Source: Hanstruepera flava
GTDB lineage: Bacteria > Bacteroidota > Bacteroidia > Flavobacteriales > Flavobacteriaceae
NCBI RefSeq assembly: GCF_023634025.1
Contig: NZ_JALJCW010000001.1
Coordinates: 541,501 to 605,500, forward strand
Length of the DNA: 64,000 nucleotides
Direction: 5' to 3'
The position numbers and the translations under genes are program-made. The notes beneath the pieces were generated by a model. The model was given only the letters and a program-made list of their open reading frames with translations, made no database searches and was not told where the DNA came from. Shown here piece after piece: positions 1 through 64,000 of this stretch. Every line of letters starts with the position of its first letter. Within the stretch, counting starts at the first letter, position 1.

Positions 1-41
1 CACCACAATAATCATATACGTATATAATATAAACATACGAT

Positions 42-245
42 ATGAGCCCACAATTTTGTAAAATAGGCAGGTCAAGTCCTATATCTAAAGAAATTTTAAA
101 ATTAAGAAAACGCTATAAGCAGCTAATTGAGCAAGCTTATAACATTAGCATGACCGATGCTGGATTAAGTGACATTCTTTACTACAAAGCCTTTAAAATC
201 AAGAAGGCTATTTTTGAATCGAATAATAGTCATGCAACTTTTTAA
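42..245 (+). CDS. small conserved protein, DUF6435/Lacal_2735-like
   Basis: The 67-residue product is charged and probably one or two helices. Its central stretch (KLRKRYKQLIEQAY, then GLSDILYYKAFKIKKAIFE) resembles the short flavobacterial family annotated Lacal_2735 or DUF6435, whose members share the pattern LqkkYkkLleEAh..S...R.lSD..ya.A..i...I. Function is unknown. The gene lies at the window edge, so its upstream context is cut off. Its last 38 bases overlap the convergent BtuF-like gene. I recognise the family by pattern memory only; the start at 42 is the first in-frame ATG. Confidence 0.6.
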   Translation: MSPQFCKIGRSSPISKEILKLRKRYKQLIEQAYNISMTDAGLSDILYYKAFKIKKAIFESNNSHATF

Positions 246-1005
246 AATATTCAAAAGCCTTTATTAATCTGCTTCCATACCATGAAAACATTTCGCCATC
301 AACCAAAAGGATTTTGGCGTTAGGAAATTTAGGCTTTATGAATTTAGAATGATCTTCATTAAAAGGAAACGGTTCTGTTGAAAGCAAAACCATATCAACC
401 TCTGGGTATGATATTTCCAAGCTTACTTCAGGATAACGCGATTGATTCCCAAAAAAATTCTTAAACCCATTAAGGTTAAGCATGTAATTTATGAAGGTGC
501 CTTTTCCAACTGCCATCCAAGGATCTTTCCAAATAAAATAAGCTACTGAACTAGTAGATTTTGTTTTAATAAAAGACTCAAACTTACTCTGCTCGTCTAT
601 TATTTTTAAAACTATTGATTTAGCGTTTTTTTCAACTCCAAACAGCTCACCATACATTTCAATAATTTCCAAGCAACCCCCAATAGTGTTAATATCGCTA
701 ATGTGTACAGCTGCTAGTTTCTCCAGATCCTGTATCATTTCTTGAGTATTTTCTTCCTTATTACATAAAATGATATCTGGATCTAATGCCCTAATTTTAT
801 TGCAATGTACATGCTTAGTACCACCAACAATAGTGGCTTTATCTCTTATATTTTTTGGATGCACACAAAACTTTGTTACGCCAACTAAAAAAGATTCCAA
901 CCCTAAATCACAAATAAGCTCGGTAAGGCTTGGCACCAAAGACACGATTCGAGTTGGCGATTTTGAAAACACTAACGTTCTATTTAATTGATCGGTGAAC
1001 TTCAT
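208..1005 (-). CDS. BtuF-like helical-backbone metal receptor protein, cytoplasmic
   Basis: This 265-residue protein belongs to the class III periplasmic-binding-protein fold (BtuF/FhuD type). The opening RIVSLVPSLTELICDLGL is the typical first beta strand and helix of cobalamin/siderophore binding proteins, and the ALDPDIILCN segment is the second conserved strand. Unlike transport receptors it has no signal peptide or lipobox and starts directly with MKFTDQLNRTLVF, so it is predicted to be cytoplasmic. Many flavobacteria carry such a stand-alone copy. A role in cobalamin or metal handling is inference; the B12-dependent reductase at 4.1 kb is nearby but not in the same operon. It is co-oriented with pyrF, 47 bp downstream of it. 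Confidence 0.75.
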   Translation of the reverse strand: MKFTDQLNRTLVFSKSPTRIVSLVPSLTELICDLGLESFLVGVTKFCVHPKNIRDKATIVGGTKHVHCNKIRALDPDIILCNKEENTQEMIQDLEKLAAVHISDINTIGGCLEIIEMYGELFGVEKNAKSIVLKIIDEQSKFESFIKTKSTSSVAYFIWKDPWMAVGKGTFINYMLNLNGFKNFFGNQSRYPEVSLEISYPEVDMVLLSTEPFPFNEDHSKFIKPKFPNAKILLVDGEMFSWYGSRLIKAFEYFKKLHDYYSIQK

Positions 1006-1052
1006 TTAAAAGATTCCTTCGTCGTTTCACTCTCTTGAATGACAATTGTATT

Positions 1053-1871
1053 TTAATTCGCTAATAAAACTGCTTCCATTTGCCTTTGAAGTCCTAAAGC
1101 TTTTAGTGAAGCAACCTCGGCGAAATCTTCCTTATTAGAGGCATAAATAATACCTCTAGAAGAATTTATTAGTAATCCTATTTGTTCTGTCATGCCATAC
1201 TTACAAACATCCTGTAAACTACCACCTTGTGCACCCACTCCAGGAACAAGAAGAAAACTTTCAGGAATTATTTTTCTAATATCGGCTAAATACTCCGCTT
1301 TAGTAGCTCCTACAACATACATAAGGTTTTGAGAATTGCTCCAAGTCTTCGACTTTTCTAAAACCTGTTTATAAAGCTCAACTCCACTAACGCTCTGTGT
1401 TTGGAAATCGAATGCGCCTTGATTGGAAGTCAAGGCTAACATAATAGTATGCTTATTTTTAAAAGCGAGGAATGGCTCAACAGAATCTTTACCCATATAT
1501 GGCGCTACGGTAACACTGTCAAAAGCTAAATCTTCAAAAAAGGCTTTGGCATACATACTACTGGTGTTTCCTATATCTCCTCGCTTGGCATCGGCTATGG
1601 TAAAGATTTCAGGATAATTGGCATTAAGATAATTGATGGTTTTTTCCAAGGCTTTCCAACCTTTTATGCCATAAGCCTCGTAAAAAGCCGTATTGGGTTT
1701 ATAGGCTACGCACAAATGGTTTGTTGCGTCTATAATAGCTTTATTAAAGGCAAAAATAGGGTCGTCTTCTTTTAATAAATGCTGTGGAATTTTATTTAAA
1801 TCAACATCCAATCCTATACAAAGAAAGGATTTCTTTTTTCTAATTTGTTCAGTTAGTTGTTGTGTTGTCAT
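1053..1871 (-). CDS. pyrF: orotidine 5'-phosphate decarboxylase, type 2
   Basis: The enzyme converts OMP to UMP in the last step of de novo pyrimidine synthesis. The 272-residue length and the motif [12 protein letters not shown] (residues 94-105), containing the catalytic Asp-Lys-Asp set, identify the longer type 2 subfamily. The N-terminal LCIGLDVD strand and the C-terminal phosphate-binding PGVGAQGG also fit. The start at 1871 gives [10 protein letters not shown] directly after a hairpin that appears to terminate prfA transcription, so pyrF may depend on read-through or on its own promoter. It is followed by the BtuF-like gene. Confidence 0.95.
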
Positions 1872-1874
1872 GCT

Positions 1875-1902
1875 ATAAAAAAAGCCTCAAAAAAGAGGCC
1901 TT
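1875..1902 (-). terminator. intrinsic terminator after prfA
   Basis: Read on the minus strand, a GCCTC / GAGGC stem with a six-T loop is followed by seven Ts. It sits between the prfA stop and the pyrF start. The short stem suggests partial read-through. Confidence 0.55.
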
Positions 1903-1905
1903 GAA

Positions 1906-2982
1906 TTAAATATGTTCGTCGCTAGCTTTTAACTTTTCAGTGTTTTCAGCCAACATAAGTTCATCTATTATTTTTTGAAGGTCACCATTCACAATATTTT
2001 GTAAATCATAAAGCGTTAAACCAATTCGGTGATCGGTTACACGCCCTTGCGGATAGTTATAGGTTCTAATTTTGGCACTTCTATCACCAGATGAAACCAT
2101 ACTTCCACGCTTGGCTGCATCTTCTTCTTGTTTTTTAGCCAATTCCAAATCATACAAACGTGATCGTAAAACCTTAAAAGCCTTTTCTTTGTTTTTATGC
2201 TGTGATTTTTGATCTTGACATTGCGCCACCAATCCGGTCGGAATATGCGTTAAACGCACAGCCGAGTACGTTGTATTAACCGACTGACCACCTGGACCAG
2301 ATGAACAGAAGTAATCAATTCTTACATCTTTCGGATCGATTTCCACATCAAATTCTTCAGCTTCAGGAAACACCATACACGTCGCTGCACTAGTATGTAC
2401 ACGACCTTGCGTTTCAGTTTGTGGCACACGTTGCACACGATGCACGCCAGCTTCAAATTTTAAAGTTCCATAAACATCTTCACCAGATACTTCAAATTGA
2501 ATTTCTTTAAATCCACCGTTGGTACCTTCGCTAAAATCAACTGTGTCAACCTTCCAACCCTTACTTTCGCAATATTTAGAATACATTCTGAATAAATCGC
2601 CCGCAAAAATACTAGCCTCATCTCCACCTGTACCAGCGCGTAATTCTACAACAGCGTTTTTTGAATCTTCAGGATCTTTCGGTATTAATAGAAAACGGAT
2701 TTCTTCTTCTAATTTAGGGATACCTTCTTTAGCTTCATCGTATTGCATTTTTGCCATTTCCACCATTTCATCATCGCCGCCATCAGCAATAATTTCTTCA
2801 GCTTCCTTTAAATTATTAGTCAATTCTATATAAGCATCACGCTTATCCATTAGAACACGTAAATCCTTGTACTCTTTATTTAATTCCACATAACGCCTTT
2901 GGTCTGATATAATATCTGGCTGAATAATTAAATCACTCACCTCATCAAAGCGCTGTTTTATAATTTGAAGTTTTTCTAACAT
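1906..2982 (-). CDS. prfA: peptide chain release factor 1
   Basis: RF1 recognises UAA and UAG and triggers peptide release. The 358-residue protein has the expected N-terminal helical domain, the codon-reading tripeptide region [10 protein letters not shown] (residues 185-194; PQT in place of E. coli PAT, keeping Pro and Thr) and the catalytic GGQ loop [10 protein letters not shown] (GGQ at residues 231-233). Length matches RF1, and the RF2-type SPF tripeptide is absent. Transcribed leftward, divergent from the ABC unit at 3109. A TATTTTTG -7-like box lies just upstream at 3004-3011. Confidence 0.96.
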
Positions 2983-3003
2983 TTACCAATTTAAATTGTG
3001 TGG

Positions 3004-3011
3004 CAAAAATA
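3004..3011 (-). promoter_or_regulatory. prfA: possible -7 box of prfA
   Basis: TATTTTTG on the minus strand matches the Bacteroidota TAnnTTTG -7 consensus, 22 bp before the prfA start. I see no clear TTG at the -33 position, so the call is tentative. Confidence 0.4.
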
Positions 3012-3108
3012 CGATAATTTATGAATTGATAGTTTTTTGTTGTAATCAAAATATTTATTCTTGCTTTAGCTAAAAATAATACTTCTGGATTTACGTTTTT
3101 ATTTTATC

Positions 3109-3396
3109 ATGCAACGCTTTGGGGCTATACTGTTGTTTTATAAGCCATACTTTTTATGGTCCATTGGGATTAACATTTTTCTATTAATTGTTAGCCCAAA
3201 CATTCCGCCTATATTGATTTCAAAATTTTTCCTCGTTGTTTTTCTATGGTACATTATAACTGAAACACGGTCCAAACGAAAGTTGATTTTTTATAACAAT
3301 TTAGGAATCTCATCACTCAAATTATTCGGTACTATTTTTTTAATTGATATCTTTATAACATCTTGCTTTTTATTATTGGTTAAAGAGTTTATATGA
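3109..3396 (+). CDS. small three-helix membrane protein, possible ABC partner
   Basis: The 95-residue product is strongly hydrophobic, with three likely membrane helices (about residues 13-30, 33-50 and 70-91) separated by a basic loop TETRSKRKL. I do not recognise the family. Its stop codon overlaps the start of the ABC ATPase by 4 bases (ATGA), which indicates translational coupling and suggests it is the membrane component of that ATPase. At three helices it is far smaller than a normal ABC permease, so it may assemble as an oligomer or need another partner. No signal peptide cleavage site is apparent. Confidence 0.65.
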   Translation: MQRFGAILLFYKPYFLWSIGINIFLLIVSPNIPPILISKFFLVVFLWYIITETRSKRKLIFYNNLGISSLKLFGTIFLIDIFITSCFLLLVKEFI

Positions 3397-4055
3397 TTTT
3401 AGAGGTAGACAATGTTGAATTAAATTTTTCCGGAAAACGCATTTTAAACGGTATTTATTTAAAGGCAGAAACTGGTAAAGTCACATCTATATTAGGTAGT
3501 AATGGCTGCGGAAAAAGTTGTTTGCTTCAAATTATATTTGGCTCTTTAAAACCAAAGTATAAACTTATTCGCTTGAATAATGAGCCTTTTTTGAAACCCT
3601 TATATCGCTCCAAAAAGATTTCGTTTTTACCTCAACATCATTTTGTTCCCGATCAGATCAAAATTGGAATGGCTTTTAAGCTATATCAAGTTGATTGGGA
3701 TGTATTTATTAATAAGTTTCCCCAGTTTGAAATTTTTAAGAATACGCGATTTAACAGATTATCGGGTGGTGAACGTCGGGTTATAGAAATTTATTTAATC
3801 CTCAAAAAAGCAAGTCAAATAGTATTGTTGGACGAGCCTTTTAATGGTGTTGCACCATTGTATATTGAAACGATACAGACCATCATAAATCAAGAGAAGA
3901 AACATAAAATTATTATCCTAACCGACCATAGATATACCGAAGTTATTAATGTTTCTGATACTATCTACCTAATAACAAATGGCTGTAGTAAGCTTATAAA
4001 TAATTTGAGTGAATTAAAAGATTACAAATATCTTACACAAGACATTAGTCATTAA
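3393..4055 (+). CDS. ABC transporter ATP-binding protein
   Basis: The 220-residue stand-alone nucleotide-binding subunit contains a Walker A GSNGCGKS (residues 35-42), Q-loop region FLPQHHF, signature LSGGERR (123-129), Walker B IVLLDEP (143-149) and H-loop TDHR (177-180). All catalytic elements are present, so it should hydrolyse ATP. The D-loop is unusual (FNGVAPL instead of SALD). It is translationally coupled to the 95-residue membrane protein just upstream, and the pair forms its own rightward unit ending in a hairpin at 4055. The substrate cannot be deduced. Confidence 0.85.
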   Translation: MILEVDNVELNFSGKRILNGIYLKAETGKVTSILGSNGCGKSCLLQIIFGSLKPKYKLIRLNNEPFLKPLYRSKKISFLPQHHFVPDQIKIGMAFKLYQVDWDVFINKFPQFEIFKNTRFNRLSGGERRVIEIYLILKKASQIVLLDEPFNGVAPLYIETIQTIINQEKKHKIIILTDHRYTEVINVSDTIYLITNGCSKLINNLSELKDYKYLTQDISH

Positions 4056-4086
4056 AAAAAGGAAACCAACTGGCTTCCTTTTTATT
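4055..4086. terminator. bidirectional terminator between ABC ATPase and nrdJ
   Basis: An A-run, a GGAAaCC / GGcTTCC stem with a short loop, and a T-run lie between two convergent genes, so the hairpin can serve both. Confidence 0.6.
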
Positions 4087-4102
4087 AAAAATTTTAATTA
4101 TT

Positions 4103-6661
4103 CTAACCGCATTTAGAAGACCCACAATCCTTACAGGTTAAACAACCTTCTTGATAAATTAAATTTTCGGATTGACAATTAGCACAGGTTTGACCTTTTA
4201 CTTTAGTACCATCGGCTACATAACGTTTTAGAGCACGACCTACACCATTTTTCCATGTGTTAATAGACTCACTATCTAGCTGAAGACTGTTAATTAACTC
4301 TACAATGTTATCAATAGGCATTCCATGACGCATAGTACTTGAGATTAATTTGGCATAATTCCAAAACTCTGGATTAAACTTATGCGACAAGCCTTCAATA
4401 GTGGTTTTGTAACCTCGTTTATTTTGATATTGAAAATCGTATCGCGACGTACCATCGCTATTTCGGTTTTTAATAATGAGGCCATTTTCTACCCAACGCG
4501 GAATTAAAATACCGTCTTCATCATCTGCTAAGCCAGTAAATATTTCATAAGGCTTTCCATCAATCAATCCAATAAAGGCAATCCATTTTTCTTTTTTATT
4601 CTGAAAGCGCACAACATCAGCCTCTAAAATCTCTGGTCTTTTTACAGGGAAATTCGTTAAGGTTTCTGTTTGTTCCTCATCTTTTTTGTCATCGTTAGAA
4701 ATCAACACACCCGAACGTGAACCATCACGATAAACCGTAACACCTTTACAGCCAACTTCCCAAGCCTTTAAGTATAATTCACCCACCAATTCTTCACTCA
4801 CGTCGTTTGGTAAATTGATGGTCACACTTATTGAATGATCCACCCATTTCTGAACAGCACCTTGCATGGTCACTTTACTCAACCAATCCACATCATTTGA
4901 AGTGGCTTTATAATAAGGCGATTGCATAACAATAGCATCTAATTCGTCTTGAGAATAGTTTTTTGAAGTATCGATGTCGTTGACTTCCATCCATTGCTTG
5001 AATTTATGGTGAAAAACCACATATTCTTCCCACGAATCACCAACTTCATCTACAAAATCAACTCTTACATTTTTATCATTAGGATTAACTTTTCTCCTGC
5101 GTTTATAAACGGGCAAAAACACGGGTTCAATACCTGAAGACGTTTGTGTCATTAAGCTTGTTGTTCCTGTGGGTGCAATGGTCAATAAAGCTATATTACG
5201 GCGACCATACTCGAGCATATTATAGTATAACTTTTCATCTTCAGCTTTTAGACGTTGAATAAATGGATTATTTTTTTCTCTATCCGAATCGAAAATGGAA
5301 AAAGCACCACGTTCTTTAGCCGTTTGAACAGAAGCTCTGTAAGCTTCAATTCCTAATGTTTTGTGAACTTCGACAGAAAAATCGTTACCTTCCTGACTAC
5401 CATATTGTATTCCCAAGGCAGCCAACATATCGCCTTCGGCAGTTATACCAATTCCCGTACGACGACCTTCTTCAGCTTTCTTTTTAATATTTAACCATAA
5501 GTTTCGCTCTGTAGCCTTAATATCATCCAGCTCTGGGTCAGCATCAATTTTTTCTAAAATTCCGTCTATTTTCTCCAGTTCTAAATCAATGATATCATCC
5601 ATTATGCATTGCGCATAAACCACATGCTGCTTAAACAATTCAAAATTGAAAGTAGCCTCTTTTGTGAAAGGTTTTTCTACATAAGAAAATAAATTGATGG
5701 CCAATAAGCGGCATGAGTCGTAAGGACAAAGTGGTATTTCTCCACAAGGGTTGGTTGATACCGTTTTATATCCTAAATCGGCATAACAATCTGGAACCGA
5801 TTCGTTAATAATAGTATCCCAAAACAAGATTCCAGGCTCAGCAGATTTCCATGCATTATGCACAATTTTTTTCCAAATACCATTCGCATCAATGGTTTTG
5901 GATAATTTAGGGGAATCACTGAAGATAGGATATTTCTGTGTGTAACTAGCATTCTCTTTTACGGCTCGCATAAACGCATCATCAATTCGAACCGAAACAT
6001 TAGCTCCAGTTACTTTTCCTTGTTCCAATTTAGCATCAATGAAATCTTCTGAATCAGGATGGTTGATTGAAACCGACAACATTAACGCACCTCTACGCCC
6101 ATCTTGTGCAACTTCACGGGTTGAATTAGAGTAGCGCTCCATAAACGGTACAATACCTGTAGAGGTTAAAGCCGAATTTTTTACAGGCGAACCTTTGGGT
6201 CTAATATGTGATAAATCATGACCAACACCTCCACGACGTTTCATAAGCTGCACTTGTTCTTGGTCTATCTTCATAATACCACCGTAAGAGTCAGAATTAC
6301 CATCATTACCAATAACAAAACAATTAGAAAGCGAAGCGGTTTGGTAAGGATTACCAATTCCTGCCATCGGACTCCCTTGAGGTACGATATATTTAAAACT
6401 CTTTATGAGATTAAATACCTCATCTTCTGATAACGGATTGGGATAACGTGATTCTATTCGGGCAATTTCTTTAGCAATGCGACGATGCATATCGTTTGGT
6501 GTAAGTTCATATAAATTGCCATGCGAATCCTTAAGAGCATATTTATTTATCCAAACTTGTGCAGCTAAATCATCTCCATTAAAATAGTCAATGGACGCTT
6601 TTAAAGCTTCTTCTTGAGTAAACGTTTTTTCTGTAACATTAGGTTTAATTTGTGTTGGCAT
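4103..6661 (-). CDS. nrdJ: adenosylcobalamin-dependent ribonucleotide reductase, class II
   Basis: The enzyme reduces ribonucleotides to deoxyribonucleotides using coenzyme B12 to make the thiyl radical. At 852 residues it shows LSNCFVIGND (one of the redox cysteines, about residue 114), the active-site N-x-C-x-E motif in STNPCGEIPL (residues 304-308) and the phosphate-binding APTGTTS. The C-terminus ends in a zinc-ribbon-like CxxC...CxxC module (CANCQ, CLTCKDCGSSKCG), common in long NrdJ proteins, which probably re-reduces the active site. The gene stands alone. I looked for a cobalamin riboswitch in the 165-bp leader and found none. Confidence 0.93.
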   Translation of the reverse strand: MPTQIKPNVTEKTFTQEEALKASIDYFNGDDLAAQVWINKYALKDSHGNLYELTPNDMHRRIAKEIARIESRYPNPLSEDEVFNLIKSFKYIVPQGSPMAGIGNPYQTASLSNCFVIGNDGNSDSYGGIMKIDQEQVQLMKRRGGVGHDLSHIRPKGSPVKNSALTSTGIVPFMERYSNSTREVAQDGRRGALMLSVSINHPDSEDFIDAKLEQGKVTGANVSVRIDDAFMRAVKENASYTQKYPIFSDSPKLSKTIDANGIWKKIVHNAWKSAEPGILFWDTIINESVPDCYADLGYKTVSTNPCGEIPLCPYDSCRLLAINLFSYVEKPFTKEATFNFELFKQHVVYAQCIMDDIIDLELEKIDGILEKIDADPELDDIKATERNLWLNIKKKAEEGRRTGIGITAEGDMLAALGIQYGSQEGNDFSVEVHKTLGIEAYRASVQTAKERGAFSIFDSDREKNNPFIQRLKAEDEKLYYNMLEYGRRNIALLTIAPTGTTSLMTQTSSGIEPVFLPVYKRRRKVNPNDKNVRVDFVDEVGDSWEEYVVFHHKFKQWMEVNDIDTSKNYSQDELDAIVMQSPYYKATSNDVDWLSKVTMQGAVQKWVDHSISVTINLPNDVSEELVGELYLKAWEVGCKGVTVYRDGSRSGVLISNDDKKDEEQTETLTNFPVKRPEILEADVVRFQNKKEKWIAFIGLIDGKPYEIFTGLADDEDGILIPRWVENGLIIKNRNSDGTSRYDFQYQNKRGYKTTIEGLSHKFNPEFWNYAKLISSTMRHGMPIDNIVELINSLQLDSESINTWKNGVGRALKRYVADGTKVKGQTCANCQSENLIYQEGCLTCKDCGSSKCG

Positions 6662-6826
6662 GTGAGGGTTTAAGTTTTATTTTTTAATAGCTTTTTACAA
6701 GATGTAAATAAAGCAAAAAAAATAAACTTAAAACATGATAAAAATCATAAAGTTTACAGATTTTATTTTTAATTTATTGATATTCAATTATTTAAAATTT
6801 ATCAACAAAAAAAAGTTAACAAATTT

Positions 6827-7795
6827 TTAAAACCCTACTATCACGCCTACTCCCAGAATTTGCTTCCATTGAACTCGCGCACCTTCTTCCGCATATTCAA
6901 GTTCATCATTTTCAGGATCCTCAACTTCAACCAATAACTTAACGTCGTTATCATACTTTAAATGCGACCCTAAAGTAGCCCTAACAAAACTGTTTACCTT
7001 AAAATCAAAGACTAATTCCCAGTCAACATCAATATTTCCAAAATCGTTGATGTAGTCCGTATAAAAACTAACTAAATTTCTAATAGCTATGTTCTGAAAA
7101 ATTTCTGCCTCGTAGGCACTAGTTAATAAAATCCCTAATTCATTCCTAACACGCTCACCTTCTGCAATCAAATTCCCATCATCATCAAATTCGGCCGGAG
7201 CAACACCAAAGGAGCCTGCATTAGACAAATCTTCATCCAAAACAAAAGTTGACTTTAGCGTTAATGGCGAAAAATAGGTTGAAAGTTTTTCAATATTTTT
7301 ACCATATTCTACCCCTCCTCCCACAAACAAATAACCAGGAGCCATAAATTTAGAAATAACATTATCAGTATTAGGATAATTAAATCCTTTTGCAAATTGA
7401 GTCTTAAAGCTAAATCGTGCCGAATAATACCAATTCGTGAATTTGTTTTTACGATACCCTAGACTGGAACGTACCTCAAGTAAATCATCTGTTTTTCTTA
7501 ATTCTTGGTTTTGCTGACTGTTAACACCATATCTAGCATCTAAAAGATTATCCCAAATAAAATGACGGTATTGATACTTCAAAGTACTTTTAAGAGCAAA
7601 AAGGGCCGCAATAGAATTCACACCTCCAGAATTCCAATTAACAAAAGCCACCTGATTAATATCAACACCAAATTTATTGTCTTGATGCCAAATAGGTTTC
7701 AATGGAATAGTAGCCTGCTTAAAAAACAAAGAGTCTGGTTGGGCAAAAACTTTAGAAGAAATTATAAAAAAGAAAATAACTACAATTCTAGTCAT
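6827..7795 (-). CDS. DUF3078 outer-membrane beta-barrel protein
   Basis: The 322-residue protein has a signal peptide (MTRIVVIFFFIISSKVFAQ). The W-x-x-x-N-x-x-G-V / N-W-x-S-G-G signature of the DUF3078 family appears as NQVAFVNWNSGGVNSIA, followed by alternating amphipathic strands and a C-terminal strand ending in a hydrophobic residue (GVGVIVGF), as in outer-membrane barrels. Function is unknown; the family is restricted mainly to Bacteroidota. It lies 36 bp downstream of purM on the same strand and is probably cotranscribed with it. Confidence 0.85.
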   Translation of the reverse strand: MTRIVVIFFFIISSKVFAQPDSLFFKQATIPLKPIWHQDNKFGVDINQVAFVNWNSGGVNSIAALFALKSTLKYQYRHFIWDNLLDARYGVNSQQNQELRKTDDLLEVRSSLGYRKNKFTNWYYSARFSFKTQFAKGFNYPNTDNVISKFMAPGYLFVGGGVEYGKNIEKLSTYFSPLTLKSTFVLDEDLSNAGSFGVAPAEFDDDGNLIAEGERVRNELGILLTSAYEAEIFQNIAIRNLVSFYTDYINDFGNIDVDWELVFDFKVNSFVRATLGSHLKYDNDVKLLVEVEDPENDELEYAEEGARVQWKQILGVGVIVGF

Positions 7796-7831
7796 AGTTA
7801 AAAAAATATTAAACGTTAGCTATTAATCAAA

Positions 7832-9010
7832 TTAGTATACAAACTCACCAAATTCACTTTTTATTGTAAGCTTCTTCTTTGGACCTGATTCTACATGACC
7901 AATTATTTTGGCATCTACATTAAAGGATTTCGAAATTGACACTATATCATTAGCCACTTCTGGGGACACATAAAGTTCCATTCTATGTCCACAGTTAAAC
8001 ACTTGATACATTTCTTTCCAATCTGTTTTGGATTGCTCCTGAATTAATTTAAATAATGGAGGTACATCAAATAAATCATCTTTTACAATGTGCAAATCAT
8101 CAATAAAATGAAGAATTTTTGTTTGGGCACCTCCACTGCAATGCACCATACCATGTACAGTTTCTTTATTAAACTTATTTAAAACCGCTTTTATTATAGG
8201 CGCATATGTCCTAGTTGGCGACAACACTAATTTACCGGCATCAATTGGAGAACCCCCTACAGAATCCGTCAACTTCATTCCTCCAGAATACACCAACTCT
8301 TCTGGTACTGAAGCATCAAAGCTTTCGGGATATTTTTTTGCTAAATAATTATGAAATACATCATGCCTTGCAGAAGTAAGCCCATTACTTCCCATTCCAC
8401 CATTATACTCGGTTTCGTAAGTTGCCTGACCGAAAGACTCTAGCCCAACAATAACATCACCTGTTTTAATATTGGCATTATCTATAACATCAGCTCTTCT
8501 CATTCGGGCAGTAACAGTCGAGTCAACAATAATAGTTCTAACCAAGTCACCCACATCAGCTGTTTCTCCACCTGTAGAATAGATAGTTACACCAAACTCT
8601 TTTAAATCTTGAATTAGCTCTTCAGTTCCGTTTATAATTGCCGAAATAACCTCACCCGGAATACGATTTTTATTCCTTCCTATAGTTGAAGATAGCATGA
8701 TATTATCTGTAGCACCAACACACAACAAATCATCTATATTCATAATTAAAGCGTCTTGAGCTATACCTTTCCAAACCGAAAGATCTCCAGTTTCTTTCCA
8801 ATACATATACGCCAACGATGACTTTGTTCCTGCACCATCGGCATGCATGATAAGACAATGCTCATCACTATTGGTTAAATAATCTGGAACAATTTTACAA
8901 AATGCCTTAGGGAATAAGCCTTTATCAATATTTTTAATGGCATTGTGCACATCTTCTTTTGATGCAGAAACACCTCTTTGCGCATAACGCTTACTTACTT
9001 CTTGACTCAT
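7832..9010 (-). CDS. purM: phosphoribosylformylglycinamidine cyclo-ligase (AIR synthase)
   Basis: The enzyme makes aminoimidazole ribonucleotide from FGAM with ATP in purine synthesis. The 392-residue protein carries the PurM/ThiL-like motifs KIVPDYL, HADGAGTKS (substrate/metal loop), DALIMNIDDLLCVGA, YSTGGETADVGD and a C-terminal HCSGGAQTK. It is longer than E. coli PurM (about 345), as is usual for the flavobacterial form. Its position between two envelope-protein genes has no obvious functional meaning. Confidence 0.93.
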   Translation of the reverse strand: MSQEVSKRYAQRGVSASKEDVHNAIKNIDKGLFPKAFCKIVPDYLTNSDEHCLIMHADGAGTKSSLAYMYWKETGDLSVWKGIAQDALIMNIDDLLCVGATDNIMLSSTIGRNKNRIPGEVISAIINGTEELIQDLKEFGVTIYSTGGETADVGDLVRTIIVDSTVTARMRRADVIDNANIKTGDVIVGLESFGQATYETEYNGGMGSNGLTSARHDVFHNYLAKKYPESFDASVPEELVYSGGMKLTDSVGGSPIDAGKLVLSPTRTYAPIIKAVLNKFNKETVHGMVHCSGGAQTKILHFIDDLHIVKDDLFDVPPLFKLIQEQSKTDWKEMYQVFNCGHRMELYVSPEVANDIVSISKSFNVDAKIIGHVESGPKKKLTIKSEFGEFVY

Positions 9011-9046
9011 GGAACTAGTTTGAAATGCAAAAATAGGAATTGTTAT

Positions 9047-9724
9047 CTATTTTTGGGAAGTAATTGGATTTGTTTTGATTACTGATGGAACATTTTCCAG
9101 TAATTTTTGCTTTTTCTTTTGACCACCAAAATAAAAGTTAAGTCCTATAGCCATTCGCCAGTAGGCATCATCAGTTTCTCCAAATATCCTACCATCAACC
9201 TCATCGCTAAATACAGCATTATAATCTGAATACAACGTTAAACCTATGCCCTCGTAAACAATGTATTCAACACCTACACCCCCTTGAACCTTTGGAGCAA
9301 CTTCGTTAAAATAATTGGACGCATGAATTCCGCCGCCAAAATAAGCGAATGGAGAAAAACGTTCATGAGGAAACGGCAACACCTCAACATTCATATCAAA
9401 AGACATATAGCCATTATTAAACAAATCTTTATAAGCTAAATTAAACTTATGATATCCTATATCAACACTAACATACGGGATGATGTAGCGTTTATATCCA
9501 AAATGCCAATACACATCAAAAAGCGGATCTGGATAATCACCGTTTATTACAGATGAACCAATAGAAATATCTATTACATTTGTTCCTCTGTAATCATAAA
9601 AATCTGTTTGAGGAATACTTGATGAACTTGTAGTCTTAATATCATCTTGGGCAACTAGAAAATTAACACTAAACAAACAAGCAAAAAGAAATACAGAGCT
9701 AAAGACTTTAAACTTGCTAAACAT
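9047..9724 (-). CDS. outer-membrane beta-barrel protein
   Basis: From ATG 9724 the product is about 225 residues with a signal peptide (MFSKFKVFSSVFLFACLF...FLVAQ) and a mature part rich in alternating aromatic/hydrophobic residues (YDYRGTNVIDISIGSSV, AYFGGGIHASNYF, GVGVEYIVYEGIGLTLY), typical of small porin-like barrels. An in-frame extension to 9781 is possible, but a TATTTTTG -7 box at 9756-9763 falls inside it, so a downstream start (9724 or 9739) is preferred. It is 36 bp upstream of purM on the same strand. Function unknown. Confidence 0.75.
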   Translation of the reverse strand: MFSKFKVFSSVFLFACLFSVNFLVAQDDIKTTSSSSIPQTDFYDYRGTNVIDISIGSSVINGDYPDPLFDVYWHFGYKRYIIPYVSVDIGYHKFNLAYKDLFNNGYMSFDMNVEVLPFPHERFSPFAYFGGGIHASNYFNEVAPKVQGGVGVEYIVYEGIGLTLYSDYNAVFSDEVDGRIFGETDDAYWRMAIGLNFYFGGQKKKQKLLENVPSVIKTNPITSQK

Positions 9725-9755
9725 ATGCTTTATTAACATTGACATAAAAGTTTTA

Positions 9756-9763
9756 CAAAAATA
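9756..9763 (-). promoter_or_regulatory. possible -7 box of the OM protein/purM/DUF3078 cluster
   Basis: TATTTTTG on the minus strand matches TAnnTTTG and lies 31 bp before ATG 9724. No well-spaced TTG is visible at -33. It argues against the longer reading frame starting at 9781. Confidence 0.4.
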
Positions 9764-9824
9764 TCTCGCGCAATATAACAAAAGCTTTTATATCACTAAT
9801 AACGAGAAAGATAAATAATTAAAA

Positions 9825-9854
9825 TAAAAAATCATGGTAATATAAACCATGATT
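9825..9854 (-). terminator. intrinsic terminator after the 45-residue peptide gene
   Basis: On the minus strand AATCATGGT and ACCATGATT form a perfect 9-bp stem followed by a T-rich tail. It lies 38 bp beyond the stop of the small ORF at 9892, which supports that ORF as a separate transcript. Confidence 0.6.
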
Positions 9855-9891
9855 AAATATAAAGGGAATTGTAATAACATTTTAGAGTGCT

Positions 9892-10029
9892 CTACCTAGC
9901 AGCCAAAGAACTATTTTCTTCTTTCACAATTTCTTGAGCGGATACACCATCTTCAAGAGTTTCATTTGCTTGCGAAAAAATGAGGGTTGCAGCCAAAAGC
10001 ATAAGAACACTTAATATAAGCCTCTTCAT
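9892..10029 (-). CDS. 45-residue secreted peptide
   Basis: A short frame runs from ATG 10029 to TAG 9892. The product begins with a convincing signal peptide (MKRLILSVLMLLAATLIFSQ) followed by only about 25 residues (ANETLEDGVSAQEIVKEENS...), acidic and without cysteine. It has its own downstream terminator at 9825-9854 and is separated from glnN by that gene's terminator at 10159-10190. I do not recognise the family. The signal peptide and the dedicated terminator are the case for a real gene; no domain supports it. Confidence 0.6.
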   Translation of the reverse strand: MKRLILSVLMLLAATLIFSQANETLEDGVSAQEIVKEENSSLAAR

Positions 10030-10158
10030 GTCAATAGATTAATGATTAATAGCATAACAAAAATAGACAAGTTTTAGCCTAATATTGAATTCTACTTTAA
10101 TTTTTCGTTGACATACATTTTTATTCAGACGAAATGCAAGCTACACGGTAGCTTCCAT

Positions 10159-10190
10159 AAAAAAACCCCATCATTTAAATGATGGAGTTC
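10159..10190 (-). terminator. intrinsic terminator of glnN
   Basis: On the minus strand ACTCCATCATTT pairs with AAATGATGGGGT (one G-T pair) and is followed by seven Ts, 22 bp after the glutamine synthetase stop. Confidence 0.8.
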
Positions 10191-10211
10191 TTATAAGTTG
10201 TTATATACCAA

Positions 10212-12398
10212 TTATTTAGTAAACAACAATTCTCTATACTTCGTTAATGGCCATAACTCATCATCAACCAACAGCTCTAATTTATCACAGCTATATCGAA
10301 TGTCATCAAAAATTGATTTTACCTTAAAACAGTAAGCATTAGCTTTCTTTTCTATATCATCAATTCCATTAGCTTTTTTGCGCTCATTTGTCATTTTGGT
10401 AACATTAGAATTTATCAATTCGATATGTTTCGAAATATCCTCAATCAATTGCATTTGCTCTTGAGCATACTTCTTAAAATCGTTACCATAAATCTCCTTT
10501 AACCCTTTTACATTTTCTATAAGGATGTTTTGATATCGTACAGCTGTAGGTACCACGTGGTTTCTCGCGATATCACCCAACACACGACCTTCAATTTGAA
10601 TACGGAGCACATACTCTTCCATTTCAATTTCATAACGCGCTTCTGCTTCTACTTTATTCATTACACCAAGCTGCTCAAACATCTTTATTGTTTTATCAGA
10701 TATTTTAGCCTTAAGAGCTTCTGGAGTGGTTTTATTATTACTAAGACCACGCTTCTTGGCTTCTTTTTCCCAAGCTTCTCCATAACCGTTTCCTTCAAAC
10801 AATATGTTTTTAGATTTCTTGATATACTCTCTTAAGATGTTAAAAACAGCTTCATCTTTCTTTAAATCCTTTTTCTTAATCAAAGCATCAACTTCTGCTT
10901 TAAACTCAATTAACTGGTTGGCCATAATTGTATTTAAAACCGTCATGGCATTAGCACAGTTGGCTTTAGACCCAACAGCTCTAAATTCAAATTTATTACC
11001 TGTAAACGCAAAAGGAGATGTTCTGTTTCTGTCTGTGTTATCTAATAAAATTTCAGGGATTTTACCAACAACGTTTAATTTTAAGTCTGTTTTTTCTTCA
11101 GGAGACAATTTGCCATTAGTAACATGCTCTAATTCATTAAGTACATTTGTTAATTGCTCACCAATGAATACAGAAATTATTGCTGGAGGTGCTTCGTTAG
11201 CTCCCAATCGGTGATCATTACTTGCCGATGCAATAGCAGCGCGCAACAACTCTTCATTATCATTTACAGCCTTTATTGTATTAATAAAAAATGTTAAAAA
11301 CTGTAAATTACTCATAGGTGTTTTTCCTGGTCCTAATAAATTGACTCCAGTATCCGTACTCAAACTCCAGTTATTATGCTTACCCGAACCATTTACACCA
11401 GCAAAAGGCTTTTCGTGAAACAAAACTTTAAAATTATGTCTTTCTGCAACCTTATCCATAACATCCATTAACAGCGAGTTATGATCTACAGCTAAATTGG
11501 CTTCATCGTAAACAGGCGCCAATTCAAATTGATTTGGCGCAACTTCATTATGCCTTGTTTTAACTGGTATACCAAGAAGCATACATTCTGTTTCTAAATC
11601 ACGCATGTATTGCATGGCCCTGTTTGGAATTGTCCCAAAATAATGGTCGTCCAACTGCTGTCCTTTAGCAGGAGAATGCCCTAATAAGGTTCTACCTGTA
11701 AGCACAAGGTCTGGTCTAGAAGCAACCAAAGAACTATCAATTAAAAAATACTCTTGCTCCCATCCCAATGATGCATTTACTTTTTTTACATTTTTGTCAA
11801 AATACTTACACACATCTACTGCTGCATGATCCACTGCTTGTAAAGCACGCAATAATGGTGTTTTATAATCTAAAGCTTCACCTGTATAAGAGACAAAAAC
11901 AGTTGGAATACACAATGTTGTACCATAGATAAACGCTGGCGATGTTGGATCCCAAGCCGTATATCCACGAGCTTCAAATGTGTTTCTAATTCCTCCATTA
12001 GGAAAACTTGATGCATCTGGTTCCTGCTGCACTAATTGTCCCCCTCCAAACTTTTCAATAGCTCTACCATTCCCAATTGGTTCAAAAAACGCATCGTGCT
12101 TTTCTGCGGTGGCTCCAGTTAAAGGTTGAAACCAGTGCGTATAATGTGTTGCCCCTTTAGAGATAGCCCATTCTTTCATTCCAGTAGAAATGTGGTCTGC
12201 AACTACACGATCAATTTTAGTTCCGTTTTGCACCGCATCCATAACACTACTAAACGCTTCTTTTGTAAGGAATTGACGCATGGTATCCTCGTTAAACACA
12301 TTAGACCCAAAAATAGATGAGCGTCTCTCATTTTCTTCAATGCGAACCGGTTTTCTTGTTAACGATTCTTTAATAGCATGAAATCTTAAAGTTGACAT
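10212..12398 (-). CDS. glnN: glutamine synthetase type III
   Basis: The enzyme condenses ammonia and glutamate to glutamine with ATP. The 728-residue length and the family blocks ERRSSIFGSNVFNED, GGGQLVQQEPDASSFPNGG, GWEQEYFLID, RHNEVAPNQFELAPVY and HEKPFAGVNGSGKHNNWS identify the large type III (GlnN) enzyme of Bacteroidota and cyanobacteria, not the 450-residue GlnA. Metal and glutamate-binding residues in the E-Q-E and N-G-S-G-K-H segments are present. It is monocistronic, with its own terminator at 10159-10190 and a TATTTTTG box upstream at 12430-12437. Nitrogen regulation is expected, but I see no recognisable operator. Confidence 0.95.
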   Translation of the reverse strand: MSTLRFHAIKESLTRKPVRIEENERRSSIFGSNVFNEDTMRQFLTKEAFSSVMDAVQNGTKIDRVVADHISTGMKEWAISKGATHYTHWFQPLTGATAEKHDAFFEPIGNGRAIEKFGGGQLVQQEPDASSFPNGGIRNTFEARGYTAWDPTSPAFIYGTTLCIPTVFVSYTGEALDYKTPLLRALQAVDHAAVDVCKYFDKNVKKVNASLGWEQEYFLIDSSLVASRPDLVLTGRTLLGHSPAKGQQLDDHYFGTIPNRAMQYMRDLETECMLLGIPVKTRHNEVAPNQFELAPVYDEANLAVDHNSLLMDVMDKVAERHNFKVLFHEKPFAGVNGSGKHNNWSLSTDTGVNLLGPGKTPMSNLQFLTFFINTIKAVNDNEELLRAAIASASNDHRLGANEAPPAIISVFIGEQLTNVLNELEHVTNGKLSPEEKTDLKLNVVGKIPEILLDNTDRNRTSPFAFTGNKFEFRAVGSKANCANAMTVLNTIMANQLIEFKAEVDALIKKKDLKKDEAVFNILREYIKKSKNILFEGNGYGEAWEKEAKKRGLSNNKTTPEALKAKISDKTIKMFEQLGVMNKVEAEARYEIEMEEYVLRIQIEGRVLGDIARNHVVPTAVRYQNILIENVKGLKEIYGNDFKKYAQEQMQLIEDISKHIELINSNVTKMTNERKKANGIDDIEKKANAYCFKVKSIFDDIRYSCDKLELLVDDELWPLTKYRELLFTK

Positions 12399-12429
12399 AA
12401 AATACAGTTTAGGATTATTTTTTACAGGG

Positions 12430-12437
12430 CAAAAATA
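12430..12437 (-). promoter_or_regulatory. glnN: possible -7 box of glnN
   Basis: TATTTTTG on the minus strand fits TAnnTTTG, 32 bp before the glnN start. The nearest upstream TTG gives a 16-bp spacer, shorter than usual. Confidence 0.4.
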
Positions 12438-12520
12438 GTTATTTTAATCAAATCAACATAAACAACCCTGTTTTTTTTAGGGTTAGTTGTCAACATTTGT
12501 TAATTACTATAAAACAGACC

Positions 12521-13474
12521 CTATTTATCTCCCAAAAAAGCAGAATAAATAAAAATAATATAAGCAGTGAGGATTAACATACCTTTCCAACGTCCAATAG
12601 TAAACCGCTTGGGTAAAAATGCTAAAGGCAGTAATATGGCCGCAAAACCTAGCATCCAAAAAATGTCTTGACCTAAAATATTTTCGTTTTTTACTTCAAT
12701 AGGATGAACCATTGCGGTCAAACCCAAAACAGAAGCTATATTAAAAATGTTAGAACCTATTAAGTTTCCCAACGAAATAGCCTTTTCTTTCTTTAATGCT
12801 GCAATAACTGAAGCAGCCAATTCTGGTACACTAGTTCCAATAGCAACCATAGTTACAGATATAACACGTTCGCTTACACCTAGAGAGACAGCTGTTTCTT
12901 TAGCACCTTCCACCAACCATTCGCTACCAAAGTAAAGAGCCGCTCCACCAATAGTTAACCAAATTATAATCTTAAAATTTGAAGTCGTCTGTAAAGCATC
13001 ATCTATTTCTTCAGGGATGCCCACTCCACTACTTCGTGAATTACGGATTAATATGTACAGAAATATAATAAGCGACAAAACCAAAGCTGCCCCTTCTCGA
13101 AAATTAATTACCAAACCACTTTCTAAAATATAGTAAAGCGCTAATGACAATAGCATCATCATGGGCCAATTCAGCTTGTAAAAATCCCTACTAATGGCCA
13201 ATGGCGATATAAAAGCGGTTATACCCAACACCAGCCCAATATTGGCAATATTTGAGCCAATTACGTTTCCAAGTGAAATATCTGGCGAACCATCCAAAGC
13301 CGCTTGTAAACTAACTAAAAGCTCTGGCACTGAAGTTGCAAAGGACACAACCGTCATACCAATCACTAACTTTGAAATATTAAACTTAAAGGATAAAGCA
13401 ACCGAAGAACGCACCAAAAACTCACCACCAACTACCAATAAAACCAATCCCAACAAAACCCAAATTAAGCTCAT
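12521..13474 (-). CDS. calcium/sodium antiporter, CaCA family (YrbG-like)
   Basis: The 317-residue inner-membrane protein has the inverted-repeat architecture of CaCA exchangers. The first half has FATSVPELLVS and GNVIGSNIANIGLVLG, and the second half repeats GTSVPELAAS and GNLIGSNIFNIASVLG. These alpha-repeats carry the acidic residues that bind Ca2+ and Na+. About ten membrane helices are predicted. The gene appears monocistronic and is divergent from the blaI-like gene at 13606. Confidence 0.92.
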   Translation of the reverse strand: MSLIWVLLGLVLLVVGGEFLVRSSVALSFKFNISKLVIGMTVVSFATSVPELLVSLQAALDGSPDISLGNVIGSNIANIGLVLGITAFISPLAISRDFYKLNWPMMMLLSLALYYILESGLVINFREGAALVLSLIIFLYILIRNSRSSGVGIPEEIDDALQTTSNFKIIIWLTIGGAALYFGSEWLVEGAKETAVSLGVSERVISVTMVAIGTSVPELAASVIAALKKEKAISLGNLIGSNIFNIASVLGLTAMVHPIEVKNENILGQDIFWMLGFAAILLPLAFLPKRFTIGRWKGMLILTAYIIFIYSAFLGDK

Positions 13475-13541
13475 AAAACTATTTTTTGCGAAGATACTAT
13501 TTCATTTTATTCTACAATAAAAACTAAAAATTTCGTTAAAT

Positions 13542-13580
13542 AACTATATGCATAGTTGTATAACTATAAAAATAGTTATA
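13542..13580 (+). promoter_or_regulatory. tandem BlaI-type operators
   Basis: Two inverted repeats with the same design lie side by side. AACTAT-4 nt-ATAGTT occupies 13542-13557 and TATAACTAT-4 nt-ATAGTTATA occupies 13559-13580. Their centres are exactly 20 bp apart, two helical turns. They cover the -33 element and the spacer of the promoter of the downstream BlaI-like gene, the arrangement expected for autorepression by a BlaI/MecI dimer. Confidence 0.8.
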
Positions 13581-13586
13581 TGTTTG
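13556..13586 (+). promoter_or_regulatory. consensus promoter of the blaI-M56 operon
   Basis: TTG at 13556-13558, a 20-bp spacer, and TATGTTTG at 13579-13586 match the Bacteroidota housekeeping promoter. The start codon is 19 bp downstream. Operator 2 fills the spacer. Confidence 0.75.
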
Positions 13587-13605
13587 AACTAATAATTTAT
13601 CTGTC

Positions 13606-13965
13606 ATGCAAAAATTAACAAACAAAGAAGAAGAAATCATGCACATTCTATGGAGGCTAGAAAAAGCTTTTGTTAAAGATGTGCTAGCTGAAATAAAAGA
13701 AGACAAACCACATTACAACACCTTATCTACTATAATTAGAAATTTAGAAGAAAAAGGCTATGTAAGTTACAATGCTTTCGGCAAAACACATCAGTACTAC
13801 CCTATTGTAAGCAAAGAGCTTTATAAAGAGAAGTACATGAATACAGCAATTGAAAATTACTTTAATAATTCATATAAAAATGTCGTATCATTTTTTGCTA
13901 AAGAAGAAAAAATAAGCGTTAGTGAATTAAAAGAAATTATTGAATTAATTGAAAAAAATAAATAA
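13606..13965 (+). CDS. BlaI/MecI/CopY family repressor
   Basis: The 119-residue winged-helix repressor begins MQKLTNKEEEIMHILW, the typical BlaI/MecI opening, followed by the recognition-helix region HYNTLSTIIRNLEEKGYV and the wing FGKTHQYYPIVSKE. The C-terminal half is the helical dimerisation domain that is cleaved in the BlaI paradigm. It sits 3 bp upstream of the M56 peptidase, its cognate sensor, and behind two operator-like palindromes at 13542-13580. In Bacteroidota such pairs often respond to signals other than beta-lactams; no beta-lactamase is adjacent. Confidence 0.9.
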   Translation: MQKLTNKEEEIMHILWRLEKAFVKDVLAEIKEDKPHYNTLSTIIRNLEEKGYVSYNAFGKTHQYYPIVSKELYKEKYMNTAIENYFNNSYKNVVSFFAKEEKISVSELKEIIELIEKNK

Positions 13966-13968
13966 GCA

Positions 13969-16329
13969 ATGGATTACTTACTAAAATCATCAGCCATTAT
14001 TGCCCTTTTTTATCTGTTTTATCGAGTATTCCTGCAACGAGAGACCTTTTTTCAATCTAATAGATGGTTTTTAATTATTGGATTGGCAATAGCATTATTG
14101 CTACCTTCGATAGTTATACCTATATATATAGAATACACACCCATAGCATCTAGCACTCCAATATTGATTACTGAAGCTGTTTCCAACAATACAGTTGCCG
14201 AAGCTGACTCCTTTAATTGGATACAGGTTTTAACTTACCTATATATAATGGGTGTTAGTTTCTTTTTAGTAAAACTTTTTATTGAGCTGGCTTCTTTACA
14301 CAGATTGATACAAAGAAATCCAAAAAAGAAAGTTGGACGCTATTCATTAATAGAAATATTTGACCGCGTCGCACCTTTTTCGTTTTTTAAATGGATAGTT
14401 TACAATCCCAATCAATTCAAAAAAACGGAGTTAAACTACATTATTAATCACGAGAAAATCCATGCCAATGAACATCATACGATTGATGTATTAATTGCTC
14501 AAATATGCTGTGCTATATTTTGGTTCAACCCATTAGTTTGGTTGTATAAAAATGAATTACAGCAAAACCTGGAGTTTATTGCAGACAAGAAAGCCCAAAC
14601 CATATCTGACTGTAAAACCAGCTACCAAAAGCTGTTATTAAAAACCAGTGTGCCTCATCACCCATTGGTTCTCACAAATAATTTTTACAATTCATTAATC
14701 AAAAAACGAATAATTATGTTACACAAATCAAAATCAAACAAATTAAATGCTTGGAAATACGCCCTTGTCGTCCCTATTTTAGCATTGTTCTTAATGAGCT
14801 TTAATACTAAAGAGGTTTATATTTCAAAGGATATAGAAACCGTGCCAGTTGTTAAAAAAGACTTTATTATTTCATCTGCAAGTACCGATAATGATTTAGA
14901 GTTAATTACCAACTATTTTAAAAACAAACCTGTACAGCTATTGTTTTCTGAAGTTGTTAGAAATTCTGAAAATCAATTGAAATCATTGTCTTTAAACACC
15001 AAACATGACAACGGAAAAGATTACACTAAACGTATTACAGTTTCAAAATCTGATACTGATGTGATAACGCCTTTTAAAGTATCGTTCGACTCTAGTCAAG
15101 ATGATATAACATTAAACTTTTTAGAAGAAAGTTCTCAAGACAACATCAGTAAACATAAAGTAAGCTTTAATAAGAACACAACTGTTGGTAAAATTGTTCC
15201 AACATCAAAAAAAACACGAGAAGAAACTAAAGATAATTCTTTAGGCGAAAACCCACTTTATGTTATTGGCAGCAAACAATACAAAAAAGAAGATCTTCCC
15301 AGCAGTAAAATTTCAACAGAAGGCACCATTGAAATTTTAAACAAAAAAGAAAGCAAAAAACGATTTGGAAGCGATGGTAGAGATGGAGCTATAATATTTA
15401 ATGGCCATGCGTCTTTTGGAAAAGCTGAAACCACTAACTATTTAAGACTTAGTGAATTTATTATCACTAAAGATTTTAGTGAAGCTGATATTAATTTAGT
15501 TAAAGCACAATTAGAAAAAGAAGGGTTAAAAACTAAAATAAGAGGCATAAAGCGTAATAGCAATGGAGAGATTATCGCTATTAAAATTGAGGTTAGTTCA
15601 GACCACTCAAAAGCAAGCTTTAACTTGAACGATGATGGCCCAATAAACCCAATTCAAATTACATTTGATGAAGGCGGAAAAAATATTACCATTGGTTCTG
15701 GCAGACAACATAGAACCCATGTATATAGCACTCGTGCTCGAAACGCAAGAGAGAACAGAGTATATAGAACGCGTAGTCGTGCGCGAGCCGTTTCAGGTAG
15801 CAGTCATCGCATACATGCGTGCGATACCGATTGCGACCACGACCATGATGTGAAATTTGAATTTCGTACCGACGCACATGATGGAGATGATGAAGATGTA
15901 ATTGTTAGAGGCAATAATACCTATGTTATAAAAAACAGCAACACCAACAACGGTAAACGCACAGTAACTATAACCAATGAAAATGGTGAAGATGAAGTCA
16001 TAGAGTTAAAAAGCAATAACAATGTTTATTTCTTTGAATCCAAAGATGGTAAAATCAGCTCTAAAAATGCAGTATGGCTTGATGACAAAAACAAAAAATT
16101 TGAATACAAAATAAGGTCTAAAGGTAAAGGCAAAAATTTCTTCATCTCAACTGATAGCGAAGGCACGCCTTACATACTAAAAGATGGTAAGGAAATTACA
16201 AAAAAAGAAATGGATGAACTGGATCCTGATAATATAGATACCATTAATGTAATTAAAGGTGATGATGCTGTTAGCAAATATGGCAACAAAGCAAAAGATG
16301 GTGTTATTATTATAACCTCAAAAGAATAA
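13969..16329 (+). CDS. BlaR1-like M56 membrane metallopeptidase with TonB-plug-like C-terminus
   Basis: The 786-residue sensor protease has N-terminal membrane helices (about residues 1-20, 32-52, 85-105), a zinc-protease motif HEKIH (161-165) with the downstream glutamate in LEFIADKKAQ (202-206), and a fourth helix near residue 262-278. The long extracytoplasmic region is not a penicillin-binding domain. It contains a His/Asp-rich patch around residues 610-645 (CDTDCDHDHD) and ends with VIKGDDAVSKYGNKAKDG-VIIITSKE, the motif of TonB-dependent-receptor plug domains. This architecture is usual for Bacteroidota M56 proteins. It probably senses an envelope signal and inactivates the BlaI-like repressor. 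Confidence 0.88.
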   Translation: MDYLLKSSAIIALFYLFYRVFLQRETFFQSNRWFLIIGLAIALLLPSIVIPIYIEYTPIASSTPILITEAVSNNTVAEADSFNWIQVLTYLYIMGVSFFLVKLFIELASLHRLIQRNPKKKVGRYSLIEIFDRVAPFSFFKWIVYNPNQFKKTELNYIINHEKIHANEHHTIDVLIAQICCAIFWFNPLVWLYKNELQQNLEFIADKKAQTISDCKTSYQKLLLKTSVPHHPLVLTNNFYNSLIKKRIIMLHKSKSNKLNAWKYALVVPILALFLMSFNTKEVYISKDIETVPVVKKDFIISSASTDNDLELITNYFKNKPVQLLFSEVVRNSENQLKSLSLNTKHDNGKDYTKRITVSKSDTDVITPFKVSFDSSQDDITLNFLEESSQDNISKHKVSFNKNTTVGKIVPTSKKTREETKDNSLGENPLYVIGSKQYKKEDLPSSKISTEGTIEILNKKESKKRFGSDGRDGAIIFNGHASFGKAETTNYLRLSEFIITKDFSEADINLVKAQLEKEGLKTKIRGIKRNSNGEIIAIKIEVSSDHSKASFNLNDDGPINPIQITFDEGGKNITIGSGRQHRTHVYSTRARNARENRVYRTRSRARAVSGSSHRIHACDTDCDHDHDVKFEFRTDAHDGDDEDVIVRGNNTYVIKNSNTNNGKRTVTITNENGEDEVIELKSNNNVYFFESKDGKISSKNAVWLDDKNKKFEYKIRSKGKGKNFFISTDSEGTPYILKDGKEITKKEMDELDPDNIDTINVIKGDDAVSKYGNKAKDGVIIITSKE

Positions 16330-16343
16330 ACAAAACCTCAACA

Positions 16344-16378
16344 AAAAAATCCTAGGCTTTGACCTAGGATTTTTTTTA
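16344..16378. terminator. bidirectional terminator between M56 gene and nuclease gene
   Basis: AATCCTAGG and CCTAGGATT form a strong stem with A-run and T-run flanks, between convergent genes. It overlaps the last codon of the nuclease gene. Confidence 0.85.
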
Positions 16379-18343
16379 TTCTATAATAATTTTCCGAACT
16401 TGAGTTATCCCATTACTAGTTATTTTCATAATGTAAATACCGGACGAAAAATCTAAATTAATAGAACTATTGTTAACCACATCATGAGACTCCAAAAATC
16501 GGCCGTCAACAGTATATAGTTTAACATGAATACGTTCTGTATTTAGTTTAAAGTTAATTCTTCCATTTGATGGGTTGGGGTAAATATTAACCAGATTCGC
16601 ATTTACTTCATCAATGCTTAAGGGTTGGCTCCAAGTTTCGCCAACCATATTTCCCCACATATATTCTATTAAATCTGGCTGATCTATAAACGGGTTTCTA
16701 TTAAACTGCCAATTATAAATTATGTTATTCCTATTCATTTCAAAATCGTCGGGAGGGTCGTTTCTATGCCAATTCAATAATGTCGCCAAATCACCAAATT
16801 GGCCAACCATGCCATCAGGAAATCCGTTAACAATTTCCAACCCATTATACCTTACAGCCAAATAAAAAACACTCCTAGCTACATCACCTTTAAAACTACC
16901 AAGAGTGCCAACAGGACCATTATATTCTCCGTAAAACTGATTGCCACGACTGCTGTTCTCTGGTCCATCAACGGCTCGCAAAGCATGTGCATCTGAATTA
17001 CCATGACGTAACGAATCTGCTTTTGTTTCCCAAAATACGTCTATACCATCAGCTATTTCATCTTCTTCTATACTAAAATATCCAGCTCTAGACCTTGGGA
17101 ATGTGTGCTCTCTGTTCCATTTACCAGTATTAACTGAAGTCGTTTGAAAATCTAATTTGGCTCGACCTTCTTCTAAATAAACCAACCAAACTTGATTGCT
17201 ATTTTCAGGATTCTGATCGGCTTCCTTTAAAATATCAATACAATCATTATAGGTTTGTGCTCTTACAACGCCAGGGTTTGCAATAATATCTTGCAAGGCT
17301 TGTCTTAATTCTATATCAGCCAACCCATCAAGACTATTATAATAACTACTAGTTTGAGTACTCTCTACAATTCCATAAGTTGGATTGGTTGGCGTACCAA
17401 AACTAGCCATAGTAAAATCATCATCAATTACTCGAAGTTTAATAAAATTATTAAACGGAATAAATGGCGATTGTAAATTTAAAAACTTTATTAAGGGTTC
17501 TTCGTCTCCTTCATCATCAGTATCATTTATTAAAGAAATAGTTGTAGAAACCGTGTTTGTTCCATTTAAAATGGTAAGCGTTGTATTTCCTGTAAAATCT
17601 GATGCATTAAATCCTCCGTTATCTAATGAAAAACTAAACTGGTAATCTGAAGTAACATCATCTTGTGCTGTAAAGGTAATATCAAAACTATCGCCTTCAT
17701 CAAATTGCGTTTGGATAACTGATATTTCAATGGGATTGAAAACTATACCACTTCCATCATTTAAAGCGCGAGGTGTTGGCGTTGTTGATGTATACGAACC
17801 ATCATTATTACGCTGAATGGAATTGGTGTTATTACCAGACCCTTCATTTATTTGCTGAATATCTACAAATCTTGGGTCGTCGTTAAATATGTCAATCATA
17901 TCTACGTCATCAGAATCCGATGTATCATAAATTAAAACATCAACCAAGTTTGTAATGGTGGCTACGGTTCCTTCAGGAAAATCAAAATCATTGGCCTGAT
18001 ATATGGCTACTGCATCGGCTCCATTTTGAATAACATTAGCAGAAATTAAAAGCTGCGGAAAAGGCGTAACCGTTTCACTACCTATAAGCAACAAGCCGTT
18101 AACATCTGTTGAATAACCATCTAAATCTATTGTAAAATAACTTGAATTAGCACCTGAAGTAGACCCATTAAAAAAGACAATAACATAACCATCTAAAGCC
18201 ATATTGGGAGTATCAGATTTTAATTCAACAAACTCCTTATCGTCTATTCCTGGCGTATCGCAATCCAGTTCGTTAATAACAATTTGGGCAACTGATTGCC
18301 AAGAAAAAGCTAGAAGCGCAATACAAAGTAAAATTTGTTTCAT
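16376..18343 (-). CDS. secreted endonuclease I family nuclease, T9SS substrate
   Basis: About 655 residues from ATG 18343 (a 6-codon upstream extension to 18361 is possible). A signal peptide (MKQILLCIALLAFSWQSVAQ) leads into a lamin-tail-like domain (IVINELDCDTPGIDDKEFVEL, to about residue 200), a Calx-beta-like segment (about 210-315), and an endonuclease I domain with WNREHTFPRS (415-424, numbering from 18361) and HGNSDAHAL (453-461), the His-Asn metal site. The final 75 residues (NIYPNPSNGRINF ... GIYIMKI) are a type A T9SS sorting domain. It is therefore exported and probably cell-surface-attached or released, degrading extracellular DNA or RNA. Confidence 0.92.
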   Translation of the reverse strand: MKQILLCIALLAFSWQSVAQIVINELDCDTPGIDDKEFVELKSDTPNMALDGYVIVFFNGSTSGANSSYFTIDLDGYSTDVNGLLLIGSETVTPFPQLLISANVIQNGADAVAIYQANDFDFPEGTVATITNLVDVLIYDTSDSDDVDMIDIFNDDPRFVDIQQINEGSGNNTNSIQRNNDGSYTSTTPTPRALNDGSGIVFNPIEISVIQTQFDEGDSFDITFTAQDDVTSDYQFSFSLDNGGFNASDFTGNTTLTILNGTNTVSTTISLINDTDDEGDEEPLIKFLNLQSPFIPFNNFIKLRVIDDDFTMASFGTPTNPTYGIVESTQTSSYYNSLDGLADIELRQALQDIIANPGVVRAQTYNDCIDILKEADQNPENSNQVWLVYLEEGRAKLDFQTTSVNTGKWNREHTFPRSRAGYFSIEEDEIADGIDVFWETKADSLRHGNSDAHALRAVDGPENSSRGNQFYGEYNGPVGTLGSFKGDVARSVFYLAVRYNGLEIVNGFPDGMVGQFGDLATLLNWHRNDPPDDFEMNRNNIIYNWQFNRNPFIDQPDLIEYMWGNMVGETWSQPLSIDEVNANLVNIYPNPSNGRINFKLNTERIHVKLYTVDGRFLESHDVVNNSSINLDFSSGIYIMKITSNGITQVRKIIIE

Positions 18344-18438
18344 AAAAAAGCATTTTTGCAAAAGTAATCATCTGTTTATCATTAAATTATTAATTGGTTT
18401 AATAAATCATTAATTTTAACATTTGAAAAAAAATCAGA

Positions 18439-18591
18439 ATGAGAAAATCCTTTTTTAAGTTTTTAGCAAAAGTCAACAAAGCCGTATTACCAAGCTATAC
18501 GAAACAACGTTTAGATTTAAGCAAGGCCAGCAAATTACAAATGGCCATATTTGGGTGGAAATTGTATGTAACCAAAAATGCTTTAGATTAA
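18439..18591 (+). CDS. 50-residue conserved basic protein
   Basis: A short frame from ATG 18439 to TAA 18591 encodes MRKSFFKFLAKVNKAVLPSY, then TKQRLDLSKASKLQMAIFGW and a basic tail (KLYVTKNALD). It is rich in Lys and aromatic residues. I recall a near-identical short family in flavobacteria, sometimes auto-named SsrA-binding protein although it lacks the SmpB fold. The conserved pattern is K-x-L-x-K-x-N-K-x-x-L-P-S and D-L-x-K-A-S-K-x-Q-x-A-x-x-G-W. Function is unknown. It lies just upstream of tRNA-Arg on the same strand. Confidence 0.65.
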   Translation: MRKSFFKFLAKVNKAVLPSYTKQRLDLSKASKLQMAIFGWKLYVTKNALD

Positions 18592-18602
18592 TTTAAAATT
18601 TA

Positions 18603-18635
18603 TTTGGCAGTTTATCTAAAAAAGGAATATATTTG
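18603..18635 (+). promoter_or_regulatory. promoter of tRNA-Arg
   Basis: TTTG at 18603-18606, a 21-bp spacer and TATATTTG at 18628-18635 form a consensus Bacteroidota promoter ending 13 bp before the tRNA 5' end. Confidence 0.75.
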
Positions 18636-18648
18636 CACCCACAAAATT

Positions 18649-18722
18649 GGCCACGTGGCGCAACTGAATAGCGCACTTGATTACGGCTCAAGAGGTTGCA
18701 GGTTTGAATCCTGCCGTGGTCA
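18649..18722 (+). tRNA. tRNA-Arg (anticodon ACG)
   Basis: A 74-nt cloverleaf has a 7-bp acceptor stem GGCCACG/CGTGGTC, a D arm, anticodon stem CTTGA/TCAAG with loop TTACGGC (anticodon ACG) and a T arm GCAGG-TTTGAAT-CCTGC. The discriminator base is A and CCA is not encoded. A34 is expected to be edited to inosine by TadA so that CGU, CGC and CGA are read. It has its own promoter and terminator. Confidence 0.95.
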
Positions 18723-18730
18723 CTAACAAA

Positions 18731-18762
18731 AAAAAGCTTTCAACAACTTGAAAGCTTTTTTT
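18731..18762 (+). terminator. intrinsic terminator of tRNA-Arg
   Basis: AAAGCTTTCAA and TTGAAAGCTTT form an 11-bp stem followed by seven Ts, 9 bp after the tRNA. Confidence 0.85.
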
Positions 18763-18917
18763 ATTTCTCAAATCTGGTAAAAATCCATTCAAATGGATAA
18801 ATACTTCTCTATCAAATGCTTGAATTTTAAAAAAAATATCTAGAACTATTCTAATTAATAATTGCAGCTTTTGGAACAGAAATTGATAACAAAAAAACCT
18901 AACTTTAAAAATTTATT

Positions 18918-19577
18918 ATGAAAAAATTAATTATTGTCACATTTTTATTTGCAACTGGAATTACCTTTAGCCAAGAAAAAGAAAAAGAAAAAAAAGTAAG
19001 TATTCAACAAGGCACATGGAATATTGATGGGTTTGTTTCTGTGTACAACAAAAATTCTGATATAAATGATGATATGCGTGAAACTATTTTTTCGTTCTCC
19101 TCAAATGTTGGATACACAATTAAAAACAATCTCATTCTTGGAATAGGTCTTGGATATAGCTTTAGTGATTATGATTTTCGAAATACTGAACCTGTCTTTA
19201 ATTATGAGCTATCTAAAAATAAAAATTTATATGGAGCCCATGCATTCGTAAAAAAGTTCATTCCAATAAAAGGAAAATTCGCTTTAGTATTTCTAGGAGA
19301 ACTTGGATATTCTAAATTATATGAGAAAAATGAACGTCTGGACCAAGGTAGCAGAACAACAACTAAAATTGAAACAAATACTATTTTTTCAGGTATTCGA
19401 CCTGGCATAACTTATTTTATCACTGAACATTTTGCCATAGAAGGTAAATTCGGAACATTACGATATGAATATTCTGAATCTCAAGTTAATAATGATCCGC
19501 ATAAATCGAATTCAAATTCATTCTATTTTGCTTTTAATCCATCAACGATATATTTAGGAGTATCTTTTTATCTTTAG
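18918..19577 (+). CDS. porin-like outer-membrane beta-barrel protein
   Basis: The 219-residue protein has a signal peptide (MKKLIIVTFLFATGITFSQ), a short charged linker EKEKEKK, then strands alternating with glycine-rich turns (FSSNVGYTIKNNLILGIGLGYSFSDYDF, FFAIEGKFGTLRYEY-like repeats) and the terminal strand TIYLGVSFYL ending in Leu. This is the eight-strand OmpW/OmpA-like barrel pattern common in Bacteroidota. Function unknown. Monocistronic, with a hairpin 30 bp after the stop. Confidence 0.75.
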   Translation: MKKLIIVTFLFATGITFSQEKEKEKKVSIQQGTWNIDGFVSVYNKNSDINDDMRETIFSFSSNVGYTIKNNLILGIGLGYSFSDYDFRNTEPVFNYELSKNKNLYGAHAFVKKFIPIKGKFALVFLGELGYSKLYEKNERLDQGSRTTTKIETNTIFSGIRPGITYFITEHFAIEGKFGTLRYEYSESQVNNDPHKSNSNSFYFAFNPSTIYLGVSFYL

Positions 19578-19606
19578 TTAGTAAAAGCCTGTTAATTAAA
19601 ATTGTT

Positions 19607-19631
19607 AAAGTCTTTTATCTAGACTTTTTCC
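19607..19631 (+). terminator. probable terminator after the OM barrel gene
   Basis: AAAGTCT and AGACTTT form a 7-bp stem with a 7-nt loop, followed by TTC. Short, but correctly placed 30 bp after the stop. Confidence 0.5.
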
Positions 19632-19724
19632 CAAACCTGATAAAAGTCATAGGTTATTTCAATAGTAATACAGACCTTTAATAAGCTATTAATCGAGAAA
19701 CTTATTTACCAGATTGGTTTCTTA

Positions 19725-19758
19725 AAACAAGGCATCTATTTAGTCTGTAGATGCCTTT
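19725..19758 (-). terminator. terminator at the end of the tpiA-prmA-clpS run
   Basis: AGGCATCT and AGATGCCT pair across an 11-nt loop, with T-rich tails on both sides. It abuts the clpS stop and could also stop rightward transcripts. Confidence 0.6.
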
Positions 19759-19759
19759 T

Positions 19760-20035
19760 TTATACAATTTCTGCGCTCAAACCCGCTTCTTGAAGCATGG
19801 AACAACGTGGCTCCAACTCTTTATAAGGACCGGTTTTTACAGCACACTTACCTTTATAATGCACAATAATGGAGCATTGTTCGGCTTGTTCTGGTGTATG
19901 GTCGCAGGCATAGATTAAAGTCTCTATAACATGGTCAAAAGTATTGACATCATCATTATAGAGTATAATTTCGTTTTGTTTTAAGGTTTTTTCATCGAGA
20001 AGCGTAGCTTCTGAAGTTTTTTCTTTAAGGCTCAT
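19760..20035 (-). CDS. clpS: ATP-dependent Clp protease adaptor ClpS
   Basis: ClpS delivers N-degron substrates to ClpAP/ClpCP. The core matches the family: LYNDDVNTFDHVIETLIYACDHTPEQAEQCSIIVHYKGKCAVKTG, quoted here in parts: YNDDVNTFDHVIETL, HTPEQAEQC, and VHYKGKCAVKTG. The start MSLKEKTSEATLL at 20035 is chosen over the in-frame 20077 because it matches the usual length (about 91 residues) and lies 14 bp after the prmA stop. It is the last gene of a long leftward run. Confidence 0.93.
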   Translation of the reverse strand: MSLKEKTSEATLLDEKTLKQNEIILYNDDVNTFDHVIETLIYACDHTPEQAEQCSIIVHYKGKCAVKTGPYKELEPRCSMLQEAGLSAEIV

Positions 20036-20049
20036 GGCAATTTTTACTA

Positions 20050-20886
20050 CTAATTTATAAATTTTAGGGCAACCCAATGATTTTGCTCTATAGTATCAAC
20101 GTGTTGCAATCCTAATATATTACACTTTTCTTTTATAATTTGAATGTCATCTTTATAAAATCCACTTAAAAATACTAAACCGTTAGCATTTAAACAAGCC
20201 ACATAACTATCTAAATCTTCAAGCAAAATATTACGGTTTATATTGGCAATAACAATATCGTACCGTTTGTCTTTCAATAAGCTAGCATCGCCTTCAAGAA
20301 CAGCAATGTTTTTACATTTATTACGGGCAACATTTTCTAAACTATTTAAGTAGCACCAATTATCAATATCTATAGCATCAATCATGCTTGCTCCTTTCAT
20401 TTCAGCTAGTATGGCCAAAACTCCTGTACCGCAACCCATATCTAAAACCGATTTCCCGTGAAAATCATTTTTTAAAATATGCTGAATCATCATGTGTGTG
20501 GTTTCATGATGCCCAGTACCAAAACTCATTTTGGGTTCAATAACAATATCATATTGCGTATTAAACGATTCGTGAAAAGGCGCACGTACTGTACATAAAT
20601 CACTAACAACAATAGGATGGAAATTGCGTTCCCATTCGGCATTCCAATTGGTTTGTTCAATTTCGTTAAATGTATATGAAATTGAAAATTCATCGGTATG
20701 AAGTACTTGAATATCGCTTAAAATATCGGCATTCCAATCTTCTTTTTGAATATATGCCGTTACACCTTCATCGGTTTCCACAAAGCTTTCAAAACCTGCG
20801 TAGCCCAATTCTGCAATTAGTATTTCTACACCTGGCTGTAATGGTGAAACTTTAAAATCGTAACCAATGTAAATAGTGTTGCTCAT
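20050..20886 (-). CDS. prmA: ribosomal protein L11 methyltransferase
   Basis: PrmA trimethylates ribosomal protein L11 using S-adenosylmethionine. The 278-residue protein has the family's N-terminal substrate domain, the MSFGTGHHETTHMM loop, motif I VLDMGCGTGVLAILAEMKGA and the ANINRNILLEDL motif (NIxxN type active-site region). The start at 20886 gives MSNTIYIGYDFKV and lies 9 bp after the stop of the upstream membrane-protein gene. The neighbouring clpS downstream is a conserved arrangement in flavobacteria. Confidence 0.92.
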   Translation of the reverse strand: MSNTIYIGYDFKVSPLQPGVEILIAELGYAGFESFVETDEGVTAYIQKEDWNADILSDIQVLHTDEFSISYTFNEIEQTNWNAEWERNFHPIVVSDLCTVRAPFHESFNTQYDIVIEPKMSFGTGHHETTHMMIQHILKNDFHGKSVLDMGCGTGVLAILAEMKGASMIDAIDIDNWCYLNSLENVARNKCKNIAVLEGDASLLKDKRYDIVIANINRNILLEDLDSYVACLNANGLVFLSGFYKDDIQIIKEKCNILGLQHVDTIEQNHWVALKFIN

Positions 20887-20895
20887 GAATTAATT

Positions 20896-21303
20896 TTATT
20901 TAGATTTCTTTAAAAAGTTAAGCATTAAATTTAATGGAAAAACGACTTGAACGGCAAAAATTAGCATTACAATAATAGCCATTATGGAATTTATATCAGA
21001 ATCTTTAAAAAAATGCTCAAGCAAGAATGCGACAATGATACCATCGATTGTGATAATCACATGGATTATTGTCATCCACATAACTAGTTTCCGGTTAAGT
21101 TTTCGCATTAACCAATACCAAAAACCAATTATGCTGAAAGCTATAGCAAGTATTACAACTAAATAAGCGTTTTTAATTATGAAATACGTATCATAATAAT
21201 AAACCGAGAGTGTACCGTCACCATTCAAAAACCCATAAAGGAGCAGTATTGGAATAGAAATCCAGAAGTACAAATGAGGTTTAGTAAATAATCTCGCTCC
21301 CAA
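20896..21303 (-). CDS. four-helix membrane protein with COX1-like segment
   Basis: The 135-residue hydrophobic protein has four predicted helices (about residues 10-25, 43-65, 74-95, 106-130). The segment DTYFIIKNAYLVVILAIAFS resembles helix X of heme-copper oxidase subunit I ([20 protein letters not shown]), but the two heme-ligand histidines are replaced (KNAY for HFHY). It therefore cannot bind heme in the same way. The resemblance may be structural or fortuitous. It sits between tpiA and prmA in the leftward run. Function unknown. Confidence 0.65.
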   Translation of the reverse strand: MGARLFTKPHLYFWISIPILLLYGFLNGDGTLSVYYYDTYFIIKNAYLVVILAIAFSIIGFWYWLMRKLNRKLVMWMTIIHVIITIDGIIVAFLLEHFFKDSDINSIMAIIVMLIFAVQVVFPLNLMLNFLKKSK

Positions 21304-21318
21304 AATATGTTTTTTGCA

Positions 21319-22068
21319 CTAAAAAGCATTAACAATAGCAAAGAAGTCTGAGGCTTTTAAAGATGCACCGCCTATAAGCCCACCATCAACATCTGGCTTC
21401 GAAAAAATTTCCTTGGCATTATTAGGCTTCACACTACCACCATACAAGATTGAAACTGAATTTGATGTATCACTTCCATACTTGTCAGACAAGGTTTTTC
21501 TTATAAAAGCATGCATATCCTGCGCTTGTTCTGGGGTCGCTGTTTCTCCTGTACCAATAGCCCAAACAGGTTCGTAAGCCAAAACAATATTTTTAAAGGC
21601 TGATGCTTCTAAATGAAATAAAGCATTTTTTATCTGACGCTCCACTACTGATTCGTGATGACCAGATTTTCTATCACTTAACTCCTCACCAAAACAAAAT
21701 ATCACACGCATATCATGCTCTAAAGCTGTATTAATTTTTTTTGCTAAAGCCTCATCTGTTTCATTAAAATATGCACGACGCTCACTATGCCCCAGAATCA
21801 CAGACTGGATACCAATGCTTTTCAACATACCAGCACTAATTTCACCCGTATATGCACCATCTTCAGCAAAATGCATATTTTGTGCAACCACTTCTATAGG
21901 AAATTGTCTTGTTTCCTCAAATGCTGGCCAAAGATTAGTAAACGCTGGTGCTATCATAACTTCGGCATCTGAAGTTTTTTTCTGTTGCTTTAATTCAGTA
22001 ATTAATGTCTTTGTTTGAATTAAACCGTTATTCATTTTCCAGTTTCCAGCAACTATATGTTTTCTCAT
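21319..22068 (-). CDS. tpiA: triosephosphate isomerase
   Basis: The enzyme interconverts dihydroxyacetone phosphate and glyceraldehyde 3-phosphate. The product MRKHIVAGNWKMN... (about 249 residues from ATG 22068) has the catalytic Lys in AGNWKMN, His in ILGHSERR, Glu in AYEPVWAIGTG and the phosphate loop ILYGGSVKPNNA with GLIGGASL. The in-frame start at 22092 would add eight unconserved residues and is not preferred. Part of the DUF1599-to-clpS run. Confidence 0.95.
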   Translation of the reverse strand: MRKHIVAGNWKMNNGLIQTKTLITELKQQKKTSDAEVMIAPAFTNLWPAFEETRQFPIEVVAQNMHFAEDGAYTGEISAGMLKSIGIQSVILGHSERRAYFNETDEALAKKINTALEHDMRVIFCFGEELSDRKSGHHESVVERQIKNALFHLEASAFKNIVLAYEPVWAIGTGETATPEQAQDMHAFIRKTLSDKYGSDTSNSVSILYGGSVKPNNAKEIFSKPDVDGGLIGGASLKASDFFAIVNAF

Positions 22069-22108
22069 GATACTCGTTTTGTTTTGGTTCAACTATCTAT
22101 TGATTATC

Positions 22109-22423
22109 TTAAAAAATTTTATACATCTTGTAAATTAAATAAACAGCTATTAAAAGTAAAGCTACATATGCAAATACTTTCTTTATGGGCTGTATATGCT
22201 GTAATTCTGATTCAGCATTTTCTTTTACAATTACATCCTTAATCTGCTTTGCTTTATCTATATCTTTTTCATGAATATAAAATAGTGTTGAACCTATATC
22301 ACCCTCATAAGAATCTCGTTCAATTTGTTTAAATTCTATATTATTATTTAGTAATTCTCTTTCTAAGAATTTAGCAGGAAACGGATATGACATTTCAGCA
22401 ACTAAATAAGTTAATTCATTCAT
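22109..22423 (-). CDS. small protein with C-terminal membrane anchor, DUF2007-like
   Basis: The 104-residue product has a soluble N-terminal part (LVAEMSYPFPAKFLERELLNNNIEF, then GSTLFYIHEKDIDKAKQI) and a single C-terminal membrane helix (VFAYVALLLIAVYLIYKMY). The soluble pattern of a protein that picks a subunit by position, then residues D-x-x-x-A-x-x-I, is like DUF2007 (putative signal transducing) domains, but the match is weak. Its start overlaps the stop of the upstream permease by 4 bases, indicating coupling. Confidence 0.6.
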   Translation of the reverse strand: MNELTYLVAEMSYPFPAKFLERELLNNNIEFKQIERDSYEGDIGSTLFYIHEKDIDKAKQIKDVIVKENAESELQHIQPIKKVFAYVALLLIAVYLIYKMYKIF

Positions 22424-23496
22424 GTTAAATTCACTTTAGGATCCAACCAAGCATAAATAATATCTACAAAAATATTGATTATAATAAATATAATAGCAAT
22501 AATTAATACAGCTCCCATAATAACTGGTAAGTCCAATGTGTTTAAGGCATTAACTATTTCCTTCCCCAAACCATTCCAGCCAAAAATATACTCTACAAAA
22601 ACAGCTCCAGCAAGCATAGATGCAAACCATCCTGAAATTGCAGTTACCACGGGATTCATGGCATTTTTTATGGCGTGTTTTTTAATTATTTGATATTCGC
22701 TTAAACCTTTTGCCCTAGCGGTACGAATGTAATCTTGATTATAAACTTCCAACAACGAGTTACGCATTAACTGAATGACTACCGCCAAAGGCCTTATTCC
22801 CAACACTACAGCAGGAAGTATTAAATTCTTCCATTGAATATGTAACGATTCGCCATAATCATCTAACTCATAAAGGCTTCCTGTCATTTCTAAATTGGTA
22901 TATTCATGCAATACAAAACCAAAGAACCAAGCAAATAATATGGCACTAAAAAACGAAGGCACGCTCATGCCAACTGTACTCAAAATTTGAATGAGTTTAT
23001 CAAGCCATGTGTCTTTATAAATAGCCGAAATAACACCAAGAATCAACCCTAACAACATAGCTATAATGATAGCCGAAACCGCCAGCACAAACGTATTGGG
23101 TAAAGTTTCACCTATAACTTGGGAAACAGGCTTGCCTTGTTTGGTGAATGATTCGCGCAAGTAAGGCCATTTTAAAACTACTGTTGTATTTGCAACCGTA
23201 AACAGTTTTGCTGCCGAATACTTGTTTTTTCTTAAAAATGTATAATCTTCAGATTGATTGGAATGAAAAGATACAGGTGATAAATCATTCAAATAATAAA
23301 AATACTGTGTTAGTTTAGGTTTATCAAAACCATACTTTTTTCTGACGGCTTCAACTTGTTCTGCTGACTGATTTTGACCCAACATCATTTTAGCAGGGTC
23401 ACCAGGAAGCACATTAAACAATAAGAAAATTACCGTAACAACACCAAATAAGGTGAGAAAAGCGTAAAACAGTTTATTTAAAAAATAGCTTATCAA
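22420..23496 (-). CDS. ABC transporter permease, DppB/OppB type
   Basis: The 358-residue inner-membrane protein starts with the family's first helix (FLTLFGVVTVIFLLFNVLPGDPA) and contains the cytoplasmic coupling motif (RTARAKGLSEYQIIKKHAIKNA), which is the EAA loop contacting the ATPase. About six helices with a large periplasmic insert (residues 70-140) are visible. Peptide/nickel transporters normally pair this subunit with DppC, DppDF ATPases and a binding protein; none is adjacent here. Located between the BT_3928 gene (4 bp away) and a small membrane protein. Confidence 0.88.
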   Translation of the reverse strand: MISYFLNKLFYAFLTLFGVVTVIFLLFNVLPGDPAKMMLGQNQSAEQVEAVRKKYGFDKPKLTQYFYYLNDLSPVSFHSNQSEDYTFLRKNKYSAAKLFTVANTTVVLKWPYLRESFTKQGKPVSQVIGETLPNTFVLAVSAIIIAMLLGLILGVISAIYKDTWLDKLIQILSTVGMSVPSFFSAILFAWFFGFVLHEYTNLEMTGSLYELDDYGESLHIQWKNLILPAVVLGIRPLAVVIQLMRNSLLEVYNQDYIRTARAKGLSEYQIIKKHAIKNAMNPVVTAISGWFASMLAGAVFVEYIFGWNGLGKEIVNALNTLDLPVIMGAVLIIAIIFIIINIFVDIIYAWLDPKVNLT

Positions 23497-23500
23497 ATAT

Positions 23501-24595
23501 TTACAAATCTATATCGTCTATATCATTCCAATGTGCTTTTTGCACCACCGTACCTTTATTGAGTTTTACAATTCCAGGACTTGCACGCACAACTGTTTTT
23601 AATGCTTTTTCATCGCATAAATAGAAATCAAAACTTAAGTTATGTTCAGCTTTAAAAGCTTGCTTTTCTTCAGTACCAGAAGCCGACAGGCCTATTACAA
23701 CATATCCTGCATCTATGGCTTTATCAGAAAATGCTTTGAGTTTAGCAACACCTTCAGGTTCTGCTGTTGCCAAATTGTACATGATTATCATGATAAGGTT
23801 TTCTTCATTTAAAAAAGCTTCAGTATAATCGGCATCATCGGTTTCAATTGAAAAATCTTTTACAGGTGGATCATAACCTTCTTCAATTACTTTGGTTTCT
23901 ACGCCAACATATTCACCGTCTACCGTTGGATAACTACCATTTGTAACATATTCTTTTTCTTCACCATTAACATTAAATGTCCAAGTGAATTCTTGAACTG
24001 GTTTAGGCGCATCGTCTGGAATAATCATACCTTCCTGAATATTAGCTCCTACTTTATAAGCCCTAAAATCTATTGCTGGCAAATGCATTAACACATAATA
24101 GGCAAAGCCCAAACTCGCTATAAAACTCCCAAGAGCAACAACGGTTAAACCTAATTTATTCATTATAGGGTTAATGTGTTTTACACCCTTGAATAAAATC
24201 AAGATAAATACCAATAGTATAACATCTTTGGTAAAACTCTCCCATGGTGTCAATTTAAGTGCATCGCCAAAGCAACCGCAATCTTTTACTTTATCAAAAT
24301 AAGCCGAATAAAAGGTTAAAAATGTAAAAAACACAATCATTCCCAACAAGCTCCACACTGTAAACTTGGGTTTATATCCTATGAGTAGAAAAATACCAAG
24401 AACAACTTCAAAAACAACAACCAATATTGAAATTATAAGCGCATAAGGCTCCAAAAATGGAATATTTAAAACATCGACACTAAAATACTCTTGCAACTTA
24501 TAGGAAAAACCCAATGGGTCGTTCAACTTTATAAACCCTGAAATTATAAATAAAACGCCTACTAATATTCTACTAATGCTTACTAAATATTTCAT
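23501..24595 (-). CDS. BT_3928-type DoxX/MauE membrane protein with thioredoxin-like C-terminus
   Basis: The 364-residue protein has four N-terminal helices of the DoxX/MauE fold with the marker KDCGCFGDALKLTPWESF (about residues 107-124), a fifth helix near 150-170, then a periplasmic region ending in a thioredoxin-like domain (LIMIIMYNLATAEPEGVAKL ... AGYVVIGLSASG). The C-terminal domain lacks an obvious CxxC pair. Family members in Bacteroidota are named BT_3928. An envelope redox or quinone-linked role is plausible but unproven. It is 3 bp from the DUF1599 gene and 4 bp from the permease. Confidence 0.85.
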   Translation of the reverse strand: MKYLVSISRILVGVLFIISGFIKLNDPLGFSYKLQEYFSVDVLNIPFLEPYALIISILVVVFEVVLGIFLLIGYKPKFTVWSLLGMIVFFTFLTFYSAYFDKVKDCGCFGDALKLTPWESFTKDVILLVFILILFKGVKHINPIMNKLGLTVVALGSFIASLGFAYYVLMHLPAIDFRAYKVGANIQEGMIIPDDAPKPVQEFTWTFNVNGEEKEYVTNGSYPTVDGEYVGVETKVIEEGYDPPVKDFSIETDDADYTEAFLNEENLIMIIMYNLATAEPEGVAKLKAFSDKAIDAGYVVIGLSASGTEEKQAFKAEHNLSFDFYLCDEKALKTVVRASPGIVKLNKGTVVQKAHWNDIDDIDL

Positions 24596-24598
24596 ATG

Positions 24599-25138
24599 CT
24601 AATTTTCGTTTAAATGAATCATGGCAAATACAGCATAATTAATCATGTCTTGATAATTAGCATCGATACCTTCACTAACTAAAGTTTTGCCTTTGTTGTT
24701 TTCAATTGACTTTACACGTAATAATTTCTGCAAAATTAAATCGGTTAATGAGCTAACACGCATATCACGCCAAGCTTCGCCATAGTCATGGTTTTTATCT
24801 AGCATTAACTGTTTTGTAGTGGTTATTTGTTGGTCGTAAAGTTCCGTTGCCTGTTCAGTTGACAAATCTGGTTGATCTACAACACCTTTATCTAACTGGA
24901 TTAACGCCATAATACAATAGTTGACAATACCAATAAACTCACTCACTTCACCTTCATCTACTTTGCGTTCGTCATTTTCTTGCAAGCTACGTATGCGCTG
25001 TGCCTTAATAAAAATTTGATCGGTTAAAGATGGTAGCCTTAAAATACGCCAAGCGCTACCATAATCAGACATTTTTTTTATAAATAAACTTCTACAGGTT
25101 TCAATTACGAGATCGTATTGTTTTGAAGTATCTTGCAT
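24599..25138 (-). CDS. DUF1599 protein with two internal repeats
   Basis: The 179-residue soluble protein consists of two related halves. YGSAWRILRLPSLTDQIFIK followed by AQRIRSL (about residues 26-52) and YGEAWRDMRVSSLTDLILQK followed by LLRVKSI (about 118-144), each then running into a NYC/NYAVFAMI helix. DUF1599 (Pfam also calls it nucleotide modification associated domain 1) is the family. Function is unknown; the domain name rests on genomic association in phages. It is first in the leftward run ending at clpS. Confidence 0.85.
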   Translation of the reverse strand: MQDTSKQYDLVIETCRSLFIKKMSDYGSAWRILRLPSLTDQIFIKAQRIRSLQENDERKVDEGEVSEFIGIVNYCIMALIQLDKGVVDQPDLSTEQATELYDQQITTTKQLMLDKNHDYGEAWRDMRVSSLTDLILQKLLRVKSIENNKGKTLVSEGIDANYQDMINYAVFAMIHLNEN

Positions 25139-25244
25139 GAATTAAATTGAATTTTCCGTAAATTTCGCATAAATAATTTTAATGTTCAAAGTTTCCGGTT
25201 TAAAGTTTCAAAACCCTTTACCAACAACCTCAAACTAGGTATAA

Positions 25245-26069
25245 ATGACAATTAATTGCAAAGGCAGCCTCATAGATTTAAGCACCCCAAAAGTAATGGG
25301 CATTCTTAATCTTACTCCAGATTCCTTTTATGATGGTGGGAAATATAAAAATGAAAGTGAAATACTATCACAAGTTTACATGATGCTAAAAAATGGCGCT
25401 ACTTTTATAGACCTTGGTTCTTATAGTTCCAGGCCAGGAGCTATTGATATTAGTGAAGATGAAGAAAAAAAGCGCCTCTCTCCTATTATAACATTAATTC
25501 TTAAGGAGTTTCCAAATGCATTGTTATCAATTGACACATTTAGAAGTCAAGTTGCCAAATTGGGTATTGAAGCTGGTGCCTCAATAATCAATGATATAAG
25601 CGCTGGGCAATTAGATGATAATATGATGCCGACAGTTGCAAAACTACGTGTCCCGTATATTATGATGCACATGAAAGGCACACCACAAACCATGGCCAAA
25701 GAGACACAGTATGATAATCTTATTGAAGACCTTATGTATTACTTTTCAGAGCGTTTAGCTTTGGCTCGTAGTTATGGCATAATAGATACTATAATTGATC
25801 CTGGCTTTGGATTTGCAAAAACTCGGGAACAGAATTTTGCTTTATTAAATCATTTAGAATTATTTAAAACAATAGAAAGACCAATGCTTGTTGGTCTATC
25901 CAGAAAATCTATGATTTACAAAACCTTGAATAGTTCGCCTAACGAGGCCTTGAATGGCACAAGCGTACTTAACACTATAGCCCTACAAAAAAAAGCAAAT
26001 ATTTTACGTGTTCATGATGTTAAAGAAGCTGTGGAATGTGTTCAACTTATTAATCAATTACAAAACTAA
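25245..26069 (+). CDS. folP: dihydropteroate synthase
   Basis: The enzyme joins p-aminobenzoate to dihydropterin pyrophosphate in folate synthesis. The 274-residue TIM barrel has the pyrophosphate loop VMGILNLTPDSFYDGG, the pterin-site FIDLGSYSSRPGA, LSIDTFRSQVA, INDISAG, and DPGFGFAKT, plus C-terminal VGLSRKSM. It heads a rightward set folP - lipoprotein - cdaA - DUF3667. The folP-cdaA neighbourhood is common in Bacteroidota. The target of sulfonamides is in this family. Confidence 0.95.
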   Translation: MTINCKGSLIDLSTPKVMGILNLTPDSFYDGGKYKNESEILSQVYMMLKNGATFIDLGSYSSRPGAIDISEDEEKKRLSPIITLILKEFPNALLSIDTFRSQVAKLGIEAGASIINDISAGQLDDNMMPTVAKLRVPYIMMHMKGTPQTMAKETQYDNLIEDLMYYFSERLALARSYGIIDTIIDPGFGFAKTREQNFALLNHLELFKTIERPMLVGLSRKSMIYKTLNSSPNEALNGTSVLNTIALQKKANILRVHDVKEAVECVQLINQLQN

Positions 26070-26070
26070 T

Positions 26071-26730
26071 ATGCGAATTTCACTAGTATTAATCCTTATT
26101 GTTTTCATGTCCTGTAATTCAGAAAAAATAATTGAGCTACCTGAAATTAAGCAAGCAACAATCACTGAAATTAATGACGTTTCACCTGCATATTTGTTTT
26201 ACGATGAAACGCAGCCTGACAGGGTAGAGTTAAACCGTAAAAATTTAATTAGTACGACTAATTGGCTTGTAAATGTTGACAAACGTTTGACTCTAGGGCA
26301 AGCCATTCCTAAAATTCAATTTTTACAACAGAAAAAAAACAATTCCAGTCATAAGAATGAGGCTGCAAAGAATTACTACACCTGCCATGATTTAAGTGAG
26401 AATAACTTAGGGTTTATTGAATTTACCAATGTTGTATATCATTTAAAAATGATTAACTCAAATTCATTTGAATTAATCAATAAAAATCAAAGTGTTCTTT
26501 TAATTGATTACAATAAAGACAGGTCGCTAACAATGGTGGACATTTTAGATAACAAACTAATAAATCGTGGAGTATTTAAGCTTGATCATTTAGAGTATAA
26601 AAATTATGATACAATAATTTTGTCTTTTAGTAAGGATCTTTCTTTTCAGGATTATATTTCATTAAAAGATAAATTGACCTCAATTAATTTTGAAGACATT
26701 ACAATAGACAACAACGAATTTATTTATTAA
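26071..26730 (+). CDS. lipoprotein of unknown function between folP and cdaA
   Basis: From ATG 26071 the product is 219 residues with a lipoprotein signal (MRISLVLILIVFMSCNS, Cys about residue 15). The start at 26008 would overlap folP out of frame and destroy the signal, so 26071, 2 bp after the folP stop, is chosen. The mature part is mixed alpha/beta with Tyr/Asn-rich strands (IEFTNVVYHLKMI, VLLIDYNKDRSLTMVDIL) and no recognised domain. Location suggests cotranscription with folP and cdaA. Confidence 0.75.
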   Translation: MRISLVLILIVFMSCNSEKIIELPEIKQATITEINDVSPAYLFYDETQPDRVELNRKNLISTTNWLVNVDKRLTLGQAIPKIQFLQQKKNNSSHKNEAAKNYYTCHDLSENNLGFIEFTNVVYHLKMINSNSFELINKNQSVLLIDYNKDRSLTMVDILDNKLINRGVFKLDHLEYKNYDTIILSFSKDLSFQDYISLKDKLTSINFEDITIDNNEFIY

Positions 26731-26765
26731 GCTTATTTTGTTAAATTTACCAAAACCCACTGCCT

Positions 26766-27551
26766 TTGGAAATTTTTGATGACTTACTAAAATTCACAAT
26801 AGTTGATATTATAGACGTTATTTTGGTAGCCCTTCTACTCTACTATGTCTATAAATTAGTAAAAGGTACTGTAGCTATAAATATTTTTATTGGGATTGTA
26901 ATAATTTACTTCATCTATCTTATCACGGAAGCCCTACAAATGAAGATGTTAAGTAAAATACTTGGCGGCTTTATGAGTGTGGGTTTAATTGCGCTTATTG
27001 TGGTATTTCAACAAGAAATCAGGAAATTTCTACTTATGATTGGCTCAACCAACTTTAGTAAACGCGGAAAATTCTTTAGGCAATTAAAATTTTTAAAAAC
27101 TGAATCTGCCACAGAAACAGATGTTAGCGCCATTGTTAACGCCTGCAATAAAATGGGCACCACAAAAACTGGAGCTTTAATAGTTTTTGAACGCAATAAT
27201 AATCTTGATTTCTTGACCAACACTGGCGATGAGATGAATATAAGGGTTACGCAACCTATTATTGAAAGTATATTTTTCAAAAACAGTCCCTTACACGATG
27301 GCGCCATTATCATTATAAATAATGTGGTTAAAGCAACTCGGGTTATACTGCCTGTTAACAACGAAAAAACATTACCGCAGCGTTTTGGATTAAGACATCG
27401 TGCCGCTGTTGGTATTACTGAAAAAACCGATGCATTGGCTTTAGTTGTTAGCGAAGAAACTGGTCAAATATCGTATTTTAAAGATGGTAAATTTGTCATG
27501 TTTAAAGACACACAAGACCTAACCCATATTATTAAAGAAGATTTAGGGTAA
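26766..27551 (+). CDS. cdaA: diadenylate cyclase CdaA
   Basis: The enzyme makes cyclic di-AMP from two ATP. The 261-residue protein has three N-terminal membrane helices (VDIILVALLLYYVYKLVKG, NIFIGIVIIYFIYLI, GGFMSVGLIALIVVF) and a DAC domain with DGAIIIIN (catalytic DGA) and RHRAAVGITEKTDAL (RHR). The frame begins with TTG at 26766; no upstream ATG gives the expected N-terminus, and family proteins begin at this point (MDIF-like), so a TTG start is likely. The folP-cdaA neighbourhood is typical of the phylum. Confidence 0.92.
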   Translation: MEIFDDLLKFTIVDIIDVILVALLLYYVYKLVKGTVAINIFIGIVIIYFIYLITEALQMKMLSKILGGFMSVGLIALIVVFQQEIRKFLLMIGSTNFSKRGKFFRQLKFLKTESATETDVSAIVNACNKMGTTKTGALIVFERNNNLDFLTNTGDEMNIRVTQPIIESIFFKNSPLHDGAIIIINNVVKATRVILPVNNEKTLPQRFGLRHRAAVGITEKTDALALVVSEETGQISYFKDGKFVMFKDTQDLTHIIKEDLG

Positions 27552-28342
27552 TGCTATGCAAAAACTGTAAAATAGCTATTGACAGCACTGATAATTATTG
27601 TAAAAACTGCGGTGGAAAAATAATTAAGAAGAGACTAACCATTCAAAATTTATTTGAACATTTTAGTGCCCAGTTTTTAAATTACGACAACCTGTTTCTA
27701 CAAACATTCATTTGTTTATTCACAAAGCCCGAAGATGTAATTGGTGGTTATATTGATGGTGTTCGAAAAAAGTATATTAATCCTATAAGCTATTTTGCTT
27801 TAGCTATTACCCTTGCAGGATTCCAAATTTATATTATTAAAACTTTTTTTCCTGAAGGCCTTGATTTATCTAATATAACCATAGAAGGGCAAGAAGAATT
27901 TGCTAATTCGTATTTCAGTTTTATTCAAGATTATCAATCTTTAATATTGCCATTGTTTGTTCCTGCCTATGCTTTAATGTCTAAAATTGTCTTTTACAAC
28001 TACAAAAAATACAATTACACCGAACATTTGGTGACCTTCTTGTATATTTTATCACAGCTGACAATAGCAATGATTTTACCTGTTATTACTTTTACTGGTT
28101 TAGGGTATACCTATGGAGATTTTACCATGTTTACTATAATATTTCAAATAACTTACTCTGCCTATTGTTTAAAAAGAGTATTTGCATTGAGCTTTAAGAA
28201 GCTACTTTTAAAGACACTATTATTTTTTGTGGTTTTTAGTCTTTTATATGTACTGGCTATTATTCTTTTTATAGCCATAATGATTATGATTTATGGTGGT
28301 TTAGAAGGTTTTGCTGAAGCTTTTGGAAGTATAAGTCAATAA
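27551..28342 (+). CDS. DUF3667 membrane protein with zinc ribbon
   Basis: The 263-residue protein opens with a zinc ribbon (MLCKNCKIAIDSTDNYCKNC, two CxxC pairs) followed by a short basic linker and the DUF3667 block FEHFSAQFLNYDNLF ... GYIDGVRKKYINPISYFAL. Four to five membrane helices complete it. Function unknown; the family is frequent in Bacteroidota. Its ATG overlaps the cdaA stop by one base (TAATG), indicating coupling. It converges on the ABC exporter 4 bp away. Confidence 0.85.
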   Translation: MLCKNCKIAIDSTDNYCKNCGGKIIKKRLTIQNLFEHFSAQFLNYDNLFLQTFICLFTKPEDVIGGYIDGVRKKYINPISYFALAITLAGFQIYIIKTFFPEGLDLSNITIEGQEEFANSYFSFIQDYQSLILPLFVPAYALMSKIVFYNYKKYNYTEHLVTFLYILSQLTIAMILPVITFTGLGYTYGDFTMFTIIFQITYSAYCLKRVFALSFKKLLLKTLLFFVVFSLLYVLAIILFIAIMIMIYGGLEGFAEAFGSISQ

Positions 28343-28346
28343 TTTA

Positions 28347-30122
28347 TTAGGCCACTTCTTCCTCTTCTTTTAAAAACTGCACTTCATATAGGTTTTTGTA
28401 ATACCCATCAGTTTTTTGCAGCAACTCATTATGTGTCCCCTCTTCAACTATTTGCCCAGCATCCATAACTACAATTTTGTCAGCTTTCTTTACAGTGGCC
28501 AATCTATGAGCAATGATAATTGAAGTTCTTCCTTTGGTTATCTTGTCAGTTGCGTTTTGAATAAGCTGTTCTGAATAGGAATCAACCGAAGATGTCGCTT
28601 CATCCAAGACCAAGATACTTGGATTGGTAACATAAGCCCTTAAAAATGAAATTAATTGTCGCTGACCCGACGAAAGCATAACGCCACGTTCTTTTACGTT
28701 ATAATGATAACCATTAGGCAAACTCATAATAAACTCATGAATACCAATATCTTTTGCGGCTTGAACAACTTCCTGTTCCGTAATATGCGGATTGTTTAAT
28801 GTAATATTGTTTAAAATAGTATCAGCAAAAAGAAATACATCTTGAAGTACAACAGCTATTTGGCTACGCAATGACGCTAATGTCATATCTTTTATATTGA
28901 TATTATCAATCAAAATACTACCCGCTTGAATATCATAAAACCTATTTAATAAATTTATGATGGTAGATTTACCTGCTCCTGTAGCACCAACAATCGCTAT
29001 GGTTTCACCAGCGGTGAGATTTAAAGAAACGCCTTTTAAAACCTCTTCATCCTCAACATAGCTAAAATGTACATCACTGAATGTTATTTCGCCTTTAAAG
29101 TGTGTTGCAACTTGAGTTCCGGTATCGTCAATCTGTGAGGTAGTTTCCAATACTTTAAACACACGTGTTGCCGCGACCATACCCATCTGTAGCGTATTAA
29201 ACTTATCTGCAATTTGACGTAATGGCCTAAATAGCATAGGAATCATCATAATAAAGGCAGTTAAATCACCTAATGATGCGGTTTGACCTATAACCGTATT
29301 AAGACCACCATACCAGGCTATAAGCCCAATGGTTATCGATGATGACAATTCAGCTATTGGGAAAAATATAGAGTTATACCAAACGGTCTTTAACCAACCT
29401 TGTTTATGCCTTTCGTTTATTGCTTTGAATTTTTTGTACTCGGTATCTTCTCGCGTAAACAATTGTAGAATCTTCATTCCAGTAACACGCTCTTGAACAA
29501 AAGAATTAAGATTGGACACTTCGGTTCGCACTTCTTCAAAAGCTTTTTTCATATACTTTTGAAAAATACGAGTAGCATACAACACCAAAGGCAACATTAA
29601 AAATACGATAACGCTTAATTCCCAATTCATATAAATCATAACGCCAGAAACAACCAACATGGTAAGCAAATCACGAAATATCATAAACAAGCCCTGCCCA
29701 AAAATATCAGCTATCCGCTCCATATCTGTTACTGCCCTTGTAATTAGTACACCTACAGAAGAATTATTGAAATATTTCATTTTAAAGCCCAACATATGGT
29801 TGAACAATTTTACGCGTATATCCTTTACTACCGTTTGTCCTAACCAACCAGCATAATAAATAAAAAGTAACTGAAAAATAACCTCACCCAACAACATGCC
29901 TCCCATTAACAAGATGTAGGGCAAAAAGCCTTCAAATGTTTTTGTTGTAATGTTATTATCTATCGCCTGCTGCAAGATATAGGGTCGAGCTGCGCCCAAA
30001 ACAGCCAATAAGATAACAGCATCCAAAACACCAACAAACACACTTTTATAAGGCGATATAAATAGCATTAGCTTTTTAAATAATTGCGTATCGAATATTT
30101 TATTTTGCTTTTTGTCAGTCAT
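28347..30122 (-). CDS. ABC exporter, MsbA-like half-transporter
   Basis: The 591-residue fused permease-ATPase has six N-terminal helices and a C-terminal ATPase with Walker A AIVGATGAGKSTI, signature MLSSGQRQLISFLRA, Walker B ILVLDEATSSVD and H-loop AHRLATV. The signature is LSSGQ in place of LSGGQ, a tolerated variant. Such half-transporters dimerise and export lipids or drugs; the substrate cannot be told. The start overlaps the truA stop by 8 bases, so the two are cotranscribed. Confidence 0.92.
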   Translation of the reverse strand: MTDKKQNKIFDTQLFKKLMLFISPYKSVFVGVLDAVILLAVLGAARPYILQQAIDNNITTKTFEGFLPYILLMGGMLLGEVIFQLLFIYYAGWLGQTVVKDIRVKLFNHMLGFKMKYFNNSSVGVLITRAVTDMERIADIFGQGLFMIFRDLLTMLVVSGVMIYMNWELSVIVFLMLPLVLYATRIFQKYMKKAFEEVRTEVSNLNSFVQERVTGMKILQLFTREDTEYKKFKAINERHKQGWLKTVWYNSIFFPIAELSSSITIGLIAWYGGLNTVIGQTASLGDLTAFIMMIPMLFRPLRQIADKFNTLQMGMVAATRVFKVLETTSQIDDTGTQVATHFKGEITFSDVHFSYVEDEEVLKGVSLNLTAGETIAIVGATGAGKSTIINLLNRFYDIQAGSILIDNINIKDMTLASLRSQIAVVLQDVFLFADTILNNITLNNPHITEQEVVQAAKDIGIHEFIMSLPNGYHYNVKERGVMLSSGQRQLISFLRAYVTNPSILVLDEATSSVDSYSEQLIQNATDKITKGRTSIIIAHRLATVKKADKIVVMDAGQIVEEGTHNELLQKTDGYYKNLYEVQFLKEEEEVA

Positions 30123-30861
30123 TAATTATTGTTTCTGGATAATCAATTTTAGTTAGATACAAGCCATGTGCTGGAACAGAATACCCTGCTTCACTTCTGT
30201 TTTTCGAAGCTATTATAGTTTCTAGATCTTCAACTGTTATTTTTTTTAAACCAACATTTACCAATGTTCCTACTATGGCACGAACCATATTGCGTAAAAA
30301 CCTATCTGCTTTTATTGTGAAATGTAGTTCATTGCCAATCTGTTCCCATTTTGCCTTTTTCACATCACAATAATACGTTTTTACATCTGTATGCGTTTTA
30401 GAAAAGCATTGAAAATCTTTATGACCCAATAATAGATTTGTTGCTTGATTCATTAAATTTATATCCAATGGTTTTTTCATGAAATACGCTGAATCAAAAT
30501 TAAACGCATCTTTCTCTATAGCTACACGATATAAATACGTTCTACCAATAGCATCAAAACGTGCATGCGTATCTTTATGAACCTGAAAAATATTGTGGAC
30601 AGCTATATCCTGTGGTAAAAACGCATTAAGCTTATATTTTAAATGATCGTTTTCTATTTTGATATTCGAATCAAAATGGGCAAACATTTGTTTGGCATGT
30701 ACACCAGCATCTGTGCGCCCAGCACCAACAATTTTAGTTTCAGCATTCAATAATTTGCTCAAGGCATTTTCAACAACTTCCTGTACAGAAATAGCGTTGG
30801 GTTGATTTTGCCAACCGTGGTAAGCCTTACCATTATATGAAAGTTCTAAAAAATATCGCAA
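30115..30861 (-). CDS. truA: tRNA pseudouridine synthase A
   Basis: TruA makes pseudouridine at positions 38-40 of tRNA anticodon arms. The 248-residue protein has the RNA-binding opening YFLELSYNGKAYHGWQNQP, the catalytic Asp in GAGRTDAGVHA, and FLRNMVRAIVG near the C-terminus. Length and domain order match the family. It is the first gene of a two-gene leftward unit with the ABC exporter. Confidence 0.95.
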   Translation of the reverse strand: MRYFLELSYNGKAYHGWQNQPNAISVQEVVENALSKLLNAETKIVGAGRTDAGVHAKQMFAHFDSNIKIENDHLKYKLNAFLPQDIAVHNIFQVHKDTHARFDAIGRTYLYRVAIEKDAFNFDSAYFMKKPLDINLMNQATNLLLGHKDFQCFSKTHTDVKTYYCDVKKAKWEQIGNELHFTIKADRFLRNMVRAIVGTLVNVGLKKITVEDLETIIASKNRSEAGYSVPAHGLYLTKIDYPETIIND

Positions 30862-30962
30862 GAAAGTCTATTTTTGTGAGAGGCAAAGATAAAACTTTAT
30901 CCAACTTTAAATTTCAATAAAACGTTAATATAACTAGATTCCGCATTCAACAGGAAACTAAC

Positions 30963-31454
30963 ATGAAAAAAATCCTTTTACTTTCTGATACCCACAGCTA
31001 CATAGATGATGCTATTTTCAAACATGTAAATCAAGCTGACGAAGTTTGGCATGCTGGCGATATTGGTAATTTAAAAGTAACAGACAGTATTAAAAACTTA
31101 AAACCATTACGGGCTGTTTATGGTAATATTGATGATGAAAAAGCACGTTTGGAATTTCCATTAGACAACAGATTTATGTGCGAAGGTGTTGATGTCTGGA
31201 TAACCCACATAGGCGGTTATCCCGATAAGTATAATGCACGCATTCGCGAAAAAATTGAAGAAAATCCACCCCAATTGTTTATTTCAGGGCACTCGCATAT
31301 ACTAAAAGTCATGCCTGATAAAAAATTGAATTTATTGCACATGAACCCTGGAGCGGTTGGCAAACATGGTTTTCATAAAGTACGCACTATGTTGCGCTTC
31401 ACCATTGATGGCAGAAAGATTGAAAATTTGGAAGTGATAGAGCTTAAGAAATAA
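30963..31454 (+). CDS. YfcE/MJ0936-type metallophosphoesterase
   Basis: The 163-residue enzyme shows the calcineurin-like metal motifs in order: LLSDTHSY (DxH), HAGDIGN (GDxxN-like), VYGNIDDE (GNxD), THIGGYP and SGHSHI (GHTH-type). It is a small cytosolic phosphodiesterase; substrates of the family vary and cannot be inferred here. Monocistronic, divergent from truA, and followed immediately by a strong hairpin at 31453. Confidence 0.9.
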   Translation: MKKILLLSDTHSYIDDAIFKHVNQADEVWHAGDIGNLKVTDSIKNLKPLRAVYGNIDDEKARLEFPLDNRFMCEGVDVWITHIGGYPDKYNARIREKIEENPPQLFISGHSHILKVMPDKKLNLLHMNPGAVGKHGFHKVRTMLRFTIDGRKIENLEVIELKK

Positions 31455-31486
31455 AAAAGCCCAAGATCTTCACCTTGGGCTTTTTA
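31453..31486. terminator. bidirectional terminator, copy 1 of a duplicated hairpin
   Basis: AGCCCAAG and CTTGGGCT pair around an 8-nt loop, with an A-run before and T-run after. It lies between the convergent phosphoesterase and Cys-rich lipoprotein genes. The same 29 bp recur exactly at 32073-32101. Confidence 0.85.
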
Positions 31487-31498
31487 TTTAAGTTTATA

Positions 31499-31999
31499 TT
31501 ATGGTTCAGTATCTATTATAACAGATTCCGTTTTTGTACATTTTTTACTGGTATCTTCAGGGCATCCTGAACATGTACATTCGTTACCATTTACCTCTAA
31601 ATGACAACCATTTGGGCAACCCGTACAGGTACACTGCTTTTGTCCTACTTTGTATACATTATTATCTTCCACAGACAAAAAGGCTCCTGTCTCAATTGTA
31701 CCATCTTTACTCGTAGTCTTTAAAAAATACAATTTATTATTATTTTCATCATAAGTTTCAATAATCTCAAACGTATTCAATTCAACAAAAAAACCTTCTT
31801 CTTTCATTTGCTCTTCCCAATTAGTTTTTAAGGTAGATGTCGAAATTAGTTTCCCTTCTGTATTTACTAAGTTAACGTTTGAAATTTCCTCTATCGTTAA
31901 GGATTCTTGACCTACAACAAAATCAGAATCATCTTTGTTGCATGAAATAAAAATAAAAGAGGAAAGAATAAAAGTTAAAAGCAAATTGATTTTTTTCAT
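31499..31999 (-). CDS. cysteine-rich lipoprotein with duplicated CTCxGCP motif
   Basis: From ATG 31999 the 166-residue product has a lipoprotein signal (MKKINLLLTFILSSFIFISC, lipobox Cys at residue 20). The longer frame to 32059 would add a low-complexity MLIIIIIII extension from a trinucleotide repeat and is rejected. The middle is unremarkable; the C-terminal 45 residues hold nine cysteines, with CTCTGCPNGCH and CTCSGCPED as near repeats, suggesting a metal-binding or disulfide module. No family is recognised. The gene is bracketed by two identical terminator hairpins. Confidence 0.75.
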   Translation of the reverse strand: MKKINLLLTFILSSFIFISCNKDDSDFVVGQESLTIEEISNVNLVNTEGKLISTSTLKTNWEEQMKEEGFFVELNTFEIIETYDENNNKLYFLKTTSKDGTIETGAFLSVEDNNVYKVGQKQCTCTGCPNGCHLEVNGNECTCSGCPEDTSKKCTKTESVIIDTEP

Positions 32000-32032
32000 A
32001 ATAGTATATTTTAGATTAAGTTTATATACTTC

Positions 32033-32053
32033 AATAATAATAATAATAATAAT
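32033..32053. repeat. AAT trinucleotide microsatellite, 7 units
   Basis: Seven uninterrupted AAT units (ATT on the minus strand) lie 34 bp upstream of the lipoprotein start, in the promoter/leader region. Confidence 0.9.
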
Positions 32054-32072
32054 CAGCAAACTTTTCTTACAA

Positions 32073-32101
32073 AAAAAAGCCCAAGATCTTCACCTTGGGC
32101 T
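32073..32101 (-). terminator. terminator of the DUF4293 gene, copy 2 of a duplicated hairpin
   Basis: The stem-loop is identical over 29 bp to 31453-31481. Read on the minus strand it is followed by eight Ts, 28 bp after the DUF4293 stop. Confidence 0.8.
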
Positions 32102-32129
32102 CACGCACTAATATACTAAGATAATAGGT

Positions 32130-32540
32130 TTATCGTAATCGATCTACAGATTTTACGAGATCTTCATCCTTTTTAATGGCTTTATTGGCCAAGGCCAAAA
32201 ACACGATAGAAACGATAGGAAGAAAAATCCCAATACCTTTCTCTGAAACTACTGTTTCTCCAGATAAATTTAGAGATTGATACACAAATACTCCTAGTAA
32301 AATAAAGTTTAATATGATGTTTAGTCGTCCCAACACAAATTGCGACTTCCTGTTTTTATACCTTGATATTGATAAAATTGAAAAAAATGCTGAAACTAAA
32401 AAAATAGCAAACACATAATTTACGTCATTCGCATAAACCTTTACACCTTCTGGGTTGGTCCATAATTCAAACACATAAATTAATCCTGCTGAAACTACAG
32501 CAGCCATAAATAAGTATACCGTTTGAATTCTTTGAAGCAT
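32130..32540 (-). CDS. DUF4293 four-helix membrane protein
   Basis: The 136-residue protein starts MLQRIQTVYLFMAAVVSAGL, the signature N-terminus of DUF4293, followed by three more membrane helices and a charged tail KKDEDLVKSVDRLR. Function is unknown; the family is nearly confined to Bacteroidota and is commonly next to rho, as here (divergent, 200 bp apart). Confidence 0.9.
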   Translation of the reverse strand: MLQRIQTVYLFMAAVVSAGLIYVFELWTNPEGVKVYANDVNYVFAIFLVSAFFSILSISRYKNRKSQFVLGRLNIILNFILLGVFVYQSLNLSGETVVSEKGIGIFLPIVSIVFLALANKAIKKDEDLVKSVDRLR

Positions 32541-32740
32541 TACATTTTTAATTTATCGAGCACAAAAATAATAGTTTCTTTTTTAAAATTAGCCGAAAAA
32601 AATAAAAATAAAGTTGTATAATTGCAGTAATAATTTGCAACTGCCACAGTTGTAAGTTGTTAATTCTTCAAGATAAGATCAATTTTTCTTCGGAATAATT
32701 CAACTTAAAATAATTAATCAAAACATTCAATTCAACATCA

Positions 32741-34360
32741 ATGTTTGAAATAGCACAATTAAAAGAAATGAAGCTTCCTGAACTACAGGAAATTGCTAAA
32801 AAACTGAACGTTTCCAAATATCGTTCCTTAAAAAAATTAGATTTAGTATATCAAATCCTAGATCATCAAGCAGCCAATCCTAAAGCTGTAAAAGAAGTTG
32901 TATCAGCCGAAAAATCTTCTGATAATTCAAGTGATAACACCAACAAAAAGCCTGCTCAAAAACGCCCGAGACAACGAATTCAAAAACAAAAACAGGATAG
33001 CAGCTCAAGTACAGACAATAAGCCTGAAGTTAAAGAAACAACAACACAAGATAAGGGTCAGCAAAAAGCACCTCAGCATACCAATCAAAAAAAGGATGCT
33101 GACAATACCAATACTAAAGACGATAAGAAAAAAGACAATAATCAAAATCGTCAAAAACGCGATAACACCAAGAATAAAAACAATTCGCAAGGTAACAATG
33201 GCAATAAAGACAACAGAAATCGCTATCGCGAACCTGATTTTGAATTTGATGCCATTATTGAAAGTGAAGGTGTATTAGACATCATGCAGGATGGCTATGG
33301 GTTTTTAAGATCTTCTGATTATAATTATCTGTCTTCACCTGATGATATTTATGTTTCACAATCGCAAATCCGTTTATTTGGTTTGAAAACCGGTGATACA
33401 GTTTTAGGTCATGTAAGACCACCTAAAGAGGGTGAAAAATATTTTCCTTTAATAAAGGTGAGTAAAATAAATGGTCAGAAACCAGAAGTTGTTAGAGATC
33501 GGGTTTCCTTTGAGCATCTTACTCCTTTGTTTCCAAAAGAAAAATTCAACATAGCTGAACGCCAAAGTACTATATCTACCCGTATTATGGACTTGTTCTC
33601 GCCAATTGGAAAAGGGCAACGCGGTATGATTGTTTCGCAACCTAAAACAGGTAAAACCATGTTACTTAAGGATGTGGCTAATGCTATAGCAGCAAACCAC
33701 CCTGAAGTTTATCAAATGATTTTATTAATTGATGAGCGTCCAGAAGAAGTAACAGATATGCAGCGTAATGTGCGAGGTGAAGTTATTGCTTCAACTTTTG
33801 ATAAAGAAGCACACGAGCATGTGAAAATTGCCAATATTGTTTTAGAAAAAGCAAAACGATTGGTTGAATGTGGCCATGATGTAGTCATTTTATTAGATTC
33901 AATTACTCGTTTGGCAAGAGCTTACAATACCGTTCAACCCGCCTCTGGAAAAATATTATCTGGTGGCGTAGATGCCAATGCCCTACACAAACCAAAACGT
34001 TTCTTTGGTGCTGCACGAAATATTGAAAACGGAGGTTCGTTAACCATAATTGCTACTGCATTGACGGAAACTGGCTCTAAAATGGATGAGGTAATTTTTG
34101 AAGAGTTTAAAGGAACCGGTAATATGGAATTACAATTGGATCGTAAGATTTCTAATCGTAGAATTTTCCCAGCTATAGATTTAACTTCATCTAGTACACG
34201 TCGTGATGATTTATTGCTAGATGACAATACCATTCAACGTATGTGGGTTATGCGTAAGTATTTAGCCGACATGAACCCTGTTGAAGCCATGGAATTTATT
34301 AATGAACGTTTTAAACAAACTAGAAACAATGAAGAGTTTTTAATCTCTATGAATGGATAA
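32741..34360 (+). CDS. rho: transcription termination factor Rho with disordered insert
   Basis: Rho is the hexameric RNA helicase that ends transcription. The 539-residue protein has the N-terminal helix domain ([20 protein letters not shown]), then about 110 residues of Lys/Asn/Gln/Asp-rich low-complexity sequence (roughly residues 50-165), then the RNA-binding domain ([11 protein letters not shown]) and RecA-like motor with P-loop QPKTGKTML (about residue 300), [12 protein letters not shown] and [12 protein letters not shown]. Length exceeds E. coli Rho (419) because of the insert. Such inserts are usual in Bacteroidota and in Bacteroides have been linked to phase separation. A 200-bp leader with a small hairpin precedes it. 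Confidence 0.96.
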
Positions 34361-34383
34361 AACTTTTGATTATTATACAAAAG

Positions 34384-34414
34384 AAAGCCTTGAGTAAAAT
34401 CAAGGCTTTTTTTT
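34384..34414 (+). terminator. intrinsic terminator after rho
   Basis: AAGCCTTGA and TCAAGGCTT form a 9-bp stem, followed by eight Ts, 25 bp after the rho stop. Confidence 0.85.
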
Positions 34415-34445
34415 GTTTACATTAGCAAACACTTATCTATACAAA

Positions 34446-34475
34446 CAAAAAAAGCTTCTCAAATATGAGAAGCTT
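34446..34475 (-). terminator. intrinsic terminator of the tRNA-Glu-rpsT unit
   Basis: On the minus strand AAGCTTCTCA and TGAGAAGCTT form a 10-bp stem followed by seven Ts, 26 bp after rpsT. Confidence 0.85.
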
Positions 34476-34500
34476 ACTTATATTTTTTTAGTTATACTTA

Positions 34501-34752
34501 TTAAAGTGCAGCGACATGCTTTGCTAAACCAGATTTAAGGTTAGCTGCTTTGTTATTATGAATAATATTTTTCTTCGCTAATTTATCAATCATAGAAGAT
34601 ACAGAAACCAATAATTCTTCAGCTTCCTTCTTATTCGTAGTATCACGCAATTTTTTAATTGCATTACGAGTAGTCTTGTGCTTATATCTATTTCTTAAGC
34701 GCTTTGCTTCGTTACTTCTAATTCTCTTTAACGCTGACTTATGATTTGCCAT
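34501..34752 (-). CDS. rpsT: 30S ribosomal protein S20
   Basis: S20 binds 16S rRNA early in small-subunit assembly. The 83-residue basic protein matches the family: MANHKSALKRIRSNEAKRLRN, TTRNAIKKL, and the C-terminal IIHNNKAANLKSGLAKHV. It lies 25 bp downstream of tRNA-Glu on the same strand with no promoter or terminator between, so the two are probably one transcript from the promoter at 34867-34897, with tRNA processing releasing the rpsT mRNA. Confidence 0.95.
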   Translation of the reverse strand: MANHKSALKRIRSNEAKRLRNRYKHKTTRNAIKKLRDTTNKKEAEELLVSVSSMIDKLAKKNIIHNNKAANLKSGLAKHVAAL

Positions 34753-34777
34753 TTGTTTCTTTTCTTATTAAAAATTG

Positions 34778-34849
34778 TAGCCCGTAGGGGAATCGAACCC
34801 CTCTTACCAGGATGAAAACCTGGCGTCCTAGCCGATAGACGAACGGGCC
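34778..34849 (-). tRNA. tRNA-Glu (anticodon TTC)
   Basis: A 72-nt cloverleaf on the minus strand has acceptor stem GGCCCGT/ACGGGCT, anticodon arm CCAGG-TTTTCAT-CCTGG (anticodon TTC) and T arm GAGGGG-TTCGATT-CCCCT. The discriminator is A and CCA is not encoded. It reads GAA and GAG. It is preceded by a consensus promoter and followed by rpsT. Confidence 0.96.
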
Positions 34850-34866
34850 ATTTGGTTTTGAGTGCG

Positions 34867-34897
34867 CAAATATAAATTTAAAAATCTAAACTTGCAA
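34867..34897 (-). promoter_or_regulatory. promoter of tRNA-Glu-rpsT
   Basis: On the minus strand TTGC at 34897-34894, a 19-bp spacer, and TATATTTG at 34874-34867 form a textbook Bacteroidota promoter; the tRNA begins 17 bp downstream. Confidence 0.8.
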
Positions 34898-34997
34898 TAC
34901 TTTTCAAATAACTCTCAATGTTTCCATTGCGGATGCAAAAATACAACTATTTTTAAATGTTGCAACAACTAAATCATCTTTTTTGAAAAAAAATTAA

Positions 34998-36476
34998 TTA
35001 GTAGGCCTTCGCAAACAATACTCTACGTTTTGAAGGCTGTCCAGAATACACACAAACTCCAGGTTCAACCTTATCATCTAAAGGAATACATCTTATAGTA
35101 GCTTTAGTTTCTTCTTTTATTTTAGATTCTGTCTCTTCAGTTCCATCCCAATGCGCTGAAACAAAACCACCTTTTTCTTCAATGACATGCTTAAAATCTT
35201 CATAAGAATCAACTTCTGTGATGTGTGAATCTCTAAAATCTAATGCCTTTTTATATAACGAGCCTTGAATTTCATCCATTAAATCTACAACTTTTGTTGT
35301 TAGATTATCTATAGCGACAATTTCTTTTGACAATGTATCTCTACGCGCTAATTCAACTGTTCCGTTTTCCAAATCTTTTGGGCCAATGGCAATTCTTAAA
35401 GGTACACCTTGCAATTCATGTTGTGCAAATTTAGCTCCAGGTCGCAACGTATCACGATCATCAAATTTTATCGTAATACCTTTAGATCGTAATTCATCAA
35501 TAATAACATCGGCAAGTTTAGATATCTCATTCAATTGTTCCTCGTTTTTGTAAATTGGTACAATTACTACTTGATTGGGTGCTAAATTTGGTGGTAAGAC
35601 CAATCCGTGATCGTCACTATGAGTCATTATTAGGGCTCCCATTAGCCGTGTAGAAACACCCCAAGATGTAGCCCAAACGTAGTCTTGCTTACCTTCTTTA
35701 TTGGCAAACTTCACATCAAACGCTTTTGCAAAATTTTGACCTAAAAAATGTGATGTTCCTGCCTGTAGAGCTTTACCATCTTGCATTAAGGCCTCAATAC
35801 AATATGTTTCTACTGCTCCTGCAAAACGCTCACTATCAGATTTTATACCTTTAATTACTGGAATTGCCATGAAATTCTCAACAAAAGTAGCGTATACATT
35901 GTTCATTAATTCAGCTTCTTTTATAGCTTCCTTTTCTGTGGCATGAGCCGTATGCCCTTCCTGCCATAAAAATTCTGCAGTTCTCAAAAATAAACGTGTG
36001 CGCATTTCCCAACGCACCACATTTGCCCATTGGTTAACCAGGATAGGTAAATCTCTATAAGATTGTATCCAGCCTTTATAAGTATTCCAAATAATTGCCT
36101 CACTTGTTGGTCTTACTACTAACTCTTCTTCGAGTCTAGCCTCTGGATCCACACGCAATTTACCTGCATTATCAGGATCATTTTGTAATCTATAATGTGT
36201 AACAACTGCACACTCTTTAGCAAATCCTTCAGCATTTTTCTCTTCAGCTTCAAACAAGCTTTTTGGTACAAAAAGCGGAAAATAGGCGTTTTGATGTCCT
36301 GTCTCCTTAAACATTCTATCCAATTCTGCTTGAATTTTCTCCCAAATTGCAAAGCCATAAGGCTTAATTACCATACATCCTCTAACAGCTGAATTCTCGG
36401 CCAAGTCAGCCTTTACAACTAATTCGTTATACCATTTAGAATAATCCTCTTCCCTACTTGTAAGTTTTTTGCTCAT
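34998..36476 (-). CDS. proS: prolyl-tRNA synthetase, archaeal/eukaryotic type
   Basis: The enzyme charges tRNA-Pro. The 492-residue class II synthetase has motif 2 region [23 protein letters not shown] ([12 protein letters not shown] is diagnostic), [26 protein letters not shown] (motif 3), the anticodon-binding domain, and a C-terminal zinc-like/terminal-Tyr segment ending LFAKAY. This is the short form without the editing insertion found in E. coli-type ProRS, and it is the form used across Bacteroidota. Divergent from the lipoprotein gene at 36577. Confidence 0.95.
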
Positions 36477-36540
36477 ATACAGACTTTTGGCACAAAAATT
36501 GTGACTATGTTAAATAAAAAAATAGTTCAGCAAAACTAAC

Positions 36541-36548
36541 TATTTTTG
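36541..36548 (+). promoter_or_regulatory. possible -7 box of the lipoprotein-FadL unit
   Basis: TATTTTTG matches TAnnTTTG and lies 28 bp before ATG 36577. No correctly spaced TTG is seen. Confidence 0.4.
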
Positions 36549-36576
36549 TTATGTTCAACAATTAAATATAGAAGAT

Positions 36577-37593
36577 ATGCAATTTAAAAACTACCCAAGC
36601 ATAAAATTTGTGCCATTTACATTAATTAGTGCATTGCTTATCTTAACTTCATGTGGATCCAGTCAGCAAGTTGTTCAAGATAGCGATGGAATTTACGGAT
36701 CCTCAGGTAACGATGTGACCTATGTAGATGTTGAACAAGCACCTTCAGAACAATATAATCCTAATAGTACATTTTACAAGAACTATTTTAACGAGAAAGC
36801 TTCAGAATATGATATTTACACCGAAGATGAAGTCTTTACAGATGTTGATGAATATGAAGGTGATTATGCTGAAGAAAACGATTCACTTCAAGTTGATTAC
36901 AATAATTATGCTGGTTGGGGACAAGAAACAAGTAGCGTTTCCATAAATGTATACAGTGGTTTTGGGCTTGGCTATGCTGGATACTGGAACAACTATTGGG
37001 GTTGGAATGCTGGTTGGGGCTGGGGCTATCCAGGTTGGGCTTGGGGTCCAGGTTGGGGCTACCCAGGCTACGGTTGGGGATATTACCCACCTTATTATGG
37101 ATGTTATTATCCTACACCATACTATTCTAATGGATACCGCTATTCATATGTAAATGGAAGAAGAGGTGTGTCGTCTTACAGAAATGGATATTCGCGTACA
37201 GCCTACAATAATAATTACTTAAATACCAGAGGCAGATCGCGCTATTTAAATACAACTACTAGACGCTATACAACTTCTGGAAGAACTAGAATAAATTCTG
37301 AAGGAAGACCAAATAATTCGTTAACAAATTCAAATTCTACCGTAAAGCCTAGAAGTGGTAGAACAAGAACAAACACAAATTCTACCTCAAGACCTAGATC
37401 TAATTATAATGGAACAACTTCCAGGCCAAGGTCTAACTCGTCAACTAGACCACGATCACAGTACAATTCATCACCCAGACCGAGATCTTCAGCTCCAAGC
37501 AGAAGTTATAGTTCACCAAGACCCAGTAGTGGTGGCGGAGGTTTTTCTCGAGGTGGAGGTGGCTCTAGCCGTGGCGGTAGAGGCGGTATTTAA
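36577..37593 (+). CDS. Trp/Gly/Tyr-rich low-complexity lipoprotein
   Basis: The 338-residue protein has a lipoprotein signal (FVPFTLISALLILTSCGSS, Cys about residue 27), an acidic spacer, then an aromatic-glycine tract (about residues 125-190: WNNYWGWNAGWGWGYPGW and following Tyr/Pro/Gly runs) and a Ser/Arg/Asn/Thr-rich tail ending in glycine/arginine repeats (SRGGGGSSRGGRGGI). Fold and function are unknown; composition is like surface or adhesive low-complexity proteins. It is 29 bp upstream of an OmpP1/FadL-type porin and probably cotranscribed. Confidence 0.75.
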   Translation: MQFKNYPSIKFVPFTLISALLILTSCGSSQQVVQDSDGIYGSSGNDVTYVDVEQAPSEQYNPNSTFYKNYFNEKASEYDIYTEDEVFTDVDEYEGDYAEENDSLQVDYNNYAGWGQETSSVSINVYSGFGLGYAGYWNNYWGWNAGWGWGYPGWAWGPGWGYPGYGWGYYPPYYGCYYPTPYYSNGYRYSYVNGRRGVSSYRNGYSRTAYNNNYLNTRGRSRYLNTTTRRYTTSGRTRINSEGRPNNSLTNSNSTVKPRSGRTRTNTNSTSRPRSNYNGTTSRPRSNSSTRPRSQYNSSPRPRSSAPSRSYSSPRPSSGGGGFSRGGGGSSRGGRGGI

Positions 37594-37622
37594 TCTGTAG
37601 TTAAATCAAGTAAAAAATTGTT

Positions 37623-39146
37623 ATGAAAAAATTAATGATTCCAATCATTAGCGCATTGTGCTTGTCTTCAACCTACGCTCAAGACATAACAGATGCCTTG
37701 CGTTATTCTCAAGATGAAATTAAAGGAACTGCTCGTTTTAGAGCGTTAAGCGGCGCTTTTGGTGCTTTAGGAGGAGATATGAGTGCTGTTAGTATAAACC
37801 CTGCAGGTTCGGCTGTTTTTTCTTCAAGTCATATTTCTATGTCTTTATCGAATAAACATGTTAAAAATGAAACCCAATATTTTAATGGCTATTCTGGAAA
37901 TTCATTTTCAAATATTGATTTAGGACAATCTGGAGCTGCTTTTGTTTTTAATAATAGAAACCAAAATTCGAAATGGAACAAATTCACTATAGGAGTTTCC
38001 TACGAACAAATTCAAGATTTTGATAATGATTGGTATGCTTATGGCGTAAACCCAATCAATTCTATTGATAGTTATTTTTTAGAATACGCCAATGGCTTAA
38101 GACTAGATGAAATATCGGCTTTACCAGGCGAAACGTATTCTCAAGCCTACTCTGAAATAGGCAGTTTGTATGGCTACGGAAATCAGCAAGCTTTTTTAGG
38201 TTATGAATCCTATATATTAGAACCTGATGATTTTAATGACGACAATACTATATACACCTCAAATATTAGTGGAGGAAATTACAACCATAATTATAATTAC
38301 AGTTCTTCGGGTTACAATGGAAAATTCACTTTTAATGCCGCTGCAGAATATAATAACCGCTTATATATAGGTCTGAATTTGAATTCCCACTTTATTAACT
38401 ATAGTAGTTACACATATTTAACTGAAACAAATAATAATCAAGGATCCATTGTTAGCCAAGTAAATTTTGGCAATAGTCTTTATACAATAGGTTCTGGGTT
38501 TTCATTTCAATTAGGAACCATAGTAAAAGTAACCAATGGTTTACGAGCTGGGGTTACTTACAACTCTCCTACTTGGATGAACATTTCTGACGAAACCACA
38601 CAATATATTAGGACAGTCAGGGATGACAATGGTTCAAATGTTTCACAAGTCATAGATCCATTAATCGTCAATATTTATCCTACTTACAGGTTACAAACAC
38701 CTGGAAAAATTACAGGTAGCTTGGCTTATGTATTTGGAAATTATGGCCTAATTAGTTTTGATTACTCTGTAAAAGATTACGGCAATACTAAATTCAAACC
38801 TAAATCTGATCTTTATTTTTCTGAACAAAACAACATTATTAATAATAATTTAAGAGCTGCTTCAATTTATAGAGTTGGAGCAGAAATAAAACTAAACCGT
38901 TTAAGTTTAAGAGGAGGCTATCGTTTTGAAGAAAGTCCATATAAAAATGAAATTGCTGTTGGAGATTTAAATTCTTGGTCTACAGGTTTAGGTTATAATT
39001 TTAACAATATTGTAAAACTAGATTTATCTTTTGATCAGTCTAAACGTGAAAGCAATCCTCAACTATATAATGTTGGCTTGGTTGATCGTGCTAATTTGGA
39101 TACAACAATCTCAAATTTCACAATGACTGTTGTTTTCAATCTTTAG
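37623..39146 (+). CDS. OmpP1/FadL-family outer-membrane protein
   Basis: The 507-residue barrel has a signal peptide (MKKLMIPIISALCLSSTYAQ) and the FadL/OmpP1 start in which the mature N-terminus forms the hatch: YSQDEIKGTARFRALSGAFG and GALGGDMSAVSINPAGSAVF (NPAG is the family's marker). Many alternating strands follow, ending in TISNFTMTVVFNL with a terminal Leu after Phe-Asn. FadL relatives import hydrophobic molecules; the substrate is unknown. The Bacteroidota branch of this family is often just called hemin receptor or OMP transport protein. It follows the low-complexity lipoprotein gene. Confidence 0.88.
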   Translation: MKKLMIPIISALCLSSTYAQDITDALRYSQDEIKGTARFRALSGAFGALGGDMSAVSINPAGSAVFSSSHISMSLSNKHVKNETQYFNGYSGNSFSNIDLGQSGAAFVFNNRNQNSKWNKFTIGVSYEQIQDFDNDWYAYGVNPINSIDSYFLEYANGLRLDEISALPGETYSQAYSEIGSLYGYGNQQAFLGYESYILEPDDFNDDNTIYTSNISGGNYNHNYNYSSSGYNGKFTFNAAAEYNNRLYIGLNLNSHFINYSSYTYLTETNNNQGSIVSQVNFGNSLYTIGSGFSFQLGTIVKVTNGLRAGVTYNSPTWMNISDETTQYIRTVRDDNGSNVSQVIDPLIVNIYPTYRLQTPGKITGSLAYVFGNYGLISFDYSVKDYGNTKFKPKSDLYFSEQNNIINNNLRAASIYRVGAEIKLNRLSLRGGYRFEESPYKNEIAVGDLNSWSTGLGYNFNNIVKLDLSFDQSKRESNPQLYNVGLVDRANLDTTISNFTMTVVFNL

Positions 39147-39165
39147 TTAATATAAATAATTACAT

Positions 39166-39202
39166 AAAAAAAGCTTGAGCTACTAGCTCAAGCTTTTTTT
39201 AT
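39166..39202. terminator. bidirectional terminator between the porin and giant-protein genes
   Basis: AAAAAGCTTGAGC and GCTCAAGCTTTTT pair around a 5-nt loop, with A and T runs outside, between convergent genes. Confidence 0.9.
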
Positions 39203-39240
39203 TGTCATCAAGCCAATTTGCTTGGTGTTTCCTTATTTAC

Positions 39241-42200
39241 TTATCGTTTTAAAGTAAAATGAGCTTTGAATTCTTTCATGGCTTCATCATCTGGCGATTC
39301 TTTATATACAACTGTAAACCAATAATCACTAGTAGGTAATGGATATCCATTTAAAGTCCCATCCCAACCGGGACTTGTCGGACTTAATTGTTTTAATAGC
39401 TTACCATATCTATCAAATATATTGATAACGGCATCTGGATTGATACCGGAAATTTGCCATAAGTCATTATCTCCATCGTTATTTGGCGTAAAGAAAAGCG
39501 GGTAATCTATAACAAACACAGTATCACTTGCTATACCACAACCATTAATATCTCTAACCTGAATTTCATGTTCACCATATAATACATTAGTAAAAGTATA
39601 TGTATTATCGTTTGGCTCATTACTCACCCAAGGGCCATTATCAATACTGAACTCAAAAATCGCAGACGCTTCACCTGTTGCCGTAACAGAAATTACATTA
39701 TTATCTGCAAATGCTTCAGTAACAACTTCTGCATTAACAACTGGAGGGGAACTTTCTTCTACTACCACTGGTATAATATTAAAGCATCCTGTAGTAATAT
39801 TGATTATCTCTACAGTATGAGTTCCTGCTTGTGTAGCCGTGTAACTTGAATCTATACTCACAATCGTTCCATTTGGGTCTACCCATTCAAAAGTGTATTC
39901 AGCAGGATTTAAACCTGTGTCAATAGTTGGAGGTCCAACAACTTCAGTTCCATTTGTGTTTATACATATAACATATTGATCATCTGGAATAAATACAGGA
40001 AGTGGATTAACTATTAAATCAAACGTAATAATAGTATAGCAACCTGTCCCATCGTCATTAGGATCTGCAGGGTCTCCCGTATTAGTTACTCGAACATAAA
40101 TAGTTTGAGGGGTAGAAATATTAGTATAATTTGTTGGTGTAGCTATTTCATTATCTCCAGATTCTGCATCAGCAAATGATTCATAATAAGTAACTGACTC
40201 ATCAAAATCATTAAGCATCAACCCTTCATTTTGGGTCAAATCAAACTCTTCCTGTAAATTACCAGGGTCATTATCATCACATTCTATTAAATCTGGCAAT
40301 ACATCATTAGGTGTCGGCAATGTGTTAACCACTAACGTTAATGTTGTAAGTGCATAGCAACTACTTCCACTGGTAGTTTCAGTCACAGTTACAAAAAGTG
40401 TTTGTGGGTTATGAGGCAAACCTCCTACTGAAGTATTATCATAAGCTGTATAATCTGCAATTGGATTATTAGGAATATCCATCATTGTTTCATAATAGTC
40501 AACCACTAGTGAAGCATTCCCCCCTGTTAAAGCATCATTTTGTGTTGTTAAATCAAATGTTGCAAAGCCATCATTATCATTTGAATCATCACAAATTTCA
40601 TAAATACTGTCTTGAGCATCTACTGGAATTACAGGCAATGGATTTACAACTAAATCGAATTGACCTACTGTAACACATCCATTGGTACCTTCTAAACGAA
40701 CATATATTGTTGTGTTTCCGGATACGTAGTCTGACAATTGAGGTTCAACTATTGGATTCATTCCAGGAACAGCTTCAGCATCGGCTAAAGTTTCATGATA
40801 AGTAAGTGTGAAATCAGCTGGGTTTTGAGTACCATAAATAGTATCATTCATAGTGTTCAAGTTAAATGATACAATACCATCGTCATCGTCATCACACAAA
40901 GCATAAGGATCAATATTTGATGGAACGTCTGGTGATGGTTCAACAATAAGCATTAATTCAACTACTGTTGGACAATCAGCTCCAGTACCAAAACTTACTC
41001 TTATATAAATAATCTGTCCAGCAACATTAGAAAGTGTATCACCTTGAGGGTTTACATTATCTAAAGCATTTTGTTGAGTTAAATGGAAAGACACAATTAA
41101 AGTTGGATCTACAGCCAAAATTTCATCTCTAGCACTAGACAAATCAAAAGTAGCAAGACCATCATTATCAACATCACATTCTTGTAATGGAGTTGGAGTA
41201 GCCACTGAAGGTCCGTTTGTAACTTCTAAAATTAAAGTTGTAGTATCGTAACACCCTGTAATATTATCCTCAACTCTAACATAAAGGGTTTCACCATCTG
41301 TTCCTACATAAGCTGTATCTGAAGGCATTACTTGTGGTGTTCCCATTTGAGCAGCTACTAATGAGTTATAATAGGTTACGCTATAATTTGAATTACTTCC
41401 AGAAATTTCGTCATTTTTAACAGTTAAGTCCATTTCAACCATTCCATCTGGAGTAGCATCGTCACAAACCACAAGCGGTGTAGGATTCACAACAGTTGGT
41501 AATGGGTGTACATTTAATGTTGTTGTTGATGTATTCGGACAAGTCCCATTTGTTGTATACTCAATAGTATAAGTAGCTCCAGGAGTTCCGCCAGTAACTT
41601 CTCCTGTTGCAACATCAATTACAGCGCTATCTGGGGGTACTGGGTTAAAAGCAAAGGTTCCACCTGGTAAACCAGTGACAGTTGCTGTACCTCCATCACA
41701 AGTTGGAGACACAGTAAACGACGCATCATCAATTGCAATAACTGTAATATCTTCTGTGCTTGTAGCAGGACATGCTCCAACTGTTGTATATTCTATGGTG
41801 TAAGTTGTTCCAGAAGTTCCATTAGTAACTTCTCCAGTTGCCACATCAATTACAGCACCATCCGTCGGCACTGGATTAAATGCAAATGATCCGCCAGTAT
41901 TCCCTATAATTGTTACAGTTCCACCGTCACATGTTGGCGAAGTTGTAAAACTAGCATCATCTGCTGGTAAAACAGTTACATTTTGAAAACTAGATTCTGG
42001 ACAAGGCCCACTAGTAGTATATTGAACAGTATAAGTAGCACCTGGTGTCCCACCTGTTACTTCTCCTGTATTTGAATCTATAGTAGCACCATCTGTTGGT
42101 ACTGGATTAAAAACAAAAGTACCACCCGAATCGCCAACAATGGTCATTGTCCCACCATCACAGTTTTCTAAAACAGTAAATGCGGGATCCTCTTGTGAAT

Positions 42201-45200
42201 ATACTGTTACATCTTCTGTACTACTTGCTCCACAAGAACCAAAAATAGTATACTCAATGGTATAGGTAGCTCCTGAAGTCCCATTAGTAACTTCACCAGT
42301 TACTGGATCTATAGCTGCTGTATCTGTTGGCACTGGATTAAACGTAAATGTTCCACCAGTATCTCCAGTTATAGTTACAGTTCCTCCGTCACAAGTTGGC
42401 GTCGTAGTAAATGTAGGATTTGCAGTAGTTAAAACTGTTACATCTTGTGTTGAGGAAGCAGGACAAACACCTGTTGTTGTATATTCAATAGTATAAGTTG
42501 TTCCTGATGTTCCACCAGTAACAGTTCCTGTTGAAGTATCAATAGAAGCCCCATCAGTTGGCACTGGGTTAAATGCGAAGGTTCCGCCAACTGTACCAGT
42601 AATAGTTACGGTTCCGCCATCACATGTTGGCGAAGTTGTAAAACTAGCATCATCATTAGGCAATACGGTTATATCTTGAGTAGAACTTGCACCACACGAA
42701 CCAGATATAGTATATTCTATAGTATAGGTTGTACCTGGAACGCCATTGGTAACAACTCCTGTTGCTGCATCTATTGTTGCCCCATCGGTAGGCACGGGAT
42801 TAAAAGTAAAAGTTCCACCTGTGTCTCCTGTTATTGTAACTGTTCCGCCATCACAAGTATCTGTTGTAGTGAATGCTGGATTAGCAGTTGCTAACACCGT
42901 TACGTCTTCTGTACTACTCGATCCACATGCACCAGAAATAGTATACTCAATGGTATAAGTTGCTCCAGATGTTCCTCCTGTAACCTCACCAGTCGCTGGG
43001 TCAATTACAGCACCGTCCGTAGGCACTGGATTAAAAGCAAAAGTTCCACCAGTATCTCCAGTTATAGTGACAGTTCCTCCGTCACATGTTGGTGTGGTTG
43101 TAAAGGAAGGATCTGATGCAGTTAGTGCAGTAACATCTTCTGTACTTGTAGCTGGACAAGACCCCATTGTTGTGTATTCAATGGTATAAGTAGCTCCAGA
43201 TGTTCCATTAGTAACTGTCCCTGTTGTTGCATCAATAACCGCACCATCTGTAGGCGCAGGGTTAAAGGTAAAAGTTCCTCCTGTTGTACCTGTAATAGTA
43301 ACAGTACCACCATCACATGTTGGAGTCGTTGTAAAACTAGCATCATCTGCGGTTAATACGGTAACATCTTCAGAAGATGTTGCACTACAAGCTCCTGTTA
43401 TTGTATATTCTAAAGTATACTGCGTTCCCGGAACACCGTTTGTAATTGTTCCAGTATTTGCATCAAGAGTTGCTCCATCTGTGGGTACAGGATTAAAAGT
43501 AAAAGTTCCGCCAGAAGTTCCTGTAATTGTTGCTGTAGCACCATCACAAGTAGGCGTTAAGGTAAATGTTGCACTTCCGGAGTTATTTACTGTAACAGTC
43601 TCTGATTGTGTTAACGCACCATTACATCCTGAATTAGGATTATAAACGTTCTCTAGGTTCAATGTTTGATCTGCCGTAATTCCTGGAATAGTAACCACAA
43701 AAACTCCAGTAGCATCTAATGTAACTTGCTGGGTTGCTCCTCCATTAACATTATAGTCTACAACATCACCTTCTGAACCTGTTATTGTAAACTCGGCATC
43801 TCCACCAGAGCAAACAGAATTATTACTTGTTAAAGTAATTACTGGTGTAGGTTGAACCACAACAGTAATAGGCCTAACCGCCACATATTCATCTCCTGTT
43901 ATAGCGTCGGTATAAGTAAGTTGGGCAATATAAGTTGTTGTTGTATTCGGTGTAACCGTTAAATTTGTGGGATCAGTTCCTATTACTGCTCCTGTTTCAT
44001 CTAACCATTCAAAATCATAGATTGGAGTACCGTTCGGATAAAATTGCCAAGCTTCAGGAATCGAAACATCCCAGACACCAGTATTTCTACCTGGTGGCGC
44101 AATGCCTTGAGTTCCAGCATCATTTTGTATACCTATAGCTGCACGGCCGCCAGCCCATGTTGAACAAACTGGTTTTTGAAAAATATAGGTTTCAATTACA
44201 TTTGTAGACTCATAAAACAAAATCATTTGAGAAGTTCTCAATGTAGTACATCCAAATTGTGGAGGATTAAAAAAGCTAAATACAAACACACGGAAAGGCG
44301 CAGTACCTTTTACCCCAAATGTAATGTTGTATGTATTAGGATCAACTCCTCCTGCTCCTGGAAAAATATCATGAACGGCACCAAAGATATTTCCATCTCC
44401 CAATGCAGCATCAGTATTGTTAGGTATGGTTGCCCCAGCTGCAGGTGTCCAATAATGGAAGGTATTGGCATTGCTTAAATCAAAACTTACAGCTCCGTTA
44501 GTTGACAACACACAACTTTGATAATCATTTTGATAAAACTCAAAATCGAAAGCAAAGTTTAAAACACTACTCCAAATATCATCTACATTAAGATTGGTAT
44601 CACCAGCAGTATCTCCAAAACTAAATGGTGGGTTAAATGGAATTGATCTCACGCCATATGTATTACTCTCTCCCACCTCGGTATATGTAGCTGACAGAGT
44701 GATTGGTGGAATAGTTCCTGTTGCTTGATCAATACAGCCGCCATTGGTAATACAAACATCTCCACTACAATTTATTGAACCTGCACTTGATGTTACATTC
44801 ATATCAAAAGACCCGCTACCAGAACTTGTAGTGGATTCAAAAACTCTAATTTCTATAACAGCAGTATCACAATTAGTTGGGTTGGCATTTTCACAAATCT
44901 CATAAGTTATATAGTATAATCCAGGAGGGGTATTGGCCGCTATACCAACAAAACCAAATGCTGTATTCAATGTAGTAAAGCCCGTTGGGTCTGGCACTGT
45001 TTCAGTCATCGTAAAATTACCTATTGTTGCCACGGTAATAGGTGTGCCGTTAAATAAATCGTTAAAATAAATCCTATCTCCACTTGAATTAGACGGATTC
45101 GGGTTATTTGCCCTTCCAACCAAAACATCATCAATCGCGCTTAATTGCGCCCAAGAATTAGATATAACAAATGAGGAAAATAAAAGAAATAATACTGCTA

Positions 45201-45210
45201 TCTTTTTCAT
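39241..45210 (-). CDS. giant repetitive surface protein with type B T9SS sorting domain
   Basis: The 1989-residue protein starts at ATG 45210 (a TTG two codons upstream is ignored) with a signal peptide (MKKIAVLFLLFSSFVISNSWAQ). The N-terminal 530 residues hold a lectin/PA14-like beta region and an Ig-like link (TPVITLTSNNSVCSGGDAEF). Residues about 544-1237 are nine tandem 77-residue repeats, each with PTCDGGTVTITG and FNPVPTDGA. Residues about 1245-1740 are five looser 95-100-residue repeats with a CDDxxDG...FDL motif. The C-terminus (FFTPNNDGDNDLWQI ... GTLNGYPLPTSDYWF) is the gliding-motility-associated type B T9SS signal. Secreted adhesin-like protein; no enzyme domain seen. Confidence 0.93.
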   Translation of the reverse strand: MKKIAVLFLLFSSFVISNSWAQLSAIDDVLVGRANNPNPSNSSGDRIYFNDLFNGTPITVATIGNFTMTETVPDPTGFTTLNTAFGFVGIAANTPPGLYYITYEICENANPTNCDTAVIEIRVFESTTSSGSGSFDMNVTSSAGSINCSGDVCITNGGCIDQATGTIPPITLSATYTEVGESNTYGVRSIPFNPPFSFGDTAGDTNLNVDDIWSSVLNFAFDFEFYQNDYQSCVLSTNGAVSFDLSNANTFHYWTPAAGATIPNNTDAALGDGNIFGAVHDIFPGAGGVDPNTYNITFGVKGTAPFRVFVFSFFNPPQFGCTTLRTSQMILFYESTNVIETYIFQKPVCSTWAGGRAAIGIQNDAGTQGIAPPGRNTGVWDVSIPEAWQFYPNGTPIYDFEWLDETGAVIGTDPTNLTVTPNTTTTYIAQLTYTDAITGDEYVAVRPITVVVQPTPVITLTSNNSVCSGGDAEFTITGSEGDVVDYNVNGGATQQVTLDATGVFVVTIPGITADQTLNLENVYNPNSGCNGALTQSETVTVNNSGSATFTLTPTCDGATATITGTSGGTFTFNPVPTDGATLDANTGTITNGVPGTQYTLEYTITGACSATSSEDVTVLTADDASFTTTPTCDGGTVTITGTTGGTFTFNPAPTDGAVIDATTGTVTNGTSGATYTIEYTTMGSCPATSTEDVTALTASDPSFTTTPTCDGGTVTITGDTGGTFAFNPVPTDGAVIDPATGEVTGGTSGATYTIEYTISGACGSSSTEDVTVLATANPAFTTTDTCDGGTVTITGDTGGTFTFNPVPTDGATIDAATGVVTNGVPGTTYTIEYTISGSCGASSTQDITVLPNDDASFTTSPTCDGGTVTITGTVGGTFAFNPVPTDGASIDTSTGTVTGGTSGTTYTIEYTTTGVCPASSTQDVTVLTTANPTFTTTPTCDGGTVTITGDTGGTFTFNPVPTDTAAIDPVTGEVTNGTSGATYTIEYTIFGSCGASSTEDVTVYSQEDPAFTVLENCDGGTMTIVGDSGGTFVFNPVPTDGATIDSNTGEVTGGTPGATYTVQYTTSGPCPESSFQNVTVLPADDASFTTSPTCDGGTVTIIGNTGGSFAFNPVPTDGAVIDVATGEVTNGTSGTTYTIEYTTVGACPATSTEDITVIAIDDASFTVSPTCDGGTATVTGLPGGTFAFNPVPPDSAVIDVATGEVTGGTPGATYTIEYTTNGTCPNTSTTTLNVHPLPTVVNPTPLVVCDDATPDGMVEMDLTVKNDEISGSNSNYSVTYYNSLVAAQMGTPQVMPSDTAYVGTDGETLYVRVEDNITGCYDTTTLILEVTNGPSVATPTPLQECDVDNDGLATFDLSSARDEILAVDPTLIVSFHLTQQNALDNVNPQGDTLSNVAGQIIYIRVSFGTGADCPTVVELMLIVEPSPDVPSNIDPYALCDDDDDGIVSFNLNTMNDTIYGTQNPADFTLTYHETLADAEAVPGMNPIVEPQLSDYVSGNTTIYVRLEGTNGCVTVGQFDLVVNPLPVIPVDAQDSIYEICDDSNDNDGFATFDLTTQNDALTGGNASLVVDYYETMMDIPNNPIADYTAYDNTSVGGLPHNPQTLFVTVTETTSGSSCYALTTLTLVVNTLPTPNDVLPDLIECDDNDPGNLQEEFDLTQNEGLMLNDFDESVTYYESFADAESGDNEIATPTNYTNISTPQTIYVRVTNTGDPADPNDDGTGCYTIITFDLIVNPLPVFIPDDQYVICINTNGTEVVGPPTIDTGLNPAEYTFEWVDPNGTIVSIDSSYTATQAGTHTVEIINITTGCFNIIPVVVEESSPPVVNAEVVTEAFADNNVISVTATGEASAIFEFSIDNGPWVSNEPNDNTYTFTNVLYGEHEIQVRDINGCGIASDTVFVIDYPLFFTPNNDGDNDLWQISGINPDAVINIFDRYGKLLKQLSPTSPGWDGTLNGYPLPTSDYWFTVVYKESPDDEAMKEFKAHFTLKR
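41500..43578 (-). repeat. nine exact 231-bp tandem repeats inside the giant T9SS protein gene
   Basis: The cysteine codon of each PTCDGG motif recurs every 231 bp, from 43548 down to 41700 (eight intervals, total 1848 bp). Units differ by synonymous and conservative changes but keep exact length, which suggests selection on the 77-residue fold plus exchange between units. Confidence 0.92.
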
Positions 45211-45382
45211 AAACAAGAACTTTTAATATTTTTTTTCAGGGCTATATTACTAAAGGGTTAAAGGATTATTAATCCAATATTAATATGAGGCGTGAAAATT
45301 AAGAAAAATTTAGGAAAAACGCCTTAATTAATCGATGAAATTAATTGTTTGTTAATACAATGTGCAAAAAAACGGAATTGTG

Positions 45383-45390
45383 TATCTTTG
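45383..45390 (+). promoter_or_regulatory. folE: possible -7 box of folE
   Basis: TATCTTTG fits TAnnTTTG and lies 23 bp upstream of the folE start. No correctly spaced TTG is present. Confidence 0.45.
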
Positions 45391-45413
45391 CAGACTAATA
45401 TATTTTCAATTTC

Positions 45414-46091
45414 ATGAAATTTAATAATAACATTGAAGATTTGGACGCATTAGGAAATGACCACATAGGCACATCCTCTGACACACCTTTAAGAAAGGAT
45501 GCATTTTCGTTGAGTACAGATGAGAAAATTGATATCATTAAAGACGATGTACGCCATATTATGGAGACGCTTGGACTAGACTTAAATGATGACAGCTTAA
45601 ATGGAACACCTCATCGTGTTGCTAAAATGTTTGTAAAAGAATTATTTGGTGGTTTGGACCCAAAACGCAAACCTAATGCATCAACATTTGAGAATAAATA
45701 CAAATACGGTGAAATGCTTGTTGAGAAAAACATTACAGTTTATTCCACTTGCGAACACCACTTGTTACCAATAGTAGGTAAAGCGCACGTGGCATATATT
45801 TCCCATGGAACAGTTGTTGGCCTTTCGAAAATGAACAGAATTGTTGACTATTATGCGAAAAGGCCACAGGTACAAGAGCGATTAACCATTCAAATTGTAA
45901 AAGAGCTTCAAGAAGTCTTACAGACCGAAGATGTTGCTTGCGTTATTGATGCGAAACACTTATGTGTAAATTCAAGAGGCATTAGAGATACTGAAAGTAG
46001 TACGGTAACTTCAGAATTTGGAGGTAAATTCAAAGAAAAGGAAACACGTCGCGAATTTTTAGACTACATCAAGTTAGACACTCAATTCTAA
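45414..46091 (+). CDS. folE: GTP cyclohydrolase I
   Basis: The enzyme makes dihydroneopterin triphosphate from GTP, the first step to folate and pterins. The 225-residue protein has the zinc/catalytic motif [19 protein letters not shown], the [12 protein letters not shown]-site segment, and [20 protein letters not shown] at the C-terminus with the second zinc Cys just before (HLCV). An N-terminal extension of about 40 residues is usual for flavobacteria. It starts a rightward run folE - cysS - yidD. Confidence 0.95.
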
Positions 46092-46113
46092 TAAAATAGC
46101 ATTTACTCATCTC

Positions 46114-47595
46114 ATGCAATTATTTAAGCAGCAAGACATAAAAATATACAACACGTTAAGTGGTGAAAAAGAACATTTTAAACCATTAATCGATGGTTAC
46201 GTTGGTATGTATGTTTGTGGCCCTACGGTTTATAGTAATGTGCATTTAGGTAATGTTAGAACATTTATGTCTTTTGACATGATATTCAGATATTTTAGAC
46301 ATTTAGGCTACAAAGTGCGTTATGTTCGAAATATTACGGATGCTGGACACCTTGAAGATGATGCCGATGTTGGAGAGGATAAAATCACAAAAAAAGCACG
46401 ATTAGAATCTATAGAACCTATGGAAATCGTCCAGCGTTATACTGTTGATTTTCATAATGTATTACGAATACTTAATTTTCTTCCGCCAAGCATTGAGCCT
46501 ACTGCAACAGGTCATATTATTGAGCAAATAGAACTTATTCAAACCATTATTGACAACGGTTTTGCCTATGTTATTAATGGCTCTGTTTATTTTGATGTTC
46601 ACAAATATAATGAGTCTCATGAGTACGGCATTTTGAGCAAACGTAAGCTTGACGATTTAATTCATAATACACGTGCTTTAGATGGCCAAAGTGACAAAAA
46701 GAATCCACAAGATTTTGCCTTATGGAAAAAAGCAGAACCTAGTCATATTATGCGTTGGCCTTCACCTTGGAGTGATGGTTTTCCAGGTTGGCATTTGGAA
46801 TGTACGGCCATGAGTACTAAATATTTAGGCGAGCAATTTGATATTCACGGTGGTGGAATGGACTTAAAATTCCCACATCATGAATGTGAGATTGCACAAA
46901 ATCAAGCCGCTAAAAACCAATCACCAGTTAAATACTGGATGCATGCCAATATGCTAGAGCTAAATGGATCCAGAATGAGTAAATCAACTGGAAATTATAT
47001 TAATCCTGCTGAATTATTCTCTGGCGACAATGATATTATGTCTAAAGGCTTTGCTCCTGGTGTTATTCGTTTTTTTATGATGCAAGCGGCTTACAGAAGT
47101 GTTTTAGATTTAACCAATGATGGCTTATTGGCCGCTGAAAAAGGTTATAACAGGTTAATAGATGCTATTAACTTATTAGAAAAACTAAAATCATCATCAT
47201 CATCATCAATTAATGTTTCTGACTGGAAACAAAAATGTTACGATGCTATGAATGATGATTTCAATACGCCAATATTGATTGCCAATCTCTTTGAGGCCGT
47301 TAAATACATTAATCAAATAAAGGACGGAAAATCTACTATAACTCCTGAAGATTTAAAACTATTAAAAGAGACCATTAACACTTTTACTTTTGATATTTTA
47401 GGTCTGGAAAACACATCAAAAACCGAAAATAATTCTGATAAATTATCTGGCGCAGTTGAACTTTTAATTAAAATGCGTCAAGAAGCTCGAGCCAATAGAG
47501 ATTTTGCTTTGTCAGATAAAATTAGAGACGAATTAGCTGCAGCAGGCATACAACTTAACGATAGTCGAGAAGGCACAACGTTTTCCATCAATTAA
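46114..47595 (+). CDS. cysS: cysteinyl-tRNA synthetase
   Basis: The enzyme charges tRNA-Cys. The 493-residue class I synthetase has the zinc Cys and HIGH-type motif in [19 protein letters not shown], the zinc-site [27 protein letters not shown], and the KMSKS-type [10 protein letters not shown] run of six serines (about residues 360-365) comes from six TCA codons at 47191-47208 in the linker before the helical anticodon domain. Between folE (22 bp) and yidD (2 bp) on the same strand. Confidence 0.95.
47191..47208 (+). repeat. TCA x6 microsatellite inside cysS
   Basis: Six identical TCA codons encode a poly-serine stretch; slippage would change length in frame. Confidence 0.9.
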
Positions 47596-47597
47596 TT

Positions 47598-47834
47598 ATG
47601 AAAAAGATTTTAATTACACCTTTTCTATTTTTAATTAAAATCTATCAAACATTAATATCACCTCTTACACCAGCTAGTTGCAGGTTTCAGCCAACGTGTT
47701 CTCATTATTCTAAAGAAGCTTTATTGAAACACGGCTTGTGGAAAGGTGGAGGCTTGGCGCTAAAAAGGATTTTTAGTTGTCATCCTTGGGGGCGCAGCGG
47801 TTACGATCCTGTTCCTGAAAAGGATGACAACTAA
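47598..47834 (+). CDS. yidD: membrane protein insertion efficiency factor YidD, altered C-terminus
   Basis: YidD helps YidC insert inner-membrane proteins. The 78-residue product has the family core [20 protein letters not shown], then [11 protein letters not shown], and [19 protein letters not shown]. The last residues (DDN, then stop) are encoded by a 19-bp inverted copy of the IFSCHPW codons, and a second copy of the [11 protein letters not shown] coding segment lies 120 bp downstream in frame, ending LDKK-stop. So the gene's 3' end has been rearranged, although the conserved core is intact. 2 bp after cysS. Confidence 0.92.
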
Positions 47835-47838
47835 AAAT
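47769..47838. repeat. 19-bp inverted repeat at the 3' end of yidD
   Basis: Bases 47769-47787 (coding IFSCHP) are exactly reverse-complementary to 47820-47838, across a 32-bp loop. No T-run follows, so it is unlike an ordinary terminator. Confidence 0.9.
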
Positions 47839-47942
47839 TTCCCACGCGCCTGCTCGCCCTATCTCTAAAAATGTACACTGTACATTTTCTTAACGTTCTG
47901 TCGCCTTGGGGATGCAGCGGTTACGATCCTGTTCCTGAAAAG
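47784..47942 (+). repeat. 39-bp direct repeat of the yidD 3' end, 120 bp apart
   Basis: Segments 47784-47822 and 47904-47942 match at 37 of 39 positions. Both keep the yidD reading frame ([13 protein letters not shown]). Between them lie a yidD stop, a GC-richer stretch and a 9-bp palindrome at 47868-47888 (AAAATGTAC-3 nt-GTACATTTT). Confidence 0.9.
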
Positions 47943-48028
47943 CTTGATAAAAAATAACATATCATTATATTTCATTGCTTTCGTTTCCGTTTTCAATTGT
48001 ATATATTTACTTCGCTAAATAATAATCT

Positions 48029-48955
48029 ATGTATTTATTAAAATTCGATTGGAACCCTATTACTGGTATTGATATTGCCGGTAATTTTAAATTACATTTT
48101 TACAGTGTTATGTGGATAGTTGCCTTCCTTTTAGGTTGGTATATTATGAAACGTATTTTCACAAGAGAAAAGATAAATTTAGATTATTTAGATCCGTTAT
48201 TTATTTATACCGTTTTGGCCACAATGCTGGGAGCAAGACTTGGACATGTTCTATTTTATCAATCGGAGTTAATATCTCAAGATTTTTTTAGCATCTTCCT
48301 GCCTTTTAGGTTCAATCCAGAATTTGAGTTTACTGGATTTCAAGGATTGGCAAGCCATGGTGCTGCCATAGGAATTATAATCGGAATGTATTTATACCGA
48401 AGAAAATATAAGTACAAATCGCTGATGTGGATATTAGATCGTGTTGTGATTCCAGTAGCTTCTGGTGCTATTTTTATTAGAATTGGAAATTTTATTAATT
48501 CTGAAATCATTGGAAAGGTAACCGATTCGGCTTTTGGCGTCCGCTTTATTCAGGATTTTTATGGCAAGCGTCAAATTGTGGCAGAAACAGGTATACAGGA
48601 TTATAAAGATGCCTATGCAGCTGTTACCAAGAACCCACAATTTCAGAATTTGCTCGACGCTGTTCCGTATAGACATCCTGCACAATTGTACGAATCTTTC
48701 TGCTATATTTTTGTCTTTCTAATTTTATGGTATATATACACTAAAACACAGAAAAGCGAGCAAACCGGATTTTTATTTGGAGCCTTTTTAGTGATGCTAT
48801 GGACTATACGATTTTTTGTAGAGTTCGTAAAAGAGCCTCAAGGCGAAGAATATATTACTATGATGGGATTAAACACCGGACAAATGTTGAGTATTCCATT
48901 TATAATCATAGGACTCTACTTTATGTTTATTTACAAACCTAAAACCAAGTCATAA
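48029..48955 (+). CDS. lgt: prolipoprotein diacylglyceryl transferase
   Basis: Lgt adds diacylglycerol to the lipobox cysteine of prelipoproteins, the first step of lipoprotein maturation. The 308-residue protein has seven helices, the ARLGHVLFYQ region, the FQGLASHGAAIGII motif with the essential His, and the signature RIGNFINSEIIG. The C-terminal helices contain RFFVEFVKEPQ. 5 bp upstream of the DUF192 gene. Several lipoproteins in this window are its presumed substrates. Confidence 0.95.
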   Translation: MYLLKFDWNPITGIDIAGNFKLHFYSVMWIVAFLLGWYIMKRIFTREKINLDYLDPLFIYTVLATMLGARLGHVLFYQSELISQDFFSIFLPFRFNPEFEFTGFQGLASHGAAIGIIIGMYLYRRKYKYKSLMWILDRVVIPVASGAIFIRIGNFINSEIIGKVTDSAFGVRFIQDFYGKRQIVAETGIQDYKDAYAAVTKNPQFQNLLDAVPYRHPAQLYESFCYIFVFLILWYIYTKTQKSEQTGFLFGAFLVMLWTIRFFVEFVKEPQGEEYITMMGLNTGQMLSIPFIIIGLYFMFIYKPKTKS

Positions 48956-48960
48956 TTTCA

Positions 48961-49458
48961 ATGATTCGTAAGTATTTTAAAGTTGTTTGTTTATCCTTTG
49001 GTATTTCAATGTTCACGGCAACTACGTCTTGCAAAGAGGAAAAAAAATCTGTTAAACAAACTAAGGTTTCTTTTAAAAAAGAAGGTGAATTACAACTTAT
49101 GAAAGCAGTAAACGATTCTGTTATTGCTGAATTAGATATTGAAATAGCCGACAATGATTATGAAACACAAACCGGACTTATGTATCGTGAATCCATGGAA
49201 GTAAATCGTGGTATGCTGTTTATTTTTCCCGATTCAAGACCACGTTCATTTTACATGAAGAACACCAAAATACCTTTAGATTTAATTTACCTTGACACCG
49301 ATAAAACCGTGGTTAGTTTTCAAGAAAATGCAAAACCTTTTGATGAAAGCTCTTTACCTTCTAATGCACCTGCTAAATATGTATTAGAAGTCAATGCAGG
49401 TTTAGTTAAGCAATGGCATTTAGAAGTTGGCGACAAAATGATCTTTACAAAAGATTAA
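48961..49458 (+). CDS. DUF192 lipoprotein
   Basis: The 165-residue protein has a lipoprotein signal (LSFGISMFTATTSCKEE, Cys about residue 22) and a DUF192 domain: TQTGLMYRESMEVNRGMLFIF, then FYMKNTKIPLDLIYLD and a C-terminal VLEVNAGLVKQWHLEVGD. DUF192 folds as a small beta barrel of unknown function, usually exported. It follows lgt by 5 bp and ends at the hairpin at 49476. Confidence 0.88.
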   Translation: MIRKYFKVVCLSFGISMFTATTSCKEEKKSVKQTKVSFKKEGELQLMKAVNDSVIAELDIEIADNDYETQTGLMYRESMEVNRGMLFIFPDSRPRSFYMKNTKIPLDLIYLDTDKTVVSFQENAKPFDESSLPSNAPAKYVLEVNAGLVKQWHLEVGDKMIFTKD

Positions 49459-49475
49459 ATAAGAAATAGAACAAT

Positions 49476-49514
49476 AAAAAAAGCCTTTTTGATAATTCAA
49501 AAAGGCTTTTTTTA
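49476..49514. terminator. bidirectional terminator between DUF192 gene and secDF
   Basis: AAAAAAGCCTTTTTGA and TCAAAAAGGCTTTTTT form a 16-bp stem with a 4-nt loop, between convergent genes. Confidence 0.9.
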
Positions 49515-49533
49515 TTGTTATTTGAAAACAGGC

Positions 49534-52500
49534 TTATGCCTGTTCTTCTTCCTCAACTTCTTTTACTTTGTGCTTTAAGGCTTCTTTAGCATCACCTTTC
49601 TTAACCGAATCATACATTAATGGTGTAGCAATAAACATAGATGAGTATGTACCTACTATAACACCAACAATTAAGGCAAACATAAATCCTCTAATGGAAT
49701 CACCTCCAAATACAAAGATTGAAAGTAACACTACCAAAGTAGTTAAAGAGGTGTTTAATGTTCTACTTAGTGTACTGCTTAATGACGAGTTAATAACCTT
49801 ATTAAACGGCCATGACGAGTGCTCATTAAAGAATTCCCTAATTCTATCGAACACAACAACCGTATCGTTCAACGAATAACCAATAACTGTAAGTATTGCA
49901 GCTATAAACGCTTGATCTATTTCCATACTAAATGGCATGTACTTATAAGTTAACGAGAACACACCCAATACAATTAATACATCATGGAAAACCGCAGCAA
50001 CGGCTCCTAACGAGAATTGCCATCTTTTAAATCGGAATAAGATGTACAGGAATACTACAATTAAAGAACCTAAAATGGCTAAATAAGATGCATTCTTGAT
50101 ATCATCAGCAATTGTAGGGCTCACTTTGTAATATTTCATTAAACCAATTGTTTTGGCCTCATCATCACTAATGAACTCTTCATAAGACAACCCATCAAAA
50201 TAGGGCTGTAACTCGTTATATAATGTAGTTCTTATTTCTTCATCTACTGCATTATCAGTTTCGTTTACCTTGTACTTTGTTGTAATCTTTAATTGATTGG
50301 CACTTCCAAAAGTTTTTGCCTCTGCACTTCCAAAAGCATCAGATAAGGCTGATGAAATTTCATTAGCACTTACATCTTGAGCAAAGCGTACCTGATACGT
50401 ACGACCTCCTACAAAATCTACACCTTGGTCTAAACCATTTGTAAATAACGAGCCTAAACTCAATAATATTAAAGCTCCAGAAATAATGTAAGCGGCTTTC
50501 CTTTTCTTAAGAAAATTGATATTAATATTTCTGAAAAGGTTTTTGGTAATAGCAGTACTAAAATCTAAAGTTCCGCCTCTTTCAGCATACCAATCTACTA
50601 ACAACCTAGTGATGAAAATAGCAGTAAATAACGATGTACCAATACCGATTAATAATGTTGTTGCAAAACCTTTAATTGGCCCTGTACCGAATATAAATAG
50701 AATAAGAGCAGTTAAGCCTGTTGTGATGTTGGCATCTAAAATAGAAGACAAGGCATTACTAAATCCATCAGCAATAGATTCCTTCATACCTTTACCTTTA
50801 GCCAATTCTTCACGTATACGTTCAAAAATAAGCACGTTGGCATCCACAGACATACCAATTGTTAATACAATACCTGCAATACCTGGCAATGTTAAAACAG
50901 CTCCTAACCCTGATAACACACCAAAGATTAAAACGATATTAAACAACATGGCAATATCAGCAAACAAACCTGCTTTACCGTAGTATAAGAACATCCAAAC
51001 CAATACAACACCTAATGCGATTAAGAATGACATTTTACCGCTGTCAATAGCCTCTTGTCCTAACGATGGCCCAACAACTTCTCCTTGAATAATATCTGCA
51101 GAAGCCGGTAATTTACCAGCACGTAATACGTTAGCTAAATCGGTTGCTTCATTTAATGTAAAACTACCTGAAATAGACGAGTTACCTCCTGAAATTGCTC
51201 CTGTAGTTACACCTGGAGCAGAATATACAACGTTATCTAAAACAATAGCTATTTGAGAACCTTGGGTAAAGGCTTTCCCAGTCATTTCTTCCCAGATTTT
51301 CGCGCCTTTAGCATTCATCTGCATAGACACATTTGGCTTTCCAACTGCATCATACTCTTGACGAGCATCTGTAACCACAGCTCCACTTAATGGTGGTACG
51401 TTATCACGGTTTCCAATTAAAGCATATAGCTCAACTACTTCGCTATCTTTAGCTGGTTTTCCAAATACAAACTTTACAAAACGTTGCTCTGCTGGTAATA
51501 ACGATCGTACTTGAGGCATATTCAAGTACTCCATTACTTGCTCCTTGTCTTTAATATTAACTATAGCTAATGCAGCAGGATCTGGCGATTGGAACAACAA
51601 ATCACGAAGTGGATTAACCTCAACTGCAGTAGAATCTGGATCTGCTCCTAATAAATCTTCAATGGCATCATCTTCAGAATCTTGAGGTTCTTCATCAACA
51701 ACCTCTTCTTTTTCTGGAGTTTGCATGTCTTTAAGAACATTGTTAGCTTCAACTAAAAAAGGACCAAATAAATCGCGTTTGTAAACTTCCCAAAACTCTA
51801 ATTGAGCCGTACTCTGTAATAACTTAATAGCACGTTCTTTATCTTTTACACCTGGCAATTCTACTAAAATACGACCAGAGTTTCCTAAACGCTGGATACT
51901 TGGTGACGTAACACCAAACTCATCAATACGTTTACGAAGTACTTCAAAAGCTGAAACGATTGATTCATCAATTTTACGCTCGATAATTGGCTTAACCTCA
52001 TCGTCTGTCATTGAGCCTTCTATCTCACCATCTAGCGCTCTTGTGTAAAAAATATCTGGAGAGGCTAATTTGGTGTCGCCTTTAATGTTATCAAACGCAA
52101 CATAAAAATCCTCTAAAAATGTATTCTGACTATTCTTTTGTATTTCTTCAGCATCATCTAAAGCTTTATTAAAAACAGGGTCTTTACTATAGTTAGCAAG
52201 ACCTTTCAAGATATCTTTTACAGAAACTTGTAAAATAACACTTACACCACCTTTTAGATCTAAACCTAAATTCATGGCGTTTTCTTTTACTTCATTGTAG
52301 GTGTAATTTGCGATTCCTAAATTAAAAACTTCTTCGTTTGCTATAGAATCTAAATACTTACGTTCTTTTACTTCATCGCCATTAGAAACCACTTGAGCAG
52401 CTTCCTCAATACTATTTGCTTTGAATGTAAAAGACAGCTGATAAATACTTACCAAACCGAACAAAACAGCAAATAGTTTTACTAATCCTTTATTTTGCAT
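49534..52500 (-). CDS. secDF: fused protein translocase subunit SecDF
   Basis: SecDF uses the proton gradient to pull exported proteins after SecYEG translocation. The 988-residue protein fuses SecD (residues about 1-640) and SecF (about 660-988). SecD parts are DLKGGVSVILQV, the P1 domain with VLRKRIDEFGVTSPSIQRLG and GRILVELPGV, SGAVVTDARQEYD, and helices with GMSVDANVLIFERIREEL. SecF parts are GVDFVGGRTYQVRF, GYSLNDTVVVFDRIRE and STLSRTLNTSLTTL. Twelve helices. The fusion is standard in Bacteroidota. A consensus promoter lies at 52541-52571. Confidence 0.96.
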   Translation of the reverse strand: MQNKGLVKLFAVLFGLVSIYQLSFTFKANSIEEAAQVVSNGDEVKERKYLDSIANEEVFNLGIANYTYNEVKENAMNLGLDLKGGVSVILQVSVKDILKGLANYSKDPVFNKALDDAEEIQKNSQNTFLEDFYVAFDNIKGDTKLASPDIFYTRALDGEIEGSMTDDEVKPIIERKIDESIVSAFEVLRKRIDEFGVTSPSIQRLGNSGRILVELPGVKDKERAIKLLQSTAQLEFWEVYKRDLFGPFLVEANNVLKDMQTPEKEEVVDEEPQDSEDDAIEDLLGADPDSTAVEVNPLRDLLFQSPDPAALAIVNIKDKEQVMEYLNMPQVRSLLPAEQRFVKFVFGKPAKDSEVVELYALIGNRDNVPPLSGAVVTDARQEYDAVGKPNVSMQMNAKGAKIWEEMTGKAFTQGSQIAIVLDNVVYSAPGVTTGAISGGNSSISGSFTLNEATDLANVLRAGKLPASADIIQGEVVGPSLGQEAIDSGKMSFLIALGVVLVWMFLYYGKAGLFADIAMLFNIVLIFGVLSGLGAVLTLPGIAGIVLTIGMSVDANVLIFERIREELAKGKGMKESIADGFSNALSSILDANITTGLTALILFIFGTGPIKGFATTLLIGIGTSLFTAIFITRLLVDWYAERGGTLDFSTAITKNLFRNININFLKKRKAAYIISGALILLSLGSLFTNGLDQGVDFVGGRTYQVRFAQDVSANEISSALSDAFGSAEAKTFGSANQLKITTKYKVNETDNAVDEEIRTTLYNELQPYFDGLSYEEFISDDEAKTIGLMKYYKVSPTIADDIKNASYLAILGSLIVVFLYILFRFKRWQFSLGAVAAVFHDVLIVLGVFSLTYKYMPFSMEIDQAFIAAILTVIGYSLNDTVVVFDRIREFFNEHSSWPFNKVINSSLSSTLSRTLNTSLTTLVVLLSIFVFGGDSIRGFMFALIVGVIVGTYSSMFIATPLMYDSVKKGDAKEALKHKVKEVEEEEQA

Positions 52501-52540
52501 TGTTATTGATTTTTATGTGTCAAATTTTTTAAAAAACGAG

Positions 52541-52571
52541 CAAATATAGAACTTACCGTATAATTTGACAA
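52541..52571 (-). promoter_or_regulatory. secDF: promoter of secDF
   Basis: On the minus strand TTG at 52571-52569, a 20-bp spacer, and TATATTTG at 52548-52541 form a consensus promoter 41 bp before the secDF start. It indicates secDF is transcribed separately from the gene upstream. Confidence 0.75.
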
Positions 52572-52681
52572 TTATTTTTTTATGAATAAACTATTGATTG
52601 ATTTGCCTTTCAAATGCTTTTAGAAAGGCTTCTTAAAATTTAATTTTAAGCTTATGGAGTTAATTGGGAATTTTTTCCGTG

Positions 52682-53302
52682 TTATGAATTCCCTATTCTG
52701 TTAGGACCAGCCCTTACTTCTGGTATGACATAGGAATTATTATCTATTGAAATACTGATAGCACTCCATTTCTTGAATGATACCTGTATTAAAAATTCTT
52801 CGTTTTGATTGTTTAAAACCGATGAAGCATATAACGAATTAGGATCGTAATATCTATCGCTTTCTGTTTTTTTAATTACTATACAACCATCAAACCCAGA
52901 GTTATAATCATTTCCGGTTTGAATTTCAAAAATGTCTAAATTGTAATTACCCTGTTTGTTTCCATCTGAATCTTCTTCAACTGGTTTTTTTTCGGGATAG
53001 TTTAGATGTAATCGCTTTTCTTTAGAAAGGACCTCCCTAACACTTGCTACATCTACATGACTGTAATACGTAATAACAAGTTTACCTTGATTTTCATGCT
53101 TAACCTGAATATTATCTACCCCTAAATCGCTTAACTGATTTTTTACAATAGAAATGGTATTTCTAGCTTCAAGCGAGTTAGAATCTATATTGGTGAAATG
53201 CAACACCAATTCCTGATTAGCATTTGCGGTTTGCTGTTGACTAACAACACCTACAAATGTTAGGAATAGTATTAGTATATAAATGTGCAATCGGGTTTTC
53301 AC
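52682..53302 (-). CDS. periplasmic protein with SecD P1-like segment
   Basis: The 206-residue product has a signal peptide (MKTRLHIYILILFLTFVGVV). Residues about 44-104 (NTISIVKNQLSDLGVDNIQV, then KLVITYYSHVDVASVREVLS and LHLNYPE) align by pattern with the SecD P1 segment of the neighbouring SecDF (FEVLRKRIDEFGVTSPSIQR, then GRILVELPGVKDKERAIKLL and LEFWE). The C-terminal 80 residues are unlike anything I recognise (QVSFKKWSAISISI). No membrane helices follow the signal, so it should be soluble in the periplasm. It lies 180 bp upstream of secDF on the same strand. Confidence 0.7.
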   Translation of the reverse strand: MKTRLHIYILILFLTFVGVVSQQQTANANQELVLHFTNIDSNSLEARNTISIVKNQLSDLGVDNIQVKHENQGKLVITYYSHVDVASVREVLSKEKRLHLNYPEKKPVEEDSDGNKQGNYNLDIFEIQTGNDYNSGFDGCIVIKKTESDRYYDPNSLYASSVLNNQNEEFLIQVSFKKWSAISISIDNNSYVIPEVRAGPNRIGNS

Positions 53303-53311
53303 GCGCCAAAT

Positions 53312-53350
53312 ATAAAAAAAATAAAGACTGTATTGCTACAGTCTTTATAT
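53312..53350 (-). terminator. intrinsic terminator of the DUF4412 gene
   Basis: On the minus strand ATAAAGACTGTA and TACAGTCTTTAT form a 12-bp stem with a 4-nt loop, followed by a long T run. Confidence 0.85.
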
Positions 53351-53396
53351 AATTATATCTGTTATATCTCGTAATACAACGTTTTTGGTAGTAAAA

Positions 53397-54059
53397 CTAC
53401 ATACCTTGTAATGATTCTGTTTTTTCGTAACCTTCTGGTGGCGTCATATCAAATTTATCATCAGAAACCGATTCTTTTTTAATTTCGGTTACTTCACTTG
53501 TAATTTTCATACCCATGCCCATTTGGCTTACATTCATTTCCATATACATAGGATAACCTGGTAATTTTGCACCAAGTTGAGTAACTTGATTAGACATAGC
53601 TGAAATTTTATCTGTTACGTAGATATCCATTTGTACTTCAGTACCATCTTTAGTTGTTGTTAAATTATACTCTTGGCATGTGTAACCTAATATTTCTTTG
53701 GTCTCATCACCTTTTTCAATTTTAACATCTTTCATATCTTCATTTTCAGGATCAATGCTCTTCACAACATACTTTTTTCCAACCATTTGATTATCCATAG
53801 CAACCATCATTTCATTGGAATCACCATCCATGATTGATGTTGAGTTTCCTGTCATTAAATTAAAGGTCTCTGTACGTGTTTTATTGCCTTTAAAATATGT
53901 TGTTGACACAATTTCCCCTACCATAGCCAATTGTGCTTGAACTTGCTCATTATCGCTTGACATGGTTTGTTTAGAGGTCACTACCCCTTCAGTTAATTTT
54001 TCTTGAGCAAAAACTGTAACGTTTAATGCCAATACTAAAACAAAAATTAGTTTTTTCAT
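53397..54059 (-). CDS. DUF4412 exported protein
   Basis: The 220-residue protein has a signal peptide (MKKLIFVLVLALNVTVFAQ) and the DUF4412 pattern: an early strand with TTYFKGNKTRTET, a MMVAMDNQMVGKKYVV strand, ILGYTCQEYNLTTTKDGTEV (the single conserved Cys before a Tyr) and IYVTDKI. Met-rich near the C-terminus (MYMEMNVSQMGMGMK). Members are periplasmic or secreted with unknown function, sometimes likened to LolA folds. Monocistronic. Confidence 0.8.
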   Translation of the reverse strand: MKKLIFVLVLALNVTVFAQEKLTEGVVTSKQTMSSDNEQVQAQLAMVGEIVSTTYFKGNKTRTETFNLMTGNSTSIMDGDSNEMMVAMDNQMVGKKYVVKSIDPENEDMKDVKIEKGDETKEILGYTCQEYNLTTTKDGTEVQMDIYVTDKISAMSNQVTQLGAKLPGYPMYMEMNVSQMGMGMKITSEVTEIKKESVSDDKFDMTPPEGYEKTESLQGM

Positions 54060-54150
54060 GTGAGTTATTTTTTAAAATTTAATTATTAATAGTTGTTCTA
54101 GTATTTGTAGCACAACTCTCTATTTTGTTACTAAAGTAGCCTAATAAGTA

Positions 54151-55077
54151 TTAGACATCAAGTAATCCATTTGTTTTTTTAACGCCTTCTGCACTGGTAT
54201 TTAAATGCTCCTTCTCTGCATCATTTAAATCCAGTTCAACAATACTTTCAATTCCGTTACGGCCCAAAATTACTGGCACACCAATACATAAATCAGATAA
54301 ACCGTACTCACCACTTAACAAGGCAGAACATGGAAACATTTTTTTCTGATCGCAAGCAATAGCTTGAACTAAAGCAGAAACAGCCGCACCAGGCGCATAC
54401 CATGCAGACGTACCTAATAATTTAGTTAATGTTGCTCCACCTACTTTAGTATCTTCTTTTACTTGGCTTAAACGGTCTTCTGAAATAAATTCTGAAACCG
54501 GCACACTATTTCTTGTTGCTAAACGCGTTAACGGCACCATACCAACATCGCTATGTCCTCCAATTACCATGCCATCTACATCACTTATTGGCGCTCCTAA
54601 AGCTTCTGCCAAACGATATTTAAAACGAGCAGAGTCTAAAGCACCTCCCATTCCTATAATTCTGTTTTTAGGAAGATTGGTAGACTTATGAGCCAAATAG
54701 GTCATGGTATCCATTGGGTTACTCACAACAATTAATATGGTGTTAGGCGAATGCTCAATTAAACTTGAGGAAACAGACTTTACAATACCCGCATTAATTC
54801 CAATAAGCTCCTCACGAGTCATTCCTGGTTTTCTTGGAATACCAGATGTAATGACACAAATATCACTATTTGCTGTTTTTGAATAATCATTTGTAACTCC
54901 TGTAATTTTAGTATCAAAACCATTCAATGAAGCGGTTTGCATTAAATCCATTGCCTTACCTTCTGCAAAACCTTCTTTAATATCCAATAAAACGACTTCA
55001 CTAGCAAAATCTTTTATGGCAATGTATTCTGCACAACTGGCACCTACTGCTCCTGCTCCAACTACTGTTACTTTCAT
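54151..55077 (-). CDS. mdh: malate dehydrogenase
   Basis: The enzyme oxidises malate to oxaloacetate in the TCA cycle. The 308-residue protein is of the LDH-like MDH type: nucleotide loop VVGAGAVGASCAEYIA, TSGIPRKPGMTREELIGINA (substrate Arg residues), VSNPMDTMTYLA, GMGGALDSARFKYRLAE, and the catalytic His in VIGGHSDVGMVPL. Arg in RKPGM favours malate over lactate. Monocistronic; a terminator separates it from gyrB upstream. Confidence 0.95.
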   Translation of the reverse strand: MKVTVVGAGAVGASCAEYIAIKDFASEVVLLDIKEGFAEGKAMDLMQTASLNGFDTKITGVTNDYSKTANSDICVITSGIPRKPGMTREELIGINAGIVKSVSSSLIEHSPNTILIVVSNPMDTMTYLAHKSTNLPKNRIIGMGGALDSARFKYRLAEALGAPISDVDGMVIGGHSDVGMVPLTRLATRNSVPVSEFISEDRLSQVKEDTKVGGATLTKLLGTSAWYAPGAAVSALVQAIACDQKKMFPCSALLSGEYGLSDLCIGVPVILGRNGIESIVELDLNDAEKEHLNTSAEGVKKTNGLLDV

Positions 55078-55144
55078 AATGTTTTTATATTTTAATTTTG
55101 TGTTGTTTTTTGAGACTGCGAAATTACGAATTATTATAGTGTAA

Positions 55145-55177
55145 ATGAAAAAGCAGAAGAATATTCTTCTGCTTTAA
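55145..55177 (-). terminator. intrinsic terminator of gyrB
   Basis: A perfect 26-bp palindrome, AAAGCAGAAGAAT and its complement, at 55150-55175 is followed on the minus strand by a T run, 22 bp after the gyrB stop. Confidence 0.85.
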
Positions 55178-55196
55178 CACTAATTATTTGAAGCTC

Positions 55197-57257
<2,061 letters not shown>

Positions 57258-57365
57258 TTATTTTTATTAACATTTGTTAATTACTCAAAAATGGCTTAAA
57301 TCGCCTAAAAAGTGCCTTAAAACAGATTTTGAAGTTTTTTAACACTCCTTGAAAATTGATAAAAT

Positions 57366-57390
57366 ACAAAAACGCTTTATAGCGGTTTTA
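57366..57390 (-). terminator. possible terminator of the CPBP operon
   Basis: On the minus strand AAAcCGC and GCGTTTTT form a short imperfect stem with a T run, 40 bp after the CPBP stop. The stem has a bulge, so the call is weak. The rest of the 290-bp gap to gyrB shows only AT-rich sequence and the gyrB leader. Confidence 0.4.
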
Positions 57391-57426
57391 ACGCGTTTAT
57401 AGTTTGATGGAATTACATTAAAAAAA

Positions 57427-58245
57427 TTATGTTTTGCTTCGAAAAAAAAGTAAAACATTCCATTTCCAAATCAGAAATGTTACCAGTAAATAAAAGCCAT
57501 TGAATAACATTAACATGGAGATAAAAGGTGTCCACGTATCAAACATAACCGTGTTGGGAATAAAAAAGATACTCTCACCTGAAATATCACTACTAATTAA
57601 ATGACGTGTAGCCCAATTATTACCCAAGTGAAGACCAATAGGAAAATAGAGCGTTTTAGATTTTAACAATCCTGTGGCAAATAACAAATGTCCTACAGGT
57701 ATTGAAACGCTTAACATAACAATCATACCCAAATTACTCAACACGCCTTCATCTAACACATGAATGAGTGTAAATAAGATAGAAAAAATTACGTTGGCTA
57801 TAACCACATTGGATACTTCAATCGTTTTTTTAAACAAGTAACCTCTAAATAATAATTCTTCAGTGGCGACTTGTGGTAAAATAAAATAGAACGCGTACAA
57901 TAGTGTTGAATAATCTATTGAAACTGACAATTCAAAGGTTTCACCAACCAATAAAGCTCTTAAATATTTAGCCCCAAAAAAGGCAAAAGCTCCGATTAAA
58001 ACACCAAGCGGCAGAAACAATAAATTCCTTAAACTAAAATTTAATCCAATAGTTTTTAATGTTTTCCCTTCTCCTTTATACAAAAACCAAGTAGCTATAA
58101 ATAAAAGTATTGGTGTCGTATAAGGAAAATACTGTTTAACTACGCCAACATTGATGAACAAGCTTAAGGCTAAGGCAACCACAAATAATAATATTGCCAA
58201 AACAAATCTTGAAGCATTTGGGTAGTTTTTTATAACCTTTTTCAT
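57427..58245 (-). CDS. CPBP family intramembrane protease
   Basis: The 272-residue protein has about eight membrane helices and the CPBP/CAAX motifs ATEELLFRGYLF (EExxxR, residues 129-134), FTLIHVLDEG (FxxxH) and IGLHLGNNWATR (HxxxN). These residues form the metal-free or metal-dependent active site of CAAX-type proteases such as Rce1. Bacterial members act in peptide maturation or bacteriocin self-immunity. Its start overlaps the stop of the second CPBP gene by 4 bases, so it is the last gene of a three-gene unit with an HTH regulator. Confidence 0.85.
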   Translation of the reverse strand: MKKVIKNYPNASRFVLAILLFVVALALSLFINVGVVKQYFPYTTPILLFIATWFLYKGEGKTLKTIGLNFSLRNLLFLPLGVLIGAFAFFGAKYLRALLVGETFELSVSIDYSTLLYAFYFILPQVATEELLFRGYLFKKTIEVSNVVIANVIFSILFTLIHVLDEGVLSNLGMIVMLSVSIPVGHLLFATGLLKSKTLYFPIGLHLGNNWATRHLISSDISGESIFFIPNTVMFDTWTPFISMLMLFNGFYLLVTFLIWKWNVLLFFRSKT

Positions 58246-58952
58246 GATAGTTTGCTTTCAGTTTGTGAATACAACTTTGTCTTCAATAAAAACTTCAGAC
58301 AAATCAACGTAGCTACAGAAGGAAACAAGCCTTTAAACAAATTAAAAAACAACCAATTCCAATCGTTAACATCTATACTTGATACTTTCTGAAAGAAAAT
58401 TTCACCATAAGGTTGTGATTCAAAAAAACAAGCGTTTATTAAATTCACACCTAAATGAAACCCTAAACCCGTCATTATAGATTTTGTTTTATAAAATGTA
58501 TAAGCCCAGACGTATCCTGTAAAACCCGTTACAACCAAAACATACGACAAAAGAATTAGCCTTCCTTCAATAATACCATATGAAAACCAATGATACACAC
58601 CAAACATGATAGCCGATAACCAAATGGCTTTTACAGAACCTATTCTTTGAATTAAAATATACAGTATAGCACCTCTAAAAATCAAGTCTTCAGTTAACGC
58701 TGACTTTAAATGATATATAAAAGCATTGAAAAACGTGGCGTAATCTATTGCCTTTGACTTCCACTCTACATTTAAAATTTGGGTTTCGATATAAATGTTT
58801 ATCAACACAATAAGGGTAATGACTAAAAAACCAATTACCAATTGACCCAATCTATTTAGGTTTGGAATAATGCCTAAAACATCGATATTTTTTTTCTCAA
58901 TAAAGCGTAGAAGCGCCCATGAGATTACTATTATTATTAATAATCCTAACAT
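58242..58952 (-). CDS. CPBP family intramembrane protease with EDxxxR variant
   Basis: The 236-residue multi-helix protein has the CPBP pattern, but the first motif reads LTEDLIFRGAIL (Glu88-Asp89...Arg93), so the second Glu is Asp. FGVYHWFSYG supplies the next His and GLGFHLGVNLI the last His/Asn. The change is conservative, so activity is uncertain but possible. It lies between the HTH-DUF4870 regulator (23 bp upstream) and the canonical CPBP gene (4-bp overlap). Confidence 0.8.
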   Translation of the reverse strand: MLGLLIIIVISWALLRFIEKKNIDVLGIIPNLNRLGQLVIGFLVITLIVLINIYIETQILNVEWKSKAIDYATFFNAFIYHLKSALTEDLIFRGAILYILIQRIGSVKAIWLSAIMFGVYHWFSYGIIEGRLILLSYVLVVTGFTGYVWAYTFYKTKSIMTGLGFHLGVNLINACFFESQPYGEIFFQKVSSIDVNDWNWLFFNLFKGLFPSVATLICLKFLLKTKLYSQTESKLS

Positions 58953-58975
58953 TTGAAATACGTTTTAAATTAAAG

Positions 58976-59545
58976 TTACACCTCTTTTGGTTTCAAAAAA
59001 GGGATTGAAAATGGATACTTAAAAGTCCCTGTTTGCAGTGATCTTGAGATATTGTATATCGTGGTGATGATACCAAAAAGCACAATCGTTCCAGAAATAA
59101 AAAAATTATAACCTGGAATAATAAAAAAGGACAATAATGACAAAATGAACAGCAAGGCCATTGTCCCATGAAAATTTACAACAGCTCTACCATGGGCATC
59201 ATATACCTTGCTATCTTCAGCTTTATGAATCCAAAGAAATAGCGGAAACAAAATACTACCAAATGGAATGATTAATCCTAAAAAAGGAGAACCATGAAGT
59301 AACAACATCCATTTGCGTTGTATGACTTCCTCTTTGGGATCTTCAAGAATTAACAATTCGTCAATCTCAATTTCAAGGCCTGCTGCCAATAATTTCACCG
59401 TTTGAAGATGCGGTTGTACATCACCTTTTTCTATACGCTGAATGGTTCTAACCGTAACAGTAGTTTTATCAGAAAGTTGCTCTTGCGTATATCCTTTTAG
59501 CTTTCGCTGATAGGTTAAATTTTCGCTTAAAGAATTTTTATTCAT
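58976..59545 (-). CDS. HTH regulator fused to DUF4870 membrane domain
   Basis: The 189-residue protein has an N-terminal Cro/C1-type HTH (LSENLTYQRKLKGYTQEQLS, then TVTVRTIQRIEKGDVQPHLQ, residues 5-60) joined to a DUF4870 membrane domain of three to four helices with the mark KVYDAHGRAVVNFHGTMALL (Asp/His-Gly and Asn-Phe). The regulator is thus membrane-tethered. It heads the CPBP unit. A 14-bp palindrome lies 53 bp upstream beside a TAGATTTG -7 box, so autoregulation is plausible. Confidence 0.85.
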   Translation of the reverse strand: MNKNSLSENLTYQRKLKGYTQEQLSDKTTVTVRTIQRIEKGDVQPHLQTVKLLAAGLEIEIDELLILEDPKEEVIQRKWMLLLHGSPFLGLIIPFGSILFPLFLWIHKAEDSKVYDAHGRAVVNFHGTMALLFILSLLSFFIIPGYNFFISGTIVLFGIITTIYNISRSLQTGTFKYPFSIPFLKPKEV

Positions 59546-59565
59546 TTTTGATTATTTTTCTGGTA

Positions 59566-59573
59566 CAAATCTA
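59566..59573 (-). promoter_or_regulatory. possible -7 box of the HTH-CPBP unit
   Basis: TAGATTTG on the minus strand matches TAnnTTTG, 20 bp before the regulator start. The -33 region reads GTTAAAA rather than TTG. Confidence 0.45.
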
Positions 59574-59597
59574 CTTCATGTAATTGGATTTTAACAC

Positions 59598-59611
59598 GAC
59601 ATTTAAATGTC
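59598..59611. promoter_or_regulatory. candidate operator palindrome
   Basis: GACATTTAAATGTC is a perfect 14-bp palindrome just upstream of the predicted promoter; a related half site TGTCATTT follows at 59619-59626. Confidence 0.45.
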
Positions 59612-59777
59612 ACCTAGCTGTCATTTGTAAGTATCATAAGGGTTAGAGGGGACAAACATCTTTATTTTATGATTTCTGTTGTTAAAATGAAATCTCTAAA
59701 GGTATTTATTTTCCAAGAGGAGTGATATACGTATGTGGCGAAAGAATTTAATCATTTATATAAATTTCAAGTTAGTT

Positions 59778-60539
59778 CTAATATTCATCTAAATAGCTCT
59801 CTAAATAATTAATCATATCTTCTGTTTTATCCTTAATTGACCTTTTATATTCTCCTATAATAAGGTACATCAAACTTTTAGCTGTAATCATGGTCAACAT
59901 AGTATCCAGAATTTCTTTATCAGACTTATTTTTCCAATATTGATCCAAAAGAGGACCTCTAACTACATAGTCGTCTAAACGTGAATTTTCACTTTGCACA
60001 GTAACTATATCTGAATATTTCGTTTGGTTATTCAAATAAATGGATACGTTCTGATCCATTATACGCAAACCCTTTATCTGTTCAGCATTATGGGTCAAAA
60101 TTTTGTTTTTTAAGTCTTGATCAAAATCATCAATACGACCTGTACTTAATAAAGAAGTAATGGTATTTCTGTTTAAGGTGTTACTTGGATCGAAAAAAGG
60201 GGAATACTCATATCGAGCAATACGCCTTGCAGAATCAATTGTGGCTAAAGGATGTGATAATCGCAATCTAAAATCTTTTAACCTATTATGATCTTGATCT
60301 ATATAACCAAGGTCTTCACGTAGCTGTAATGTGTCCTTTTTTAAATCTGAAATTAATGATTCAAGCGCTATCTTTACAGCTACTTTACTTTTTCTTTTCT
60401 CATTCCAATTGTTAATCTGCAACGCAATGAGAATACCAATAACCACAAGTATAATCTCACCAATAGCGTATTTAAAATATTTGGATGTTTTATTTTCCAT
60501 AAGGAGTGATTTACGAATATGACGGAAGAATTTAATCAT
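59778..60539 (-). CDS. DUF6090 family membrane-anchored protein
   Basis: The 253-residue protein opens MIKFFRHIRKSLLMENKTSK and has one membrane helix (EIILVVIGILIALQINNWNE, residues about 28-47), then a long soluble, mostly helical part. This N-terminus is the DUF6090 hallmark in Bacteroidota. The C-terminal part shows SLISDLKKDTLQLREDLGYI and LSTGRIDDF, the helix patterns also seen in its neighbour. Function unknown. It lies 38 bp after a paralogue on the same strand, indicating tandem duplication. The 230 bp downstream, before the HTH gene, hold that gene's promoter region. Confidence 0.8.
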   Translation of the reverse strand: MIKFFRHIRKSLLMENKTSKYFKYAIGEIILVVIGILIALQINNWNEKRKSKVAVKIALESLISDLKKDTLQLREDLGYIDQDHNRLKDFRLRLSHPLATIDSARRIARYEYSPFFDPSNTLNRNTITSLLSTGRIDDFDQDLKNKILTHNAEQIKGLRIMDQNVSIYLNNQTKYSDIVTVQSENSRLDDYVVRGPLLDQYWKNKSDKEILDTMLTMITAKSLMYLIIGEYKRSIKDKTEDMINYLESYLDEY

Positions 60540-60577
60540 GATTATACATTTTAACTATAGAAACAAAAACTTACAGA

Positions 60578-61321
60578 TTAATCCTCATAGGTTTCGCATT
60601 CCCTTATAATTTCGTTATGCAATTGTTTGGCGTCCTTATAGAATCTCAAAATAAATCTATTCTGAAAAACCCTATTTATCAAAACATTCTCATAGGATTT
60701 TAATTTAAGAAGCCCCTCATTAGAACCTTCAAAATTTGAAATATCGTAGCCGTATGGATTACTTGAAATTAAGTTTTTCACAATAGCATGTTCTTCCAAA
60801 TACTCAAAATACTTTTTTCCTCCCGAAATATAGAAATCGTACCAGCTTAACAAATTACTGTAAAAACTTTCCCACTCAATCAATCGCTCCTTTAAATCAT
60901 TATTGGAAAGCTTCGAAAGTTTTCCTGAATTCTTTATGTTACTTAAAGTGTATAGGCTAGGATCCCAAACTGACATTCTGAAGGTCATCGCAATAAGGCT
61001 ATCAACTTTCTTTAAATCACCTTCCATGTATTCTGGACCAGTATGGTCTAATAAAACATTTCCCGCATTAATAAACGCTTCCACATTACGCATATTAGAC
61101 TCAAGATCGATTACGTTCTTCTGGAATTCTAGCTTAAGACTGGCTATGGTTGCTTTTTCTTCTTTTAAGGTTTTTCTACCTTCATTCCAATTGTTGATTT
61201 GGAGCGCAATGAGAATACCAATAACCACAAGAATGATTTCGCCCAAAGCATACAGTAAGTATTTAGAAAACTTGTTTTCTGATAAAAGGCGTTGACGTAT
61301 TTTTCTGAAGAATTTAATCAT
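60578..61321 (-). CDS. DUF6090 family membrane-anchored protein, paralogue
   Basis: From ATG 61321 the 247-residue product begins MIKFFRKIRQRLLSENKFSK and has the same helix (EIILVVIGILIALQINNWNE) as the gene at 59778. The in-frame extension to 61396 would add 25 unconserved residues and is rejected. The two proteins then diverge, sharing ASLKLEFQKN/SLISDLKKD and the NSGKLSKLSNNDLKERL/TGRIDDFDQDLKNKI patterns. Function unknown. Co-oriented with its paralogue, 38 bp apart. Confidence 0.8.
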   Translation of the reverse strand: MIKFFRKIRQRLLSENKFSKYLLYALGEIILVVIGILIALQINNWNEGRKTLKEEKATIASLKLEFQKNVIDLESNMRNVEAFINAGNVLLDHTGPEYMEGDLKKVDSLIAMTFRMSVWDPSLYTLSNIKNSGKLSKLSNNDLKERLIEWESFYSNLLSWYDFYISGGKKYFEYLEEHAIVKNLISSNPYGYDISNFEGSNEGLLKLKSYENVLINRVFQNRFILRFYKDAKQLHNEIIRECETYED

Positions 61322-61368
61322 ATAATTTGGCTGGTTAATGTCTAAATATAAGTAATTTATAAAATAAA

Positions 61369-61396
61369 AAAAGCCAGTTTTGAAACTGACTTTCAA
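61369..61396 (-). terminator. terminator after the OM protein gene
   Basis: On the minus strand AAAGTCAG and CTGGCTTT pair (one G-U) and are followed by seven Ts, 22 bp after the stop at 61418. Confidence 0.65.
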
Positions 61397-61417
61397 TTAT
61401 TTATCAATAAATAAAAC

Positions 61418-62182
61418 TTAAAAGGTTTTTATTACTCTTAATACTGCTGAAGCTTCAGTTTCTGAATCTTCAAATCTTGGACCAATTCCAAATTGAAATG
61501 CCAAACCACTATCAAACTCGTAATGCATTTGAGGTAATATTAAAAGTGACATCTCATTATCATCTCTTCCCTGTAACGTAGGATCTGTATTATTTAGTTC
61601 TAAACCAAATACTACATGCTCATTTAAATTAGCAAAAAGTGAAGCATTCAACAAAATAGTTTCTTTTTTATCTGGTGCATCAGATCCTGCTTCCAACATG
61701 ACACCAAAAAGACCTAGCGTGCTCCATGTTTTATTAAACCTATAGGCTGGCACATACAGAATGCTAAATTCGGTTATATTATCATGAAGCATGGTTTCAC
61801 CAATTACTTGTAAACCATGAATATATTTGTTGTTTTTAGATTGCCCAATAGTCCATTGAACAGCCATTTTTACAGCCTCCAATTCAAAATTTTCAAAAGG
61901 CAATTCTAATTCTACAGCAAAACTATCAAATATAGCATACTCTACTTCTGGCGCCCATTCTACTTCTCTTGATGAAATATTATTAATAGGAAAATCTGCA
62001 AGCGCATTAATTTCCAGTTCACCTTTTTTTGCACCTAAACCACGCACCAAATCAAACATAAGAGGTTCGGGAATATCAATGGATTCTTGATTAAGATTTT
62101 CTTGTGCAATAATTTCATTATGACAACTAAATAAGGCAATAAAAATTCCCAAAAAGCCGAATAACTTATTAGATTTTACCAT
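61418..62182 (-). CDS. exported beta-barrel-like protein
   Basis: The 254-residue protein has an N-terminal signal (NKLFGFLGIFIALFSCHNEI); the Cys suggests either a lipoprotein or cleavage at IIAQ. The mature part alternates hydrophobic and polar residues in barrel-like strands (YIHGLQVIGETML, FSILYVPAYRF, LAFQFGIGPRFED) and ends SAVLRVIKTF with a terminal Phe, the outer-membrane sorting signal. No specific family is recognised. It is upstream of the DUF6090 pair but separated from it by a terminator. Confidence 0.65.
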   Translation of the reverse strand: MVKSNKLFGFLGIFIALFSCHNEIIAQENLNQESIDIPEPLMFDLVRGLGAKKGELEINALADFPINNISSREVEWAPEVEYAIFDSFAVELELPFENFELEAVKMAVQWTIGQSKNNKYIHGLQVIGETMLHDNITEFSILYVPAYRFNKTWSTLGLFGVMLEAGSDAPDKKETILLNASLFANLNEHVVFGLELNNTDPTLQGRDDNEMSLLILPQMHYEFDSGLAFQFGIGPRFEDSETEASAVLRVIKTF

Positions 62183-62225
62183 AATTACACATAAAATTTA
62201 AAGTAAAGATACTTCATTTTAAAAA

Positions 62226-62254
62226 TAAAAAAACCAACACATTTGTTGGTTTTA
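62226..62254 (-). terminator. intrinsic terminator of asnB
   Basis: On the minus strand AAACCAAC and GTTGGTTT form an 8-bp stem, followed by seven Ts, 5 bp after the asnB stop. Confidence 0.8.
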
Positions 62255-62258
62255 ATAA

Positions 62259-63947
62259 TTAATAAGCATCATCATGTACTTTCGCAACAGCTCGACCACT
62301 TGGGTCGTTCATGTTCTTGAAAGCTTCATCCCACTCCAATGCAATTTTTGTGCTACAAGCCACACTTGGTTCTTGAGGCACACTTAATGCAGCCGCATCG
62401 CTAGGAAAATGTTCTTCAAAAATGGAGCGGTAGTAAAACTCCTCTTTGTTTTGTGGTGTTTGTATAGGGAACCTAAAGTGTGCATTTGACATTTGTTCGT
62501 CTGAAATCTCACTATCCACTAATTCTTTAAGCGTATCAATCCAACTGTAACCCACACCATCACTAAACTGTTCTTTTTGTCGCCATGCCACACTTTCTGG
62601 CAACATATCCTCAAAAGCCTTACGGATGACCCATTTTTCCGTAGCCTGTCTTGAGCGTGAGTCGATAGGATCACCATTAATCATTTTGTCTTCTGGGTTG
62701 ATTCGCATAGCGACATCTATAAATTCTTTATCCAAAAACGGTACACGACCCTCTATTCCCCAGGCTGCCAAACTTTTATTCGCCCGTAAACAATCGTATT
62801 GGTGCAATTTACTTAATTTACGAACCGTTTCTTCATGAAATTCTTGAGCATTTGGTGCTTTGTGAAAATAAAGATAACCACCAAACAACTCGTCTGCTCC
62901 TTCACCAGACAGCACCATTTTAATTCCCATAGATTTTATAACTCGTGCCATTAAATACATAGGTGTACTGGCACGAATGGTTGTAATATCATAGGTTTCT
63001 AAATTGTAAATCACATCACGAATCGCGTCAAGCCCTTCTTGAATGGTAAATTTAATTTCATGGTGAACCGTACCAATATGATCTGCCACTTTCTTCGCCG
63101 CTGCTAAATCTGGAGAACCTTCCAATCCAACCGAGAAACTATGCAGTTGTGGCCACCAAGCCTGTTCTTTATCATCGGCTTCAACACGACGTTCAGAATA
63201 TTTTTTTGCAATAGCCGAAGTAACTGAAGAATCCAAACCACCGGACAATAGTACACCATAAGGCACATCGCTCATAAGCTGTCTATGTACAGCGTCTTCA
63301 AGTGCTTGTCTAATTTCAGCAATTTCTGTTTGGTTATCCTTAACGGCTTCAAAATCTTCCCAGTCCCGTTTATACCATTTTACAAATTCTCCATCTCTAC
63401 TACTCATATAGTGCCCAGGTGGAAACAATTCAATTTTAGAGCAATATCCTTCTAATGCTTTCAACTCTGACGCAACATAAAACGTTCCATGTTTATCCCA
63501 ACCTATATATAAAGGAATAATACCCATATGATCACGGGCAACAAAATACTCGTCTCTTTCAACATCGTATATTGCAAAACCAAAAATACCACTAAGTTCA
63601 TCAACAAAGTCAGTCCCTTTTTCTTGATATAAAGCCAAAATAACTTCGCAGTCACTTTGAGTTTGGAATTGGTATTTTCCTTTAAATTGAGAACGTAATG
63701 ATCTATGGTTATAAATCTCACCATTTGCAGCTAGTATTAATTTTTTATCCTCACTAAACAATGGTTGTTTACCAGAAGCTGGATCCACAATAGCCAATCT
63801 TTCGTGAGCCATTATCACTTTATCGTCACTGTAAATACCGCTCCAATCTGGACCTCTATGACGAATTTTTTTTGCCATTTCTAAAACTTGAGGTCTTAAA
63901 TCTTCTGTTTTTTGTTTTAAATCAAACGCACAAACAATTCCACACAT
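62259..63947 (-). CDS. asnB: asparagine synthetase B, glutamine-hydrolysing
   Basis: The enzyme makes asparagine from aspartate, glutamine and ATP. The 562-residue protein begins MCGIVCAFD, with Cys2 as the glutaminase nucleophile, and has the N-terminal Ntn domain (RHRGPDWSGIY, ANGEIYNHRSL) and the ATP pyrophosphatase loop LLSGGLDSSVTSAIA (about residue 235), followed by SGEGADELFGGYLYF. Length and motifs match E. coli AsnB. It is near the window's right edge, transcribed leftward. A CATATTTG box in the 50-bp upstream leader is one base off the -7 consensus. Confidence 0.96.
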   Translation of the reverse strand: MCGIVCAFDLKQKTEDLRPQVLEMAKKIRHRGPDWSGIYSDDKVIMAHERLAIVDPASGKQPLFSEDKKLILAANGEIYNHRSLRSQFKGKYQFQTQSDCEVILALYQEKGTDFVDELSGIFGFAIYDVERDEYFVARDHMGIIPLYIGWDKHGTFYVASELKALEGYCSKIELFPPGHYMSSRDGEFVKWYKRDWEDFEAVKDNQTEIAEIRQALEDAVHRQLMSDVPYGVLLSGGLDSSVTSAIAKKYSERRVEADDKEQAWWPQLHSFSVGLEGSPDLAAAKKVADHIGTVHHEIKFTIQEGLDAIRDVIYNLETYDITTIRASTPMYLMARVIKSMGIKMVLSGEGADELFGGYLYFHKAPNAQEFHEETVRKLSKLHQYDCLRANKSLAAWGIEGRVPFLDKEFIDVAMRINPEDKMINGDPIDSRSRQATEKWVIRKAFEDMLPESVAWRQKEQFSDGVGYSWIDTLKELVDSEISDEQMSNAHFRFPIQTPQNKEEFYYRSIFEEHFPSDAAALSVPQEPSVACSTKIALEWDEAFKNMNDPSGRAVAKVHDDAY

Positions 63948-64000
63948 AATTCTATTTGTTTATTATAAATTAATAACAAATATGATTCATTTAGTTTATA

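Follow-up and report, generated by a model that had tools for sequence, protein, structure and literature searches.

In the window (the whole 64,000-nt stretch of Hanstruepera flava DNA analysed here), the 3' end of yidD very probably carries a REP/MITE-like, non-autonomous palindrome, which either was acquired at this site by an ancestor shared by several Flavobacteriaceae genera or reached it repeatedly. On this reading, a conserved gene can take up a very small repeat at its end and stay unbroken, a new tail being supplied and the old one left as a spare, and the yidD site shows filling, emptying and amplification across genera. In the available part of PMC2229807, the movement of gene-less bacterial repeats is described as hypothesised and without experimental support; since hosts with empty, single and tandem sites exist, such movement can be tested at one defined locus.

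The yidD 3' end in the window

The gene lies between cysS and lgt and was identified by its Pfam YidD match (E 3.2e-29, residues 9-72 of 78). An earlier sequence-only reading held that the core of the protein is preserved, and the domain is indeed intact; YidD with its new C-terminus, KDDN, probably still works. Along the gene follow arm A, the target T, a short stretch with the inverted copy A', the palindromic core, a second T and the native end.

Table 1 Features of the yidD 3' end in the window (positions are those of the window).
Feature	Position	Strand	Basis or remark
yidD ORF, 78 aa	47598..47834	+	final residues KDDN and stop contributed by the inserted unit
Arm A in the host's IFSCHP codons, matched by the inverted copy	47769..47787	+	inverted-repeat search
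T, left copy of the duplicated target	47784..47822	+	sequence and direct-repeat search
Arm A', exact reverse complement of A, codes KDDN-stop	47820..47838	+	inverted-repeat search
Palindromic-repeat core: GC-rich left part, outer-stem halves, hairpin, right end ..GTTCTGTCG	47839..47903	+	dispersed family, covariation
Inner hairpin AAAATGTAC-ACT-GTACATTTT, 9 bp, 3-nt loop	47868..47888	+	covaries in other copies
T, right copy, runs into native LDKK-stop and native intergenic DNA	47904..47942	+	matches the empty site of G003
Unit of 120 nt (x/A' + core + T) gained over the empty site	47823..47942	+	locus comparison

The sequence-only reading had also stated that YidD now ends in an inverted copy of its own upstream codons, and this was borne out by a 19-nt exact match between A and A'. 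Among 200 dinucleotide shuffles of 47300-48300, none had an exact inverted repeat longer than 14 nt (19 observed) or an exact direct repeat longer than 13 nt (29 observed). The direct repeat (47784-47837 and 47904-47957) is 85% identical over 54 nt at a spacing of 120 nt, and its first 39 nt match at 37 of 39 positions; the recurrence noted earlier is therefore real, but the second copy sits after the YidD stop and is not translated with YidD. The GC-richer stretch with its 9-bp palindrome was likewise confirmed, with 64% GC in 47839-47866, 46% over the core (47839-47903) and 34% in the whole window, and the 201-nt strand at the locus folds as RNA with z = -3.69.

The ORF list holds no gene, recombinase included, within the 120-nt unit, and no terminal inverted repeats were found at the unit's ends, its sole long inverted pair being the host-matched arm. 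A known Rfam family was rejected, as there was no match at 47.6-48.0 kb up to E 1 and a search of 11 loci returned only tRNAs at gathering scores. An intrinsic terminator was set aside because the window's stretch held no terminator-like site, and a by-eye impression of a TPP riboswitch beside L180 and L279 was dropped, Rfam giving no match in L180. Elsewhere in the window, 49463-49524 is hairpin-like, lies between two convergent genes and has sub-threshold Rfam matches on both strands, perhaps marking a two-way terminator; 39241-45216 is a repetitive ORF of 1991 aa with tandem domains and a C-terminus that by eye is of the gliding/secretion type.

Filled, empty and tandem sites in relatives

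We compared 110 distinct yidD loci, comprising the best 30 of 58 matching genomes (60 searched, own included) and the best 80 of 559 named-genome matches; both sets were ranked by likeness to the query and so represent near relatives and not a fair sample. A unit with the same junctions occurred patchily in 25 of the 110, the window included, although bearing loci may be over-represented in the best 30 because the query of the 60-genome YidD search ended in KDDN. Bearing records were named Psychroserpens, Bizionia, Algibacter, Xanthomarina, Formosa, Lacinutrix, Subsaximicrobium and Winogradskyella, among others; two loci (L064 and L085) were called bearing on the evidence of the arm and the sequence after it, at which point their contigs stop. 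The sequence-only reading had proposed aligning the locus with close relatives and had taken sharing by relatives of varied distance as the sign of an old functional 3' element: the structure is shared across genera, but not by all relatives, 85 of the 110 loci being without it. A search with the core revealed six further yidD loci with the unit (L165, L169, L178, L311, L313 and L314), and the first three of these, together with the 25 from the YidD-protein searches, make up the 28 bearing loci considered below.

The four congeners compared (G001-G004) were without the unit. G003 (L007), the window's sister in the CysS tree, has a single uninterrupted yidD end, EKLDKK-stop; it shares 121 of 125 bases with the right copy and adjoining intergenic stretch of the window, in agreement with the earlier suggestion that the downstream copy marks the ancestral end of the gene. 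We also looked between the two for a recombination breakpoint at the insert and claim none: on either side of yidD the flanking genes are 81-89% identical, and a value of 98% is confined to the short intergenic stretch. No insertion within one species was seen among the genomes compared, all of them at species level.

Tandem units at yidD were found twofold in L054, L063, L093 and L105 and threefold in L089 and L178, with locus hairpin counts including chance second matches in L016, L088 and L115. The second T was the host's own variant, identical at 29 or more of 35 positions, in 21 of the 28 bearing loci; it was decayed in four (L058, L060, L069 and L088) and unreadable in three (L064, L085 and L169). 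Across the 21 loci with a well-kept second copy, the window included, T-to-T spacing ranged over 114-144 nt, so the 40-codon spacing pointed out earlier is correct here (120 nt) but not special. Downstream of the last T, each lineage has its own tail: EKLDKK in the window and G003, EKED in Psychroserpens, and PPKED or PPKEN in Winogradskyella.

The KDDN-stop C-terminus of YidD was present in 25 of the 28 bearing loci and in none of the 85 non-bearing ones. The remaining three bearing loci end in KDDS, TDDN and KDNN, the last being found with the core in L115 and, among loci without it, in L015; in L313 and L314, YidD ends in PVP-stop instead of KDDN. The first 17 nt of arm A were exact in 21 of 28 bearing loci versus 24 of 77 non-bearing loci (those of the 85 with a clear IFSCHPWG motif), by statistics that ignore kinship. 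Compared at 14 positions, A and A' matched fully in 19 of the 28 loci; seven others had a single mismatch, and L060 and L115 had two each. Where the host departs from the common A (L008, L069, L313 and L314), A' has changed in step. The arm of L313 and L314 is situated past the stop codon, and coding is therefore not what preserves it in these two loci.

Mapped on a CysS tree of 109 loci, of which 28 carry the unit (three were included for that very reason), presence and absence required 19 changes, at least 12 of them forced by well-supported branches; shuffled traits required 25.2 on average, and none of 500 shuffles was as low as 19. The cores at yidD cluster apart from dispersed ones (5 changes versus 20.5 shuffled), and a single origin of the yidD cores is still conceivable. 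In the four genomes tested, the yidD core differs from the genome's other copies at 18-27 of 64 positions. The L008 core was no nearer to other yidD cores (22 vs 20), and in a nearest-neighbour test a dispersed core was the closer one for 4 of 23 yidD cores, with one tie. Between genera or hosts, the inserts diverge by 21% on average (23 of the 28 bearing loci, a figure lowered by omission of the decayed or cut L058, L060, L064, L069 and L085), while four-fold sites are near saturation (63% in cysS, 64% in upstream yidD), and insert distance hardly tracks host distance (Mantel r 0.15, p 0.08). By these values the insert is not a relic evolving neutrally, nor is it passed on by simple vertical descent; they are compatible with constraint, with lateral spread and with renewed insertion alike.

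A dispersed repeat with host duplications

The core was matched in 54 of 199 genomes of the family (E <= 0.001), with copy numbers undercounted because at most four candidates were scored per genome, and, using a slightly different query, in 8 of 296 genomes drawn from the phylum, three of which belong to another family of the class. When 14 chosen genomes were scanned for the pattern, all 14 had copies, including 45 in G025 and two in the window's own genome, where a search for further copies had been proposed; the reversed pattern gave no copies in the same scan. A scan of viral contigs for the exact 21-nt hairpin gave no match. A literature search outside subscription papers found no description of the repeat family or of the yidD insertion; RepRanger counted palindromes in two Flavobacterium genomes, and the available part of that paper names no such family (PMC12306157).

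Covariation was assessed in 88 distinct cores, 65 dispersed and 23 at yidD. Nine inner-stem pairs are kept in 83-88 of the 88, with up to five pair types. Further out, -4/+3 (74/88 paired vs 38.2 expected) and -5/+4 (73/88 vs 51.5) show all four Watson-Crick types, and -9/+7 shows a pairing excess (77/88 vs 45.0), these being the best of many column pairs under an expectation that treats sequences as independent. Outer-stem covariation was weak among the 23 yidD cores alone (18/23 vs 13.0 and 14.3 expected). In G025:C1 (L244-L263), the core stands within a longer repeat that has an upstream hairpin (17-nt arms in L257) and by eye ends near TTACTCG and GTTTAC.

Host duplications were sought at 105 distinct dispersed copies, excluding yidD loci, repeats of the same stretch and cores with more than five mismatches, by comparing the 45 nt right of the core with the 205 nt to its left (score >=12, start <=14 nt from the right end). 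A duplication directly right of the core was detected in 15 of the 105, versus none of 2833 control pairs with left and right sides taken from different copies; the 90 copies without one indicate that the duplication erodes or is not obligatory. The sites are the argB start (L166), L167, L177, a CRISPR-like array in G206 (seven of the 15, all at this one locus), tRNA-Gln 3' ends (once in G145 and twice, in tandem, in G128), a second copy of the tmRNA end in G030 (L319), and L331. Outside the 15, duplications were seen by eye at tRNA-Asn (L174) and tRNA-Val (L317), and through translation in an apparent tyrosine recombinase (L168).

Several of these loci have features of their own. At L323 (G128:C1:1685600-1687200), tRNA-Gln is followed by two tandem units and a diverged third copy of the tRNA end, which is the yidD situation repeated at a tRNA gene. 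The CRISPR-like array (L179, G206:C8:152000-170000, recognised by eye) has repeat copies inside it that split the array repeats, and these were perhaps carried along during array duplication. In L168 (G099:C54) and L310 (G189:C43), the repeat lies in frame near the N-terminus of what by eye resembles a tyrosine recombinase, with the peptide RAERKENVQCTFLANEPAGA between two copies of YxHYLEKNGY, the first of them shortened in L310. At L319 (G030:C1:608670-610130), the tmRNA gene is followed by two partial 3'-end copies with the core between them, and GGGATTCGAA beside the core complements the T-loop stretch of the tmRNA.

Tested as a general feature of dispersed copies, the inverted arm failed: it was not significant across the 15 duplication-flanked copies (scores 4-10, with controls reaching 10). 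Inverted repeats spanning dispersed copies with a score of 10 or more were found in 7 of 70 cases versus 25 of 522 controls, and no excess is claimed. Single sites with a 10-nt inverted arm are argB and, by eye, tRNA-Val (L317) and tmRNA (L319). In the latter two, GGGATTCGAA adjoining the core is by eye the complement of TTCGAATCCC in the tRNA-Val or tmRNA gene; these arms share the common T-loop sequence and are thus not independent, and that of L319 was missed by the duplication and arm test because the second tmRNA-end copy stands nearer.

Origin of the insert and relation to described elements

The best reading is a non-autonomous mobile palindrome that leaves host duplications of 15-40 nt and is lost or amplified by recombination between them. 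At yidD, a host duplication of ~39 nt begins from the core's right end, and on the left stands an inverted copy of the host DNA just upstream of T. The duplication may stem from repair of, or priming at, a staggered break, and the inverted arm from foldback (template-switch) synthesis, with the match of the arm maintained by the same process or by selection; direct copies of T would permit precise loss and tandem amplification by recombination. A bolder version, possible but doubtful in our view, is that a gene-less palindrome of ~65 nt repeatedly homes to the 3' ends of yidD, tRNA and tmRNA genes across genera and rebuilds its flanks from each new host, as a direct copy on one side and an inverted copy on the other, through some pathway, based on DNA repair or on single strands, that is not known from bacterial repeats.

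Among the events envisaged by the sequence-only reading, the insertion of a small hairpin element stands; a one-off event in this genome does not, since the unit has the same junctions in many genera and its core is dispersed, and the structure is no private accident. Strand switching can create and repair stems (PMC8794818), and the perfect inverted arm resembles its product; nevertheless, a private foldback (template-switch) rearrangement of yidD without any element is very improbable and is refuted as a complete account by those shared junctions and by the core at other loci, surviving only as a possible origin of the inverted arm. An assembly artefact can practically be dismissed: some Xanthomarina contigs do end inside the unit (L064 and L085) or just past the second T (L078), but the structure recurs in many separate assemblies, some of only 1-2 contigs (G184 and G028). 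We consider it unlikely that the unit is an old functional 3' RNA element of yidD, inherited vertically with its hairpins under selection and its losses secondary. Such an element would account for inserts only 21% divergent beside nearly saturated four-fold sites, and for arm pairing that survives the host-specific changes in L008, L069, L313 and L314; against it speak the 85 of 110 loci without the unit, the 19 changes on the CysS tree with at least 12 forced, the weak relation of insert to host distance, the occurrence of the core as a dispersed repeat at unrelated loci, and the lack of a terminator-like site or Rfam match at the window's stretch.

Movement by a Y1 (IS200-like) transposase, as in RAYT-driven REP sequences, is improbable. 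The short imperfect palindrome, its conserved internal loop and the many copies in some genomes are in its favour, as is a mild excess of Y1 matches in carriers (25/54 vs 47/145 others, p 0.10), but RAYT was rejected as a general mover because 29 of the 54 carriers, among them the window's genome and G025 with its 45 copies, have no Y1_Tnp match, and long target duplications are, to our knowledge, not expected of RAYT. The 3' ends of tRNA and tmRNA genes are typical attachment sites, and their duplication at tRNA-Gln and, by eye, at tRNA-Asn, tRNA-Val and tmRNA would suit the scar of an integrative island whose body was lost and whose tyrosine-recombinase att sites were left as direct repeats at gene ends. 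We regard this as quite improbable, a shade more so than a RAYT, since the same covarying core occurs at unrelated targets (yidD, the argB start, tRNA and the CRISPR-like array) and both T copies at yidD are the host's own variant.

We class the repeat as a new family within a known kind, set apart by its unusual flanks, and not as a new category; the nearest described element is YPAL. According to the available part of PMC2229807, YPAL/RU-2 of Yersinia makes target duplications of 3-26 bp at dyad targets. Judged by that description only, both are small and non-autonomous, contain internal inverted repeats, lack TA ends, duplicate their targets over variable lengths and show empty and filled sites between species; the host groups are unrelated, the core measures ~65 nt versus ~168 bp for YPAL, and our repeat differs in the ~39-nt duplication and inverted host copy at yidD, in its tandem arrays and in filling the same gene end in many genera. 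Rickettsia palindromic elements (RPE), as the same part of that source presents them, also lie in frame inside protein genes and in RNA genes, but are longer (105-146 bp), have terminal inverted repeats and belong to another phylum, and their target duplication is marked '?' (PMC2229807). REP families tagged GTAG or CGTC, the latter reported from Bacteroidetes, resemble the repeat as short, covarying, dispersed palindromes present several times per genome; unlike them, as far as the available part of PMC3733652 describes them, our repeat has conserved unpaired TTCGCT and CTTWACGC around the hairpin, host duplications and many carriers without a Y1 match. At the right foot (+3..+6), considering only these tags at this position, CGTC occurs in 6 and TGTC in 9 of 88 cores, together 15 of 88.
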